DNA from: Chloroflexota bacterium
Lineage (GTDB): Bacteria > Chloroflexota > Limnocylindria > Limnocylindrales > Limnocylindraceae
Length of the DNA stretch: 50,191 bases
Direction of reading: 5' to 3'
Assembly (NCBI GenBank): GCA_026389535.1
Contig: JAPLHR010000079.1
Coordinates: 1-50,191, forward strand
Below the pieces are notes generated by a model. The model had not been told where the DNA came from. It worked only from the letters and a program-made list of their open reading frames with translations, and did not search any database. How positions within the stretch are numbered: the first letter of the stretch is position 1; every line of letters starts with the position of its first letter. This document shows positions 1 to 50,191 of this stretch, piece after piece. The position numbers and the translations under genes were made by a program.

Positions 1-869
1 GCCGCAATCTTGATTGCCGTCCAGCGCAGGAGGGCGAGGGCACCAGGGGTCTCCTTGCGCGCAATGGGATCGTCGCCCGATGCGTCGGTCGTGATGCGCT
101 CACCATGTCGCAAGATCACGATGAAGGCGACAAGCGCGCCAGCCGCACCACGAACGGCGAGGATCTCAGCACGTTCCGTCGCAACGAGTTGATCCCACCA
201 GCGAATCATGGCCGCAGATGATCCGAGTGCAAAGGACTTGCGCTGCGCCGTCGCTTCAAGCAGGAGCTGCACGTGGACCCAGAGCGCTGTGCGCTCAGGA
301 GCAGGAGTGAGGTGCGTGATCCGCTCCGCAACGAAGCCGGCACGTTCCGCGAGCGCGATGCGTTGGCGCGTGCTCTTTGCAATCCCCTCAAAGAGATCGG
401 CCTCCGATGTTCCTGTCGCGCTGGCACGCAGCACCATCGTGTGCTGGCTCGGAAAGATCTCGTCGGATTTTTGGAGTCCGGCGTTGCGGAACGCAGCCTC
501 GGTCGCCTCGCCAGCAGGCAGCCACGGGTCTGCATCCAGTGAGACGAGGCCGTACTCCGCTCCGAGCCAGGTCGCGGCGCGCTGAATGCGCTCTGCCGCA
601 GCCACTCCCTGGGCGAGCGTGGCGCCCCACGGGACGAGTGGTCCACGCGGCGCATGCCCTTTCGGGAGGCCGAAGAGTGGGGCGCGATTCAAGAGGATGC
701 CGAGTGGGGCGTCATCAGCCTCTAGCGCGACCGCCTCGCGACCGAGGCTGGCGCGATACGTGAGCCAGGCGCTCCCCTGGTGTACGTCACCACCAGGCGC
801 ATCAACGGCGCGCACATCCCAGGCGCGTTGCGCCTCCAGAGAGCTCAGGTCAATGCGGCGGATCGTCAT
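1..869 (-). CDS. FemAB/FemX-type peptidoglycan bridge aminoacyltransferase (3' end beyond window)
   Basis: This reading frame is missing from the ORF track because it has no stop inside the window. It begins at an ATG that shares ATGA with the murJ stop and stays open for 289 codons to the left edge. The translation looks like a FemAB (GNAT-fold) transferase: an N-terminal HQGSAWLTYRASLGREAV segment (compare the family's 'lQs..W' start), then HAPRGPLVPWG (compare 'prGPv'), then IAKSTRQRIALAERAGF, which matches the Arg/Lys-rich 'ktRynIrlAerkG' helix. A later ALVAFIVILRHGERITT stretch fits the second acyltransferase half. The family adds amino acids from aminoacyl-tRNA to lipid-linked peptidoglycan precursors. 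Its position directly after murJ supports a cell-wall role. The amino acid added cannot be told, and a role on another acceptor is possible. Confidence 0.78.
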   Translation of the reverse strand, partial: MTIRRIDLSSLEAQRAWDVRAVDAPGGDVHQGSAWLTYRASLGREAVALEADDAPLGILLNRAPLFGLPKGHAPRGPLVPWGATLAQGVAAAERIQRAATWLGAEYGLVSLDADPWLPAGEATEAAFRNAGLQKSDEIFPSQHTMVLRASATGTSEADLFEGIAKSTRQRIALAERAGFVAERITHLTPAPERTALWVHVQLLLEATAQRKSFALGSSAAMIRWWDQLVATERAEILAVRGAAGALVAFIVILRHGERITTDASGDDPIARKETPGALALLRWTAIKIA

Positions 870-2476
870 GCCGCTTCCTCGGCACGGAGGAGGAACGGGC
901 GAATCCCTTTTGGCGCGAGTGGAGCGATGCGGCGGAGTAGCGGGAGCGCCTCTCGTCGGCGCGCCAGAATCGTGAGAAGAACATATGTGGCAAGCCCAAC
1001 GGTCGTGCCGAGGGCTGCGACTGCCGCACCTGGCACCACACCCGACAGGCGTGCCCCTTCAAGGAGTGGCAGCGTGATCGCAGCGGCGAGTCCAGCGGAG
1101 AGGAGCGCCGCAAGGAGCGCAAACAGGGTGGTGCCAACGACCGTCGCGGCGTTCAGCACCTGCTTGTGTGCAATGAGCAGGGTGAGCAAGACGGCCGCCT
1201 CGATCCAGGTGCCGAGCGGTAGCGAAACTGCAATGCCCGTCACTCCCGCGAACGGAACCCAGAGGGTCGCGAGCATGAAGATCACGAGGTTTCCACCAAT
1301 CTCGGCAAGGGTGGGTCGTACCGTATCGCGCAGCCCGTAAAAGAGGCGAACGACGACCGAAATCACACCATGTGCAACGAGGCCAAGGAGAAGGAGTCGA
1401 AGTAGATCTGCCGTCGAGACCGCGGAGAGATCATCAATGTTCCCACCAACCACGAGCCGCACTGCGTCGTACGAGAAGAGTGCGCCCAGTGTGGCGATGG
1501 GAGCCATCATCCAGATCACAGCGCCGATGCTTGACGTTGCCAGCGTACGCACCGCCGCGAGATTGCCGCGTGCCGCCTGCGCTGCCACCTTTGGAAGAAT
1601 GGCGATGCCGATCGAAGAGGTCACCAGGGCGAGTGGCACTTGCAAGAGGGTAAATGCGTAGGACCAGATGGTGATCGCACCTGGCCCCGTGCTCCCAGCG
1701 AGTGCAATGAGATACGCGAGCAACAGCTGAACCAGCACTACCGAACCAACGCGAGGCAGGAGTGAGCGCAGCGCTTCGCGGAGGAGCGGGTCACGGAAGT
1801 TAGGTCGTGCCGGACGCAAACTGCTTCGAACGAGCACGGTTGCGGCAATGAGCAACACGGCGATCGCACCAGCGGCGGTACCGATTGCTGGGCCATAGCC
1901 GCCAGACTCTCGGCCTCCAATCAGCGCACCTGCGATGGTGCCTGCGCTGTACATGAGGCCAGTGATGGCAGTGACGCCGAATCGCGAACGCGCTGCGGCG
2001 GCACTGGTACAAATCGCTGAGAGCGCAAGCGCGATCGTGGCCACGAGCAGGATGACGCTGAGATCTGCCACCTCGCGCTGCTGTGCGCTCGGAAGTCCAC
2101 CCGCCAGGAGACCGCTCAACGCGTTCGCACCGAACACCACCACCAGTGAGAAGAGGCCGAGGAGCGAGAGCATGGCAATAAAGACCGAACCGAGGAGGCG
2201 TTGCGCGCGTCGCTGTTCTCCCTGCTCAAGGAGCGAACTCAACTGCGGCACGAGCACGGTTGCGATTGAGCCAGCAGCAACCAACGCAAACACGATGTCG
2301 GGAATTCGGAATGCGGCGAGGAATGGGTCAAGTGTTCCGCTCGCTCCGAACACGGCAATGAGCACGGTGATGCGCGCCCAACCCGCAATGCGCGACGCGA
2401 GTGCACCGGCGGCGAGAACTGAGCTGTTGCGCGCGGTGCTTGACCGAATCACTGGTGCAACAGTGCGCCGCTTCAT
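866..2476 (-). CDS. murJ: Lipid II flippase MurJ
   Basis: This is a 536-residue polytopic membrane protein of the MurJ/MviN (MOP exporter) family, which flips lipid II across the cytoplasmic membrane. The N-terminus has the typical LASRIAGWARITVLIAVFGASGTLDPFLAAFRIPD pattern, with the family's Arg in the first helix and DPFLAAFRIPD following it. About fourteen hydrophobic segments follow, including VRLFYGLRDTVRPTL, the conserved 'ayya..dt..P' equivalent. Length is normal. The ATG start overlaps the xerC stop as ATGA, and its own stop overlaps the FemAB start, so the three genes are translationally coupled. No C-terminal pseudokinase domain is present, unlike mycobacterial MurJ. Confidence 0.93.
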   Translation of the reverse strand: MKRRTVAPVIRSSTARNSSVLAAGALASRIAGWARITVLIAVFGASGTLDPFLAAFRIPDIVFALVAAGSIATVLVPQLSSLLEQGEQRRAQRLLGSVFIAMLSLLGLFSLVVVFGANALSGLLAGGLPSAQQREVADLSVILLVATIALALSAICTSAAAARSRFGVTAITGLMYSAGTIAGALIGGRESGGYGPAIGTAAGAIAVLLIAATVLVRSSLRPARPNFRDPLLREALRSLLPRVGSVVLVQLLLAYLIALAGSTGPGAITIWSYAFTLLQVPLALVTSSIGIAILPKVAAQAARGNLAAVRTLATSSIGAVIWMMAPIATLGALFSYDAVRLVVGGNIDDLSAVSTADLLRLLLLGLVAHGVISVVVRLFYGLRDTVRPTLAEIGGNLVIFMLATLWVPFAGVTGIAVSLPLGTWIEAAVLLTLLIAHKQVLNAATVVGTTLFALLAALLSAGLAAAITLPLLEGARLSGVVPGAAVAALGTTVGLATYVLLTILARRREALPLLRRIAPLAPKGIRPFLLRAEEAA

Positions 2477-3435
2477 GGCTTCGCCCCTGTGCGTCGTGCG
2501 CGCGGGTGCGCCGATTTGTAGAGCCCGCGTAGCCGTGTCGTTGAAACATGGGTGTACACCTGCGTCGTTCCAAGGCTCTCGTGTCCGAGTAGCTCCTGCA
2601 CGACGCGCAGGTCTGCACCGCCGTCGAGGAGATGCGTTGCAAATGAGTGGCGCAGCGTATGAGGATGAAACGCTTCTGGGAGGCCGGCGGCACGTGCGAT
2701 GTCGTTGAGTCGTGCACGGGCACCACGCTCGCCGAGTGCTCCGCCGTTGCGATTCAAGAAGAGTGCAGAAACTTTGGTCGCAGCGAGATCAGCGAGTGCC
2801 GGGCGACCATCCGACAGATACGACTCAAGCGCGCGGCGACATGGTGCGCCGAAGAGTGCGACGCGCTGCTTGTCGCCCTTCCCGGTCACCTTCACCTCGC
2901 CACGGCCGAGCTGCAGGTCGCTCACGCTGATCGCAACCACTTCAGCAATGCGAAGTCCGGCGCCGTAGAGCAACTCAATGAGTGCGGTATCGCGCAGGGC
3001 CAGCGCAGCTGAGGTGCCAATCGCGGCCTGCGCGATGAGCTGCTCGACCTGCGCTTGTGACAAGACATCGGGGAGCCGCTTCTCACGCTTCGGTCGGGCG
3101 AGCGCATGCAGCGGATCCTTCGCCACACTCCCCTGCCGCACCCAGAATCGGTAGAAGGTGCCAAGAGCGGCGAGCCGCTGCTGCACGGTGGAGCGCTCAC
3201 CATCTTTACTGAGGAGCGCGATGTAGCGACGCAGGTCAGCGCGACTTGGCGTGCGCCAATCGATCCCCTCGTCGTCGTACCAGGCGGTGAGCCGCTCTAC
3301 CGCCGTGCGGTACGAACGTTCTGTTGCAGCGGAGAGCGCGCGTGCGCGCAGGTGCATGATGAACGGAGCAATTCGCGGGTCAGTCGCAGCAGAAGAGAGC
3401 TGCGCCACGGGAGCCGATTCGCGGCCCCGACTCAT
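2473..3435 (-). CDS. xerC: Tyrosine recombinase XerC/XerD family
   Basis: This is a 320-residue tyrosine recombinase with an N-terminal SAM-like core-binding domain (about residues 20-105) and a C-terminal catalytic domain. All catalytic residues are visible: R162 in GAGLRIAEV, K186 in VTGKGDKQR, H259 and R262 in HPHTLRHSFATHLL, H285 in LLGHESLGTTQVYTHV, and nucleophile Y294. Members resolve chromosome dimers at dif. The location next to topA, dprA and comM is the usual chromosomal setting for xerC, and nothing nearby suggests a mobile-element integrase. The start ATG overlaps the topA stop by one base (TAATG). XerC and XerD cannot be firmly separated here. It may act alone if no second copy exists. 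Confidence 0.88.
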   Translation of the reverse strand: MSRGRESAPVAQLSSAATDPRIAPFIMHLRARALSAATERSYRTAVERLTAWYDDEGIDWRTPSRADLRRYIALLSKDGERSTVQQRLAALGTFYRFWVRQGSVAKDPLHALARPKREKRLPDVLSQAQVEQLIAQAAIGTSAALALRDTALIELLYGAGLRIAEVVAISVSDLQLGRGEVKVTGKGDKQRVALFGAPCRRALESYLSDGRPALADLAATKVSALFLNRNGGALGERGARARLNDIARAAGLPEAFHPHTLRHSFATHLLDGGADLRVVQELLGHESLGTTQVYTHVSTTRLRGLYKSAHPRARRTGAKP

Positions 3436-6002
3436 TAGGCCGTTTCCACCAGTTCAGCCGGCGCCTCTGCGACCGGCTCAACAGCGACGGGCTCCGCCGC
3501 GGGATCCTTGCTCTTCGCCTTGGCCTTGGCCTTCGGCTTCGCCTTGCTCTTCGCCTTCGCCTTTGGCTTGGCCTTCGGCTTCGCCTTGCTCTTTGAAGCA
3601 GCCTTCGCGCCACTCTCGGCTGAGGCTGCTGCACCGCGTCGTGGGCGCTTCGGCACCCAGGCGAGCGGGTCAGGCTCACCGCCCGCAATCACCGATCCAA
3701 CGGCAACCACCTCTGGCAGCGTCACGCGCGCGCCACACTTGGTGCAGATGCCGCCCTCATCGTCTTTACCGATCACGGCGCCGCACTCGGCATGTGTCGC
3801 ACCCGAAGGGCGCGGTCGAATCGTCTTGCAGTCAGGGTAGCGGTTGCAGGAATAGAAGTAGGTGCCGCGCTTGTTGTTCTTCTTCGGGCCGAGCTTGCCG
3901 CCGTGCTCGGTGCCACAGACCGGGCAGAGCGCGTCAAACTCCAGCTTGAACTCTGCGGGAACCTCGGCCTTCGGAATGTATTTGCACTCTGGATACCGAT
4001 CGCAGCCGAGGAACCAGCCGAAGCGGCTCCGTCGCTGCGCCATCTTGCCGCCATGTTCAGCACCGCACATTGGACACGGGAGGCCCGCACCCTCAAGGGT
4101 TGGCGTGTCGCCTGACGGCGTGTCGTCGCCAATGACCTTGGAGAGCGACTTGCGCTCGGCATGCTCTGGGTAGAGGGTGCAGGCGAGATACCAACCGAAT
4201 CGCCCGAGGCGCTCCTCCATCGGATGCCCCTCTGAGCACTTCTCTTCGCTGGCGCGGTTACGGAACTCTCCAGCACCGATTGACTGCGCCTTCTCAAGAA
4301 CGAGTGGGTCGAAGGTGCTCCAGAACTTCTGCAAGACATCGCGCCAATTCGCGCGCCCCGCTGCCACAGCATCAAGCTCCTCTTCCATGCCGGCGGTGAA
4401 GCCGAGGTCAACGAAGGCGGTGAAGTGCGTCGTGAGTAGGTCGCATACCGTTTCGCCGAGGCGCGTGGCGCGAAGGCGATTATCTTTGTCGCGGTCGACA
4501 TATTCCCGCTCTTGAATGCGCTCGATGATGGCGGCGTAGGTAGATGGTCGGCCAATGCCGTACTTCTCGAGCTCCTTGACGAGCGTCGGCTCGGTAAAGC
4601 GTGGCTCGGACTTTGTGGCATGCGCCACACCTTCCACGGTTGCAACGCTCCCCTTCGAACCCTCTGGCAGATCGGGGACCTTCGCCTCAGCATCTTCGTC
4701 TTCGTCATCGCGACCCTCGAGATAGACCGCGGTGAAGCCTGGCTCGAGTGTTCGCGTCGCAACAGTCTTCAGGCGATCACTCCCCGCGCTCCAAATCAAC
4801 GTCGTCGAGGCGGAGAGCTTGTCGGGCATCTGCGACGCAATCGTGCGGCGCCAGATCAGCGTGTAGACCTTCAGTTCGCGTTCGTCAATGTATGGCGCGG
4901 CGAGTTCGGGGGTGAGGGCGAGATTGGTTGGGCGAATCGCTTCGTGGGCCTCTTGTGCGTTCTTTGACTTCGAGGCGTACTGGCGGCCACCCTCAACAAT
5001 CATCTCTGGGCCGAATCGTTCACGGATCACCGCCGAGGCGTCACTGATAGCCTGCTGGCTCAGCGTTGGCGAATCGGTGCGCATATAGGTGATCAGGCCG
5101 GTGCGCTCGCCGCCGATCTCCACACCCTCGTAGAGCTTCTGGGCGAGCTGCATCGTGACGCGCGAGCGGAAGCCGTGCTTGCGACCCGCCTCCTGCTGCA
5201 GTGTCGATGTGGTGAATGGCGGAACGGGGCGCTGCTTGCGCGTCCCCTCACTGCGATCCACGACGACCGCGTCGGCACCCTCGAGTCGAGCGACCGCTGC
5301 TGCTGCTGCCTCTGGATCGAGCTCAAGGATCTCCCCCTTCTCGCCGATGAGGGTGGCGGGGACGATTAGGTCACTCGCGGTGGCTGGGCGAATCCCAATT
5401 TCAACGGTGGTGTAATGACGCGGGATAAAGGCGCGGATGACGCGCTCGCGCTCCACAACGAGGCGGAGTGCCACCGACTGCACTCGCCCCGCCGAGAGCT
5501 TCGGCTTGACGAGTCGCGAGAGGAGCGGCGAAAGGCGATAGCCGACAAGGCGATCGAGGATGCGGCGCGCCTGCTGAGCGTTAACAAGATCCAGGTTGAT
5601 CGCGCGGGGGTGGGCAAACGCCTCGAGGATGGCCCCCTTGGTGATCTCGCTGAAGGTAACCCGGCGTCGGTCAGCCTCGGGGATACCGAGGGCCTCCGCC
5701 ACATGCCAGGCAATCGCCTCCCCCTCACGGTCAAGGTCGGTTGCCAACCAGACGGAGGTTGCCTTCTTTGCGGCACGAGCGATGTCATCGAGGCGCTTCT
5801 GCTTATCTTCAATAATCTCGTAGACCGGGGTGAAGCCGTTCTCCACGTCCACCGCCATGCTCCCCTTCTTCGTCTTCTGGGGGAGATCCCGAATGTGCCC
5901 ATAGGAGGCGAGCACGGTGTAATCGGGGCCGAGGTACCGCTCAATCGTCTGGGCCTTGGCCGGCGACTCGACGATCACGAGGTTGGTGGCTGCCTTCGTC
6001 AT
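3435..6002 (-). CDS. topA: DNA topoisomerase I
   Basis: This type IA topoisomerase relaxes negatively supercoiled DNA. The track starts at a more upstream codon, but the ATG at 6002 (MTKAATNLVIVESPAKAQ) overlaps the dprA stop as ATGA and begins right at the Toprim domain, giving 855 residues. The Toprim catalytic site is E12 in VESPAK and D89/D91 in ATDLDREGE, and the active-site tyrosine is Y306 in TYMRTDS. After the gate domains come C-terminal zinc ribbons (CPMCGAEHGGK...CDRYPEC; CPVCGTEHGGK...CNRYPDC; CGAVIGK...CTKCG). It ends in a Lys-Ala-Pro-rich tail of about 35 residues and then an acidic Pro/Glu/Ala end. Such basic tails in actinobacterial TopA aid DNA binding and processivity. Confidence 0.96.
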   Translation of the reverse strand: MTKAATNLVIVESPAKAQTIERYLGPDYTVLASYGHIRDLPQKTKKGSMAVDVENGFTPVYEIIEDKQKRLDDIARAAKKATSVWLATDLDREGEAIAWHVAEALGIPEADRRRVTFSEITKGAILEAFAHPRAINLDLVNAQQARRILDRLVGYRLSPLLSRLVKPKLSAGRVQSVALRLVVERERVIRAFIPRHYTTVEIGIRPATASDLIVPATLIGEKGEILELDPEAAAAAVARLEGADAVVVDRSEGTRKQRPVPPFTTSTLQQEAGRKHGFRSRVTMQLAQKLYEGVEIGGERTGLITYMRTDSPTLSQQAISDASAVIRERFGPEMIVEGGRQYASKSKNAQEAHEAIRPTNLALTPELAAPYIDERELKVYTLIWRRTIASQMPDKLSASTTLIWSAGSDRLKTVATRTLEPGFTAVYLEGRDDEDEDAEAKVPDLPEGSKGSVATVEGVAHATKSEPRFTEPTLVKELEKYGIGRPSTYAAIIERIQEREYVDRDKDNRLRATRLGETVCDLLTTHFTAFVDLGFTAGMEEELDAVAAGRANWRDVLQKFWSTFDPLVLEKAQSIGAGEFRNRASEEKCSEGHPMEERLGRFGWYLACTLYPEHAERKSLSKVIGDDTPSGDTPTLEGAGLPCPMCGAEHGGKMAQRRSRFGWFLGCDRYPECKYIPKAEVPAEFKLEFDALCPVCGTEHGGKLGPKKNNKRGTYFYSCNRYPDCKTIRPRPSGATHAECGAVIGKDDEGGICTKCGARVTLPEVVAVGSVIAGGEPDPLAWVPKRPRRGAAASAESGAKAASKSKAKPKAKPKAKAKSKAKPKAKAKAKSKDPAAEPVAVEPVAEAPAELVETA
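3505..3605 (-). repeat. Low-complexity repeat encoding the TopA Lys/Ala/Pro tail
   Basis: Imperfect short direct repeats of a cttcgccttggcc type on the plus strand encode a SKAKPKAKPKAK-like tail at the C-terminus of TopA. The stretch is in frame and lies entirely inside the coding region. It is a coding tandem repeat likely to vary in length by slippage, not a CRISPR or mobile structure. Confidence 0.7.
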
Positions 6003-6982
6003 GGGCGAGAGCGTAGCACCGCCCCCAGAACGCGCCGCCAACGGCCACCGCGCTGCTCTATCAGCCCGCGCAGACTCAAGAGGGTCAGGGCGGCCACGAG
6101 TGCCCCTGGCAACTCCGGCGAGAGGTCGCTTAGATCGCCCTCTACGACCCCCTCAGCACCAGCTGCATCGACTCTCTGGAGGATTTCACGCTGCAAACCG
6201 GAGGCCTCACCCCTGACGGCGCTCGTTGCTGCGGAGGCCACCTCCGGAGGCTCGGTGAAATGACCGCGCAAGGACAACGCACAGACAGTAAGCCACGCGT
6301 GGAGGTCGGCCTCCCCCGAAATGAGCACGGGCGAGCGCTCCTCTGTGAGACGCAAAGACAACTCTTGTGCCCGTTGCAGCCAGCGCAGGCCCCCCTCCGC
6401 TGTCGCTGCACCGTAAGGGGCGCTGACGATGGCGATCGGGAGCCCAAGCCCTGCCGCCGATTCAGCGGTAATCAGCGCCCCAGAGCCCTCAGGTGCCTCA
6501 ACGACGATGAGCCCGTCGCAGAGGGCCGCCAGGAGGTGGTTACGGGCGGCAAAGCTCCAGGCGGCGGGCGGAGTGCCGACCGGTCGATCAGAGAGAAGGA
6601 GGCCCGCCTGCTGGATCTGCTCAGCAAGGCGCCGCGCTCCGTAGCGCAGCCCGAGCGGGGCGGGACTAGGAAGTACGGCGATCGTCGCCCCTCCCGCCTC
6701 TACGGCTGCCAAATGGGCCACCTCATCGATCCCCAGGGCGAGCCCTGAGACGACGCACCACCCCGATCGCGCAACCTCAAAGGCGATGCGCCGAGCGGCC
6801 GATATGCCGTGGGGCGAGGGGCGTCGCGTGCCGACGATCCCGATGGATGGCCTCCCCAGCACCTCCACCCGCCCCTGTGCCCAGAGTGGGCGCCGTCGAT
6901 CTGCATCGGGGGCGAGCCCGAGTGGCTCACTGCGCCGTTCAGGGATCCGTGGATCGCCTGGGTTCAACATCACGGCGCTCAC
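5999..6982 (-). CDS. dprA: DNA-processing protein DprA (Smf)
   Basis: This 327-residue DprA loads RecA on incoming single-stranded DNA. The Rossmann-like core is clear: IGIVGTRRPSPHG, VVSGLALGIDEVAHLAAVEAGGATIAVLPS, FAARNHLLAALCDGLIVVEAPEGSGALITAESA and a final proline-free PIAIVSAPYG. A C-terminal winged-helix segment follows (LQREILQRVDAAG to LSLRGLIEQRGGRWRR). The N-terminal SAM domain found in many homologues is absent or very reduced. The GTG start shares GTGA with the comM stop, and an in-frame ATG four codons later is an alternative. Position between comM and topA is the common order. With comM next to it, it suggests competence or recombination capacity, but no uptake machinery is in this window. 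Confidence 0.9.
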   Translation of the reverse strand: MSAVMLNPGDPRIPERRSEPLGLAPDADRRRPLWAQGRVEVLGRPSIGIVGTRRPSPHGISAARRIAFEVARSGWCVVSGLALGIDEVAHLAAVEAGGATIAVLPSPAPLGLRYGARRLAEQIQQAGLLLSDRPVGTPPAAWSFAARNHLLAALCDGLIVVEAPEGSGALITAESAAGLGLPIAIVSAPYGAATAEGGLRWLQRAQELSLRLTEERSPVLISGEADLHAWLTVCALSLRGHFTEPPEVASAATSAVRGEASGLQREILQRVDAAGAEGVVEGDLSDLSPELPGALVAALTLLSLRGLIEQRGGRWRRVLGAVLRSRP

Positions 6983-8418
6983 CAGTGATCGCCGTGCAGG
7001 TGGATCGCCTCCGCCACATCAGCGTCGCCAACAACCTCACGGCCATCAAGGAGGGCCACCACCATTGCGATCCGCTCAATCTGACTCCATGCGCGTACGC
7101 CGAGACCCTCAACGGTGCGGCGCGTCGCAGGGGTCATGACGCCGGCGCCGTCGGTTCGTTGCAGTAGGGCAGCGCGGACCGATGTTGCACGCTCGCGAGC
7201 CGCCAGCGTGGTGAGTTCGCCGCGCGGGAGCGCAGCAAGAGGCGTGCTCGGTCGAGCAAGCCGCACGCGTAGCGGGAATCGATCACGAATCGGTGCGGAG
7301 AGCGAGAGGCTCCCTCGCCGTCGCGCGCTAGGGAGACAGCGACAGGTGCCACTCGGATACTCCAACTCGCCGCAGCCGCAGGGATTCCCCGTGGCCGCCA
7401 CGATCGCATCCGCAGGGAAGCGCACCGCGCGCCCCGCTCGAACTAAGTCAACACTCCCCCGCTCAAGTGGTTCGCGCAACGCCTCAAGCGCGTCGCGCCG
7501 GAATTCGCCGATCTCATCGAGCAGCAGGAGTCCACGATGTGCCCACGTCAGCTCGCCCGGAGTCATGCGCGGGCCTCCGCCGATAAGCCCCGCCACCGTT
7601 ATGTCGTGATGCGGTGCCCGTAACGGCGGTCTCAAGGAGAGCCCTGCGGCGTGGCCACCTGCAGAGGCGATGGATGCAACCTCACTGCGCTCCTCCACAG
7701 CAAGGTCTGGAAGGATCTCATGCAGTGCCCGAGCAAGCATCGACTTACCCACACCTGGCGGTCCCTCAAGCAGAATCGGAAAACGACCGCATGCTGCAAT
7801 CAAGACTGCACGCGATGCAATCGGTTGACCGCGAATGCTTGCGAGCTCGCACGCTACCTCTTCGCTCGGTGGTGGCATTGATGCGATCTCTGGCAAGGGT
7901 GGAGAGCCTGCGACTCTGCCGTCGACCGCCGATGCAGCATCCGCGAGCGTTGCAACGGGAATCGCCTCGCCGCGGCACGGCCCCAGCAGCGTCGCCACGC
8001 TCGCCGGTAGTAGCACGCGATGCCCAGCTGATAGGAGTGGCAGGGCGAGTGGCAGCGCACCGGGAACGTTGCGCACTCTGCCGTCGAGCGCTAGCTCACC
8101 GATCGCCGCCAGCGTCCCTTCGCCACGATGACGAATCTGGCCGCTCGCGAGCAGGATGCCGATCGCGATGGCGAGATCAAACGAGCCACCACTCTTGCGT
8201 AGATCGGCTGGTGCGAGATTGATGGTGATACGACGAGCGGGCCAGGTGTAACCGGCCGCACGGATGGCGGAGCGTATTCGCTCGCGCGCCTCCCCTACAG
8301 CGGTATCGGGGAGTCCCACGATTCGTGTCGCAGGGATACCAGGGGCAACGTCAACCTCGACCTCAACGGGAACCCCCTCAATGCCAACGAGCGCGGTAGA
8401 GGCGACTGAGGTTGGCAT
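6979..8418 (-). CDS. comM: YifB/ComM family Mg-chelatase-like AAA+ ATPase
   Basis: This 479-residue protein has the three-part ComM architecture. An N-terminal Lon-protease-like domain (residues 1-165) contains GLPDTAVGEARERIRSAI and NLAPADLRKSGGSFDLAIAIGIL. A central AAA+ domain has Walker A GPPGVGKSMLAR (about 219-230), Walker B LLLLDEIGEF and the Cys cluster GNPCGCG. A C-terminal lid domain completes it. ComM is a hexameric helicase that promotes branch migration during integration of transforming DNA. The start ATG follows a 44-nt spacer after the Nudix-like gene, which holds a possible -10 (TATGTT on the minus strand), so an internal promoter here is conceivable. The stop overlaps dprA. 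Confidence 0.92.
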   Translation of the reverse strand: MPTSVASTALVGIEGVPVEVEVDVAPGIPATRIVGLPDTAVGEARERIRSAIRAAGYTWPARRITINLAPADLRKSGGSFDLAIAIGILLASGQIRHRGEGTLAAIGELALDGRVRNVPGALPLALPLLSAGHRVLLPASVATLLGPCRGEAIPVATLADAASAVDGRVAGSPPLPEIASMPPPSEEVACELASIRGQPIASRAVLIAACGRFPILLEGPPGVGKSMLARALHEILPDLAVEERSEVASIASAGGHAAGLSLRPPLRAPHHDITVAGLIGGGPRMTPGELTWAHRGLLLLDEIGEFRRDALEALREPLERGSVDLVRAGRAVRFPADAIVAATGNPCGCGELEYPSGTCRCLPSARRRGSLSLSAPIRDRFPLRVRLARPSTPLAALPRGELTTLAARERATSVRAALLQRTDGAGVMTPATRRTVEGLGVRAWSQIERIAMVVALLDGREVVGDADVAEAIHLHGDHW

Positions 8419-8462
8419 GGAGAGAAGATCACAGCGGCAACATACCGCTCACGTAGCGAGGT

Positions 8463-9110
8463 CTAGAGGCTTGCTGCAACCTTTGCGATCGTGTCAATCA
8501 GGCGCGCCGACCATCCCTCAAGTTCGTCCCTGCGGCGGAGTGCCTCGCTCACCGGCACGAGAGAACCTGCAAGCTTATGCGTCTCACGAATGTGAATAGC
8601 GGGCGTGGTCAGCGTGGCAATGAAGACTACGCCAAGGTGCACACGACCAACATCGTCACCATCGTCGTTCAGCAACCCGAGCGGCGTGAAGTGCGGGAGG
8701 GTTGACGTGGCAACCTCCTCGACCCACTCTCGAGCGAGTGCGGCACGAATGCCGCCATCGCTGGGCGAGATGTGGCCACCCACGCCGAACGAGGCGCGAC
8801 CGTGCAGTCGCTTGTCACTGCCACCAGCAAGGCGATCCATCCAGAAGAGCTGCACGTCGCCCGCAGGGGTCCCCTCGGGGCGATAAAGGGCCACCGCATA
8901 GGGGATCGGCTGCTTCCAGGAGGGATCCGACTCGAGCTCGCGCCGCGGACGCGCCTGGGCTAAACCGTCGAGGCGTGTGATCTCACGCTCCCCCTCCTCC
9001 GAGCTGCTAAAGGCGCGGATCCCAGTCCAGGCGCCTGCAGGGAGCGCAAGGTCGCGAGGGATGCCAACGATCTCCTCGTCGGCGCCCGTTGCCAACGGAT
9101 CAACGCTCAC
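8463..9110 (-). CDS. Nudix-like predicted phosphoesterase/hydrolase
   Basis: The track begins at 9212, but the GTG at 9110 overlaps the tyrA stop as GTGA and gives a 215-residue protein. The central segment ASFGVGGHISPSDGG...ALAREWVEEVA resembles a Nudix box: the GGH entry and R-E-x-x-E-E core are present, while the first Glu of the canonical G-x5-E is replaced (D/G). The long N-terminal part and the 'sfGvGGHI' sequence are reminiscent of the MutT-like predicted phosphoesterases of COG4112. Substrate unknown. It is translationally coupled to the aromatic biosynthesis gene tyrA, but nothing indicates a shared pathway. Nudix fold is likely and activity uncertain because of the altered box. Confidence 0.6.
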   Translation of the reverse strand: MSVDPLATGADEEIVGIPRDLALPAGAWTGIRAFSSSEEGEREITRLDGLAQARPRRELESDPSWKQPIPYAVALYRPEGTPAGDVQLFWMDRLAGGSDKRLHGRASFGVGGHISPSDGGIRAALAREWVEEVATSTLPHFTPLGLLNDDGDDVGRVHLGVVFIATLTTPAIHIRETHKLAGSLVPVSEALRRRDELEGWSARLIDTIAKVAASL

Positions 9111-10015
9111 TCGCTCTCCGTGAGCACCGCGCGCGCAGCGGCGAGGCGCCCCTCCAGGTCCGTGCGACCGATAATTGGGTCGTTCTCTGCGGCGGCCAAG
9201 CGCGCATCCCACTGCTCCAAGACGAGTCGTAGCCTCTTCAGCTGGCGGCGAACCTCGCGTGCGTTCGTCGCCAAGATGTCGGCGCCCATCGCCTCAGAGC
9301 CACGTGCAAGCCGCGTGGCGGAGAGCCAACCGGTACCGGCGAGCAGGTGCGAGATCTTCCAGCCGTCAGGGGCATCGGCAGCCTCACCGAGTGCCACGGT
9401 CTCCACGAGTGCTGCAGCCAGGAGGAGTGGGAGGTGGCTGACCGCGGCGGTGGCGGCGTCGTGCAGCTCCGCCTCAAGGATCACTGGACGCGCACCGCAG
9501 CTGGTTGCGAGTCGCTCGACGAGTGCGGCCGCGCCACCACCATTGGAGCCGGGAACAATCACCCAAGGGCGACCAAGGAAGAGATTGGCATCTGCCGCGG
9601 CGAAACCAGTCTCGTGGCTCCCCGCCATCGGATGGCCCCCGCAGAAGCGAATGTTGCGCGCCGCCGCCTCTCGCGCGATCCACACCTTCGTTGAGGCAAC
9701 GTCGGTCACGATCGCCCCATCAGCGAGGCGACCAGAGCGGCGACAGATCACCAGCTCGTCGAGAATTGCGGTCATGGCGATTGGTGGTGCGCAGAGAACC
9801 ACGAGCGCTGCACCATCAACCGTTTCGGCGATCGAGCGACCAACGGTGTCAATGACTCCCGCCGCCAGCGCCTCTCGCGGGCCCGTCTGCGTTGGTGTCC
9901 ATGCGGCAATCTCCAGGCCACTCTCATCAAGGGGGCCAACCCCAGCGGGATCTTCACGCAGTGCTCGCGCGATGGAGCCGCCGATGAGGCCGAGGCCGAG
10001 CAGCGCTACCTTCAC
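9107..10015 (-). CDS. tyrA: Prephenate/arogenate dehydrogenase TyrA
   Basis: This 302-residue NAD(P)-dependent dehydrogenase of the tyrosine branch oxidatively decarboxylates prephenate or arogenate. The N-terminal Rossmann motif is VALLGLGLIGGSIARAL. TyrA landmarks follow: VLCAPPIAMTAILDEL, TDVASTK, and FCGGHPMAGSHETGFAAADANLFLGRPW with the catalytic His in the GGHPMAGSH loop. An all-helical C-terminal domain is present (HDAATAAVSHLPLLLAAAL). There is no chorismate mutase or ACT domain, so it is the simple monofunctional form. The start is a GTG six bases after the dipeptidase stop. Whether it prefers prephenate or arogenate, NAD or NADP, cannot be read from the sequence. Confidence 0.88.
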   Translation of the reverse strand: MKVALLGLGLIGGSIARALREDPAGVGPLDESGLEIAAWTPTQTGPREALAAGVIDTVGRSIAETVDGAALVVLCAPPIAMTAILDELVICRRSGRLADGAIVTDVASTKVWIAREAAARNIRFCGGHPMAGSHETGFAAADANLFLGRPWVIVPGSNGGGAAALVERLATSCGARPVILEAELHDAATAAVSHLPLLLAAALVETVALGEAADAPDGWKISHLLAGTGWLSATRLARGSEAMGADILATNAREVRRQLKRLRLVLEQWDARLAAAENDPIIGRTDLEGRLAAARAVLTESE

Positions 10016-10021
10016 AGGCGG

Positions 10022-11427
10022 TCAGCCAACGGTGGCGATAGCGTCGAGTGCGCGAATGACGGCGCGGATGCCGCCCTCAAAGTTGCCGAGGTCCATCGAC
10101 TCATTCGGCGCGTGCGCATTGTCGTCTGGTGGCGTGAAGCCGAGCAAGACCACTGGCAGGCCGAGCTCCTTCTGGAAGAGTGCGGCGATCGGAATGGAGC
10201 CACCTTCGCGGATGTAGAGCGGCGGCACGCCAAAGGTAGCCTCAAGGGCTCCCGCCGCTGCGTTGAGGTAGGGATCGCCAAGCGGGGTGAGGAAGGCATC
10301 GCCGTTACCGAGGTTCTGCACCTCGACCTGCAGCCCGGCAGGGGCGGCAGCGCGCAGCGCCGCCTCAAGCTGCCGACTGATCTTCTGAGGATCTTGTGCG
10401 GTGACCAAGCGGCACGAGATCTTGGCGTGTGCATGCGCTGGGATGATCGTCTTTGAGCCATCACCCATGAAGCCGCCCCAGATGCCGTTCACGTCGAGTG
10501 TTGGACGCCCACCACGTCGCTCAACCGTGGAGTAGCCGCTCTCCCCCGCCGTGGCGGTGGCCCCGATCCCAGCAAGATAGCCGGGCTCATCGAATGGCAG
10601 GGCGGCGAATGCGGCGCGATCGGCTGGTGTGAGCGCAACGACATCGTCGTAGAAGCCGGGAACGGTGATGTGGCCGTTCGCGTCATGCAGCGAGGCGATC
10701 ATGGCGGCGAGTGCATTGGCGGGATTGACGACGGAGCCGCCGTAACTCCCCGAGTGCAGGTCTACATCGGAGGCGCGCACATTGACCTGTAGATAGGTGA
10801 TGCCGCGGAGCCCAACCGTCAGTGCGGGGCGATTGCCATCAAAGAAGCCGGAGTCGCTGATGATCACGGCGTCGCCGCTGCAGCGGTCTGGGTTCGCCGC
10901 CATCCACGCCTCGAGGTTCACGGAGCTCGACTCCTCTTCGCCCTCGAAGATGTACTTCACGTTCACTGGCAGAGTGCCGCGCGTGGTGACGAGCGCCTCG
11001 AGTGCGCTGAGGTGGATCACGATCTGGCCCTTATCGTCGGCGGAGCCGCGACCGAGCATGCGGCCGTCGCGAACGATCGGCTCAAACGGGCTGGTCTTCC
11101 AGAGATCGAGCGGGTCTCCCGGCTGCACGTCGTAGTGGCCGTAGATCACCACGGTCGGTAGCGAGCTATTGACGATCTTCTCGGCAACAACGATTGGATG
11201 GCCACCCGTCTCGCTCACCTCAACGCGCTCTGCACCGATGCGACGGAGCTCAGCGGCCAGCCACTCTGCAGCTGCGCGGCAATCAGCGGCGTTCTCAGGG
11301 AGGGCGGAGACGCTCGGGATCTTCAAGAACTCTGCGTACTTCGCCATCCGCTCGGTGGCCGTTGCAACGAGATGCGCCTCCTCTGGCCCCTCAAGCCCCT
11401 TCCAGGCGAGCGTTGGGGCGTAGGCCA

Positions 11428-11428
<1 letters not shown>
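10022..11428 (-). CDS. M20 family metallopeptidase (dipeptidase)
   Basis: This 468-residue M20 (ArgE/DapE/CPG2) zinc peptidase resembles the Xaa-His/CNDP-type dipeptidase branch. Metal and catalytic residues are visible: H and D in VVIYGHYDVQPGDP, D in GRGSADDKGQ, the general-base Glu in FEGEEESSS, a further metal-ligand candidate in IISDSGFFD, and a C-terminal His in DDNAHAPNES. The dimerisation (lid) domain inserts after LRGITYLQVNVRASDVDLHSGSYGG. It probably hydrolyses small peptides in the cytoplasm; no signal peptide is present. The ATG overlaps the ftsH stop by one base (TGATG). Downstream of the protease FtsH it may finish peptide turnover, but that link is inference. Confidence 0.85.
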
Positions 11429-13398
<1,970 letters not shown>

Positions 13399-13399
13399 T

Positions 13400-13412
13400 A
13401 GGTTCCCTCCGT
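13400..13412 (-). promoter_or_regulatory. Shine-Dalgarno that fixes the ftsH start
   Basis: On the minus strand GAACGGAGGGAACCTA directly precedes ATG at 13398. The GGAGGG core at this spacing marks the MIPKALRN start and argues against the ten-codon-longer ORF-track start. Confidence 0.75.
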
Positions 13413-13435
13413 TCTCCGTCTTCCCCAAAGGTGCA

Positions 13436-13510
13436 TGGTAGCGAGGGCAGGAATCGAACCTGCTACCAAGGGCTTATGAATCCCCTGCTCTACCGGTGAG
13501 CTACCCCGCC
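13436..13510 (-). tRNA. tRNA-Met (CAU), elongator type, CCA encoded
   Basis: The minus strand folds as a 75-nt cloverleaf. The acceptor GGCGGGG pairs with CCTCGCT (two G-U pairs), the D arm is GCTC/GAGC, the anticodon loop is TTCATAA (anticodon CAT), the T arm is GCAGG-TTCGATT-CCTGC, followed by discriminator A and an encoded CCA. The base 1-72 pair (G-U) and lack of the GGG/CCC initiator anticodon stem argue for elongator tRNA-Met over tRNA-fMet. tRNA-Ile2 (lysidine type) is less likely by overall similarity. One oddity is an A-G mismatch closing the anticodon stem (positions 31-39). Confidence 0.93.
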
Positions 13511-13522
13511 GTGCCTCCGCAT

Positions 13523-13528
13523 AGGATA
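13523..13528 (-). promoter_or_regulatory. -10 box (TATCCT) of the tRNA-Met/ftsH transcript
   Basis: TATCCT on the minus strand ends 12 nt before the mature tRNA 5' end, the right distance for a short 5' leader. The same hexamer or its variants precede several other genes in this window. No convincing -35 is seen. Confidence 0.5.
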
Positions 13529-13585
13529 CCGAACGGGGCTCCCTCACGCACCACGAGCCTTGAGCACGCCCCAGAGGTGATCCGC

Positions 13586-13591
13586 TAGGCT
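13586..13591 (+). promoter_or_regulatory. -10 box (TAGGCT) of a leaderless start for the LMW phosphatase
   Basis: TAGGCT ends exactly 6 nt before the ATG at 13598, so transcription would begin at or next to the start codon. No Shine-Dalgarno is needed or clearly seen. This is one of the TANNNT-(6-7)-start cases in the window. Confidence 0.5.
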
Positions 13592-13597
13592 CCGAGG

Positions 13598-14071
13598 ATG
13601 CTTCAAGTCCTCGTCCTCTGCCACGGCAACATCTGCCGCTCCCCGCTCGCCGAGGTCCTCATTGAGGCGGCGATCAAAGCCGACCCGCTCCTCGCTGGGC
13701 ACGTGGTGGTCTCTAGTGCCGGGACCTCTGACGAGCATGCTGGCGAGGGGATGCATACCAACAGCGCCACCATTCTGAGCGCACGGGGCCTGCGATGCAC
13801 TCACCAGGCGCGCCTCTTTACCCCAACCATGGCAGCGACCCTCGACCTAGTGCTCGCCGCCGATCAGGCCAATCTTCGCAACGGGCGCGCCATCATCCGC
13901 ATGGCAGACACACAACCAGAGATCCGTCTGCTCAGGGACTTTGATCCAACTGCAACTGGGCGCGATCTCGACGACCCGTGGGGCTACCCACCAGCAGAAT
14001 ATGAACGTGCCGCCGTGGAGATTTCGGCGGCGATCCCTGGCCTACTCGCGGAGCTCCGCGACCGGCTCTAG
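13598..14071 (+). CDS. Low-molecular-weight protein tyrosine phosphatase
   Basis: This 157-residue cytoplasmic phosphatase has the active-site loop near the N-terminus: VLCHGNICRSPLAEVLI, matching the C-x5-R-S signature (Cys then NICRS). The general-acid Asp is in RDLDDPWGYPPAEYERA, the family's DP motif. Length and domain content are normal for the bacterial Wzb/PtpA/YwlE-type family, which dephosphorylates tyrosine or arginine residues. It stands alone on the plus strand between tRNA-Met/ftsH and the nucleoside operon, with no tyrosine kinase or exopolysaccharide gene adjacent, so its partner is unknown. The ATG sits 6 nt after a TAGGCT box, suggesting leaderless expression. Confidence 0.9.
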   Translation: MLQVLVLCHGNICRSPLAEVLIEAAIKADPLLAGHVVVSSAGTSDEHAGEGMHTNSATILSARGLRCTHQARLFTPTMAATLDLVLAADQANLRNGRAIIRMADTQPEIRLLRDFDPTATGRDLDDPWGYPPAEYERAAVEISAAIPGLLAELRDRL

Positions 14072-14073
14072 CG

Positions 14074-15099
14074 CTACTTGAAGGAGAGGATCGCGTCGAC
14101 GAGGACGCGGTCAAACGCGTCGGCATCCACACCAACAGCCACATCCACATCAGGGGTGCGTCCGCGCTGCTTCAGGCGATCGCCATACCAATCAGTAATC
14201 GTTCGACCCCGTGCAAGGTCGCCAAGCTCAACGTCAACGGCGGCATGCACCAGGGCCAGCAGGTTCGGCACCGCAAGGTGCGCCACGGCAACCGCGTCGT
14301 GCACGGCAGAGGCTGGCCAGTCGTAGCGGTCCTTGTGGAAGATGGCGTAGAAGCGCAGCAGGTCGGCGAAGATCTTCGCTGGCAGCGTTCCCGCCGCATC
14401 GAGGCGCTTCATCGCCGCTTCGCCTGTCAGGGCACGGTGCGTGGCATCGAGGCAGACCATGGTGATCGGGATCCCTGCGGCAAATACGATCGCCGCAGCA
14501 TCAGGATCGACGTACGAATTGAACTCCGCTGATGCGGTCACATTCCCCTCGGCGATCGCACCGCCCATCCAGCAGATGTGGGCGATCTTGGCCTTCAGCT
14601 CGGGGTGATCCCGCAGCAGGATGGCGATGTTCGTCAGTGGGCCGAGCGGCACCAGTGTCACCGGCTCGCTCGCCTCGCGAAGAAGCGTTGCAATCAGGTC
14701 GACCGCGCCCGCGGCGTGCTCAAGGCCCGTTGGCTCTGGAAGCTCTGCGCCGTCGAGTCCCGAGTCACCGTGCACGTATGGCGCAACCCACAGCGGTCGG
14801 ACGAGTGGTACATCGGCGCCAGCAGCAACACGCACCCCATTTGCGCCAAGCAGGGCCAGGGTGCGGCGCAGATTTTCGTAGGTCTTCGGCAGTGATGCGT
14901 TGCCGGCCACGGCGGTAACGCCGAGCACCTTCAGCTCCGGGCGGGCGAATGCAACGGCGAGCGCCATCGCATCATCGTGGCCTGGGTCGCAGTCAATGAT
15001 GATCGGGAGTGGCTTGGCAACGGTGCCGAGTGGTGCGCGGCGTGGGGAGGGCGGAAAGGGCGTCGAGAGCGGGAGCGGATTAGGCTTCGGCTCGCTCAT
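14074..15099 (-). CDS. Nucleoside hydrolase (IUNH family), copy 1
   Basis: This 341-residue inosine-uridine-preferring nucleoside hydrolase splits ribonucleosides into base and ribose. The calcium-binding DCDPGHDDAMALAVA motif is at about residue 37, after an N-terminal Pro-rich extension of some 30 residues. Further signatures are VAGNASL, PLGPLTNIAILL, WMGGAIAEGNVTASAEFNSYVDPDAA and VHDAVAVAHL with the His/Asp pair. It lies at the end of the nucleoside ABC transporter operon, supporting intracellular hydrolysis of imported nucleosides. It shares the segment GTVAKPLPIIID with the upstream paralogue, so the two arose by duplication. The ATG shares ATGA with the upstream stop. Base preference cannot be decided. 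Confidence 0.92.
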   Translation of the reverse strand: MSEPKPNPLPLSTPFPPSPRRAPLGTVAKPLPIIIDCDPGHDDAMALAVAFARPELKVLGVTAVAGNASLPKTYENLRRTLALLGANGVRVAAGADVPLVRPLWVAPYVHGDSGLDGAELPEPTGLEHAAGAVDLIATLLREASEPVTLVPLGPLTNIAILLRDHPELKAKIAHICWMGGAIAEGNVTASAEFNSYVDPDAAAIVFAAGIPITMVCLDATHRALTGEAAMKRLDAAGTLPAKIFADLLRFYAIFHKDRYDWPASAVHDAVAVAHLAVPNLLALVHAAVDVELGDLARGRTITDWYGDRLKQRGRTPDVDVAVGVDADAFDRVLVDAILSFK

Positions 15100-16124
15100 G
15101 GGAGCTTCGAGTAGATATCAACCATTTCGTCGGCGAATCTCTTGCTATCAATCGTGAGCCCCACGTCGCAATTCGGCTCGATCTTGTCGCGCTTCAGTCG
15201 GTATGGGTTCGCATCGCCGATCGTGCGACCGCGTGCCGGCCCCTGTGTGGCGTCTACGACCACGTGATAGCGCGAGACGCCCACAAGATCCGGAATCGCA
15301 AAATGCAGCACGGCGACGGCATCGTGAATGGCCATCTTCTCGCCCTGGCCCCATGCTGCGGAGCGGTCAAACGAGAACTTCAGCAGTTCCGCAGCAACCT
15401 TTGCCGATGTGCCCGGCAGGGCGGTGAGACGATCGAGGATGGTCCGATCCAGGATCGCATGGTGCGTCACATCAAGGCCAATCATGGTGATCGGCAGGCC
15501 GCTGTTGAAGACGATCTCGGCGGCGGTTGGATCGGCGTAGATGTTGAACTCCGCCGAAGCTGATGAGTTCCCCTCGCCGACCGATCCGCCCATCAGGCAG
15601 ATGTGCGAAATCTTGGGGGCAAGATGTGGGTACGAACGGATCAGCAGGGCAATGTTGGTCAGCGGCCCTACCGGGGCAATCGCAACCGGCTCAGGAGATG
15701 CCTCCAGAATGCGAGCCATCAGCGCTACGGCACCTTCTGGTTCGGCTGTGCGCGGTGCCTTCGGCAGCTTGGTGTTGCCAAGACCACCCTCACCGTGCAC
15801 CTCAGTGGCGCGTTCGAGTGGCCCAGCAAGTGGTCCGACCGCACCCTCTGCAACCGGCACGCCATCTGCGCCGTAGAGATGAAGCAGGCGCAGGGCATTC
15901 TCGGTGCAATGGTGCACGTCGGCGTTGCCGCCAACGCTTGTCACCGCAAGGAGATTGATCTCTGGTCGCACCACCGCGCACGCAATCGCTAACGCGTCAT
16001 CAAGCCCAGGATCGCTATCGATGATGAGCGGCAGTGGCTTGGCGACGGTGCCAAATGGTGCCGTGCGTGGCGTGAGCTTCGCGTGATGAAACGTCGGCCA
16101 ACCGAGCACCGACGGGTTGCTCAC
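15096..16124 (-). CDS. Nucleoside hydrolase (IUNH family), copy 2
   Basis: This 342-residue paralogue of the next gene has the same domain. DSDPGLDDALAIACA carries the metal-binding Asp cluster, followed by PVGPLTNIALLI, LMGGSVGEGNSSASAEFNIYADPTAA and IHDAVAVLHF. It also has an N-terminal extension before GTVAKPLPLIID. It differs from copy 1 in the substrate-facing positions (Leu for His after DPG, KMAIHDAV against ASAVHDAV), so the pair may divide purine and pyrimidine or ribo substrates; that is inference. The GTG start lies 12 nt after the permease stop, inside the transporter operon. Confidence 0.92.
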   Translation of the reverse strand: MSNPSVLGWPTFHHAKLTPRTAPFGTVAKPLPLIIDSDPGLDDALAIACAVVRPEINLLAVTSVGGNADVHHCTENALRLLHLYGADGVPVAEGAVGPLAGPLERATEVHGEGGLGNTKLPKAPRTAEPEGAVALMARILEASPEPVAIAPVGPLTNIALLIRSYPHLAPKISHICLMGGSVGEGNSSASAEFNIYADPTAAEIVFNSGLPITMIGLDVTHHAILDRTILDRLTALPGTSAKVAAELLKFSFDRSAAWGQGEKMAIHDAVAVLHFAIPDLVGVSRYHVVVDATQGPARGRTIGDANPYRLKRDKIEPNCDVGLTIDSKRFADEMVDIYSKLP

Positions 16125-16136
16125 AGTGCTCGCGCC

Positions 16137-17480
16137 CTATCCCTGGTCGTACGGACGCCCAGCCGATGCTGGTGCGCGCACTCGACCAATAAGGCCAGCC
16201 ACCACGATGATCGTAACGATGTACGGCATCGAAAGCAGGATCTGTGGCGGTAGCGAAACGCCGAGCCCCGACAAGAGCGTCGTTGCCGCACTCGTCATGC
16301 CGAAAATTAGTGCCGCTCCGAATGCGTAGACGGGATTCCATGCCCCAAAGATCACCGCGGCAAGCGCAATGAAGCCTTTGCCGGCGCTGGTGTTGACGCC
16401 GAAGCCGCCTGTTCCGCTCAGCGCGATGTAGCTGCCGGCGAAGCCTGCAAGGAGGCCAGCGACCAACATTGCGCGGTAGCGCAACTTGACGACGTCAATT
16501 CCAACTGTCCCCGCAGCGTTCGGCTGCTCGCCTGCCGCTCGCAAACGCAGCCCCCAACGGGTGCGGTAGATCATGTAGGTGAAGAAAAGCACGAGCCCTA
16601 CAGCGATGTAAAAGTAAGGGCTCAGCGAGAAGAGGATCGGCCCGATCACAGGGATGTCCGAGAGGAACGGGATCTGAATCGGCGTGATGCCAATCGGCCG
16701 GTTGAATTCGCTATACGGCTGAAGAATGCGCAGGTACGCAAAGGTGGTCACACCCAGCGCGCCGATGTTGATGACTGTGCCAGCAATGATTTGATCGACC
16801 TTGTAGCGAATACCGAGCCAGGCGAGGAAGAGGCTGACCAGCGCGCCAAAGATCGCGCCCGCAATAGGCCCTGCGATGGCGATGCCCGTGATGCTCGAGG
16901 CAATCGACCCAATCATCGCGCCGAAGAGAAGCTTCCCCTCAACGGCAATATTCAGGAACCCACTGCGCTCCGCAATGATGCCGGCAAGCGCGCCGATCCC
17001 GACGGGGACGGTGTACAGCAACGTGCTGGTGAAGAAGACGGTCAGATTCGCGGTCGTGCCGTCAAGGAGGCGCGCCAGAAGGGCAAAGACCAAGACAGGC
17101 GAGACGAGGCCGATCGCAAGTCGCCACCTGAATGAGGCGCCGCGCACAAGCTGCAGCGCAGCCATCGCGCCAAAACCGACCGTGACGGCAGCCCAGAGCA
17201 GAACCACCGGCACTGAGAAAGCGACATCTGTACCGCCGACCTTGTCTACCCAGAATGCGAACTTCCCCTCAACTCCCACTGAGCCAGATGTAATGGCAAG
17301 GGAGAGGAGTGTGAAGAGTGCGAAGAGCCCCGCACGGACGCGTGAGGCGATGAGTTGCTGTTGTGCATCCGCACCATCTCCCACAGATGTTGAGCGCTTT
17401 GCTGGGGCAGCCGTGGTGGTCTTCGCGCGCGCCGCTGCAACCGGCTTCTTCTTCCTCACGCTGCCTCCCTGCGTACTCAC
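16137..17480 (-). CDS. Nucleoside ABC transporter permease (BPD_transp_2; NupQ/YufQ type)
   Basis: This 447-residue inner-membrane permease of the branched-chain-type ABC family pairs with a BMP-type lipoprotein. A basic, low-complexity cytoplasmic N-terminus of about 45 residues (RKKKPVAAARAKTTTAAPAKRS) precedes roughly ten hydrophobic helices. The signature GALAGIIAERSGFLNIAVEG matches the conserved 'ers G.lNi..EG' EAA-like region, and GLRLRAAGEQPNAAGTVGIDV is the cytoplasmic loop that contacts the ATPase. Family members transport purine and pyrimidine nucleosides. The GTG start overlaps the partner permease stop (GTGA). The long N-terminus is unusual. Confidence 0.9.
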   Translation of the reverse strand: MSTQGGSVRKKKPVAAARAKTTTAAPAKRSTSVGDGADAQQQLIASRVRAGLFALFTLLSLAITSGSVGVEGKFAFWVDKVGGTDVAFSVPVVLLWAAVTVGFGAMAALQLVRGASFRWRLAIGLVSPVLVFALLARLLDGTTANLTVFFTSTLLYTVPVGIGALAGIIAERSGFLNIAVEGKLLFGAMIGSIASSITGIAIAGPIAGAIFGALVSLFLAWLGIRYKVDQIIAGTVINIGALGVTTFAYLRILQPYSEFNRPIGITPIQIPFLSDIPVIGPILFSLSPYFYIAVGLVLFFTYMIYRTRWGLRLRAAGEQPNAAGTVGIDVVKLRYRAMLVAGLLAGFAGSYIALSGTGGFGVNTSAGKGFIALAAVIFGAWNPVYAFGAALIFGMTSAATTLLSGLGVSLPPQILLSMPYIVTIIVVAGLIGRVRAPASAGRPYDQG

Positions 17481-18673
17481 TTGGCCACCGAACGTGGGCG
17501 TCGGCGGAACGGGTTCTTCAAGATGCCAAGCGTCAGCTCAGGAGCTGCGATGAAGGCGATGACGAGCGCCTGAATAAAGAGGAGCATCTCAATTGGGATG
17601 CTTGTCTCCACCTGCATCAGGCTACCGCCGTGCTGCAGAAGGCCGAACACGAGCGCAGTCGCAACTACGCCGCTCGGCCGCGTACCACCAACGAGAGCAA
17701 TGGCGATCGCAGTGAAGCCAACGCTTCCAGCGATACCAGGCGAGAGCTGCTTGATCGTGCCGACGGCCACAAGCGCACCACCGAGACCGGAAATTGCTCC
17801 AGAGATCAGCATTGCGGTGATGATCGAGGTGCCTGCGCCAATGCCCGCATACTTCGCCGCCGCAAGGTTCAAGCCGGCGGCTCGAAGCTCAAATCCACGA
17901 GTGGACCGGAAGAGGAACCAGCTGACCGCAACGGCGGTGAGGAGCGCGATGATGATGCTGATGTCCATCCGTAGGGCCGAGATCGGCAAGATCCCAGGGA
18001 GGTCTACGAACTGGCTGAGCTCCTTCGATACTGGCTGAATACGTGGTGGCTTCTGGATGAACTCGAAGTTTGATACGAGGAAGAAGACGAACTGCCCAGC
18101 GATGAAATTGAGCATGATCGTCGTGATCACCTCACTCGCGCCGACGCGTGCCTTCAGATAACCCGGAATGAAGGCCCAGGCTGCTCCCCCAATGACTCCA
18201 AAGATCATCACGAGGAGAATGGCAATTGGCGCCGGTGTCACGCCTGCGCCGAAAAGGAGCGCCGCGAGGGTGCCGCCAACGGCACCCATGGTGTACTGAC
18301 CAGCACCACCAATATTGAAAATGCCAGTGCGGAACGCCACCGAAACGCCAAGCCCAACGAAGATCAGCGGCACGGAGGCGACTACGCTTTCGACGATCGG
18401 GCGCAGTGCGCGCGCCCACAGCTTGATGTCGCCATTTGAGGCGAGTGCCTTACCGATATTCTCTGGATCACCGAATGCTCCGCGGAAAAGCGCGCTGTAC
18501 GAGGCTGCCGCTCGCCCAATGCCGAGGCTCAAGGCTCCAATAGGATCAGAGAGAAGACCGCCAAGAACTTCAATGTCAGTGAAGATGATGAAGATCGCGC
18601 CAACGAGCAGCGCCACTGAGATCGAAAGTGCTGGAATGCGAATCTTTGAACCAAATTTCTTTAAGCCGTTCAC
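17477..18673 (-). CDS. Nucleoside ABC transporter permease (BPD_transp_2; NupP/YufP type)
   Basis: This 398-residue partner permease has a short N-terminus, a first TM, then an extracytoplasmic segment and about eight helices. The signature VGLGVSVAFRTGIFNIGGAGQYTMGAVGG and the coupling loop FRSTRGFELRAAGLNLAAAKYAGI are typical of the NupP side of the heterodimer. VALVGGTRPSGVVATALVFGLL near the C-terminus is also characteristic. The GTG start overlaps the ATPase stop as GTGA, so ATPase and both permeases are translated as a coupled set. Confidence 0.91.
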   Translation of the reverse strand: MNGLKKFGSKIRIPALSISVALLVGAIFIIFTDIEVLGGLLSDPIGALSLGIGRAAASYSALFRGAFGDPENIGKALASNGDIKLWARALRPIVESVVASVPLIFVGLGVSVAFRTGIFNIGGAGQYTMGAVGGTLAALLFGAGVTPAPIAILLVMIFGVIGGAAWAFIPGYLKARVGASEVITTIMLNFIAGQFVFFLVSNFEFIQKPPRIQPVSKELSQFVDLPGILPISALRMDISIIIALLTAVAVSWFLFRSTRGFELRAAGLNLAAAKYAGIGAGTSIITAMLISGAISGLGGALVAVGTIKQLSPGIAGSVGFTAIAIALVGGTRPSGVVATALVFGLLQHGGSLMQVETSIPIEMLLFIQALVIAFIAAPELTLGILKNPFRRRPRSVAK

Positions 18674-20178
18674 TTGGTGATACCTCCCATGAGGAGACCG
18701 ACCCGCTCACGCGTCGCCTCCTTGGCATCGAGAATGCCGACAATCCGTCCCTCATACATCACGGCAACGCGATCGCCGAGCGCCAACACTTCATCAAGCT
18801 CGGTGCTCACAATCAACACGGCAGCCCCTGCATCGCGCTGCTCCACGATGCGGCGGTGGATGTATTCGATCGAGCCGACGTCCAGACCGCGCGTTGGCTG
18901 TGCCGCAATGACCAAACGAACATTGCGGCTGAACTCGCGCGCGACGATCACCTTCTGCTGATTGCCACCGGAGAGCGACGCAATGTCTGTGCTAATTGAT
19001 GGGGTGCGAATGTCAAAGTCTTTCACCGCCTGTTCCGTTGCCGCGGCGATCGCCTTGCGGTTCAGTAGGCCGCTCTTGCTGTATTGCGGAAGGTGGTACG
19101 TGTTCAAGATGTAGTTCTCCGCGATGGTCATGCCCTTGACCATGCCGTCACGATTTCGATCCTCGGGAATATGGGCAACACCTGCCATCGCGATCTCGCG
19201 TGGCGAACCTGCATGCAGTGGCTTCTTCTCAAGGACAACGGTGCCCGAGTCAACGAGCCGCAAGCCGGTCAGGGCCTCAACGAGCTCTGTTTGGCCATTC
19301 CCTTGCACGCCCGCAACGGCAAGGATCTCGCCGCTCCGAACCTCAAAGGTCGCGTTGTTCACGGCGAGGCCGCCCGCGTCGTTGAGCACGTTCAGACCCT
19401 TCACCTGCAGGATTGGCTCAGCAACCTTGGATTTGGAGCGGCTGACGGTGAGCTGCACCTCGCGCCCAACCATCATCTCCGCGAGCTTGGCGGCGGTCGC
19501 CTTCTTTGGAGTGGTCTCTCCTGCAACAGCGCCGCGGCGCAGCACGGTGATCTTGTCGGCAACGGCAATCACCTCGTTCAACTTGTGGGTGATGAAGATG
19601 ACCGAGGTGCCCCCCCTCGCGAGACCGCGAATAATCTCGAAGAGCTCCTCGGTCTCCTGCGGAGTGAGCACGGCTGATGGCTCATCGAGGACCAGGATGT
19701 CGCTCTTGCGATACAGCGCCTTCAAAATCTCAACGCGCTGACGAACACCAACGGGGAGCGATTCAATCTTCGCGTCTGGGTCGACATGCAGGCCGTGCTT
19801 CTTTGAGAGCTCTACGACCTGCGCGCGCGCAGTGGCTCGATCAAAGCTGCCAAGCGGGCCCTTGGTTGGCTCGTTGCCGAGCACAACGGATTCAGTGACG
19901 TCGAAGACGGGGACGAGCATGAAGTGCTGGTGCACCATGCCGATGCCAGCATCAATGGCCTGGGCAGGATCGCGGAAGATGCGCTCCTTACCATCAATAA
20001 GAATTTTGCCGGAGTCGGGTCGATAGAGACCCGAGAGGATGTTCATGAGGGTGGTCTTCCCTGCGCCATTCTCACCGAGAAGGCCGAGGACCTGACCCTT
20101 GTCAACGGAGATGGAGATGCGGTCGTTAGCGAGAACGCCAGGGAACTGCTTCGTAATCTTCTGCAGCTCAAGCCTCAT
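18670..20178 (-). CDS. Nucleoside ABC transporter ATP-binding protein (double ATPase; NupO/YufO type)
   Basis: This 502-residue protein has two ABC ATPase halves, as in sugar and nucleoside importers of the RbsA/YufO group. In half 1, Walker A is LLGENGAGKTTLMNILSG, the degenerate signature is LPVGVRQRVEILKAL and Walker B is ILVLDEPSAVLTPQE. In half 2, the Walker A position is degenerate (GVQGNGQTELVEALTG), the signature is SLSGGNQQKVIVARE, and Walker B is replaced by LVIAAQPTRGLDVGS. This asymmetry is normal for the family. A GGAGGG Shine-Dalgarno lies about 10 nt upstream of the ATG. A 115-nt gap with two hairpins separates it from the binding-protein gene upstream. Confidence 0.93.
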   Translation of the reverse strand: MRLELQKITKQFPGVLANDRISISVDKGQVLGLLGENGAGKTTLMNILSGLYRPDSGKILIDGKERIFRDPAQAIDAGIGMVHQHFMLVPVFDVTESVVLGNEPTKGPLGSFDRATARAQVVELSKKHGLHVDPDAKIESLPVGVRQRVEILKALYRKSDILVLDEPSAVLTPQETEELFEIIRGLARGGTSVIFITHKLNEVIAVADKITVLRRGAVAGETTPKKATAAKLAEMMVGREVQLTVSRSKSKVAEPILQVKGLNVLNDAGGLAVNNATFEVRSGEILAVAGVQGNGQTELVEALTGLRLVDSGTVVLEKKPLHAGSPREIAMAGVAHIPEDRNRDGMVKGMTIAENYILNTYHLPQYSKSGLLNRKAIAAATEQAVKDFDIRTPSISTDIASLSGGNQQKVIVAREFSRNVRLVIAAQPTRGLDVGSIEYIHRRIVEQRDAGAAVLIVSTELDEVLALGDRVAVMYEGRIVGILDAKEATRERVGLLMGGITK

Positions 20179-20227
20179 GCGACGCGTACCCTCCCTACTC
20201 TGTCACTGCTTTGCTGGAGATACTCTT

Positions 20228-20255
20228 CCGCCCGGATGCCGAAGCACCCGGGCGG
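20228..20255 (-). promoter_or_regulatory. Perfect 12-bp hairpin with TTCG tetraloop between the BMP gene and its ATPase
   Basis: On the minus strand CCGCCCGGGTGC-TTCG-GCATCCGGGCGG forms a 12-bp GC-rich stem (one G-U pair) closed by the very stable C(UUCG)G loop. No U-tract follows, so it is more likely an mRNA-stabilising or partial-attenuation element than a full terminator. It would favour more binding protein than ATPase. Confidence 0.65.
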
Positions 20256-20263
20256 AGAGCGAC

Positions 20264-20292
20264 TACTTCATCGCCGAAGCGATGGAGAAGTA
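20264..20292 (-). promoter_or_regulatory. Second TTCG-loop hairpin immediately after the BMP stop codon
   Basis: On the minus strand CATCGC-TTCG-GCGATG, extended by TACTT/AAGTA across a 3-nt bulge, begins right after the TAA of the binding-protein gene. Together with the next hairpin it forms a tandem structured spacer of the kind that protects an upstream cistron from 3'-5' exonucleases. Confidence 0.6.
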
Positions 20293-20293
20293 C

Positions 20294-21400
20294 TTACTTC
20301 TTTGCCCACTCAAGGACATTTACCGAGCCGTCAATGATCGCGGCCTTAAGGGCATCGACCTCTGCCTTGAGCTCAGCGGTTACGAGCGTACCGAAGGTGG
20401 CTGTCCAAGCCGACTCGGTGCGATCGAGCGTGGCGATCTGAACGCCACCGTTCTCGAGCGTACCGATGTAGTTGGTGCCGCCCATCTTGCCTGCGTAGTT
20501 GTCGTTCACTGCCGTGATCACTGCAGCACCGATGTTCTTCTGTGCTGAGGTCAGGAGCGTTCCACAATACTCAGGAAGGCTGACGCACTGGTCGAGGTCC
20601 ACACCGACCGAGTACTTGCCCGCATCCATCATTGCCTGATAGGTGCCGTTGCCCGTGGTGCCCGCAACTGCGTGCACAACGTCAGCGTTCTGGCCCATGA
20701 AGGCCTCTGCGGTCGTCTTACCAAAGTCCACGTCGTTGAACGGCGCGGTGCTTGGGTTGAACGTACCGGTGCCTGCGACTGGATCCCAGCCCAAGACGGA
20801 CGTAGCAACGCCCTTCTTGTCGGCGTAGTACTTGGCGCCGGCGACCCAGCCATCCATGAACTTGGTTACGCCTGGGTATGGGGCTCCACCGTAGGTGGCG
20901 ATGACGTGAGTCGTCGAGATGCCAGCTGCCAAGTAGGCGGCGAGCATCGAAGCCTCGTCGATCTGGAAGTCGATACCGGTGAAGTTCGCCGGAATCGTGC
21001 CATCCTCAAGTGCCCAGGTTGCGTCTACCCAGCCGAATGCAATGTCTGCATTGGCTGCGTCGAGGGCGGCTGCCTGCAGGGCGGTACCCTGGTTGTAGCC
21101 GACGGCGATCACGCTATTGCAGCCCTCGTCGATCAACTGCTGAATGTTCGGCACGTACGACGAATCATCAACAGCGGTCGTGTAGGCCGTCTGGAACCCT
21201 TCAGCCTTGAGTGCCTCGAGGCCCTCGTAGGCTGACTGGTTGAAGTTCTTGTCGGCAGGTCCGCCCGTGTCCAACGAGAGGCATGCCTTGTAATCGGCCT
21301 TCCCGGCATCGGCAGAGGCTGACGGCGAAGCCGTCGAGCCACCGCACGCTGCGGCGAGAAGAGCGAGAACGGTGAGGAGCGCGAACATTCGCGTCTTCAT
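20294..21400 (-). CDS. BMP-family nucleoside-binding lipoprotein (ABC substrate-binding)
   Basis: The track starts at 21493, but the ATG at 21400 (MKTRMFALLTVLALLAAACGGS) begins a clean lipoprotein signal with lipobox LAAAC and is preceded by GGAGGG, giving 368 residues. After a Ser/Ala linker the mature part reads YKACLSLDTGGPADKNFNQSAYEGLEALKAE, the typical start of the BMP/PnrA (purine nucleoside receptor A) fold. Other matches are LIDEGCNSVIAVGYN, NFTGIDFQIDEASMLAAYLAAG and VVHAVAGTTGNGTYQAM. It would sit on the outer face of the membrane and deliver nucleosides to the two permeases. It follows the add gene by 150 nt, suggesting its own promoter as well as read-through. Confidence 0.92.
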   Translation of the reverse strand: MKTRMFALLTVLALLAAACGGSTASPSASADAGKADYKACLSLDTGGPADKNFNQSAYEGLEALKAEGFQTAYTTAVDDSSYVPNIQQLIDEGCNSVIAVGYNQGTALQAAALDAANADIAFGWVDATWALEDGTIPANFTGIDFQIDEASMLAAYLAAGISTTHVIATYGGAPYPGVTKFMDGWVAGAKYYADKKGVATSVLGWDPVAGTGTFNPSTAPFNDVDFGKTTAEAFMGQNADVVHAVAGTTGNGTYQAMMDAGKYSVGVDLDQCVSLPEYCGTLLTSAQKNIGAAVITAVNDNYAGKMGGTNYIGTLENGGVQIATLDRTESAWTATFGTLVTAELKAEVDALKAAIIDGSVNVLEWAKK

Positions 21401-21504
21401 ATGTATGTAGCCCTCCGCTATTTCCTTTTGCTCAGACGCCCACGGCGACGAGCGGGCCAGCCATTCGCTGACCGTGGCGGAATTGTGCCTCATAACGGCG
21501 AGGG

Positions 21505-21522
21505 ATGCGCACGCATTGCAAT
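21505..21522 (-). promoter_or_regulatory. Possible operator (inverted repeats) upstream of the BMP gene
   Basis: The 150-nt gap between add and the BMP gene contains ATGCGCACGCAT (5-bp arms) running into the 8-bp palindrome ATTGCAAT. The location about 105 nt upstream of the BMP start fits a regulator site or promoter region. No clear -35/-10 pair was found, so this is tentative. Confidence 0.25.
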
Positions 21523-21550
21523 TCGGTAGCGGGAGAAGGTTGCGGCTCTG

Positions 21551-22597
21551 TTACATACCCCGTTGCGCGAGCCAAGATTCCAGAGCGTTCCTGAGACGGA
21601 CTTTGGTTCCCTGCTCGGCAAACGCGAAATCGTAACCAGTTCGCGCTAGGCCAATCAGGTCTGCAACCGGGAGCCCCAGCCGGCGGTGGACGCTGAGGTA
21701 CTCCTCGGAGAGGGTGACGTCGCTCACCACCAGGTCGTCGGTATTGAGGGTGATCGGCACGCCGCGCCGACGCAGTTCGGCAATCGGGAAATCTCCGTAG
21801 CCCGGAACGATGGCGGCCTGGGTGTTGCTGGTGGGGCAGAGGTCGAGCGAGACGTTGCGCGCCGCGAGCTCAGCACAGAGCGATGGGTCATCAACCGCGA
21901 CGCCACCATGAGCGATGCGCGCGGGCTGCACCTCAAGCGCGCGGCGCACCTGCGCGGCGCCGCCCCACTCCCCTGCATGGAGGGTGATAGCGAGTCCACC
22001 GCTGCGCGCGATGTCGAATGACTCTTTGAATGTGAGCGGGTCAGGGAAGGCCGCCTCGCGGCCAGCAAGATCGAACGCCACGACGCCAAGATCTTGGGCG
22101 GCGACTGCGGCAGTTGCGAGGCTGCGATTCTCTTCCAGCGAATGTGAGCGGAGAGCGGTGATGATGAGGCGCACCTCAATGCCGGTTTCTGCGGCTGCGC
22201 GTCGCGCGCCCGCAGCAACGGCGGCGATCACTTGCGACTGCGTCAGTCCCTTTGCGGTGTGGAGGTGTGGCCCCCAGCGCATTTCAAGGTAGGCGACGTT
22301 CTCTGCCGCCTTGGCGCGCACCAGCTGTTCGGCGGCACGATCAAGCGCCTCGGCATCTTGAAGAAGGGCGATCGGCAGGTCGAATGCACGCAGAAGATCG
22401 GCCTGATCGGCGCAACGCTCAGGGGCGACCAGCGCGGCGCGCATGCCTGCCCAATCCCGCGGGGCATCAACGTTGCGCGTTGCCGAAAGTTCGAGTGCCA
22501 AGGCAGGATCCAGTGAGCCATCAAGATGGAGGTGCAGCTCAGGCTTCGGCATCTCAAAGAAGAGGCGACGCGCATCATCGGCACGCTGGAACTCCAC
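21551..22597 (-). CDS. add: Adenosine deaminase family protein
   Basis: This zinc amidohydrolase converts adenosine (or a related purine nucleoside) to inosine. Metal and catalytic residues are in ELHLHLDGSLDP (first two His), TLHAGEWGG (His plus the Glu), ARIAHGG (His) and LNTDDLVVSD (Asp), with LDLCPTSNTQA between. Two starts are possible: GTG at 22597 (348 residues), preceded by the strong AGGGGAGGGGAG ribosome site and taken here, or ATG at 22552 just before PKPELHLHLDG. It heads the nucleoside operon, so deamination would feed the two nucleoside hydrolases downstream. The promoter is probably the TATCCT about 65 nt upstream, which overlaps that of divergent deoC. Confidence 0.9.
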   Translation of the reverse strand: MEFQRADDARRLFFEMPKPELHLHLDGSLDPALALELSATRNVDAPRDWAGMRAALVAPERCADQADLLRAFDLPIALLQDAEALDRAAEQLVRAKAAENVAYLEMRWGPHLHTAKGLTQSQVIAAVAAGARRAAAETGIEVRLIITALRSHSLEENRSLATAAVAAQDLGVVAFDLAGREAAFPDPLTFKESFDIARSGGLAITLHAGEWGGAAQVRRALEVQPARIAHGGVAVDDPSLCAELAARNVSLDLCPTSNTQAAIVPGYGDFPIAELRRRGVPITLNTDDLVVSDVTLSEEYLSVHRRLGLPVADLIGLARTGYDFAFAEQGTKVRLRNALESWLAQRGM

Positions 22598-22660
22598 GGC
22601 TCCCCTCCCCTCGCGTTGTCTCGCAGGCTGCGCACCCGCGTGCGCATCTCCGCGAGAGAG

Positions 22661-22668
22661 AGGATACT
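22661..22668. promoter_or_regulatory. Overlapping divergent -10 boxes for add and deoC
   Basis: AGGATACT contains GATACT on the plus strand, ending 7 nt before the deoC ATG, and TATCCT on the minus strand, about 64 nt before the add GTG. The two hexamers overlap by four bases, so only one polymerase could use the site at a time. The add transcript would have a leader with a strong ribosome site, and the deoC transcript would be nearly leaderless. Confidence 0.45.
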
Positions 22669-22675
22669 CCTCCGT

Positions 22676-23611
22676 ATGAGCTCGTCACTACCAGTTGCGA
22701 CAGATTCGCGAGCGCTCGGGGCCTGGCTCCGTGACGCGACCCCCGTTGACCGTGTTGGCATTGAGGAGCGTGTCGCCACCCTAAAGACCCGCTCCATTAA
22801 GAAGTCCTCCAAGGTGTGGGCGCTCCGCCTGGCGTTGAGCATGTGCGACCTCACCACCCTCGAAGGGAGAGACACGCCAGGGAAGATCCGCCAACTGGCG
22901 ACCAAGGCGATGCGCCCGCTCCCTGGTGATGCCTCAATGCCCTCGGTCGCGGCGCTCTGCTGCTACCCCGACCTTGTTGGCGTGGCGAAAGAGGCGCTCA
23001 AGGGGAGCAGCGTCAAGGTTGCCGCAGTCGCCACCGCCTTTCCGAGCGGCCGCTCGTGGATCGACCTAAAGATCGCCGAGACGAAGTACGCGGTTGCCGC
23101 TGGTGCCGACGAGATTGACATGGTGATCGACCGTGGCGCATTCCTCGCCGGTGATTACGCCAAGGTGTGGGACGAGATCGTCGCCGTAAAAGAAGCCTGT
23201 GGGCCTGCGCATCTGAAGGTCATCCTTGAGACAGGCGAACTCGGTACCTACGACGATGTGCGACGCGCATCTGCACTCGCTATCGCCGCGGGCGGCGACT
23301 TCATCAAAACCTCAACGGGCAAGGTCACGCCAGCGGCGACGCTACCGGTGACGCTCGTCATGCTTGAAACGATTCGCGAGCATTGGAACCGCACCGGAAA
23401 GGTGGTGGGCATGAAGCCCGCCGGCGGTATCCGCACAGCGAAAGAGGCGATCCAATATCTAGTGGTCGTTCACGAAACGCGCGGCCCTGACTTGTTGACC
23501 CCCGACCGCTTCCGCTTCGGCGCATCAAGCCTCGTCAACGATCTGCTGATGCAGCTCGAAAAAGAGGTGACGGGCGCATACGCCGATCCGGACGACTTCA
23601 CCCTCGACTAG
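22676..23611 (+). CDS. deoC: Deoxyribose-phosphate aldolase DeoC
   Basis: This class I aldolase cleaves 2-deoxyribose 5-phosphate to acetaldehyde and glyceraldehyde 3-phosphate. The chosen ATG (MSSSLPVATDSR) sits 7 nt after a GATACT box and gives 311 residues; the track's longer start is antisense to add. Catalytic lysines are in GDFIKTSTGK (Schiff-base Lys) and VGMKPAGGIR, and the catalytic Asp is in ADEIDMVIDRGAFLAG. An N-terminal extension of about 60 residues is typical of the longer DeoC subgroup. It is followed by convergent aldehyde dehydrogenase genes, which would remove the acetaldehyde product. Confidence 0.94.
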   Translation: MSSSLPVATDSRALGAWLRDATPVDRVGIEERVATLKTRSIKKSSKVWALRLALSMCDLTTLEGRDTPGKIRQLATKAMRPLPGDASMPSVAALCCYPDLVGVAKEALKGSSVKVAAVATAFPSGRSWIDLKIAETKYAVAAGADEIDMVIDRGAFLAGDYAKVWDEIVAVKEACGPAHLKVILETGELGTYDDVRRASALAIAAGGDFIKTSTGKVTPAATLPVTLVMLETIREHWNRTGKVVGMKPAGGIRTAKEAIQYLVVVHETRGPDLLTPDRFRFGASSLVNDLLMQLEKEVTGAYADPDDFTLD

Positions 23612-23622
23612 CGCGCACTGAT

Positions 23623-23643
23623 CGGCGCGCCGCACAGGCGCCG
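23623..23643. terminator. Inverted repeat between convergent deoC and the short ALDH gene
   Basis: CGGCGC and GCGCCG flank a 9-nt loop in the 41-nt gap between the two convergent stop codons. There is no U-tract on either side, so it could be a bidirectional 3' structure rather than a classical intrinsic terminator. Confidence 0.25.
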
Positions 23644-23652
23644 GAGCGTCGG

Positions 23653-24594
23653 CTACGAGCCGATCGGGTGCCAGACGGTCTTCATTTCGAGGAAGGCGGT
23701 AATGCCGTCGATGCGCTCGCCGCGCTCACCATCAAAGGCGTCCGCGCGATCCTTCACCCCATGCGGGCGACGCGCGACGCGGGCGACGTGCTCGGCGGCA
23801 CCCTGCTCCGCCTCGACGAGCAGTGCGTCGGGGCAGCCCCACAGGTCGAACCCATCGATATCGGCGTGACGCACCAGGTGCGGCAAGAGTTCCGCTCGGC
23901 GTGCGGTGATGATGTTCACCACGCCCGCCGGAACGTCGCTCACGGCGAGTGTTTCAGCCAGGGTGACGGCGGGGAGCGGCGCCGATTCGCTCGCCAACAC
24001 AATCGCCACGTTCCCTCCAGCGAGGATGCCGCCGAGACGCGAGACGAGACCGAGGAGCGGCGATGCCTCAGGGGCGATGGAGGCGATAACGCCGGTCGGC
24101 TCTGGAAGGGTGAAGACGAAGTGCGATGAGGCGACAGGATTGGTGCCACCAAGCACAGCGGCGAGCTTGTCGGGCCAGCCTGCATACCAGACCATGCGAT
24201 CGATAGCGGCGGAGACCTCTGCTGCCGCGTCGGACTTTGATGCGCCGTGACTGATCAGGTCATCGCGGAATTGCGCGGCGCGACCCTCCATCAGTTCGGC
24301 AACGCGATAGAGGATCTGCCCGCGCACCATTGCAGTGCGTGCGGCCCACGGCTCGGCGGCGATTCGCGCAACGCGCACCGCTTCACGCAGGTCCTTGCGC
24401 GAGCCGCGTGCAATGTTGGCGACGCCGCCCTTTGCGAGTTGAACCTCTTGGCTTCGACCAGATTCGCTCCGTGGGAATGCGCCGCCGATGTAGAGCTTGG
24501 CGGTCCGGCGCACCTCAAGACGCTCGGAGCCCTCTGACGACTCAATCGTCAGCGGGAGGTTGAGCTTCTCAGTGCGCTTCGACTTCTTCCCCAT
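23653..24594 (-). CDS. Truncated aldehyde dehydrogenase-like protein without the catalytic domain
   Basis: This 313-residue protein matches the N-terminal NAD-binding half of aldehyde dehydrogenases. LYIGGAFPRSESGRSQEV matches the ALDH N-terminus. RVAELMEGRAAQFRDDLI, WYAGWPDKLAAVLGG, PTGVIASIAPEASPLLGL and VPAGVVNIITA are standard ALDH landmarks. The normal FTGS segment is replaced by DLWGCPDALLVEAEQGAAEHVARVA, and the whole catalytic domain (LELGGK, the GQxC cysteine, EIFGPV) is missing. The sequence then resumes with the C-terminal oligomerisation tail (DGITAFLEMKTVWHPIG). The frame is clean, which suggests a maintained non-catalytic partner of the full-length enzyme two bases upstream, not decay. 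Similar short partners occur next to deoC in actinobacteria, as I recall. Function is unproven. Confidence 0.75.
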   Translation of the reverse strand: MGKKSKRTEKLNLPLTIESSEGSERLEVRRTAKLYIGGAFPRSESGRSQEVQLAKGGVANIARGSRKDLREAVRVARIAAEPWAARTAMVRGQILYRVAELMEGRAAQFRDDLISHGASKSDAAAEVSAAIDRMVWYAGWPDKLAAVLGGTNPVASSHFVFTLPEPTGVIASIAPEASPLLGLVSRLGGILAGGNVAIVLASESAPLPAVTLAETLAVSDVPAGVVNIITARRAELLPHLVRHADIDGFDLWGCPDALLVEAEQGAAEHVARVARRPHGVKDRADAFDGERGERIDGITAFLEMKTVWHPIGS

Positions 24595-24596
24595 GA

Positions 24597-26156
<1,560 letters not shown>

Positions 26157-26162
26157 AGGTGC

Positions 26163-26168
26163 ATCCTA
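26163..26168 (-). promoter_or_regulatory. -10 box (TAGGAT) of a leaderless start for the minus-strand ALDH
   Basis: TAGGAT ends 6 nt before the ATG at 26156. It pairs with a divergent TACCCT box about 40 nt away that serves the plus-strand ALDH. Confidence 0.5.
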
Positions 26169-26204
26169 GCGCGCCCACCACTTCCAGCGACGCGGCGTAT
26201 CGCC

Positions 26205-26210
26205 TACCCT
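26205..26210 (+). promoter_or_regulatory. -10 box (TACCCT) of a leaderless start for the plus-strand ALDH
   Basis: TACCCT ends 6 nt before the ATG at 26217. No Shine-Dalgarno is visible between them, consistent with leaderless translation. Confidence 0.5.
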
Positions 26211-26216
26211 TCGCGC

Positions 26217-27749
26217 ATGACAAGTCGCGCATCAGGGGCAACTCCCCCGTTCACCCCAACGATGCTGATTGACGGCGCCTCATGTGGGGCTGCCGGCGGG
26301 CGAACCTTCACCCTGCGCCACCCCGCCACGGGCGCAGCGATCGGTGAGATCCCACACGCTTCGGCCGCCGACGTTGACGCCGCCATCGCTGCAGCCCGAC
26401 GTGCGTTTGATACTGGAGGCTGGCGCACGACGCTCCCCGCGGAGCGCGCGCGTCTTCTCCTTGCACTCGCAGACGCTGTAGAGCGCGAGGCCGATCACTT
26501 CGCCGATCTTGAGGTGTGGCAGACGGGCACCGCGCGCAAACTGCGACGCGACGGCGACATTCCCGCCGTCGTTGACCATTTGCGCTACTTCGCTGGCGTC
26601 CTGCGTACCCCCGATGGGATCGCCGCAGGTGAGTACACCGGCAACCACACCTCCATGATTCGGCGGGAGCCGATCGGCGTTGCCGCACTGATCGCGCCGT
26701 GGAACTATCCGCTCGCCATGGCGGTCTGGCAGGCGGCGCCCGCGCTGGCCGCCGGCAACACCGTCGTCATGAAGCCAGCCAGCGCCACACCGCTCGCAGC
26801 ACTACGGCTGGCAGAGTTGGCGCGCGAAGTTGGCTTCCCTGCGGGGGTCGTCAATGTCATCACCGGACCAGGTGCCGAGATCGGCGCGCAATTCGCCGCA
26901 GATCCGCGCATCGACATCATCGCCCTCACGGGCGATAGCGCAACTGGTCGAGAACTGATGGCTGCCGGCGCGCCAACGCTGAAGCGTCTGCATCTAGAGC
27001 TTGGTGGTAAGGCGCCGTTCGTTGTCTTTGCCGACGCCGACATTGAGGCCGCCGCGCGAGGGGCGATCGCTGGAGCCTTCGTCAACGCTGGTCAGGACTG
27101 CACCGCAGCCACGCGCCTCTACGCGCAGAGCGACATCTTCGACCGCCTCGTGGCCCGCATTGCTGAGCTCACCGCGCAGGTGCGCATCGGTGACCCTTTT
27201 GATCCGACGACAGATCTCGGCTCGCTCATCTCGCGCACGCATCGCGATCGAGTCGCTGGCTACGTTGATCGCGCCGTTGCCGCAGGGGCGCGGATCGTGG
27301 TGGGCGGCAGTGCGCAGCCGAAGGGCGTCCCAGCTGAGGGTGCCTACTTCGCGCCAACGCTCATCGTCGGCGCGCAGCAGTCCAGCGAGATTGTGCAGCA
27401 GGAGGTCTTTGGTCCGGTGCTCGTGGCTCTCCCATTCAGTGACGAGGCCGAAGCGATCGCCCTCGCAAACGACACGCCGTATGGCCTCGCCTCCAGCTGC
27501 TGGACGAGCGATGTGGCGCGCGCCCATCGCATGGCAGCCGCTCTTAACTTCGGCTCAGTGCTGATCAACGACCATCTCCCCTTCCTGAGCGAGATGCCGC
27601 ATGGTGGCTTCAAGCAGTCGGGATTCGGCAAGGACCTAAGCCGCTACTCCTTTGAGGAGTACACGCAGATCAAGCACGTAGCAATTGAGATCACTGGCGA
27701 GGCCGAGAAGGGCTGGCACTGGACGATCTTCGGAGATCCGAAGAGGTAG
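26217..27749 (+). CDS. Aldehyde dehydrogenase, aminobutyraldehyde/betaine-aldehyde type
   Basis: This 510-residue aldehyde dehydrogenase carries IAPWNYPLAMAVWQAAPALAAGNTVVMKPA, LHLELGGKAPFVVF (base Glu), FVNAGQDCTAATRLY (nucleophile Cys) and QQEVFGPVLVALPF. The ending NDHLPFLSEMPHGGFKQSGFGKDLSRYSFEEYTQIKHV is characteristic of the gamma-aminobutyraldehyde and betaine aldehyde dehydrogenase branch (PatD/BetB). In polyamine breakdown such enzymes oxidise 4-aminobutanal; an agmatinase-family gene lies 5 kb away, but they are not in one operon. It is divergent from the other ALDH pair and ends 6 nt from the convergent FtsB-like gene. Confidence 0.88.
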   Translation: MTSRASGATPPFTPTMLIDGASCGAAGGRTFTLRHPATGAAIGEIPHASAADVDAAIAAARRAFDTGGWRTTLPAERARLLLALADAVEREADHFADLEVWQTGTARKLRRDGDIPAVVDHLRYFAGVLRTPDGIAAGEYTGNHTSMIRREPIGVAALIAPWNYPLAMAVWQAAPALAAGNTVVMKPASATPLAALRLAELAREVGFPAGVVNVITGPGAEIGAQFAADPRIDIIALTGDSATGRELMAAGAPTLKRLHLELGGKAPFVVFADADIEAAARGAIAGAFVNAGQDCTAATRLYAQSDIFDRLVARIAELTAQVRIGDPFDPTTDLGSLISRTHRDRVAGYVDRAVAAGARIVVGGSAQPKGVPAEGAYFAPTLIVGAQQSSEIVQQEVFGPVLVALPFSDEAEAIALANDTPYGLASSCWTSDVARAHRMAAALNFGSVLINDHLPFLSEMPHGGFKQSGFGKDLSRYSFEEYTQIKHVAIEITGEAEKGWHWTIFGDPKR

Positions 27750-27755
27750 TTCCCC

Positions 27756-28160
27756 TTAGCTCCCGAGGAGCAGGTCGAGCCACGCGTCGAGCGGCGAGCG
27801 AGTTGGCGCATCAGGACTGAACCGCCGTGCGCCAGACCCCGGAGCATCCTCTGGAAGTGGCGCCGCGTCAGCCGCTAAGACGAACGGGCGTTCCACAGTG
27901 GAGCCGAGGCTGTAGCCGCGCGCAACCAACTCGAGGAAGGCGGCGTCCTCGAGGAGCACCCGCTCCGCAGTAAGTGCGTCGGCCCGAGCCTGGAGCGCCG
28001 CAGTCTCGTCGCGCAGCTGCGCCAACCGCGTATTCACCTGAATCACGCCGATCAGATTTCGCCCAAACTCCACGACGAAGAGCGTCACCAGCAGGGCCTG
28101 CCCGAGGAAGATCAGGGCGCCGCGCGTGGTGCTGGTGCGTCGGCGAATCATGACCCTCAT
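27756..28160 (-). CDS. FtsB/DivIC-like septum formation initiator protein
   Basis: This 134-residue bitopic membrane protein has a basic cytoplasmic N-terminus (MIRRRTSTTRG), one TM (about residues 15-35), then a heptad-like coiled coil (NTRLAQLRDETAALQARADALTAERVLLED) and the family's FLELVARGYSLGSTVERPFVL segment, which corresponds to 'yieriARe.lglv.pgE'. A Pro/Ala-rich tail follows. FtsB-type proteins bridge FtsL and FtsQ in the divisome. The first ATG at 28160 lies 6 nt from a GAGACT box with TTGACG 17 nt upstream; a second ATG is three codons in. Family assignment rests on architecture more than on sequence identity. Confidence 0.7.
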   Translation of the reverse strand: MRVMIRRRTSTTRGALIFLGQALLVTLFVVEFGRNLIGVIQVNTRLAQLRDETAALQARADALTAERVLLEDAAFLELVARGYSLGSTVERPFVLAADAAPLPEDAPGSGARRFSPDAPTRSPLDAWLDLLLGS

Positions 28161-28166
28161 GACCCC

Positions 28167-28195
28167 AGTCTCCGCGCCACACCCATCGGCGTCAA
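28167..28195 (-). promoter_or_regulatory. Promoter of the FtsB-like gene (TTGACG-17-GAGACT)
   Basis: On the minus strand TTGACG, a 17-bp spacer and GAGACT end 6 nt before the ATG at 28160. The -35 is good and the -10 weak. The start would be leaderless. Confidence 0.4.
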
Positions 28196-28217
28196 GCAGG
28201 GGCGCTGCGCGGGGTGC

Positions 28218-28223
28218 TAGCCT
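28218..28223 (+). promoter_or_regulatory. -10 box (TAGCCT) of a leaderless start for the acidic small protein
   Basis: TAGCCT ends 7 nt before the GTG at 28231. It supports choosing this GTG over the ORF track's upstream ATG at 28126. Confidence 0.45.
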
Positions 28224-28230
28224 GCGCGGC

Positions 28231-28647
28231 GTGTACTTCTATGAACTTCACGAGGCGGACGACGAACTCGCTATCGGCATGACCCTCGCCCACGACGAGG
28301 CCTTCGCCCCGAGCGAGTTCTTGGCAATGGTGGAGACCGCCCGGAGTCGGGTGATGGAAACCTTTACCGAGGAGACCCTCATTGAGGCGATCGCCGCTGA
28401 GCTTGAACGCGAGCACGACTTTGCCGCCTCACTGGATTCCCGCCTGGTGGCCGCAGTGGGCATCTCTTCTGAGGAGGGCGAGACCCGCCTTCTAACGCAC
28501 GAGGGGGCGGGTGCCCACGCCGCTGACGAAGGCGAGGAGGAGGATCCCGACCTTGCCATCGCTGAGGCGCTGCTCTCAGGACGTGAGCCGATCGGCCTGC
28601 GCACCGCTGTCGTGGACCTAGAGAAGAACGAGTCGCTCGACTCTTAA
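28231..28647 (+). CDS. Conserved hypothetical acidic protein
   Basis: The track starts at 28126, but that start overlaps the divergent FtsB-like gene. A GTG at 28231, 7 nt after TAGCCT, gives 138 residues beginning VYFYELHEADDELAIGMTLAHDEAF. The protein is strongly acidic (SSEEGETRL, ADEGEEEDPDLAIAEALL), has no TM or signal, and seems to contain two parts: a compact N-terminal alpha/beta region (about 1-90) with FTEETLIEAIAAELEREHDF, and an acidic C-terminal region. The YFYELHE...AHDEAF and TLxEAIAxELExxHxF pattern looks like a lineage-restricted conserved family. I do not recognise a function. Confidence 0.65.
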   Translation: MYFYELHEADDELAIGMTLAHDEAFAPSEFLAMVETARSRVMETFTEETLIEAIAAELEREHDFAASLDSRLVAAVGISSEEGETRLLTHEGAGAHAADEGEEEDPDLAIAEALLSGREPIGLRTAVVDLEKNESLDS

Positions 28648-28663
28648 GGGCGTGGAGCTCGGG

Positions 28664-30271
28664 CTACCAGCGAGGCAGACCCTTTGAGCCCTTCCAGACT
28701 TGATTCATGATCGGTACGCCATCGGTGGCGACGTCAACGAAGTTTGGCTGTGATTGGTTGAGGATCACCGTTGGCAACATGCGCGTGCTGACCAGCCGTG
28801 ATCCCACGAATGTTGATTCAATAACGAGCCCCTCAGACGTTTCAACGGACCAGTTCTGGTCGAAGACGAAGTTCCCCATGGAGTAGAAGACCGGCTTGTC
28901 GTTGATGATCTCCATGGCACTCGCCCAGTGCGAGTGCGATCCAAGGATCATGTCGGCACCAGCCTCGATAGCCCGCTTGGCAAACCTACGCTGTGAGGCG
29001 GTCGGCTGCGCCTGGAACTCCAAGCCCCAGTGCGGGAAAACGATGACGACGTCGGCACCAGCGGCGCGAGCCGCCGCAATGGAGGCGCGCATCTCAAGGA
29101 CCCCAATCGGCGCACTCCCCGGCCGGTTTGCCCGCGCGTGCGTGCTCGGGTTTACCTGGTCGACTGCAACGATGCCCACGGTGATGCCACCAACGTCGGT
29201 GAGCCACGGGCGCTGCGCCTCAGCAAGGTTTGCCCCGGCGCCACCGCTGCCCATGCCGGCAGCTTTTACAGCGGCAATAGTCTCGGGGATGCGATAGACG
29301 CCCCCATCGCCGATGTGATTGTTTGCCAGCGAGAGGAAATCAAAGCCTGCCTCTTTCACCACCCGCAGAAGCGCGGGGTTTCCCGTGAAGGTTGTACCTG
29401 AGTTGTGTTGGCGCCACTTCTTCGGTGTTGGCGATTCAAGGTTCGCGATCGAGAGATCTGCCTGCTGGAAGAGTGAGCGCATCAGGCCGTTGATGCCGCC
29501 ACCGCTTACGTAGCGCGCGGCGACACGTGGCACGCCAAATTGGCTGCAACAGGTTGTGCCAGTGATATCGGCAAAGCCGCCATCAAAGAGCGATTCTGCC
29601 CCACGCTTTGAGCGCTTCGCGTTGGCTGAAACGCCACGGTCAAGCAGGATGTCGCCACCAGCTGCCAGAGTCCATGCGGTTGCAGGATCGTACGCGAGCG
29701 GACCGGAGAGCCAATCTGCAGGAATCGATGCGTCGAGGGGAAGCTCGGCGCGCAGCGGCCAATCGGCCAGCGAAGCAACGCGCTGCACGCCAACGATTGC
29801 AGCCCCCTCCCACGTAAGGGTGCGAAGCGCCGGCTCAAGGGCGGCGAGTCGCACGAACCCTGCCGCCTTCTCATCAGCGGCGAGTGCCGCCTTGAGGGCG
29901 GTGCGGTCCGCGACGAGTGTCAGGCGAGATGTGATTGAGGTGGCCGAGAGGCCGAGTGCCGCAAGGATGGCGCTCGACTCCGGCGCAATCAGGATCAGTT
30001 TGGTGATCGGTAGCTTCCCCCCGACCTCAGTGAGGCGCGCGACCCCAACGCTCGTGAGCGCGGTGAGGGTGCTGCGGTATCCGGCAACGGGGATCAGCGG
30101 GCTCCGTGTGTCGCTGGTCGGTGAGGGGCTTGCGCTAGCCGAAGGATCTCCGCTCGCCCCCGACGGCGCAGCAGAGGTGCCACACGCGGCGGCAAGCAGG
30201 AGTGCGAGCGCGAGCGTGAAGAGGCTGCGACGTCGCGGCAACGGGGCCTGGGTCACAGCGGGCAGATGCAC
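28664..30271 (-). CDS. CapA/PgsA-like metallophosphatase lipoprotein
   Basis: This 535-residue exported protein starts with a lipoprotein signal (SLFTLALALLLAAACGTS) and a Ser/Pro-rich linker. Residues of about 50-200 form an extra N-terminal domain of unknown type. The C-terminal CapA domain is clear: LAAGGDILLDRGV (metal-binding Asp), SIANLESP, FDFLSLANNHIGDGG, VVIVFPHWGLEF, MILGSHSHWASAMEI and VFYSMGNFVFDQ, all family signatures. CapA homologues take part in poly-gamma-glutamate capsule synthesis, but many are uncharacterised surface phosphatases, and no capBC genes are nearby. The GTG at 30271 sits 6 nt from TAGGAT, within the promoter shared with the divergent nucleosidase gene. Confidence 0.85.
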   Translation of the reverse strand: MHLPAVTQAPLPRRRSLFTLALALLLAAACGTSAAPSGASGDPSASASPSPTSDTRSPLIPVAGYRSTLTALTSVGVARLTEVGGKLPITKLILIAPESSAILAALGLSATSITSRLTLVADRTALKAALAADEKAAGFVRLAALEPALRTLTWEGAAIVGVQRVASLADWPLRAELPLDASIPADWLSGPLAYDPATAWTLAAGGDILLDRGVSANAKRSKRGAESLFDGGFADITGTTCCSQFGVPRVAARYVSGGGINGLMRSLFQQADLSIANLESPTPKKWRQHNSGTTFTGNPALLRVVKEAGFDFLSLANNHIGDGGVYRIPETIAAVKAAGMGSGGAGANLAEAQRPWLTDVGGITVGIVAVDQVNPSTHARANRPGSAPIGVLEMRASIAAARAAGADVVIVFPHWGLEFQAQPTASQRRFAKRAIEAGADMILGSHSHWASAMEIINDKPVFYSMGNFVFDQNWSVETSEGLVIESTFVGSRLVSTRMLPTVILNQSQPNFVDVATDGVPIMNQVWKGSKGLPRW

Positions 30272-30276
30272 ACCGC

Positions 30277-30283
30277 TATCCTA
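30277..30283. promoter_or_regulatory. Shared bidirectional -10 (TATCCTA/TAGGATA) for capA-like gene and mtnN
   Basis: The two start codons are only 17 bp apart. TATCCT (plus, 30277-30282) ends 6 nt before ATG 30289, and TAGGAT (minus, 30283-30278) ends 6 nt before GTG 30271. Five of six bases are shared, so both leaderless promoters use one duplex site and must exclude each other. Confidence 0.6.
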
Positions 30284-30288
30284 CCCCC

Positions 30289-31044
30289 ATGCCGCAACAC
30301 TTCCGCCCATCAGGCCCAACGCTCATCGCTGCCGCGCTCAGCGAGGAGCGCGCCGCCCTTGAGGCGCTCGCCACCGACCTGGTGCCGCACACACTGCCAG
30401 GACTTGTAGAGGGTGCACTGCTCATCGGCCACATCGACACACACCCGGTCGCCCTGCTGCGCTGTGGAGTCGGCAAGGTCGCCTCGGTGGTTGCAGTCAC
30501 CGCCGCCCTGGCAGTTGAGCCCCGCTGCGTGATCTCGGTCGGCTCCGCCGGCGCCCTGCATGCGGGATATCGCGTCGGCGACGTCCTACTCGCCGATGGT
30601 GTCTTGCAGCATGACTTTGCCGCAGCAGAGGCCGATGGCTTTCGACTCTTCGGCTACGGCGCAGAAATTCCGTCGAAAGGCGACCCCCTACTCGTCGCCG
30701 ATACCGAGCTCGTCACCGCAGCGTTTGATGCCGCCACACCAACAACGACACGCCTTGGGATCAACCTCCGTCGCGGCCGCATCGCCACCGGCGACTGGTT
30801 TGTCGCCGACCAGAAGGTTCGCGATGCGATTGCCGCCCGCAGCTCAGCCGACCTCGTTGAGATGGAGGGGGCGGCCATCGCCTATGCGGCACGCACGCAC
30901 GGCATCCCCTGGCTGGTGATCCGCAGCGTAAGCGACTCTGGTGATGGCGAGGCCACGCTGAGCTTCTGGGAGTATCTCGCGCTCGCCTCAAAGAACGCCG
31001 CCGAGATTGTGCGCGCCATCCTGCCAGCGCTGGAGCGCCGCTAG
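30289..31044 (+). CDS. mtnN: 5'-methylthioadenosine/S-adenosylhomocysteine nucleosidase
   Basis: This 251-residue phosphorylase-superfamily nucleosidase hydrolyses MTA and SAH to adenine plus the thioribose. Features are LIAAALSEERAALEAL at the N-terminus, LLRCGVGKVASVVAVTAAL, CVISVGSAGALHAGYRVGDVLLAD, GRIATGDWFVAD, the substrate-binding DLVEMEGAAIAYAA (catalytic-site Glu) and VIRSVSDSGDGEAT with the general-acid Asp position. Related futalosine or purine nucleoside phosphorylases cannot be fully excluded. Its stop is shared with the convergent murI stop inside a CTAG palindrome. The start is leaderless (see the shared promoter). Confidence 0.85.
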   Translation: MPQHFRPSGPTLIAAALSEERAALEALATDLVPHTLPGLVEGALLIGHIDTHPVALLRCGVGKVASVVAVTAALAVEPRCVISVGSAGALHAGYRVGDVLLADGVLQHDFAAAEADGFRLFGYGAEIPSKGDPLLVADTELVTAAFDAATPTTTRLGINLRRGRIATGDWFVADQKVRDAIAARSSADLVEMEGAAIAYAARTHGIPWLVIRSVSDSGDGEATLSFWEYLALASKNAAEIVRAILPALERR

Positions 31045-31931
31045 CTGCGCTTCGCCCCCAGCGTCATCTGCTGCGCGCGCGGTGCAGTCTCACCAAAAAG
31101 TCGGGTAGCAAGCGCATCCACCACCGAAGGATCCCCTGTCGTGAAGATCTGATGCGCTGGAAGCACGGGCGCTGAGGCTGGCGCGGAGTGTCCAAGGTGG
31201 CCGGGGTCGGCCGCCGTCCCGCGGCTCGATCCTGGAGCCTCAAGCCCATTCACCGCGATGATCTCTTGAAGGAAGCTTGCCGTTGCTGCGGCGGAATCAA
31301 CCACAGCAATTGGGGCACCGAGCGCCGCATCAATTGCACCGCGAATCAACGGGAAGTGGGTGCAGCCGAGCAGTAGGGTGTCGACGCGCTCGCTCGGCTC
31401 ACCAGCGAGAAACGGGTCGATCGCCGCGTGGATGGCGTCGCTCATCTCTTTCGTGTTCGTGAGACCTGACTCAATGAGCGGAACAAGTTCAGAGGCGGCT
31501 CGCTCAGTCACCCGCGTGCCAGGATTCTCATCTTTGATGGCGGCAAAGTAGGCACGCGACCGAACGGTTGCAATGGTAGCCAACACGCCGACCCGGCCGG
31601 TGCGTGTCGCCAGCGCCGCCGCCGCCGCTCCCGGTCGGACCACGCCAATGATCGGCGTTGACGGGTGCCGCTCACGAAGATGCTCGAGCGCGACGGCCGT
31701 CGCGGTATTGCAGGCGATGATGATCGCCTTTACGCCGCGTGCCACCAGTTCGTCGCTGAGCTCTTCGGCAAAGGTGCGCACTTCAGCGTCACTCCGGGTG
31801 CCGTATGGATGACGGGCGCTATCGCCGATGTAGATGGTGGATTCGGCTGGAAGGCGCGCCTGCACTTCACGCAGAACGGTGAGGCCGCCGATCCCTGAAT
31901 CGAAGAGCCCGATTGGGCGTGGGTCACTCAT
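31041..31931 (-). CDS. murI: Glutamate racemase
   Basis: This 296-residue enzyme supplies D-glutamate for peptidoglycan. The catalytic cysteines are in AIIIACNTATAVAL and LLLGCTHFPLIRGAI, and the N-terminus PIGLFDSGIGGLTVLREV carries the substrate-binding D-S-G segment. The C-terminal 40 residues or so after the racemase core (EAPGSSRGTAADPG and onward) are Pro/Ala rich and extend the usual length modestly. The ATG overlaps the methyltransferase stop by eight bases (ATGAGTGA), and the TAG stop sits in a CTAG shared with the convergent nucleosidase gene. Confidence 0.94.
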   Translation of the reverse strand: MSDPRPIGLFDSGIGGLTVLREVQARLPAESTIYIGDSARHPYGTRSDAEVRTFAEELSDELVARGVKAIIIACNTATAVALEHLRERHPSTPIIGVVRPGAAAAALATRTGRVGVLATIATVRSRAYFAAIKDENPGTRVTERAASELVPLIESGLTNTKEMSDAIHAAIDPFLAGEPSERVDTLLLGCTHFPLIRGAIDAALGAPIAVVDSAAATASFLQEIIAVNGLEAPGSSRGTAADPGHLGHSAPASAPVLPAHQIFTTGDPSVVDALATRLFGETAPRAQQMTLGAKRS

Positions 31932-32706
31932 GCGCTGACCGTAGCAGCCAGCGCAGACGATCGTCGGCGCCGACCCTCGTCACGCGTAGGCCTGCCGCGG
32001 CGGCGAGGGCTCGCACCTCATCCGGCTGCCAGGCACGAATCGCGAATGGAGCTCGGTCGGGATAGATCACCGTAAGGCGGCCGTCTACCCCCACCGCCCG
32101 ATGCCGAATCTCCAGTAGGACGGTGTTGCTGCGCGCCTGCGGGTCGGGCGTAATGCGGCTTTCACGTCGCACCGTTGTGAAATCAGCGTCTGCACGCTCT
32201 AGATCAACGCTCCACTCACCCTCGACCTCATCCGTGAACAGCTGCGGGTCCATCAGCGTGGCGTCAATCCCCACCTGCCCACCAGGTGCGCAGTGCAGCG
32301 CCGCTGTTCGTAAGAGCGCTTCAAGGTCAGCGGGCGCGGTGATCAGCGAGAGCAGATCGCCGCCAATAATCACCAAACTTGCTGCGGTCGCTTCGTGACG
32401 CCAGGTTCGTCCATCGGCAGCGATCCATTCGGCGGCAGCGGCGCGCTCAGCGGCCAGGGCGAGGGCGGCCAGATCGAGATCAATGCCGATCAGCTGCCGT
32501 TCGCTGGAGTCGAGAGCGGTCAAGACGCGACCTGCCCCGCAGCCGATCTCCAGGATGGGACCAGTTGACTCCGCCGCTACACCCCGCCAATACGCCAGAT
32601 CACCGTCGGCGGCGGATGTGAGGTCACGTTCGTCGGCGAGCAGGCGGTTTCGTACCTCAGACGCAGTTTCGCTGGATGCGGTTTCGCTCAGCGGGAGGGT
32701 TCCCAA
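31924..32706 (-). CDS. Class I SAM-dependent methyltransferase
   Basis: This roughly 255-260-residue methyltransferase has motif I PILEIGCGAGRVLTAL, the acidic ribose-binding IGIDLDLAALALA and a post-motif region ASLVIIGGDLLSLI. The C-terminal half (VEGEWSVDLERADADFTTVRRESRI, VIYPDRAPFAIRAWQPDEVRAL) resembles small-molecule methyltransferases acting on an unknown acceptor. The start is uncertain: the track uses TTG at 32706, overlapping the agmatinase gene by 19 bases, whereas a CTG at 32691 would give the 4-nt CTGA overlap typical of this genome. It is coupled to murI downstream, but a role in wall synthesis is not implied by sequence. Confidence 0.75.
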   Translation of the reverse strand: MGTLPLSETASSETASEVRNRLLADERDLTSAADGDLAYWRGVAAESTGPILEIGCGAGRVLTALDSSERQLIGIDLDLAALALAAERAAAAEWIAADGRTWRHEATAASLVIIGGDLLSLITAPADLEALLRTAALHCAPGGQVGIDATLMDPQLFTDEVEGEWSVDLERADADFTTVRRESRITPDPQARSNTVLLEIRHRAVGVDGRLTVIYPDRAPFAIRAWQPDEVRALAAAAGLRVTRVGADDRLRWLLRSAHE

Positions 32707-33758
32707 CGAATCGTCTCGCCGGACTCCTTACGCTTCGCCAGCGCGCTAATCACCTCAAGTGCGGCACGGTTGGCGATCATCGCCGTTGACTCGGCCCAGT
32801 CATACGGTGGTGAGACCTCAACGATGTCCATTCCTGCGATCGGGACCTGTGCCGCAATCTGGCGGAGGCCACGGAGCAACTCGCGAGAGAGCATCCCGCC
32901 CGGCTCTGGTGTGCCCGTTCCTGGCGCGAGGCCCGGATCGACCACATCAATATCAAGGCTGATCCAGATCGCATCTGGGCCGTCGAGCGCCTCGGCGATG
33001 GCGGTTGCGATGACCGCCTCTGAGCCACGCTCCTCGATCTCGGTCATGAAGTGACTGCGCATGCCGTGCTCGCGCGTCCAAGCGAGTGTCTCTTTATCAG
33101 GAAAGTAGCCGCGCAGGCCGACCTGCACAAAGTTCTTGCCGAGCACCGCGCCAGACTCGATCAGGCGCCGCATTGGCGAACCGTGGCTGTGCAGCGAGCC
33201 GTAGCCATCAATGGAGGCGTCGGCGTGGGCATCAAAGTGCAGGATGCCGATGCGCTGCGGCCAGCGCATCTCGGCAATCGCTGTTGCGTTGGGCCACGTG
33301 ATGGAGTGATCGCCACCGAGCACGATGGGGATCGCACCAGTCTCAGCAACCTCACGAACCTTGCGGTAGATGGCGCCGTGTCCGTGCTCGAGTCGTCCTG
33401 GGTAAACCAGGGCGTCACCCGCATCAACGGCGGTGAGGGCGACAAACGGCTCAACGCCCACCTGCAGTGAGTGCAGGGTGCCAGTTTGGTATTGCGCCTC
33501 ACGGATGGCGCGAGGGCCGAAGCGTGTGCCGGGACGATGGGTGACCGCATCATCAAACGGTGCGCCGATGATGGCGATGTCGGCCTTGCGACGACGGATC
33601 TCAGCCACATCCTCAACCCACGGGAGTTGAGCGAAGCTGACCGGTCCCGCATACGAGGGGCGATCGAGTGGGTCGCGCTGCTCTGGGGTGCCGCTCCAGC
33701 CGAGCGCGGCGAGAGAGGCGGCGAAGGGTGGGGTATTCGGGCTCATATTGGTCACCAT
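32688..33758 (-). CDS. speB: Agmatinase/ureohydrolase family protein
   Basis: This 356-residue manganese ureohydrolase carries all three family signatures: IPIVLGGDHSITWP, ILHFDAHADAS and ISLDIDVVDPGLAPGTGTPEPGGM, which hold the six metal ligands. The N-terminal PSYAGPVSFAQLPWVED and FGPRAIREAQYQ segments are closest to agmatinase/guanidinobutyrase-type enzymes, which release urea from a guanidino substrate. Agmatine would yield putrescine. The exact substrate is not certain. Start choice is open between ATG 33758 (MVTNM) and ATG 33746 (MSPNTPP). A TAGGAT box about 50 nt upstream could be the promoter. Confidence 0.85.
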   Translation of the reverse strand: MVTNMSPNTPPFAASLAALGWSGTPEQRDPLDRPSYAGPVSFAQLPWVEDVAEIRRRKADIAIIGAPFDDAVTHRPGTRFGPRAIREAQYQTGTLHSLQVGVEPFVALTAVDAGDALVYPGRLEHGHGAIYRKVREVAETGAIPIVLGGDHSITWPNATAIAEMRWPQRIGILHFDAHADASIDGYGSLHSHGSPMRRLIESGAVLGKNFVQVGLRGYFPDKETLAWTREHGMRSHFMTEIEERGSEAVIATAIAEALDGPDAIWISLDIDVVDPGLAPGTGTPEPGGMLSRELLRGLRQIAAQVPIAGMDIVEVSPPYDWAESTAMIANRAALEVISALAKRKESGETIRWEPSR

Positions 33759-33810
33759 CTATCTCAGATGCGCCGCCGGTGCGAGCCGACGTCCAGCAGG
33801 GCGCGTGGCA

Positions 33811-33816
33811 ATCCTA
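33811..33816 (-). promoter_or_regulatory. Possible -10 (TAGGAT) upstream of the agmatinase gene
   Basis: TAGGAT occurs on the minus strand in the 84-nt gap before the agmatinase gene, with CCCCTTCGAGGGG (a small hairpin) just upstream. A leader of about 45-50 nt would follow. The hairpin may end the preceding membrane-protein transcript. Confidence 0.35.
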
Positions 33817-33842
33817 CACCCCTCGAAGGGGAGATTCGAGGC

Positions 33843-34355
33843 CTAGACCGAGTCGATCTCACTCCGTGAAATTGCCGCCTCAGCCACGACCACAAGGGCG
33901 ACGGCGATTAGCAGCCCGGTCGGTCCACCGAGGCTAATAATGCGCAGGGCGAGGTAGCCACCGATCAGGGCCCCCGCGAACAACCCGCGCCGCACGCACC
34001 GCCGTCGGCGTACCCGCCAGACGCCTGGATGCCCCTGAAAGGAGCGCAACAGAAGAAGCCCCGTGATCCCGAGCGTCACGGTGAGAGCCAGCGCACCCGC
34101 AACGGCAAGGGCGCGCGTCGGTTCGTCAACGGGATCAATCGTGAGCGCTCCGGCAATAGTGACCAGCGCCGCAATCAGCGCGCCTAGGCCGAGGAGGCGG
34201 ATGAGCCGCTGATCTCCGGCGGGGATGCGTGGTGGTGTGGGAGCCGCGGCGGCGGTGCGCAACACCTTCCCCGCGAACGGCGTAGCTGGCTGTTGATCGA
34301 GCGGCAGCTCAAGCTGCTCAGCAGCGCTGCGCCGCTCTCCATCACGGAGCGTCAT
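33843..34355 (-). CDS. Hypothetical four-helix membrane protein
   Basis: This 170-residue protein is of unknown function. After a polar, Pro/Ala-rich N-terminus of about 48 residues there are roughly four hydrophobic helices: LIRLLGLGALIAALVTIAGAL, ALAVAGALALTVTLGITGLLLL, GLFAGALIGGYLALRIISL and LLIAVALVVVAEAAI. An Arg-rich loop (WRVRRRRCVRRG) lies between the second and third helices, so that loop probably faces the cytoplasm. The ATG shares ATGA with the stop of the UvrD-type helicase gene, hence it is co-translated with it, but no functional link is evident. I do not recognise the family. Confidence 0.6.
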   Translation of the reverse strand: MTLRDGERRSAAEQLELPLDQQPATPFAGKVLRTAAAAPTPPRIPAGDQRLIRLLGLGALIAALVTIAGALTIDPVDEPTRALAVAGALALTVTLGITGLLLLRSFQGHPGVWRVRRRRCVRRGLFAGALIGGYLALRIISLGGPTGLLIAVALVVVAEAAISRSEIDSV

Positions 34356-37300
34356 GCGGGCCGCCCCGCCGGAGCCTTCGATGCTGGGCAGAGCTCACGG
34401 TACGAGCAGTAGGTGCAGGTCATCAACTCTGGCTTTGGATCCATGACGCCAGCCAGGATCCCCTCCGCTGCAACCACGATCAGTTCGCGCGCCTTCACGA
34501 TGCGCTTCGGTTCTACCGGCACGGTGGCAACACGGCCGGTGTCGAGGAAGCGCAGGCTCACCTCGTCGGGGAGGCGCCCCGTTACAGCGCGCCAAGCCAG
34601 CGCGTAGAGCTGCAGCTGGAGTGACTCTTTCGCCCGCTTACGGCTCGCGTCGTCATCATCGCGTCCGCCGGTCTTGTAATCGCTGACCACCACCCACTCA
34701 TCGTCACCGAGCGGCAGGGTTGGGCGCACAACGTCACCCGGCACATCAATGGTCGGAATCGGAGCGCTGCGACCCTCGGGTGGGAGCGCCTGCACATCAA
34801 CGCGATCCCAACGGCCGCGAATCTTATGCCCACCAAGTTCAAACGAGAAGTCTTTCTCAACGTAAGCCGGCGCGTGACCTGTTGCGATCTCCTCACTGCG
34901 GAATCGTGCGATCGCCTCCTGAGCCGCCGTATGGCGGGCCTCTTCGTGGCTGCGCGAGAGGAAGCCCGCACTCTGCCAACTGCGCTCAAGTGCGGCATAA
35001 AGCTCGTCGAGTTGCGGGGGTGCTCCCACCATCTGCCCGCGATGGAACTCGGCAACGGCGGCGTGCATCGCAGCGCCGTACGTTGCAGAGTGATGCGGTG
35101 GCAGCGGAATGCGGAGGCGTTGCTGATAGTGGTAGCGCAGCGGGCAGGCAATGAAGGCCTCGATCGCCGTAAAGCTCAAGGTGAGTGGCGCACTCTCCCC
35201 CGCCCCAGGTTCGCGCACGGGGAGAACCGGGAGTGGTGGAGCGACAATCGCGAGGCCATCAATTTTGGAGGTCGGCTCACCGGTTAACGGAAACTCCTCA
35301 AGTTGCTCTCGACTGAGGTCGAGTGCCTCGGCAACAAATCGGCTGACCTTGCGCGGACGGACGCCACCACTGCTCCGCTCTGCAGCGGTAAGGGCCAAGC
35401 GTTCGCACGCCCTAGTCAGTGCGACATAGGCGAGGCGTCGCTCCTCGCGTAGCGCCTCTTCGTCCGCCTCGGTTGGTCCATCTGGGGCACGAGGGTCGCG
35501 CGGCACCACATCATCAGAGCCGCCGAGCTCTGCAGCGAGCGCGAGGCGCGGCGGTCGACCCTTGGCCGGGAAGCGCCCCTCAACGAGGTTCGCAGCAAAG
35601 ACGACGGGAAACTCGAGTCCCTTCGCCTGGTGAATCGTGAGGAGCGCGACCGCATCAAGGTCGGGATCAACATCAGCGGCCGACGGATCATCCCCCGCCT
35701 CACCGAGCTCCTCGAGGTAGCGCACCAAGAATGGGGCGCGATCGAGCTCCAGCAGTCGGCTGCGGGAGCGCACCACATCGAAGAGGCGTCCGATGTTGCG
35801 AATGCGCTCATCGGACTCGGGAGTTGCTTCGCGGGTGAGCTCGGCAAGCAGGCCCGACTCACGCAGCCAGCGATAGAGCACCTCACCACTCGTGCGCTCG
35901 ACACTCTCTTGCACCACCCCAGCGAGGCGTTCCAAGAGTCGCTCGGTGGCCTCATGCCCCGCCCCAACCGTTGCGAGGCTCTCCCGCAGCGAGAGATGAT
36001 CGCGGCGCGACTTCCCGACCGCAGCGGCCAGGATCGTGGGTGGCACCTTGAAGCGCGACTCTGCGACGATCAGGAAGAGTGGTGCTGCGGCATCTGGGTC
36101 GGCCGCATGGCGTAGGCCCGCCAAGAGGAGGCGCACCTCGGGGCGATCGTAGAGTCCGGCAGCGCCGCTCGAACGCCACGGAATACCGAGCATGTTGAGG
36201 CTGCGCCCAATCTCCACGCTGTCAACGTTCGCCCGCACGAGCACCGCGTGATCGCGGGCTCGCCGACCCCCCGCGATGGCGTCGCGGATCTCTGACGCGA
36301 TCCAATCGGCCTCGTTCGCCGTGGTACGGAATCGGCGGAAGGTGACGGGAGGCGCATCGCCGGGCATCCCCTCTGGGGTGAGCTCCTTTGAGATGCCGAG
36401 GCGTACCTCGAGCCGATGCGGATCATTGAAGCGAATGAGGCGTCGTGCGGCTGTGAGCACGGAGCCCGTGCTGCGGTAGTTCTTGGTCAAGACCACTTTG
36501 CTCGCATCGGGGTACCGCTCGGTGAAGTTCAGGATGTTGCTGATCGCCGCCCCACGGAAGCGATAGATCGACTGGTCGTCATCGCCGACGACGGTGAGAT
36601 TGCGCCGTCCATCGGAGAGGAGATCGACTAGCGCCCCCTGCAGTCGATTCGTATCTTGGTACTCGTCAACCAAGATCCAACGGTGCTGTTCCCGTGCTCG
36701 TGCGGCAACTAGGGGGTCATCACGCAGCAGCTCATAGGCGCGCAACACCTGATCCCCAAAATCGAGCAGGCCGCGCTCATTCAGAATTGTTCGATAGGTG
36801 CGCAGCGCCGCGCTCAGCTCCCCATGCTCGGTGGCGAGGAGGTCCACCGCATCGGCATACGAGGCAAGCTTCCGCTGGAGTTCAAGGTCGGCGGTTGAGG
36901 TGGCGGCGCTTCGTGCTTTGCCAGCCCGCTCCTGAAGATCTGCAGCAAACTTCTGAATCTCATCGGGACCGAGCGCCTCATCCTTGGCGCGCGAGAAGTA
37001 GCCGGCGATGTCGCTGAGAAAACGCGTCGGATCTCCGAGCGGCAAGAATCGCTTGAGGCCGAGTTCAAAGAGGTGCTCACGAAGCAGGAGCACCACCTCG
37101 GCGCGCCCAAGAACACGCAACTCGCCGGAGAGGCCGAGCCGATGTGCATTGGCGCGGAGTAGTTCATCGCCCCAGGCGTGGAAGGTTTTGATTGGGGTCG
37201 TGGCGTATCCGTAGGGAACGAGGCGGTCGACGCGCCCCTGCATCTCCTCCGCCGCACGCTCCGTGAAGGTGAGTGCCAAGATCTCTTCTGGCTCGGCGCG

Positions 37301-37546
37301 CTTCTCGGCGATGAGCCAGGCCACGCGGCGCGTGATGACCTGGGTCTTCCCTGTGCCCGCACCGGCGACAACGAGGAGCGGGCCCTCACCGTGCGTCACG
37401 GCGGCGTACTGCTCGTCGTTTAGATCATCAACGAGGTGGGCGATCGTTGGCGTTGGTGCCGTAGGGCGTTTCGGCGTAATCCCTGACCAGACTGGGAGTT
37501 GTGATCCCCCTTCGCGCTCGCCCGCACCCGAGGCGCGCGACGTCAC
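34352..37546 (-). CDS. UvrD/Rep superfamily helicase fused to an Fe-S PD-(D/E)XK nuclease
   Basis: This 1064-residue protein combines a superfamily 1A 3'-5' helicase with a RecB/Cas4-like nuclease. Helicase motifs: Q motif LNDEQYAAV, Walker A VAGAGTGKTQ (61-69), Ia LALTFTERAAEEM, II WILVDEYQDTNRLQ, III VVGDDDQSIYRFRGA, IV TKNYRST, V LLTIHQAKGLEFPVVF, VI LAYVALTRACERL. From about residue 780 the nuclease begins: FIACPLRYHYQ (first Cys), GRWDRVD (Asp), VVSDYKTGGRDD (Asp-x-Lys) and the terminal CTYCSYRELC, giving the four Cys of an AddB/Cas4-type 4Fe-4S cluster. It resembles the AddAB/AdnAB end-resection subunits in one chain and probably acts in double-strand break repair. The GTG start overlaps the DUF4446 stop. 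Confidence 0.88.
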   Translation of the reverse strand: MTSRASGAGEREGGSQLPVWSGITPKRPTAPTPTIAHLVDDLNDEQYAAVTHGEGPLLVVAGAGTGKTQVITRRVAWLIAEKRAEPEEILALTFTERAAEEMQGRVDRLVPYGYATTPIKTFHAWGDELLRANAHRLGLSGELRVLGRAEVVLLLREHLFELGLKRFLPLGDPTRFLSDIAGYFSRAKDEALGPDEIQKFAADLQERAGKARSAATSTADLELQRKLASYADAVDLLATEHGELSAALRTYRTILNERGLLDFGDQVLRAYELLRDDPLVAARAREQHRWILVDEYQDTNRLQGALVDLLSDGRRNLTVVGDDDQSIYRFRGAAISNILNFTERYPDASKVVLTKNYRSTGSVLTAARRLIRFNDPHRLEVRLGISKELTPEGMPGDAPPVTFRRFRTTANEADWIASEIRDAIAGGRRARDHAVLVRANVDSVEIGRSLNMLGIPWRSSGAAGLYDRPEVRLLLAGLRHAADPDAAAPLFLIVAESRFKVPPTILAAAVGKSRRDHLSLRESLATVGAGHEATERLLERLAGVVQESVERTSGEVLYRWLRESGLLAELTREATPESDERIRNIGRLFDVVRSRSRLLELDRAPFLVRYLEELGEAGDDPSAADVDPDLDAVALLTIHQAKGLEFPVVFAANLVEGRFPAKGRPPRLALAAELGGSDDVVPRDPRAPDGPTEADEEALREERRLAYVALTRACERLALTAAERSSGGVRPRKVSRFVAEALDLSREQLEEFPLTGEPTSKIDGLAIVAPPLPVLPVREPGAGESAPLTLSFTAIEAFIACPLRYHYQQRLRIPLPPHHSATYGAAMHAAVAEFHRGQMVGAPPQLDELYAALERSWQSAGFLSRSHEEARHTAAQEAIARFRSEEIATGHAPAYVEKDFSFELGGHKIRGRWDRVDVQALPPEGRSAPIPTIDVPGDVVRPTLPLGDDEWVVVSDYKTGGRDDDDASRKRAKESLQLQLYALAWRAVTGRLPDEVSLRFLDTGRVATVPVEPKRIVKARELIVVAAEGILAGVMDPKPELMTCTYCSYRELCPASKAPAGRPA

Positions 37547-38046
37547 CGTTGTGGAGCGCTGTAGGCGGGCTGTGCCAAGGCGGCAGCGATTGCCGCCGAC
37601 TCCTCAGCGCCCAGGGTCCCCTCGCCCCGACCCTCAATGACGCGCTTCACATAGATGCGTGTGCCGACTCGAGCATGCAGCGCGGTGATCACGACGCCAC
37701 TCCCCACCGCATCAAGCAGCGCCAGCGCAGAGCTTTGGCCGCCGCCGACATCTTCGAAGGCCTGGAACTGGATGAGGCCCATACGACTCATTGCGCCAGG
37801 GGCGGCCGCCTCAAGGGCGGTGAGGCGCGTCCCCGCCACCTGCGACGAGACCCCCTGCTCGGCAACCCGCTCGAGCACCTGGGCGAATCGCTGCTCGGCG
37901 CTCAACACGTCACTCCCTGAGACCAGCGCTGCGTAGTCGGCGCGGAGACGGCGTAGGTTACGGATCGAGATCAGGGCGACGAGGAGCGCGAGCAGGGCAA
38001 CGAGCACCCCGGCGACGCCGATTTCAAGGAGCACTTGGCTATCCAC
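37543..38046 (-). CDS. DUF4446 family protein with N-terminal membrane anchor
   Basis: This 167-residue protein has one N-terminal TM (GVAGVLVALLALLVALISI), a coiled-coil-prone linker (RNLRRLRADYAALVSGSDVLSAEQRFAQVL) and a C-terminal domain LIQFQAFEDVGGGQSSALALLDAVGSGVVITALHARVGTRIYVKRVIEGRGEGTLGAEESAAI. The F-x-D-x-GG-x-S-x-ALALLD...GVVIT...R...Y.K....G.....L..EE pattern matches the DUF4446 family, whose role is unknown. GTG at 38046 lies 6 nt after TAGGAT and is leaderless. The stop overlaps the helicase-nuclease start. Confidence 0.75.
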   Translation of the reverse strand: MDSQVLLEIGVAGVLVALLALLVALISIRNLRRLRADYAALVSGSDVLSAEQRFAQVLERVAEQGVSSQVAGTRLTALEAAAPGAMSRMGLIQFQAFEDVGGGQSSALALLDAVGSGVVITALHARVGTRIYVKRVIEGRGEGTLGAEESAAIAAALAQPAYSAPQR

Positions 38047-38052
38047 GGCTGC

Positions 38053-38058
38053 ATCCTA
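38053..38058 (-). promoter_or_regulatory. -10 box (TAGGAT) of a leaderless start for the DUF4446 gene
   Basis: TAGGAT ends exactly 6 nt before GTG 38046. It would drive the DUF4446, helicase-nuclease and membrane protein transcript. Confidence 0.5.
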
Positions 38059-38091
38059 TCAGCCCTCGCCGCCCCCTCAACCTGGGTCAGG

Positions 38092-38121
38092 TATCCTCTG
38101 GCAACAGCCCTGTAAGGAGGA
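38092..38121 (+). promoter_or_regulatory. -10 (TATCCT) and strong Shine-Dalgarno for the small membrane protein
   Basis: TATCCT at 38092-38097 is followed by AAGGAGGAG close to the ATG at 38125. Unlike the leaderless genes nearby, this one has a short leader with a near-perfect ribosome site. Confidence 0.55.
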
Positions 38122-38124
38122 GTC

Positions 38125-38460
38125 ATGGCTAAACGAGAGAAGCGCTTCCGCCCCGACCAGCGCCCGAAGCTGAAGTCGCATGCCGACGCGCCCAAGCGTG
38201 GTCTCACCCCCGCCGAGGAGGCCGCTGCGGCCGCCTATGAGGCGACGCTCGTCGCCCCGAAGAGCACCATCATTACGGGTACCTCTGCACCAATTGGTAG
38301 CCGGGTCGCATCGACACAGCGACTCACCGCCGAGATCGCCGCAGAGATGCCCGTCGTGCAACGAGACCTTCGCCGCATCTTGCTGACGTACGGCGCGATG
38401 CTCCTACTGCTTGCCGCAATCTGGTTCGTCGCGACCACAACCGGCTTCGTCGCCGCCTAG
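38125..38460 (+). CDS. Hypothetical small C-tail-anchored membrane protein
   Basis: This 111-residue protein is of unknown function. The N-terminal 80 residues are polar and basic at the start (MAKREKRFRPDQRPKLKSHADAPKRG), followed by an Ala-rich helix (TPAEEAAAAAYEATL). One TM near the C-terminus (YGAMLLLLAAIWFVATTTGFV) would anchor it with the N-terminus in the cytoplasm. EMPVVQRDLRRILLTYG immediately before the TM resembles the juxtamembrane 'y..v.rDlrRi' of small proteins I associate with Chloroflexota and Actinomycetota, but I cannot name the family. A strong Shine-Dalgarno and its own promoter suggest high expression. It is convergent with recO. Confidence 0.65.
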   Translation: MAKREKRFRPDQRPKLKSHADAPKRGLTPAEEAAAAAYEATLVAPKSTIITGTSAPIGSRVASTQRLTAEIAAEMPVVQRDLRRILLTYGAMLLLLAAIWFVATTTGFVAA

Positions 38461-38484
38461 TTCGGAGCCGCAACCCTCCGCCGC

Positions 38485-39238
38485 TTACGGCGCCAACACC
38501 TCGTCCATGAAGCTGCGACTCTTCGGCTCAGTGCCGAAGAGGAGATGCACAGCAACGCGCAGGGCCCAACTCACCTCTCGTTGGGGGGCGGGAGGCAGCG
38601 CGAGCGAAACCAACTCCTCTGGCGCAAAACGTCGCAGTGCTCGCATCAGTCGCAACGCATCACTGGAGAACGCTCCCCCAAGTGCATGTGATGCGCAGCG
38701 GATGCCGGCACCCTCCTCATCCCAGCGGAGGGCCTCGCCCGCAATGGGCGCCCGCCCGCACTCAAGGCAGACGTCGAGCTCTGGGCCCTGCCCAGAGGCG
38801 TCAAGGAGTGCCAGCTCAGCCCAGCGCGCCCGCCACGAGCGCATCGGGTGCGCCGGACTCGAGAAGATCCCAGGCGCGAATGAGCAGCTCGTACAGTTCG
38901 GGCTCGGGCTGCTCATCGCTCGTTCCTCGTTCGACCAACTCGGCGACGTACCAGGCGACCGCCGCACTGCCGAGTCGACCGCGCAGGCCGAGCCAGACTC
39001 GTACGCTGCGAACCTGGGTCACGGTATCAAAGGTTCTCCCCGCGATGAGGGCGAGGTCTAGTTCGGCGAAGGGCTCTACCCCGCCCCCGAGCCGGCTGGT
39101 TGGCTTGCGGACCCCCTTGGCGATCGCTTTGAACTTGCCGCGTGTCGCGGAGAGGAGGGTGAGCACGCGATCGGCTTCGCCGAGGCGGAAGCGGGAGGTG
39201 ACGACGGCCAGCGACGTAGTGCTTTGACGTGCAGGCAT
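38485..39238 (-). pseudogene. recO: DNA repair protein RecO, frameshifted
   Basis: RecO is split over two frames. The first (39238-38816) has the OB-fold part: LAVVTSRFRLGEADRVLTLLSATRGKFKAIAKGVRK...LGGGVEPFAELDLALI, then ends ALVAGALG-stop. The second frame (within 38485-38967) supplies the zinc-finger C-terminus (ARWAELALLDASGQGPELDVCLECGRAPI, C..C-type ligands, LFGTEPKSRSFMDEVLAP). Removing one G from the GGG at 38829-38831 joins them as ALVAARWAELALL and restores a normal 250-residue RecO. So there is a one-base insertion. It could be a real loss, a sequencing or assembly error in a G/C-rich tract, or (least likely) recoding. ATG 39238 lies 7 nt after TACCCT. Confidence 0.85.
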
Positions 39239-39245
39239 GATGCGC

Positions 39246-39251
39246 AGGGTA
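39246..39251 (-). promoter_or_regulatory. -10 box (TACCCT) of a leaderless start for recO
   Basis: TACCCT ends 7 nt before the recO ATG at 39238, following the same spacing rule as the other leaderless genes in the window. Confidence 0.45.
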
Positions 39252-39309
39252 GCATTGCCCTACAACCGCGCCGCGTTCAAACGCGCCGGGCAAGAGGTGA
39301 GGGGGGCGC

Positions 39310-40359
39310 GTGAGCGAGCAGCAGCAAGGGGCGGCGGGAGATCTCCTGAGCCTGAACCTCGACGAACTGGTTGCGGCAACCGATCGCACCATCCTTGATC
39401 TGCTCGCCGAATGGGAGGAGCCGATTACGGCCCCCATGTACGAGCAGATTCGCTACCACCTCGGGTACAACGATCCCGCAGCGCGGCCCGGAAAGCGCAT
39501 GCGCCCCCTCCTCGGCCTCCTCGCCTATGCCTCGATCTCGCCAGACTGGGATCGCGCACTCCCCGGTGCTGCGGCAGTAGAGCTCGGACACAACTTCTCA
39601 CTCGTCCACGACGACATTGAGGACGGTGATGCCGAGCGACGCGGCCGGCCGACACTCTGGGTTCGAGATGGTATTCCCCAGGCCATCAACACCGGCGATG
39701 CACTCTTCACGATCAGCCGCGTGGCGCTGCACCACCTCACCACCCTCGGCTTCTCTGATGCCAAGGTGATTCGCCTGATGAAGCTCTACGACGAGACGTG
39801 CCTGCGCCTCTGCGAAGGGCAATTCATCGACATCGCCGCAAGCGCACGCACAGAGATGCAGAGCGTTGAACACTACTTTGAGATGATCGGTCGTAAGACC
39901 GCCGCCCTCATCTCGGGCTCCGTAGAATCCGGCGCGATCCTTGCCAGTGACGACGAGGAGGTCATCCGCCACTTCCGAAACTTCGGCTGGGCCCTCGGGC
40001 TCGCCTTCCAGATCAACGACGACCTCCTCGGCATCTGGGGCGACGAGGCGGCTACAGGGAAGGAGGCCTCTGATCTGGCCCGTCACAAGAAGACGCTCCC
40101 CGTCCTTCATGCCATGGAGCAGGCGAGCCCCGCCGACCGCGCGGTGCTGACAAACCTCTACGCCGAAACGAACCCAGGCGCCGACTCAGTCGCCGCAGGA
40201 TTGCAGGTACTTGAGCGTACCGGGTCACGTGAGTACACACGCATGAAGGCACAGGAGTGGCGCGCTAAGGCGATCAGTGAGATTCGCACTCTCTCGCAGC
40301 TCAACCCACGCGCCGTGGCGAAACTCGAAGAGATTATTGACCGGGTGATCTCCGCCTAA
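39310..40359 (+). CDS. Polyprenyl (isoprenoid) diphosphate synthase
   Basis: This 349-residue trans-prenyltransferase condenses allylic diphosphates with isopentenyl diphosphate. The first Asp-rich motif is NFSLVHDDIEDGDAERRGRPTLW and the second FQINDDLLGIWGD; KRMRPLLGLLAYASI before the first motif holds the IPP-binding Lys/Arg. LTNLYAETNPGADSVA and the C-terminal IDRVISA are ordinary. The residues before the first Asp motif (AAVELGHNFSLVHDD) suggest a chain-length determining region for a medium-chain product, but the exact length cannot be set. GTG start with GAGGTGAGGGGGG upstream. It converges with the CBS protein gene, overlapping at the stop codons. The product may serve quinones or carotenoids, or give undecaprenyl precursors. 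Confidence 0.88.
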   Translation: MSEQQQGAAGDLLSLNLDELVAATDRTILDLLAEWEEPITAPMYEQIRYHLGYNDPAARPGKRMRPLLGLLAYASISPDWDRALPGAAAVELGHNFSLVHDDIEDGDAERRGRPTLWVRDGIPQAINTGDALFTISRVALHHLTTLGFSDAKVIRLMKLYDETCLRLCEGQFIDIAASARTEMQSVEHYFEMIGRKTAALISGSVESGAILASDDEEVIRHFRNFGWALGLAFQINDDLLGIWGDEAATGKEASDLARHKKTLPVLHAMEQASPADRAVLTNLYAETNPGADSVAAGLQVLERTGSREYTRMKAQEWRAKAISEIRTLSQLNPRAVAKLEEIIDRVISA

Positions 40360-41672
40360 TCAGCAACCGGCTTCGTGACCCCCGAATCCCAGGTCACGCG
40401 CACCTTGCCGACGCGGCGCCCTATCACCTTGACCACCGTGATTTTGAATGGGTCCACCGCCACCGTGTCGCCCACAACGGGGACGCGGCCGATACGGTGA
40501 TACACGAATCCGCCCACGGTGTCGTACTCCTCATCATCCTCAAGCTCTAGCGGAGGGTCGACAAGTTCGCCCATCTCATCAATATCGGCTCGGCCGTCAA
40601 GGATCGCCTCGCCCTCGCGAACCATCACCTTCATCGGCTCCTCTTCGTCAAACTCGTCCTGAATCTCACCGACGATCTCTTCGAGCAGGTCTTCAATGGT
40701 CACGAGGCCCGCAGTACCGCCGTATTCGTCAAGCACGATCGCCATGTGCACGCGGCGACGCTGTAGTTCGTTGAGCAAGTCATCGACCGCCTGTGACTCA
40801 GGAACAAAGAGTGCCGGACGCATGATGTCGCGCAGCCGTGGACGCGGCCCGCCCGCAGCAATGATGCGCAGCAGGTCCTTCGCGTAGAGGATGCCAACGA
40901 TATGGTCGACCGACTCCTTGTAGAGCGGCGTACGACTGTGTCCCTCGGTGAGCACTAGCGTGACGGCGTCATCAAAGCTCGCCTCTTGGTCGATCGCCGC
41001 GATATCAATGCGCGGCACCATCACCTCATGCAACTTGGAGTCGCTGAGCGACATTACCGCGCTGATCATCTGCTCCTCTTCGGCCTCAAGTACGCCCTGC
41101 TGGCTCCCCTGCTCCACGATCAGGCGGATCTCGGCTGCGGAGAGCTCTGGGGTACGAGTTGGGTCAATGCCGAATGGTTTCGAGATGATCTTGGTGAGGA
41201 GCACGAGCACCGCCACCAGTGGGCTCACAATCTTGGCGAAGAGGGTGATCGGCCCAGAGACTGCGAGGGCAATGCGGTCTGGATTGGCGAGGGCAAACCC
41301 CTTCGGTATCAACTCCCCAAGCACGATGGAGACCACAGAGACGATGAAGGTGACGAGGAGCAGCGCAATCGTGTCGGCATAGTCGGCAAGGGGCGCGATC
41401 CCACGCAGCGGCTCCGCAACTACGGTCACGATGCTGACGGCAGCAACGGCGGAGGCGAGTGCCCCGAGGAAGGTGATCGCAACCTGGATCACGGCGAGGA
41501 AGCGCCCTGGATCGCGCATCAGCTTCTGGGCGCGCTTCGCACGGCGATCGCCCGCCTCGGCGAGCTCATCGAGGCGCGTACGGCGAACAGAGACAAAGGC
41601 GATCTCGGCACCAACGAAGAAGCCGTTGATCAGGATCAGTAGAAGAATGATCAGGATGTCGGTGCCGAGCAT
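40356..41672 (-). CDS. CNNM/CBS-domain protein of the hemolysin C/CorC family
   Basis: This 438-residue membrane protein has an N-terminal DUF21/CNNM transmembrane domain (about 1-190; starts [32 protein letters not shown]), two CBS domains (about 210-335; [18 protein letters not shown]..., [29 protein letters not shown]) and a C-terminal CorC_HlyC transporter-associated domain ([29 protein letters not shown] onward). The family is linked to magnesium/cobalt efflux or homeostasis. The 'hemolysin' name is historical. It lies 2 nt after glmU at the end of the alr-glmU run. Confidence 0.9.
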
Positions 41673-41674
41673 CG

Positions 41675-43048
41675 TTAAGCCTCCCGAATGATGCGAGCCG
41701 GAACACCGACCGCCGTACAGCCATCAGGGATATCCGCAAGCACCACCGTGCCAGCCCCTGTCTTGGCTCCGATACCGATGCCCGCCGGGGCAACAATCAA
41801 AGTTCCCACACCTGTGAAGGCGTCTGCGCCAATCAGCGTCTTGACCTTCTCTACCCCATTGTAGTTCGCCGTGATGGTGCCCGCGCCGATGTTCGCACGC
41901 TCCCCCACTTCGGCATCGCCGAGATAGGAGTGATGGCCGACCTTCGCGCCAGCGGCGAGACTCGTTGCTTTCATTTCAGCAAAGTTTCCAACGTGGCAGT
42001 TTGCCGCAATGGTGCACCCTGGTCGAATATGCGCAAACGGCCCAACATCAACGTGCGACGCGATGGTTGAGCCCTCAATCGCTGAGGAGCGAACTGTGCA
42101 GTCCTCGCCGATGGATGTCGCCTCAATCCGTGAACCGCTACCGACTCGAGTCCTCGCGCCAATACTCGTGGCGCCAACAAGCGTGACGCCAGGTTCAATC
42201 ACCGCATCAGGAGCGATCTCAACCTGCACGTCAATCCACGCGGTCGTTGGGTCAATCAACGCCACGCCACGATCTAGATGCCCCTCGTTGATGCGCTCGC
42301 GGAGTGCGGCTGCGACATCGGCGAACTGGTGTCGGTCGTTCACCCCCTCAAGCTCAATCTCCGGGCCATAGACGATTGGCGCAGGGGTACCTGCGTCGTG
42401 TGCCGCGGCGACTAGATCGGTGAGATAGAGCTCGCCACTCGCCTTCGACGGGGTGATGGCGCCGAGTGCCTCGGTGAGCCACGCTCGGTCAACGGCGTAG
42501 AGCCCAGCGTTAACGGTGCCGATGGCGCGCTGCTCTTCGCTGGCATCACGCTCCTCGATCACGCACCCCGCTGTGCCGTCGCTTGATTCAATCACCCGTC
42601 CGTAGCCCGTAGGGTCATCGGCATCAAAGGCGGCCAACGCGAGCGGCGCGTTCGTCTCGCGACGTGCCGCAACAACCTCGCGCATCAGCGCGGCGGTGAT
42701 GAGTGGCGTATCGCCGCAGGCGATGAGCAGCTCCTTTGCAGAGGCTGGTAGCGCGGCAAGCGCGCAGCGAACAGCATCGGCGGTGCCGAGCGGCTTTGGC
42801 TGCTCAGCAATTGAGACGCTTCCACCCAGCAGTTCGGCGAGCCCGGCGGTCGCGGGCGAGAGGACAACGACAGACTTCTCAGAGAACGCCTCAGTGGCAG
42901 CCGCCACGACCCAGCCAGCCATTGGGCGGCCGAGCAGTTGGTGCAGCACCTTGGGAACCTGGGACTGCATCCGCGATCCCACTCCAGCGGCAAGGATGAT
43001 GGCCGTCACGCCCTCAAGGCGCTCCGGCCCGCGACTTGACGGGCTCAT
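41675..43048 (-). CDS. glmU: Bifunctional GlmU: GlcNAc-1-P uridyltransferase / GlcN-1-P acetyltransferase
   Basis: This 457-residue bifunctional enzyme makes UDP-GlcNAc for peptidoglycan. The N-terminal uridyltransferase has ILAAGVGSRMQSQVPKVLHQLLGRPM, LGTADAVRCAL, CGDTPLI and the YGRVIE loop. The C-terminal left-handed beta-helix acetyltransferase starts at about residue 255 (hexapeptide repeats such as DAVIEPGVTLVGATSIGARTRVGSGSRI) and contains FAHIRPGC, NFAEMKATSLAAGAKVGHHSYLGDAEVGERANIGAGTITANYNGVEK, which holds the catalytic His and acetyl-CoA contacts. Length is normal. The ATG shares ATGA with the ridA stop. Confidence 0.95.
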   Translation of the reverse strand: MSPSSRGPERLEGVTAIILAAGVGSRMQSQVPKVLHQLLGRPMAGWVVAAATEAFSEKSVVVLSPATAGLAELLGGSVSIAEQPKPLGTADAVRCALAALPASAKELLIACGDTPLITAALMREVVAARRETNAPLALAAFDADDPTGYGRVIESSDGTAGCVIEERDASEEQRAIGTVNAGLYAVDRAWLTEALGAITPSKASGELYLTDLVAAAHDAGTPAPIVYGPEIELEGVNDRHQFADVAAALRERINEGHLDRGVALIDPTTAWIDVQVEIAPDAVIEPGVTLVGATSIGARTRVGSGSRIEATSIGEDCTVRSSAIEGSTIASHVDVGPFAHIRPGCTIAANCHVGNFAEMKATSLAAGAKVGHHSYLGDAEVGERANIGAGTITANYNGVEKVKTLIGADAFTGVGTLIVAPAGIGIGAKTGAGTVVLADIPDGCTAVGVPARIIREA

Positions 43049-43434
43049 CCTGCGGCGCCGCCTCGCTTGGCGATCGCTTCGATCTCTACCAAGCCACCCT
43101 TCGGCAACGCTGCAACCTGAATGGTTGAGCGTGCTGGGTACGGCTGGGTGAAGGCCCGACCGTAGATCTCGTTGACGGTGGCAAAGTCGGCGAGGTCAAC
43201 AAGGAAGATGGTCGTCTTAACGATGTCGTTGTAGCCATAGCCAGCAGCGGCCAACAGGGCACCGAGGTTCGTCACCGCCTGCTCTGCCTGTGCAGCAACG
43301 CCATCAGCGAGTGCGCCAGTTTCAGGATGGAGTCCGAGCTGCCCAGAGCAGTAGAGCTCGTCGCCCATGGCAGCAGCCGGGCTGTACGGTCCGATGGCGG
43401 CAGGAATACCCGCCCCAGTAATCGAACGCTTCAC
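43045..43434 (-). CDS. ridA: RidA/YjgF/YER057c/UK114 family enamine/imine deaminase
   Basis: The track's start lies inside the upstream gene. The GTG at 43434 shares GTGA with the ksgA-ispE stop and gives 129 residues (MKRSITGAGIPAAIGPYSPAAAMG). The signature IGPYSPA, CSGQLGLHPETGAL, QAEQAVTNLGALLAAAG, VKTTIFLVDLADFATVNEIYGRAF, and PARSTIQVAALPKGGLVEIEAIA (with the catalytic Arg in PARS) are all present. RidA hydrolyses reactive 2-aminoacrylate imines, protecting PLP enzymes such as alanine racemase, encoded in the same run. That partnership is inference. Confidence 0.94.
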   Translation of the reverse strand: MKRSITGAGIPAAIGPYSPAAAMGDELYCSGQLGLHPETGALADGVAAQAEQAVTNLGALLAAAGYGYNDIVKTTIFLVDLADFATVNEIYGRAFTQPYPARSTIQVAALPKGGLVEIEAIAKRGGAAG

Positions 43435-45347
43435 GCTGCTCCCCTTTCGCCAGAACCTGGCCCGATTAGCCTCGTTGCGATCACGGAGGGCGTGAGGCCT
43501 TCCGGCGCCACGAGCTCCCCGCTCGCGAGGGCGTTGGCGATCAGGGTTGCCCCCTCCTCTGCCTCTCGCTGGGAAGGATAGAGGAGGAAGAGGGTTGGCC
43601 CCGAACCTGAGAGCGAGAGTGGGCGATCGAGGAGGCGACGAAGGGCGTGATCGAAGGGGCGGAGCCACGGCGCCACAGCCCGGGCGGGGGCCAGAAGGTC
43701 ATTTGCCGAGGCCAGGGCGGCAGCCCGCTGCAGGAGCCCCTCCCCGCTCATGCCGACCGTGAGTTCCGCCGCAAGGTGCTGGGAGCTGACCAGGGCCGCC
43801 CCCTGCGCCGAGCCGCGGAGCCCCGCGGCAAATGCGGCAAACACCTCTGGGGTGCGCAGCGGCAGGCCGGCGGTAATCAGGAGGAGCCCCAGGGGCTCGC
43901 CCTTCCAGGGGGCGAGCGGGGTCACCGACTCCCCACGCCCCTCCATCAGCGCTGGCGAGCCGACGAGGAAGAGTGGGACGTCGGAGCCCACTTCGGCTGC
44001 GACCGCGTTCAAGGTTTCGTCATCAATGTCCAGATCGAAGAGCTCGATGACACCGAGTAGCGTTGCCGCGGCATCGCTTGAGCCGCCCCCTAGGCCAGCG
44101 GCAACGGGGAGGCGCTTCTCCAACACGATCTCCACTGGCGGAACCTCACAGGCTCGACGCAGCGCCGCGAGCGCCACGGCGCAGAGGTTCTCCCCATCGA
44201 GATTCAGCGGCACACCAGCGAGCCGAATCGAATCCACCCCGTCAGTTGATCGACGCAGATAGAGGCGGTCGCCTGCTTCGAACTGCGCCACCACGGAGTG
44301 GAGCTCGTGGTACCCATCTGAGCGCTTGCCGACGATGGCGAGCGTCAGATTGATCTTGCCGTGTGCGACGATCTCAACCGTTGGATCTGGTGCTGGCTGC
44401 GAGCGTGTCGCGTTCCGCTCGCGCACCTCCGATCCTCCGCTGGTGCTTCGCCGAGCGACTGCGGCACGAGCGGCGTTCGTCGGCACACCCGCATCAAGTT
44501 CAGGAAGTTCGGACAAGAGGGCGATCCAGTCTTTCACCGAGAGCGTCTGCGCGCGCTGATCGGGACTGAGGTTGGCGCGCCCAAGCGCCGCGATAATGTC
44601 GCTCTCAAGGATTGGCAGTGCGCGAGGGAGTGCATTGCGCAACTTCTTCCGTCGCTCACGGAATCCCGCCTGCACAAGTCGCCAGAGGCGCTCCTCATCG
44701 TGTGGGCTTAGAGTGAACGCATCGTCACCCGTTCGATGCTCGAGCAGCAAGATCGCAGAGTCCACGCCAGGCACTGGGTCAAATGCCTCGCGGGGAACCC
44801 GCACAACGACGGAGGCCGCCGTTCTCGCCTGCACAAATGCGGTGAGGTACGACCAGTCACCGGGTGCGGCTGCGACGCGCTCCGCCACCTCCAACTGCAC
44901 TAGCAAGACGATGCGTGCAGGGGGCGCTGCCAGCAGCAGGAGCCGATGCAGCAGTGGACTCGTGACGTGATACGGAATGTTGGCAATGACGCGCCAGCTC
45001 CCACTGGTTGGCGCGAGTGACTCGAGATCAACGGTAAGCGCATCGCCGTGAATAAGGGTCAGCTGCCCCGCACTGATCTGTGCCGCAAACTTATGCTGCA
45101 GGCGAGGGATCAGATCGCTATCAAGCTCAACAGCGATCACGTTGGCGCCACTAGCAAGGAGTGCCTCGGTCAAGAATCCGAGCCCTGGGCCAATCTCCAA
45201 GACGAGCTCCCCAGGAGTCGGCACACCAGCCTGCACGATGCGATCTCGAACGTTCAAATCGTGCAAGAAGTTCTGGCTGAGGCGCTTCTTTGCCGCATGG
45301 CCATCAACACGCCCACGGCTCGGTGCCTGGCGATACTTCGGGCTCAT
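43431..45347 (-). CDS. Fusion of rRNA dimethyltransferase KsgA (RsmA) and IspE (CDP-ME kinase)
   Basis: One uninterrupted 638-residue frame holds two full enzymes. KsgA is at about residues 1-285: SQNFLHD, LVLEIGPGLGFLTEALL, AVELDSDL, VIANIPYHVTSPLL, FDPVPGVDSAILLL. It dimethylates two adjacent adenosines in 16S rRNA. A linker of about 37 residues (Ala/Arg/Ser/Thr rich) follows. IspE is at about 323-638: AHGKINLTLAIVGKRSDGYHELHSVV, LPVAAGLGGGSSDAAATLLG (GHMP ATP loop), GSDVPLFLVGSPALMEGRGE, LSLSGSGPTLFLLY. It phosphorylates CDP-methylerythritol in the MEP pathway. The start overlaps the tsaD stop (ATGA). ksgA and ispE are often neighbours, so this is a fusion of adjacent genes. ORF-track start 45374 is inside tsaD and less likely. 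Confidence 0.92.
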   Translation of the reverse strand: MSPKYRQAPSRGRVDGHAAKKRLSQNFLHDLNVRDRIVQAGVPTPGELVLEIGPGLGFLTEALLASGANVIAVELDSDLIPRLQHKFAAQISAGQLTLIHGDALTVDLESLAPTSGSWRVIANIPYHVTSPLLHRLLLLAAPPARIVLLVQLEVAERVAAAPGDWSYLTAFVQARTAASVVVRVPREAFDPVPGVDSAILLLEHRTGDDAFTLSPHDEERLWRLVQAGFRERRKKLRNALPRALPILESDIIAALGRANLSPDQRAQTLSVKDWIALLSELPELDAGVPTNAARAAVARRSTSGGSEVRERNATRSQPAPDPTVEIVAHGKINLTLAIVGKRSDGYHELHSVVAQFEAGDRLYLRRSTDGVDSIRLAGVPLNLDGENLCAVALAALRRACEVPPVEIVLEKRLPVAAGLGGGSSDAAATLLGVIELFDLDIDDETLNAVAAEVGSDVPLFLVGSPALMEGRGESVTPLAPWKGEPLGLLLITAGLPLRTPEVFAAFAAGLRGSAQGAALVSSQHLAAELTVGMSGEGLLQRAAALASANDLLAPARAVAPWLRPFDHALRRLLDRPLSLSGSGPTLFLLYPSQREAEEGATLIANALASGELVAPEGLTPSVIATRLIGPGSGERGAA

Positions 45348-46462
45348 GCGGGTACCGCCGATCCGATGCGCCACTGCGCATGAACCTCGAGGCCGGCGCT
45401 GGGTTCCTGGTAGGAGCCTCGTTCGTCACGTAGCAGGGCGTCACCTGCGGCGCCGATCATCGCCGCGTTATCGGTGCACCACTTCATTGGGGGCACGACG
45501 AGTACGCGGTGCTCCTCGGTCGCAACACTTGCAAGTGCCGAGCGCAGCGGTCCATTCGCCGCCACACCACCACCAACGATGAGCGAGCAGTCTGGGTTGG
45601 CACGAAGGGCACGCTGCACACCGGCGCGCAGTGCACCGACGATGGCCTGCTCCGTTGCGGCAGCGATCGCAATCGCTCCCTCTTCTGGAAGTGGATACTC
45701 GGCGAACTGGCGTGTGAGCGTGGCGGCACGGCCGGGGCTACGGTCGTTGAGCCCACTGGCGACGAGCGCCTGCCGAATCGCCGCGGTCTTCACCCCGCTG
45801 AACGAGAAGTCGTAGGGCTGCTCGGTCTTCGCAATCGGCAGCGGCGTGATTCGGGCACCGCGTGGCGCCTTCGCGGCGAGCGCTGAGAGCGCAGCCCCTC
45901 CTGGATATGGAGCGCCAAGGAGGCGTGCGATCTTGTCGAAGGCCTCGCCCGCCGCGTCGTCAATCGTGCCGCCGAGGCGCTGCACGGTCCCGTCACGCTC
46001 GATCCGCACCAGCAACGTGTGCCCGCCAGAGACCACGAGCCCGATCGCGGGGAGCGTCGGCGCGTCGACGTCTGCCGCCTCGCGTAGCCATGCGGCGCGC
46101 AGGTGCCCCTCAAGATGATTTACCGGCAGCACGGGGAGGCCGCGCGCCCACGCCCAGGCGCTGCCAATGCCGGCGCCCACGAGGAGTGAGCCAACGAGGC
46201 CGGGGCCGGTCGTCAGTGCCACCCCCTCAATCGTGCTGGCAATCCCGAGCCCCTCAGCCTCCTGCAGCACCTCGTTGAGGAGACGGGGCAGCCACTCATG
46301 GTGGGCGCGCGCTGCGACCTCTGGAATCACACCGCCAAACGGTGCATGGATCGCCGTCTGGCTTGCCACACGCTCAGCGATCACCTCACGACCGCCGCGA
46401 ATAAGGGCAACGGCACTCTCGTCGCAGCTCGATTCAATCGCCAGCAGTAGCCGCTCACTCAT
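45344..46462 (-). CDS. tsaD: tRNA N6-adenosine threonylcarbamoyltransferase TsaD
   Basis: This is the catalytic subunit of the t6A37 tRNA modification complex. The ATG at 46462 (MSERLLLAIESSCDESAVAL) overlaps the rimI stop by eight bases (ATGAGTGA) and gives 372 residues. The kinase-like fold shows the iron ligands H116 and H120 in VNHLEGHLRAAWL, LVVSGGHTLLVRI, LGGTIDDAAGEAFDKIARLLG, YPGGAALSALA, the KYDFSF-like PYDFSFSGVKTAAI, LIVGGGVAANGPLR and KWCTDNAAMIGAAG with the final metal-ligand Asp. It transfers threonylcarbamoyl from threonylcarbamoyl-AMP to adenine 37. tsaB and tsaE lie upstream in the same run. Confidence 0.96.
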   Translation of the reverse strand: MSERLLLAIESSCDESAVALIRGGREVIAERVASQTAIHAPFGGVIPEVAARAHHEWLPRLLNEVLQEAEGLGIASTIEGVALTTGPGLVGSLLVGAGIGSAWAWARGLPVLPVNHLEGHLRAAWLREAADVDAPTLPAIGLVVSGGHTLLVRIERDGTVQRLGGTIDDAAGEAFDKIARLLGAPYPGGAALSALAAKAPRGARITPLPIAKTEQPYDFSFSGVKTAAIRQALVASGLNDRSPGRAATLTRQFAEYPLPEEGAIAIAAATEQAIVGALRAGVQRALRANPDCSLIVGGGVAANGPLRSALASVATEEHRVLVVPPMKWCTDNAAMIGAAGDALLRDERGSYQEPSAGLEVHAQWRIGSAVPA

Positions 46463-46976
46463 GGCCGAAGCGCTCCTGAACGCGGGCGCGCAGCGCCGCT
46501 TCAATCGCCTGCTGCTCTGGGCTCTCAAGCTCGGCGGTGGTCATTATCAACGCATCTTCGCCGTTATCGTCGTAGTAGCGAATGCGGCGGCCGACTTCGA
46601 TGAAGCCGAACGCTAGATAGAGTCGTTGCGCGTCAACGTTTGATACGCGCACGTCTAGCGTTGCGACTCGGGCGCCGCCGCGCCGCGCCTCCTGCAGGAG
46701 CTCAAGGAGCAGCATCGTCGCAACTCCCGACCGTCGATTCGCGGGGAGCACCGCCATCGTGGTGACATGCGCCTCGTCAACCATCAGCCAGATGCCACCA
46801 AAGCCAATGAGCGCGCCACTCATTCGGGCGCCAACATATCGCGCTAGACGATTTGTGGTGAGCTCCGTGGTGTAGGCGCTTGTTGGCCACGGTGCCGTAA
46901 ACGAGACGTTCTCAATTACCGCAACCTCGGCAAGGTCCTTAATGGTGAGTGGTGCCAGAACGGGTGCACGCATCAT
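46455..46976 (-). CDS. rimI: GNAT acetyltransferase RimI-like (ribosomal protein S18 N-acetyltransferase)
   Basis: This 173-residue GNAT protein has APLTIKDLAEVAVIENVSFTAPWP at the N-terminus, the motif A region VTTMAVLPANRRSGVATMLLLELLQEARRGGA and TLDVRVSNVDAQRLYLAFGFIEVGRRIRYYDDNGEDALIMT, all RimI-like. It probably acetylates the N-terminal Ala of S18, though other targets are possible. The genes tsaB-rimI-tsaD are in the usual conserved order. The ATG overlaps tsaB (ATGA). The C-terminal tail of about 30 residues (ESPEQQAIEAALRARVQERFGHE) is an extra helix. Confidence 0.88.
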   Translation of the reverse strand: MMRAPVLAPLTIKDLAEVAVIENVSFTAPWPTSAYTTELTTNRLARYVGARMSGALIGFGGIWLMVDEAHVTTMAVLPANRRSGVATMLLLELLQEARRGGARVATLDVRVSNVDAQRLYLAFGFIEVGRRIRYYDDNGEDALIMTTAELESPEQQAIEAALRARVQERFGHE

Positions 46977-47506
46977 CCCACCTCGCTTCCGCGAGCAGGA
47001 GCCGGATAGCGCAGAGTGACATGCGAAGCTACGGGTCCAGCCTCACGGACGAGCGCGCACGCAGCAACTCCTCTGCTCTCCTCCTGCGTAAGGTGCGGGG
47101 AGGCGTCCTCCCGAGCCGCGACGACCGAGCCACTCTGCGATACCTCGAGCGACTCACGTGTTCCGAGCGCTATAGAGAACGATCGCTGCGCCGCCTGCCA
47201 GAGTGCGCGATCTGACGCACTCTCTCGTAGTGGGAGCGCTAGCGCGGCAGCAATGCCGGCGGCAGCCGAGGCTGCAACGCGGACGCCGCTGTAGCTTCCA
47301 GGGCCGTTCCCCACCACCACACTAGTGAGCGCGGTGCGTTCGGCCTGATTCGGAATCAGATTGGCAATGCGCTGCAGTAGTGGCTGTTCGTAGAGATAGT
47401 CTTCGGCGACGCACACGGGCACACCATCGCGCTCCTCTACGATCGCGACGATGCTGAAGCCGAGCGACCCATCAAGCACGAGGATGCGTGGGCTACTCAC
47501 GTGCAT
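46973..47506 (-). CDS. tsaB: tRNA t6A complex subunit TsaB
   Basis: This TsaD-like fold protein supports t6A synthesis by dimerising with TsaD. RILVLDGSLGFSIVAIVE is the N-terminal ASKHA-type start, and ALTSVVVGNGPGSYSGVRVAASAAAGIAAALALPL is the diagnostic TsaB motif (GPGSxTGLR-like). The C-terminal VTLRYPAPARGSE matches the YLR.P tail. It is 177 residues from the ATG at 47506, shorter than common TsaB (about 220-230), mainly through a reduced central part. GTG 47500 is an alternative start with an 8-nt overlap. Its reduced size suggests only the TsaD-interface scaffold is kept. Confidence 0.85.
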   Translation of the reverse strand: MHVSSPRILVLDGSLGFSIVAIVEERDGVPVCVAEDYLYEQPLLQRIANLIPNQAERTALTSVVVGNGPGSYSGVRVAASAAAGIAAALALPLRESASDRALWQAAQRSFSIALGTRESLEVSQSGSVVAAREDASPHLTQEESRGVAACALVREAGPVASHVTLRYPAPARGSEVG

Positions 47507-47999
47507 CGCCCGATGTGATGCGTTGGATGCTGTCAGACATCGAACCGAGTACCGCAAGGAGGTCTGGTCGCGCGCCGCGGATCACGGCGATGCGTGTGCC
47601 CTCGTCGGCGGCCGCCTCGAGATGAATGCTCAGCACGCCGGTGCCCGCTACCCCGAGTCCTGCAAGGTGCTCGGGCCACTCGATGAGGGTGACGCCGTGT
47701 TGCTGTCGCTCATCAATCACCCCAGCACGCAGCGCGTCACTCCCCACGGGGAGGCGATAGGCGTCAACATGCCAGATCGGCAGGTCACCGCGATGTTCAG
47801 AGATGAGGACGAACGTTGGCGAGGTGAGCTCCGGCTCTGCATGGAGTGCGGTTCCGATGGCACGAGCGAGCGTTGTCTTGCCGCTCCCTAGGTCGCCGGC
47901 AAGTAAGACCCGGTCACCCGGACGGAGTGAGACGCCAATCGCCGCGCCGAGCGAGGTCGTTGCTGCAAGGCTACCGAGCGTAATAGTGACGACGTTCAC
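47493..47999 (-). CDS. tsaE: tRNA t6A complex ATPase TsaE
   Basis: This 168-residue P-loop ATPase resets the TsaBD complex. Walker A is LAGDLGSGKTTLARAIGTAL, followed by LTSPTFVLISEH, the WHVDAYRL motif with catalytic His-Asp, and TLIEWPEHLAG, all standard for TsaE. The C-terminal segment after LSIHLEAAADEG is slightly long. The GTG shares GTGA with the upstream MutL-like gene stop. Its position before tsaB, rimI and tsaD completes the t6A gene set except tsaC/SUA5, which is not in the window. Confidence 0.95.
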   Translation of the reverse strand: MNVVTITLGSLAATTSLGAAIGVSLRPGDRVLLAGDLGSGKTTLARAIGTALHAEPELTSPTFVLISEHRGDLPIWHVDAYRLPVGSDALRAGVIDERQQHGVTLIEWPEHLAGLGVAGTGVLSIHLEAAADEGTRIAVIRGARPDLLAVLGSMSDSIQRITSGDARE

Positions 48000-49666
48000 G
48001 CTGTAAGGCGCTGCAGGTCACCAATGGAGAGCACGACAAGATCGCCCTTGATCTCGACTGCACCCTGCGGGTCTGACGACTGTGCGTCGGCCAGGCCGCG
48101 CCATGTGCCATACGAGCCCGCCAGGGGGCCACCGATCACAACGGTATCCACGTCGAGGCGCGCCCCTCCGCGCCGTGCCGTCGAGGCGGTGAGGCCGGCG
48201 GGGTGCCGCTCAAGGCGAACGTCGCTGCCGTTCAGGGTCTGGAGCGCCTTCCCTAGCTCTGCAGCCCATTCATCGCTCTCGCGGCGCCCGCCGAGGATCA
48301 GGAGCCCAAATGGCGCGAGGGCGACACCGGCGGCAACGCGTCGATCAATGGAGGCGCTGAGTGCCTCGCGCTCGCCATCACTCAGGCTGCCCACAACGAG
48401 ACCTCGAATGCCGACAGCCCGAGCTCGCAGCACGGTCTCAGGGGAGGCCGAGACAACCGCCAGAACTCCCGCCTCGTGCGCCGCCGCCCACCCGCGGCTG
48501 TCTGGCTCTGTAGCCGAGAAGTAGAGGCTCCCCTCGACCTCGTCGCCAAGCAGAAGGCGCCCGCCGAGGCCACCCGTCGCGCTTGCGGATCGCGGTAGCA
48601 GCGCCAGTGGCGCCTCAATGGGGAGCACCTTTGCGGGCCTCACAGCCACGGGCGTGAGTGGGAGATCAACTAGTGGGGCACCACGCACAACAGCAACACC
48701 GGCGAGACCGCCGCGCAGCGAGGCCAGAACCTGGTGCCCATCAATCGCAACCTCAACGTCGACCAACTCCCCCGCCTGAAGGTCAAACTCCAGTGCTCCA
48801 TCCGCTGACAGCGCATGCTCCTCCGCACCGGCTCGAACAAGCACCTCCTCGTCAGGGTGATCTGCGATAACCAGCAGATCGCCAGCGGGCACGAGTAGTT
48901 GATCCGCGGTGGCGCGAACCAGATCTGCCCCCGTCGTCTCGGTGAGCTGCTCAGTGCCGAGCGCCGCCAGTACCCCCGAAACATCGAGCAGCACCGTGGT
49001 GCGCCCAGGTGGAATCAGTGGCGAAAGTGCGGCGAGTGGCACGGCGCCCGAAGAGAGATACGCCGCAAGCTGACCCGTAGCAATGAACACCTCGCCGCTC
49101 ATCGGATGACCTTGATCGCTCGACCGCTCCGCGATTGACTGGATCGCATCAATGCACGCAGCAGCACGAGTCTGGTCGCCAATCTCATCACGCCCCGACA
49201 TCGGCCGATCTGCGATGTCTCCAAGCCGGTCGGCAACGGCGGCGCGATCGCGCTCGCCAAGTGCACGCAAGACCGCATCGCAGCGGCGTCGACGCTCCGT
49301 TGCATCTGCAGGGACGAGTGCGGCCTCATCAATCCGCAACAGCTCGCCAGCCGTTCCTGGGGTGGCCCACGCAATTCTGCCAGCATCATGCGCAATATCA
49401 AGAATTTTCACGGGGACGCCGAGCGCCTCTGCGCAGCGGCTCGCCGCACGGCCGAGGGAGCTCGGATCACCGCGAAGCGAGGTAGAGATCGCACCGCTCT
49501 GCTCCGCTCCAGCAGAGCTCTGCAACATCGTCTCTGCCGCCTCGCTATCAGCTCCCGTAGGCAGCGTGATGCTACTAAGCAGCCGTGTAGGCTCCGCGTC
49601 AGACATCAGTGCATAAAAGCTGCGATCGAGATCCTCGCGAATCAAGAGATACGACGATTGCGTCAC
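47996..49666 (-). CDS. Putative MutL-like (glutamate-mutase MutL C-terminal-type) / KOW-like two-part protein
   Basis: This 556-residue protein is not of a well-known class. Residues 185-310 (GEVFIATGQLAAYLSSGAVP..., TTVLLDVSGVLAALGTEQL, LLVPAGDLLVIAD, GALEFDLQAGELVDVEVAI) resemble, by eye, the C-terminal part of MutL-like proteins described with glutamate mutase in Chloroflexota and Clostridia. Residues about 345-555 hold EGSLYFSAT, LGGRLLLGDEVEG, HEAGVLAVVSASPETVLRARAVGIRGLVVGSLS, and a KOW-like TVVIGGPLAGSYGTWRGLA, plus a hydrophobic APFGLLILGG. The N-terminal 110 residues look like a shortened ASKHA lobe. No signal peptide is seen. The GTG overlaps the alr stop. The assignment is tentative. 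Confidence 0.5.
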   Translation of the reverse strand: MTQSSYLLIREDLDRSFYALMSDAEPTRLLSSITLPTGADSEAAETMLQSSAGAEQSGAISTSLRGDPSSLGRAASRCAEALGVPVKILDIAHDAGRIAWATPGTAGELLRIDEAALVPADATERRRRCDAVLRALGERDRAAVADRLGDIADRPMSGRDEIGDQTRAAACIDAIQSIAERSSDQGHPMSGEVFIATGQLAAYLSSGAVPLAALSPLIPPGRTTVLLDVSGVLAALGTEQLTETTGADLVRATADQLLVPAGDLLVIADHPDEEVLVRAGAEEHALSADGALEFDLQAGELVDVEVAIDGHQVLASLRGGLAGVAVVRGAPLVDLPLTPVAVRPAKVLPIEAPLALLPRSASATGGLGGRLLLGDEVEGSLYFSATEPDSRGWAAAHEAGVLAVVSASPETVLRARAVGIRGLVVGSLSDGEREALSASIDRRVAAGVALAPFGLLILGGRRESDEWAAELGKALQTLNGSDVRLERHPAGLTASTARRGGARLDVDTVVIGGPLAGSYGTWRGLADAQSSDPQGAVEIKGDLVVLSIGDLQRLTA

Positions 49667-50191
49667 TTCTGGTTCACGTAGTGATACCCGCGCAAGTCGC
49701 GCAGCGCCACCGGTTCGCCGCTCACCGTATACACCCGCGCAAGTCGACTGGTGAAGCTCGTTGAGACCTCATTGGTAATCGTCTTTCGGCGTTTGGCAAC
49801 GTCGACGGGCTCAATCAGATCAGCACCAGAGTCACCGATGAAAACCACCTCATCGGCTTCGGTCAGGTCGGTGGCCGGGTGATCTGTGGCATCAATGGTG
49901 ATGGAGTCCATCGCAATCGTGCCAACAACTGGCAGGCGCACGCCGCGTACCAACACCTCGGCGACTCCCCGTTCGTGATACGAGATGCCATCGGCGTAGC
50001 CGATCGGCAGGGTGATGATCCTCGATACGCGCTCTGCGGTGAATGCTGGCCCGTACCCCACGCCGTGACCGACGGGGAGAGTGGCGATGCGCACCGGACG
50101 AGCTGCGAGCCCGTAGACCCGCTTGATACCGATTGTCGCGGCGGTCATCGTTGGCCGCAGTGCGTTCGGCACAACGCCGAAGAGCGCAATA
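49663..50191 (-). CDS. alr: Alanine racemase (5' part beyond window)
   Basis: This is the C-terminal 175 residues of a fold-type III PLP alanine racemase. The frame enters at the right edge as IALFGVVPNALRPTMTAATIGIKRVYGL; the track's start at 50172 is only an internal GTG. The C-terminal beta-barrel domain shows VGHGVGYGPAFTAER, RIITLPIGYADGISYHERG, VGTIAMDSITIDATDHP (catalytic-domain 'GrIcMD' segment) and ADEVVFIGDSG...NEVSTSFTSRLARVY (compare 'yeilt.i..RvpR.Y'). The enzyme supplies D-alanine for peptidoglycan. It heads the coupled run that ends with the CNNM/CBS protein. The catalytic Lys region lies outside the window. Confidence 0.93.
   Translation of the reverse strand, partial: IALFGVVPNALRPTMTAATIGIKRVYGLAARPVRIATLPVGHGVGYGPAFTAERVSRIITLPIGYADGISYHERGVAEVLVRGVRLPVVGTIAMDSITIDATDHPATDLTEADEVVFIGDSGADLIEPVDVAKRRKTITNEVSTSFTSRLARVYTVSGEPVALRDLRGYHYVNQK

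Follow-up and report, generated by a model that had tools for sequence, protein, structure and literature searches.

A conserved, probable double-leaderless bidirectional promoter between a capA-like gene and a nucleosidase gene in Chloroflexota

Near-symmetric −10 elements can be bound by RNA polymerase in both orientations (PMC10268837, PMC12825309), and bidirectional promoters that share a −10 element are attributed to Warman et al. (2021), as cited in PMC10268837. The two start sites are most often 18 bp apart, because positions −7 and −11 then pair reciprocally (PMC10268837, PMC12825309); a T at −18 is favoured at bidirectional promoters, but is not a strict requirement (PMC10268837). The sections of PMC3898074 that deal with leaderless promoters of Mycobacterium tuberculosis place TANNNT about 12 nt before the start codon, with no conserved −35 element, and include a divergent pair, prpD (Rv1130) and Rv1129c, for which both mRNAs were mapped as leaderless. 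A 2011 survey reported leaderless genes in 4 of 12 Chloroflexi genomes and put their mean share in those four at only 4.7% (PMC3160421).

Here we describe a site at which two known facts, symmetric −10 elements and leaderless promoters placed right before the start codon, appear to be joined. It lies in a window of 50,191 nucleotides from a draft genome of 1.11 Mb in 110 contigs, estimated to be 78% complete. The proteins of the locus are 94–100% identical to those on contigs from lakes that are named Candidatus Aquidulcis or uncultured Chloroflexi. Positions 30269–30291 read CAC-ACCGC-TATCCTA-CCCCC-ATG; the starts of the two genes are 18 bp apart and TATCCTA is exactly midway between them. 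The coordinates, letters and 17-bp spacing of the initial annotation all proved correct, as did its reading of one TATCCTA as TATCCT towards one gene and TAGGAT towards the other, each ending 6 nt ahead of its start codon (Table 1). The CapA-like protein has 535 amino acids (Pfam PGA_cap, 2e-63), and its N terminus, VHLPAVTQAPLPRRRSLFTLALALLLAAAC, resembles a lipoprotein signal peptide; the nucleosidase has 251 amino acids and belongs to the phosphorylase superfamily (Pfam PNP_UDP_1, 6e-41). We consider it likely that the site is a conserved, double-leaderless bidirectional promoter of the 18-bp class, with start sites that are predicted.

Table 1. Positions of the features discussed, in window coordinates unless a contig is given
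Feature	Position	Strand	Remarks
Gene X	28126–28647	+	Upstream-most start given, 28231 preferred by the codon-usage gene caller; directly precedes the nucleosidase gene in capA-less relatives (synteny)
capA-like lipoprotein gene	28664–30271	−	PGA_cap; GTG start at 30271
Whole intergenic region, ACCGC-TATCCTA-CCCCC	30272–30288	.	17 bp
TATCCTA, shared predicted −10 element	30277–30283	.	Form TANNNTA; invariant in nine capA-bearing genomes
TATCCT, predicted nucleosidase −10 box	30277–30282	+	First base at −12 of ATG; TANNNT peaks genome-wide at −12/−13
TAGGAT, predicted capA −10 box	30278–30283	−	First base at −12 of GTG; commonest leaderless-type hexamer
Nucleosidase/phosphorylase-superfamily gene	30289–31044	+	PNP_UDP_1; ATG at 30289, predicted start site
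NTF2-like small protein gene (named from its look only)	C58, ATG at 8437	−	
DUF885-like gene (named from its look only)	C58, ATG at 8461	+	

The start codons are unlikely to be artefacts of gene calling, to judge from their conservation. GTG and ATG occupy the same places in all nine capA-bearing genomes that can be read across the site, four of them (G006, G014, G001 and G002) have GTC or GTT in place of the next in-frame GTG of capA, at codon 6, and base changes from the GTG to the arginine run are mainly at third positions of codons. Neither gene has a conserved alternative start nearby, and the start codons are thus identified independently of the box.

The placing of TANNNT shortly before a start codon recurs throughout the source genome. 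We called 940 genes on its assembled stretches with our own simple codon-usage model, so that genome-wide counts are approximate; the stretches omitted about 1 kb at two contig ends. Of the 222 genes with a divergent upstream neighbour, 40 have a TANNNT that begins at −12 and 22 have one that begins at −13 (together 62), compared with 0–5 genes at any other position within 40 nt and a background of about 1 per position; its density in divergent intergenic regions is 0.005 per base. Genes with a distant co-directional neighbour have TANNNT at −12 and −13 in 14 and 4 of 192 cases, respectively. Among 394 genes that have a co-directional neighbour close by and seem to be internal to operons, TANNNT again peaks at −12, in 25 genes; these may have internal leaderless promoters or miscalled starts. 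Leaderless promoters, as predicted from this signal, are common in the genome. Both the capA-like gene and the nucleosidase gene fit this placing, which makes it probable, on the basis of sequence, that both are leaderless.

We identified 114 leaderless-type boxes in the genome, of which 12 are TAGGAT. The base that follows the box is A in only 8% of them, TG is found one base before the box in only 10, and across the set there is no TTGAC-like signal at −35 distance. Immediately ahead of the box, 90% carry C or G, and A and T are depleted over the four preceding bases, so that the boxes form sharp AT islands in GC-rich flanks. At the capA/nucleosidase site itself, a search of both sides found nothing convincing as a −35 element at the usual spacing; the best candidate, GTCACA on the nucleosidase side, matches at 4 of 6 positions with a spacer of 19.

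The palindromic pattern CAY-N5-TANNNTA-N5-RTG has a single match in the whole 1.11-Mb genome, the site described here. A scan of 19 genomes from the genus gave matches at 11 places, the capA/nucleosidase locus accounting for nine, compared with 3 for a reversed control pattern. The remaining two places (in G013 and G006) were considered as further pairs and rejected, as a long open frame is missing on one side. Conservation of TATCCTA in relatives had been proposed in the initial annotation as a check, and it is borne out: all 7 bases and both spacings are identical in the nine capA-bearing genomes. Of the 272 fourfold sites of capA, only 44 (16%) do not vary among these genomes, pairwise differences at such sites reach 0.56, and the ten other intergenic bases that flank TATCCTA differ by up to 6. 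A rough calculation that takes sites as independent and neutral puts the probability of seven invariant sites near 3e-6. Together with the sharp enrichment of TANNNT 12–13 nt before start codons, this invariance indicates that the layout is more than chance. Within the capA clade, invariance of the TATCCT part could reflect the nucleosidase promoter only.

Relatives with and without capA differ in the box. Ten of the 19 genomes have capA in the interval that separates gene X from the nucleosidase gene (window 28648–30288); in one of them the contig breaks inside capA, and nine can be read across the site. The other 9 have no match to capA. Where capA-less genomes could be read at the locus, the nucleosidase gene comes immediately after gene X, and the neighbours are in the same order (an ftsB-like gene, an aldehyde dehydrogenase gene and murI). 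Four of the capA-less genomes keep TATCCT before the nucleosidase ATG, as TATCCT-CGCCCG-ATG in G005, TATCCT-CAGCAC-ATG in G009 and G013, and TATCCT-CTGCCGT-ATG in G010; by inspection, the box is absent from the other five (G004, G008, G015, G016 and G017). The seventh base is A in all nine capA-adjacent sites and C in all four capA-less genomes that keep TATCCT, and the C leaves no TANNNT on the opposite strand. Among the genomes read, the reverse box TAGGAT is therefore found at the site only where capA adjoins.

A MurI tree rooted by order-level relatives groups the capA genomes as one clade (100/97), and the capA-less genomes may form a clade too (76%). The link between capA and the A at the seventh base thus rests on one evolutionary event and the genomes are not independent; the co-occurrence of capA with the reverse box is strong sequence evidence for function only when taken together with the invariance inside the capA clade. 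Order-level relatives have capA homologues (best 42–47% identity) without these neighbours. With this lack of synteny and the possible capA-less clade, the comparison is compatible with a gain as well as with a loss of capA. One tentative scenario, which we regard as possible but somewhat less probable than not, is promoter capture by symmetry, in which one base change (presumably from C to A after TATCCT) made the −10 element of an existing leaderless neighbour symmetric and gave an incoming capA its own promoter. Similarly tentative is the corollary that the promoter and the start codon of the incoming gene would have been fixed together within 17 bp.

In our working model, a bidirectional promoter of the 18-bp class would have TATCCTA as its only −10 element. 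We infer that the housekeeping RNA polymerase could bind TATCCTA in either orientation, through the −11A and −7T of each strand, with position 30289 (A of the nucleosidase ATG) or 30271 (G of the capA GTG) as the first transcribed base. Both mRNAs would then be leaderless, with start sites that coincide with the start codons. Two polymerases would be unable to bind at once, and two −10-only promoters would be expected to give low, largely independent expression of both genes. Genomes with capA, and some of the capA-less relatives, would carry the nucleosidase promoter; the reverse promoter would exist where capA adjoins, one base (C or A after TATCCT) from the capA-less state. The −10 element on the capA side could be weak or silent. 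The −18 base is T on the capA side (opposite the A of ATG) and C on the nucleosidase side, which bears on a preference only (PMC10268837).

The alternative that survives best, although we judge it unlikely, is that only the nucleosidase promoter is real, that capA is transcribed with a leader from further up, inside the nucleosidase gene, and that TAGGAT is a Shine–Dalgarno-like site by virtue of its AGGA. The AGGA lies 7 nt ahead of the GTG, a workable distance, and AGGA is enriched 10–12 nt before start codons in the genome, operon-internal genes included. However, at most of these AGGA sites the next base is G (AGGAG), and sites of the form T-AGGA-T behave as the −10 class. Furthermore, the capA-specific base is the T before AGGA, and the GAGGAT of capA-less genomes would be an equal or better Shine–Dalgarno site, so the T would make sense as part of a −10 box but not of a ribosome site. 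This comparison favours the promoter over the Shine–Dalgarno reading.

A switch would require feedback, or initiation that is strong or regulated. The initial annotation had proposed that transcription in one direction should block the other, making the pair a simple built-in either/or element; the shared −10 box and the probable double leaderlessness find support in the sequence and its comparison, but the switch does not, and we consider it very improbable. Start sites 18 bp apart are too close for two polymerases at once (PMC12825309), and steric exclusion is therefore expected here, but such exclusion alters output only where occupancy is high. The site has no clear −35 element on either side, and the products, a nucleosidase-family enzyme and a CapA-like lipoprotein, show no sign of being regulators, neither Pfam match being to a known regulator family. 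At five Escherichia coli bidirectional promoters, basal activity was too low for interference, which was seen only when one direction was strongly activated (PMC12825309), so that published competition is negligible at basal activity. The sequence features give no sign of the feedback or the regulated strong initiation that would define a genetic toggle. Least probable of all, by a small step, is coincidence, in which the site is the −10 box of the nucleosidase gene only and the symmetric A and the distance to the GTG arose by chance or through another constraint: this is a single 7-bp site with one evolutionary origin, but the pattern has no second match in the genome and is shared unchanged by nine genomes, and A is rare after leaderless boxes.

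The likely bidirectional promoter is not the only candidate of its kind. The source genome has 111 divergent pairs, of which 18 have leaderless-type boxes on both sides and two have overlapping common boxes. The second of these two (contig C58, locus L098) carries TACCAT and TACCCT, which overlap by 2 bp in ATGGTACCCT, between genes with starts 24 bp apart, near the 23-bp class of PMC12825309. An alignment of 16 such loci from 15 genomes of the genus, with and without capA, shows no change in the ten-base core; even at loci with a shifted start codon, each box has a plausible ATG or GTG at 12–13 nt. A separate locus in G011 (L220, contig C64, around 1501–1524) has TATCATA between a gene for a WecB-like epimerase (named from its look) and a divergent 500-codon frame. 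It has long frames on both sides and a double-leaderless layout like that of capA and the nucleosidase gene; it has no DNA match in the other 18 genomes of the genus.

The mechanism considered here is already known, and the capA/nucleosidase site is probably a clean and conserved example of it. To call the arrangement very unusual, as the initial annotation did, is too strong, given that 18 bp is the commonest start-site spacing of bidirectional promoters (PMC12825309, PMC10268837). The layout is minimal, with two start codons and two predicted promoters in 23 bp. Relatives that have capA and relatives that lack it, one base apart in the box, offer a natural comparison for promoter acquisition, and we suggest that leaderless-rich genomes are a good place to seek such pairs.

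As in the 18-bp bidirectional promoters of E. coli and Salmonella, the site has one symmetric predicted −10 element (TANNNTA) readable on both strands, an 18-bp spacing, here between start codons, and a reciprocal −11A and −7T. Unlike at those promoters, the predicted start sites are the start codons, leaving no 5′ untranslated region on either side, and the host, a member of the Chloroflexota, belongs to a group not covered in PMC10268837 and PMC12825309. The leaderless TANNNT promoters of M. tuberculosis, in the sections of PMC3898074 that concern them, and those of high-GC bacteria (PMC3160421) have the same layout as in the genome studied here, in which the crude leaderless fraction among divergent genes is higher than the Chloroflexi figure of the 2011 survey (PMC3160421). 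Such promoters have been described gene by gene, and the common box of capA and the nucleosidase gene would add a second direction. From what those sections of PMC3898074 report, prpD and Rv1129c resemble capA and the nucleosidase gene as divergent leaderless neighbours, leaderlessness being predicted in our case, and differ from them in that one member of the pair is a regulator.
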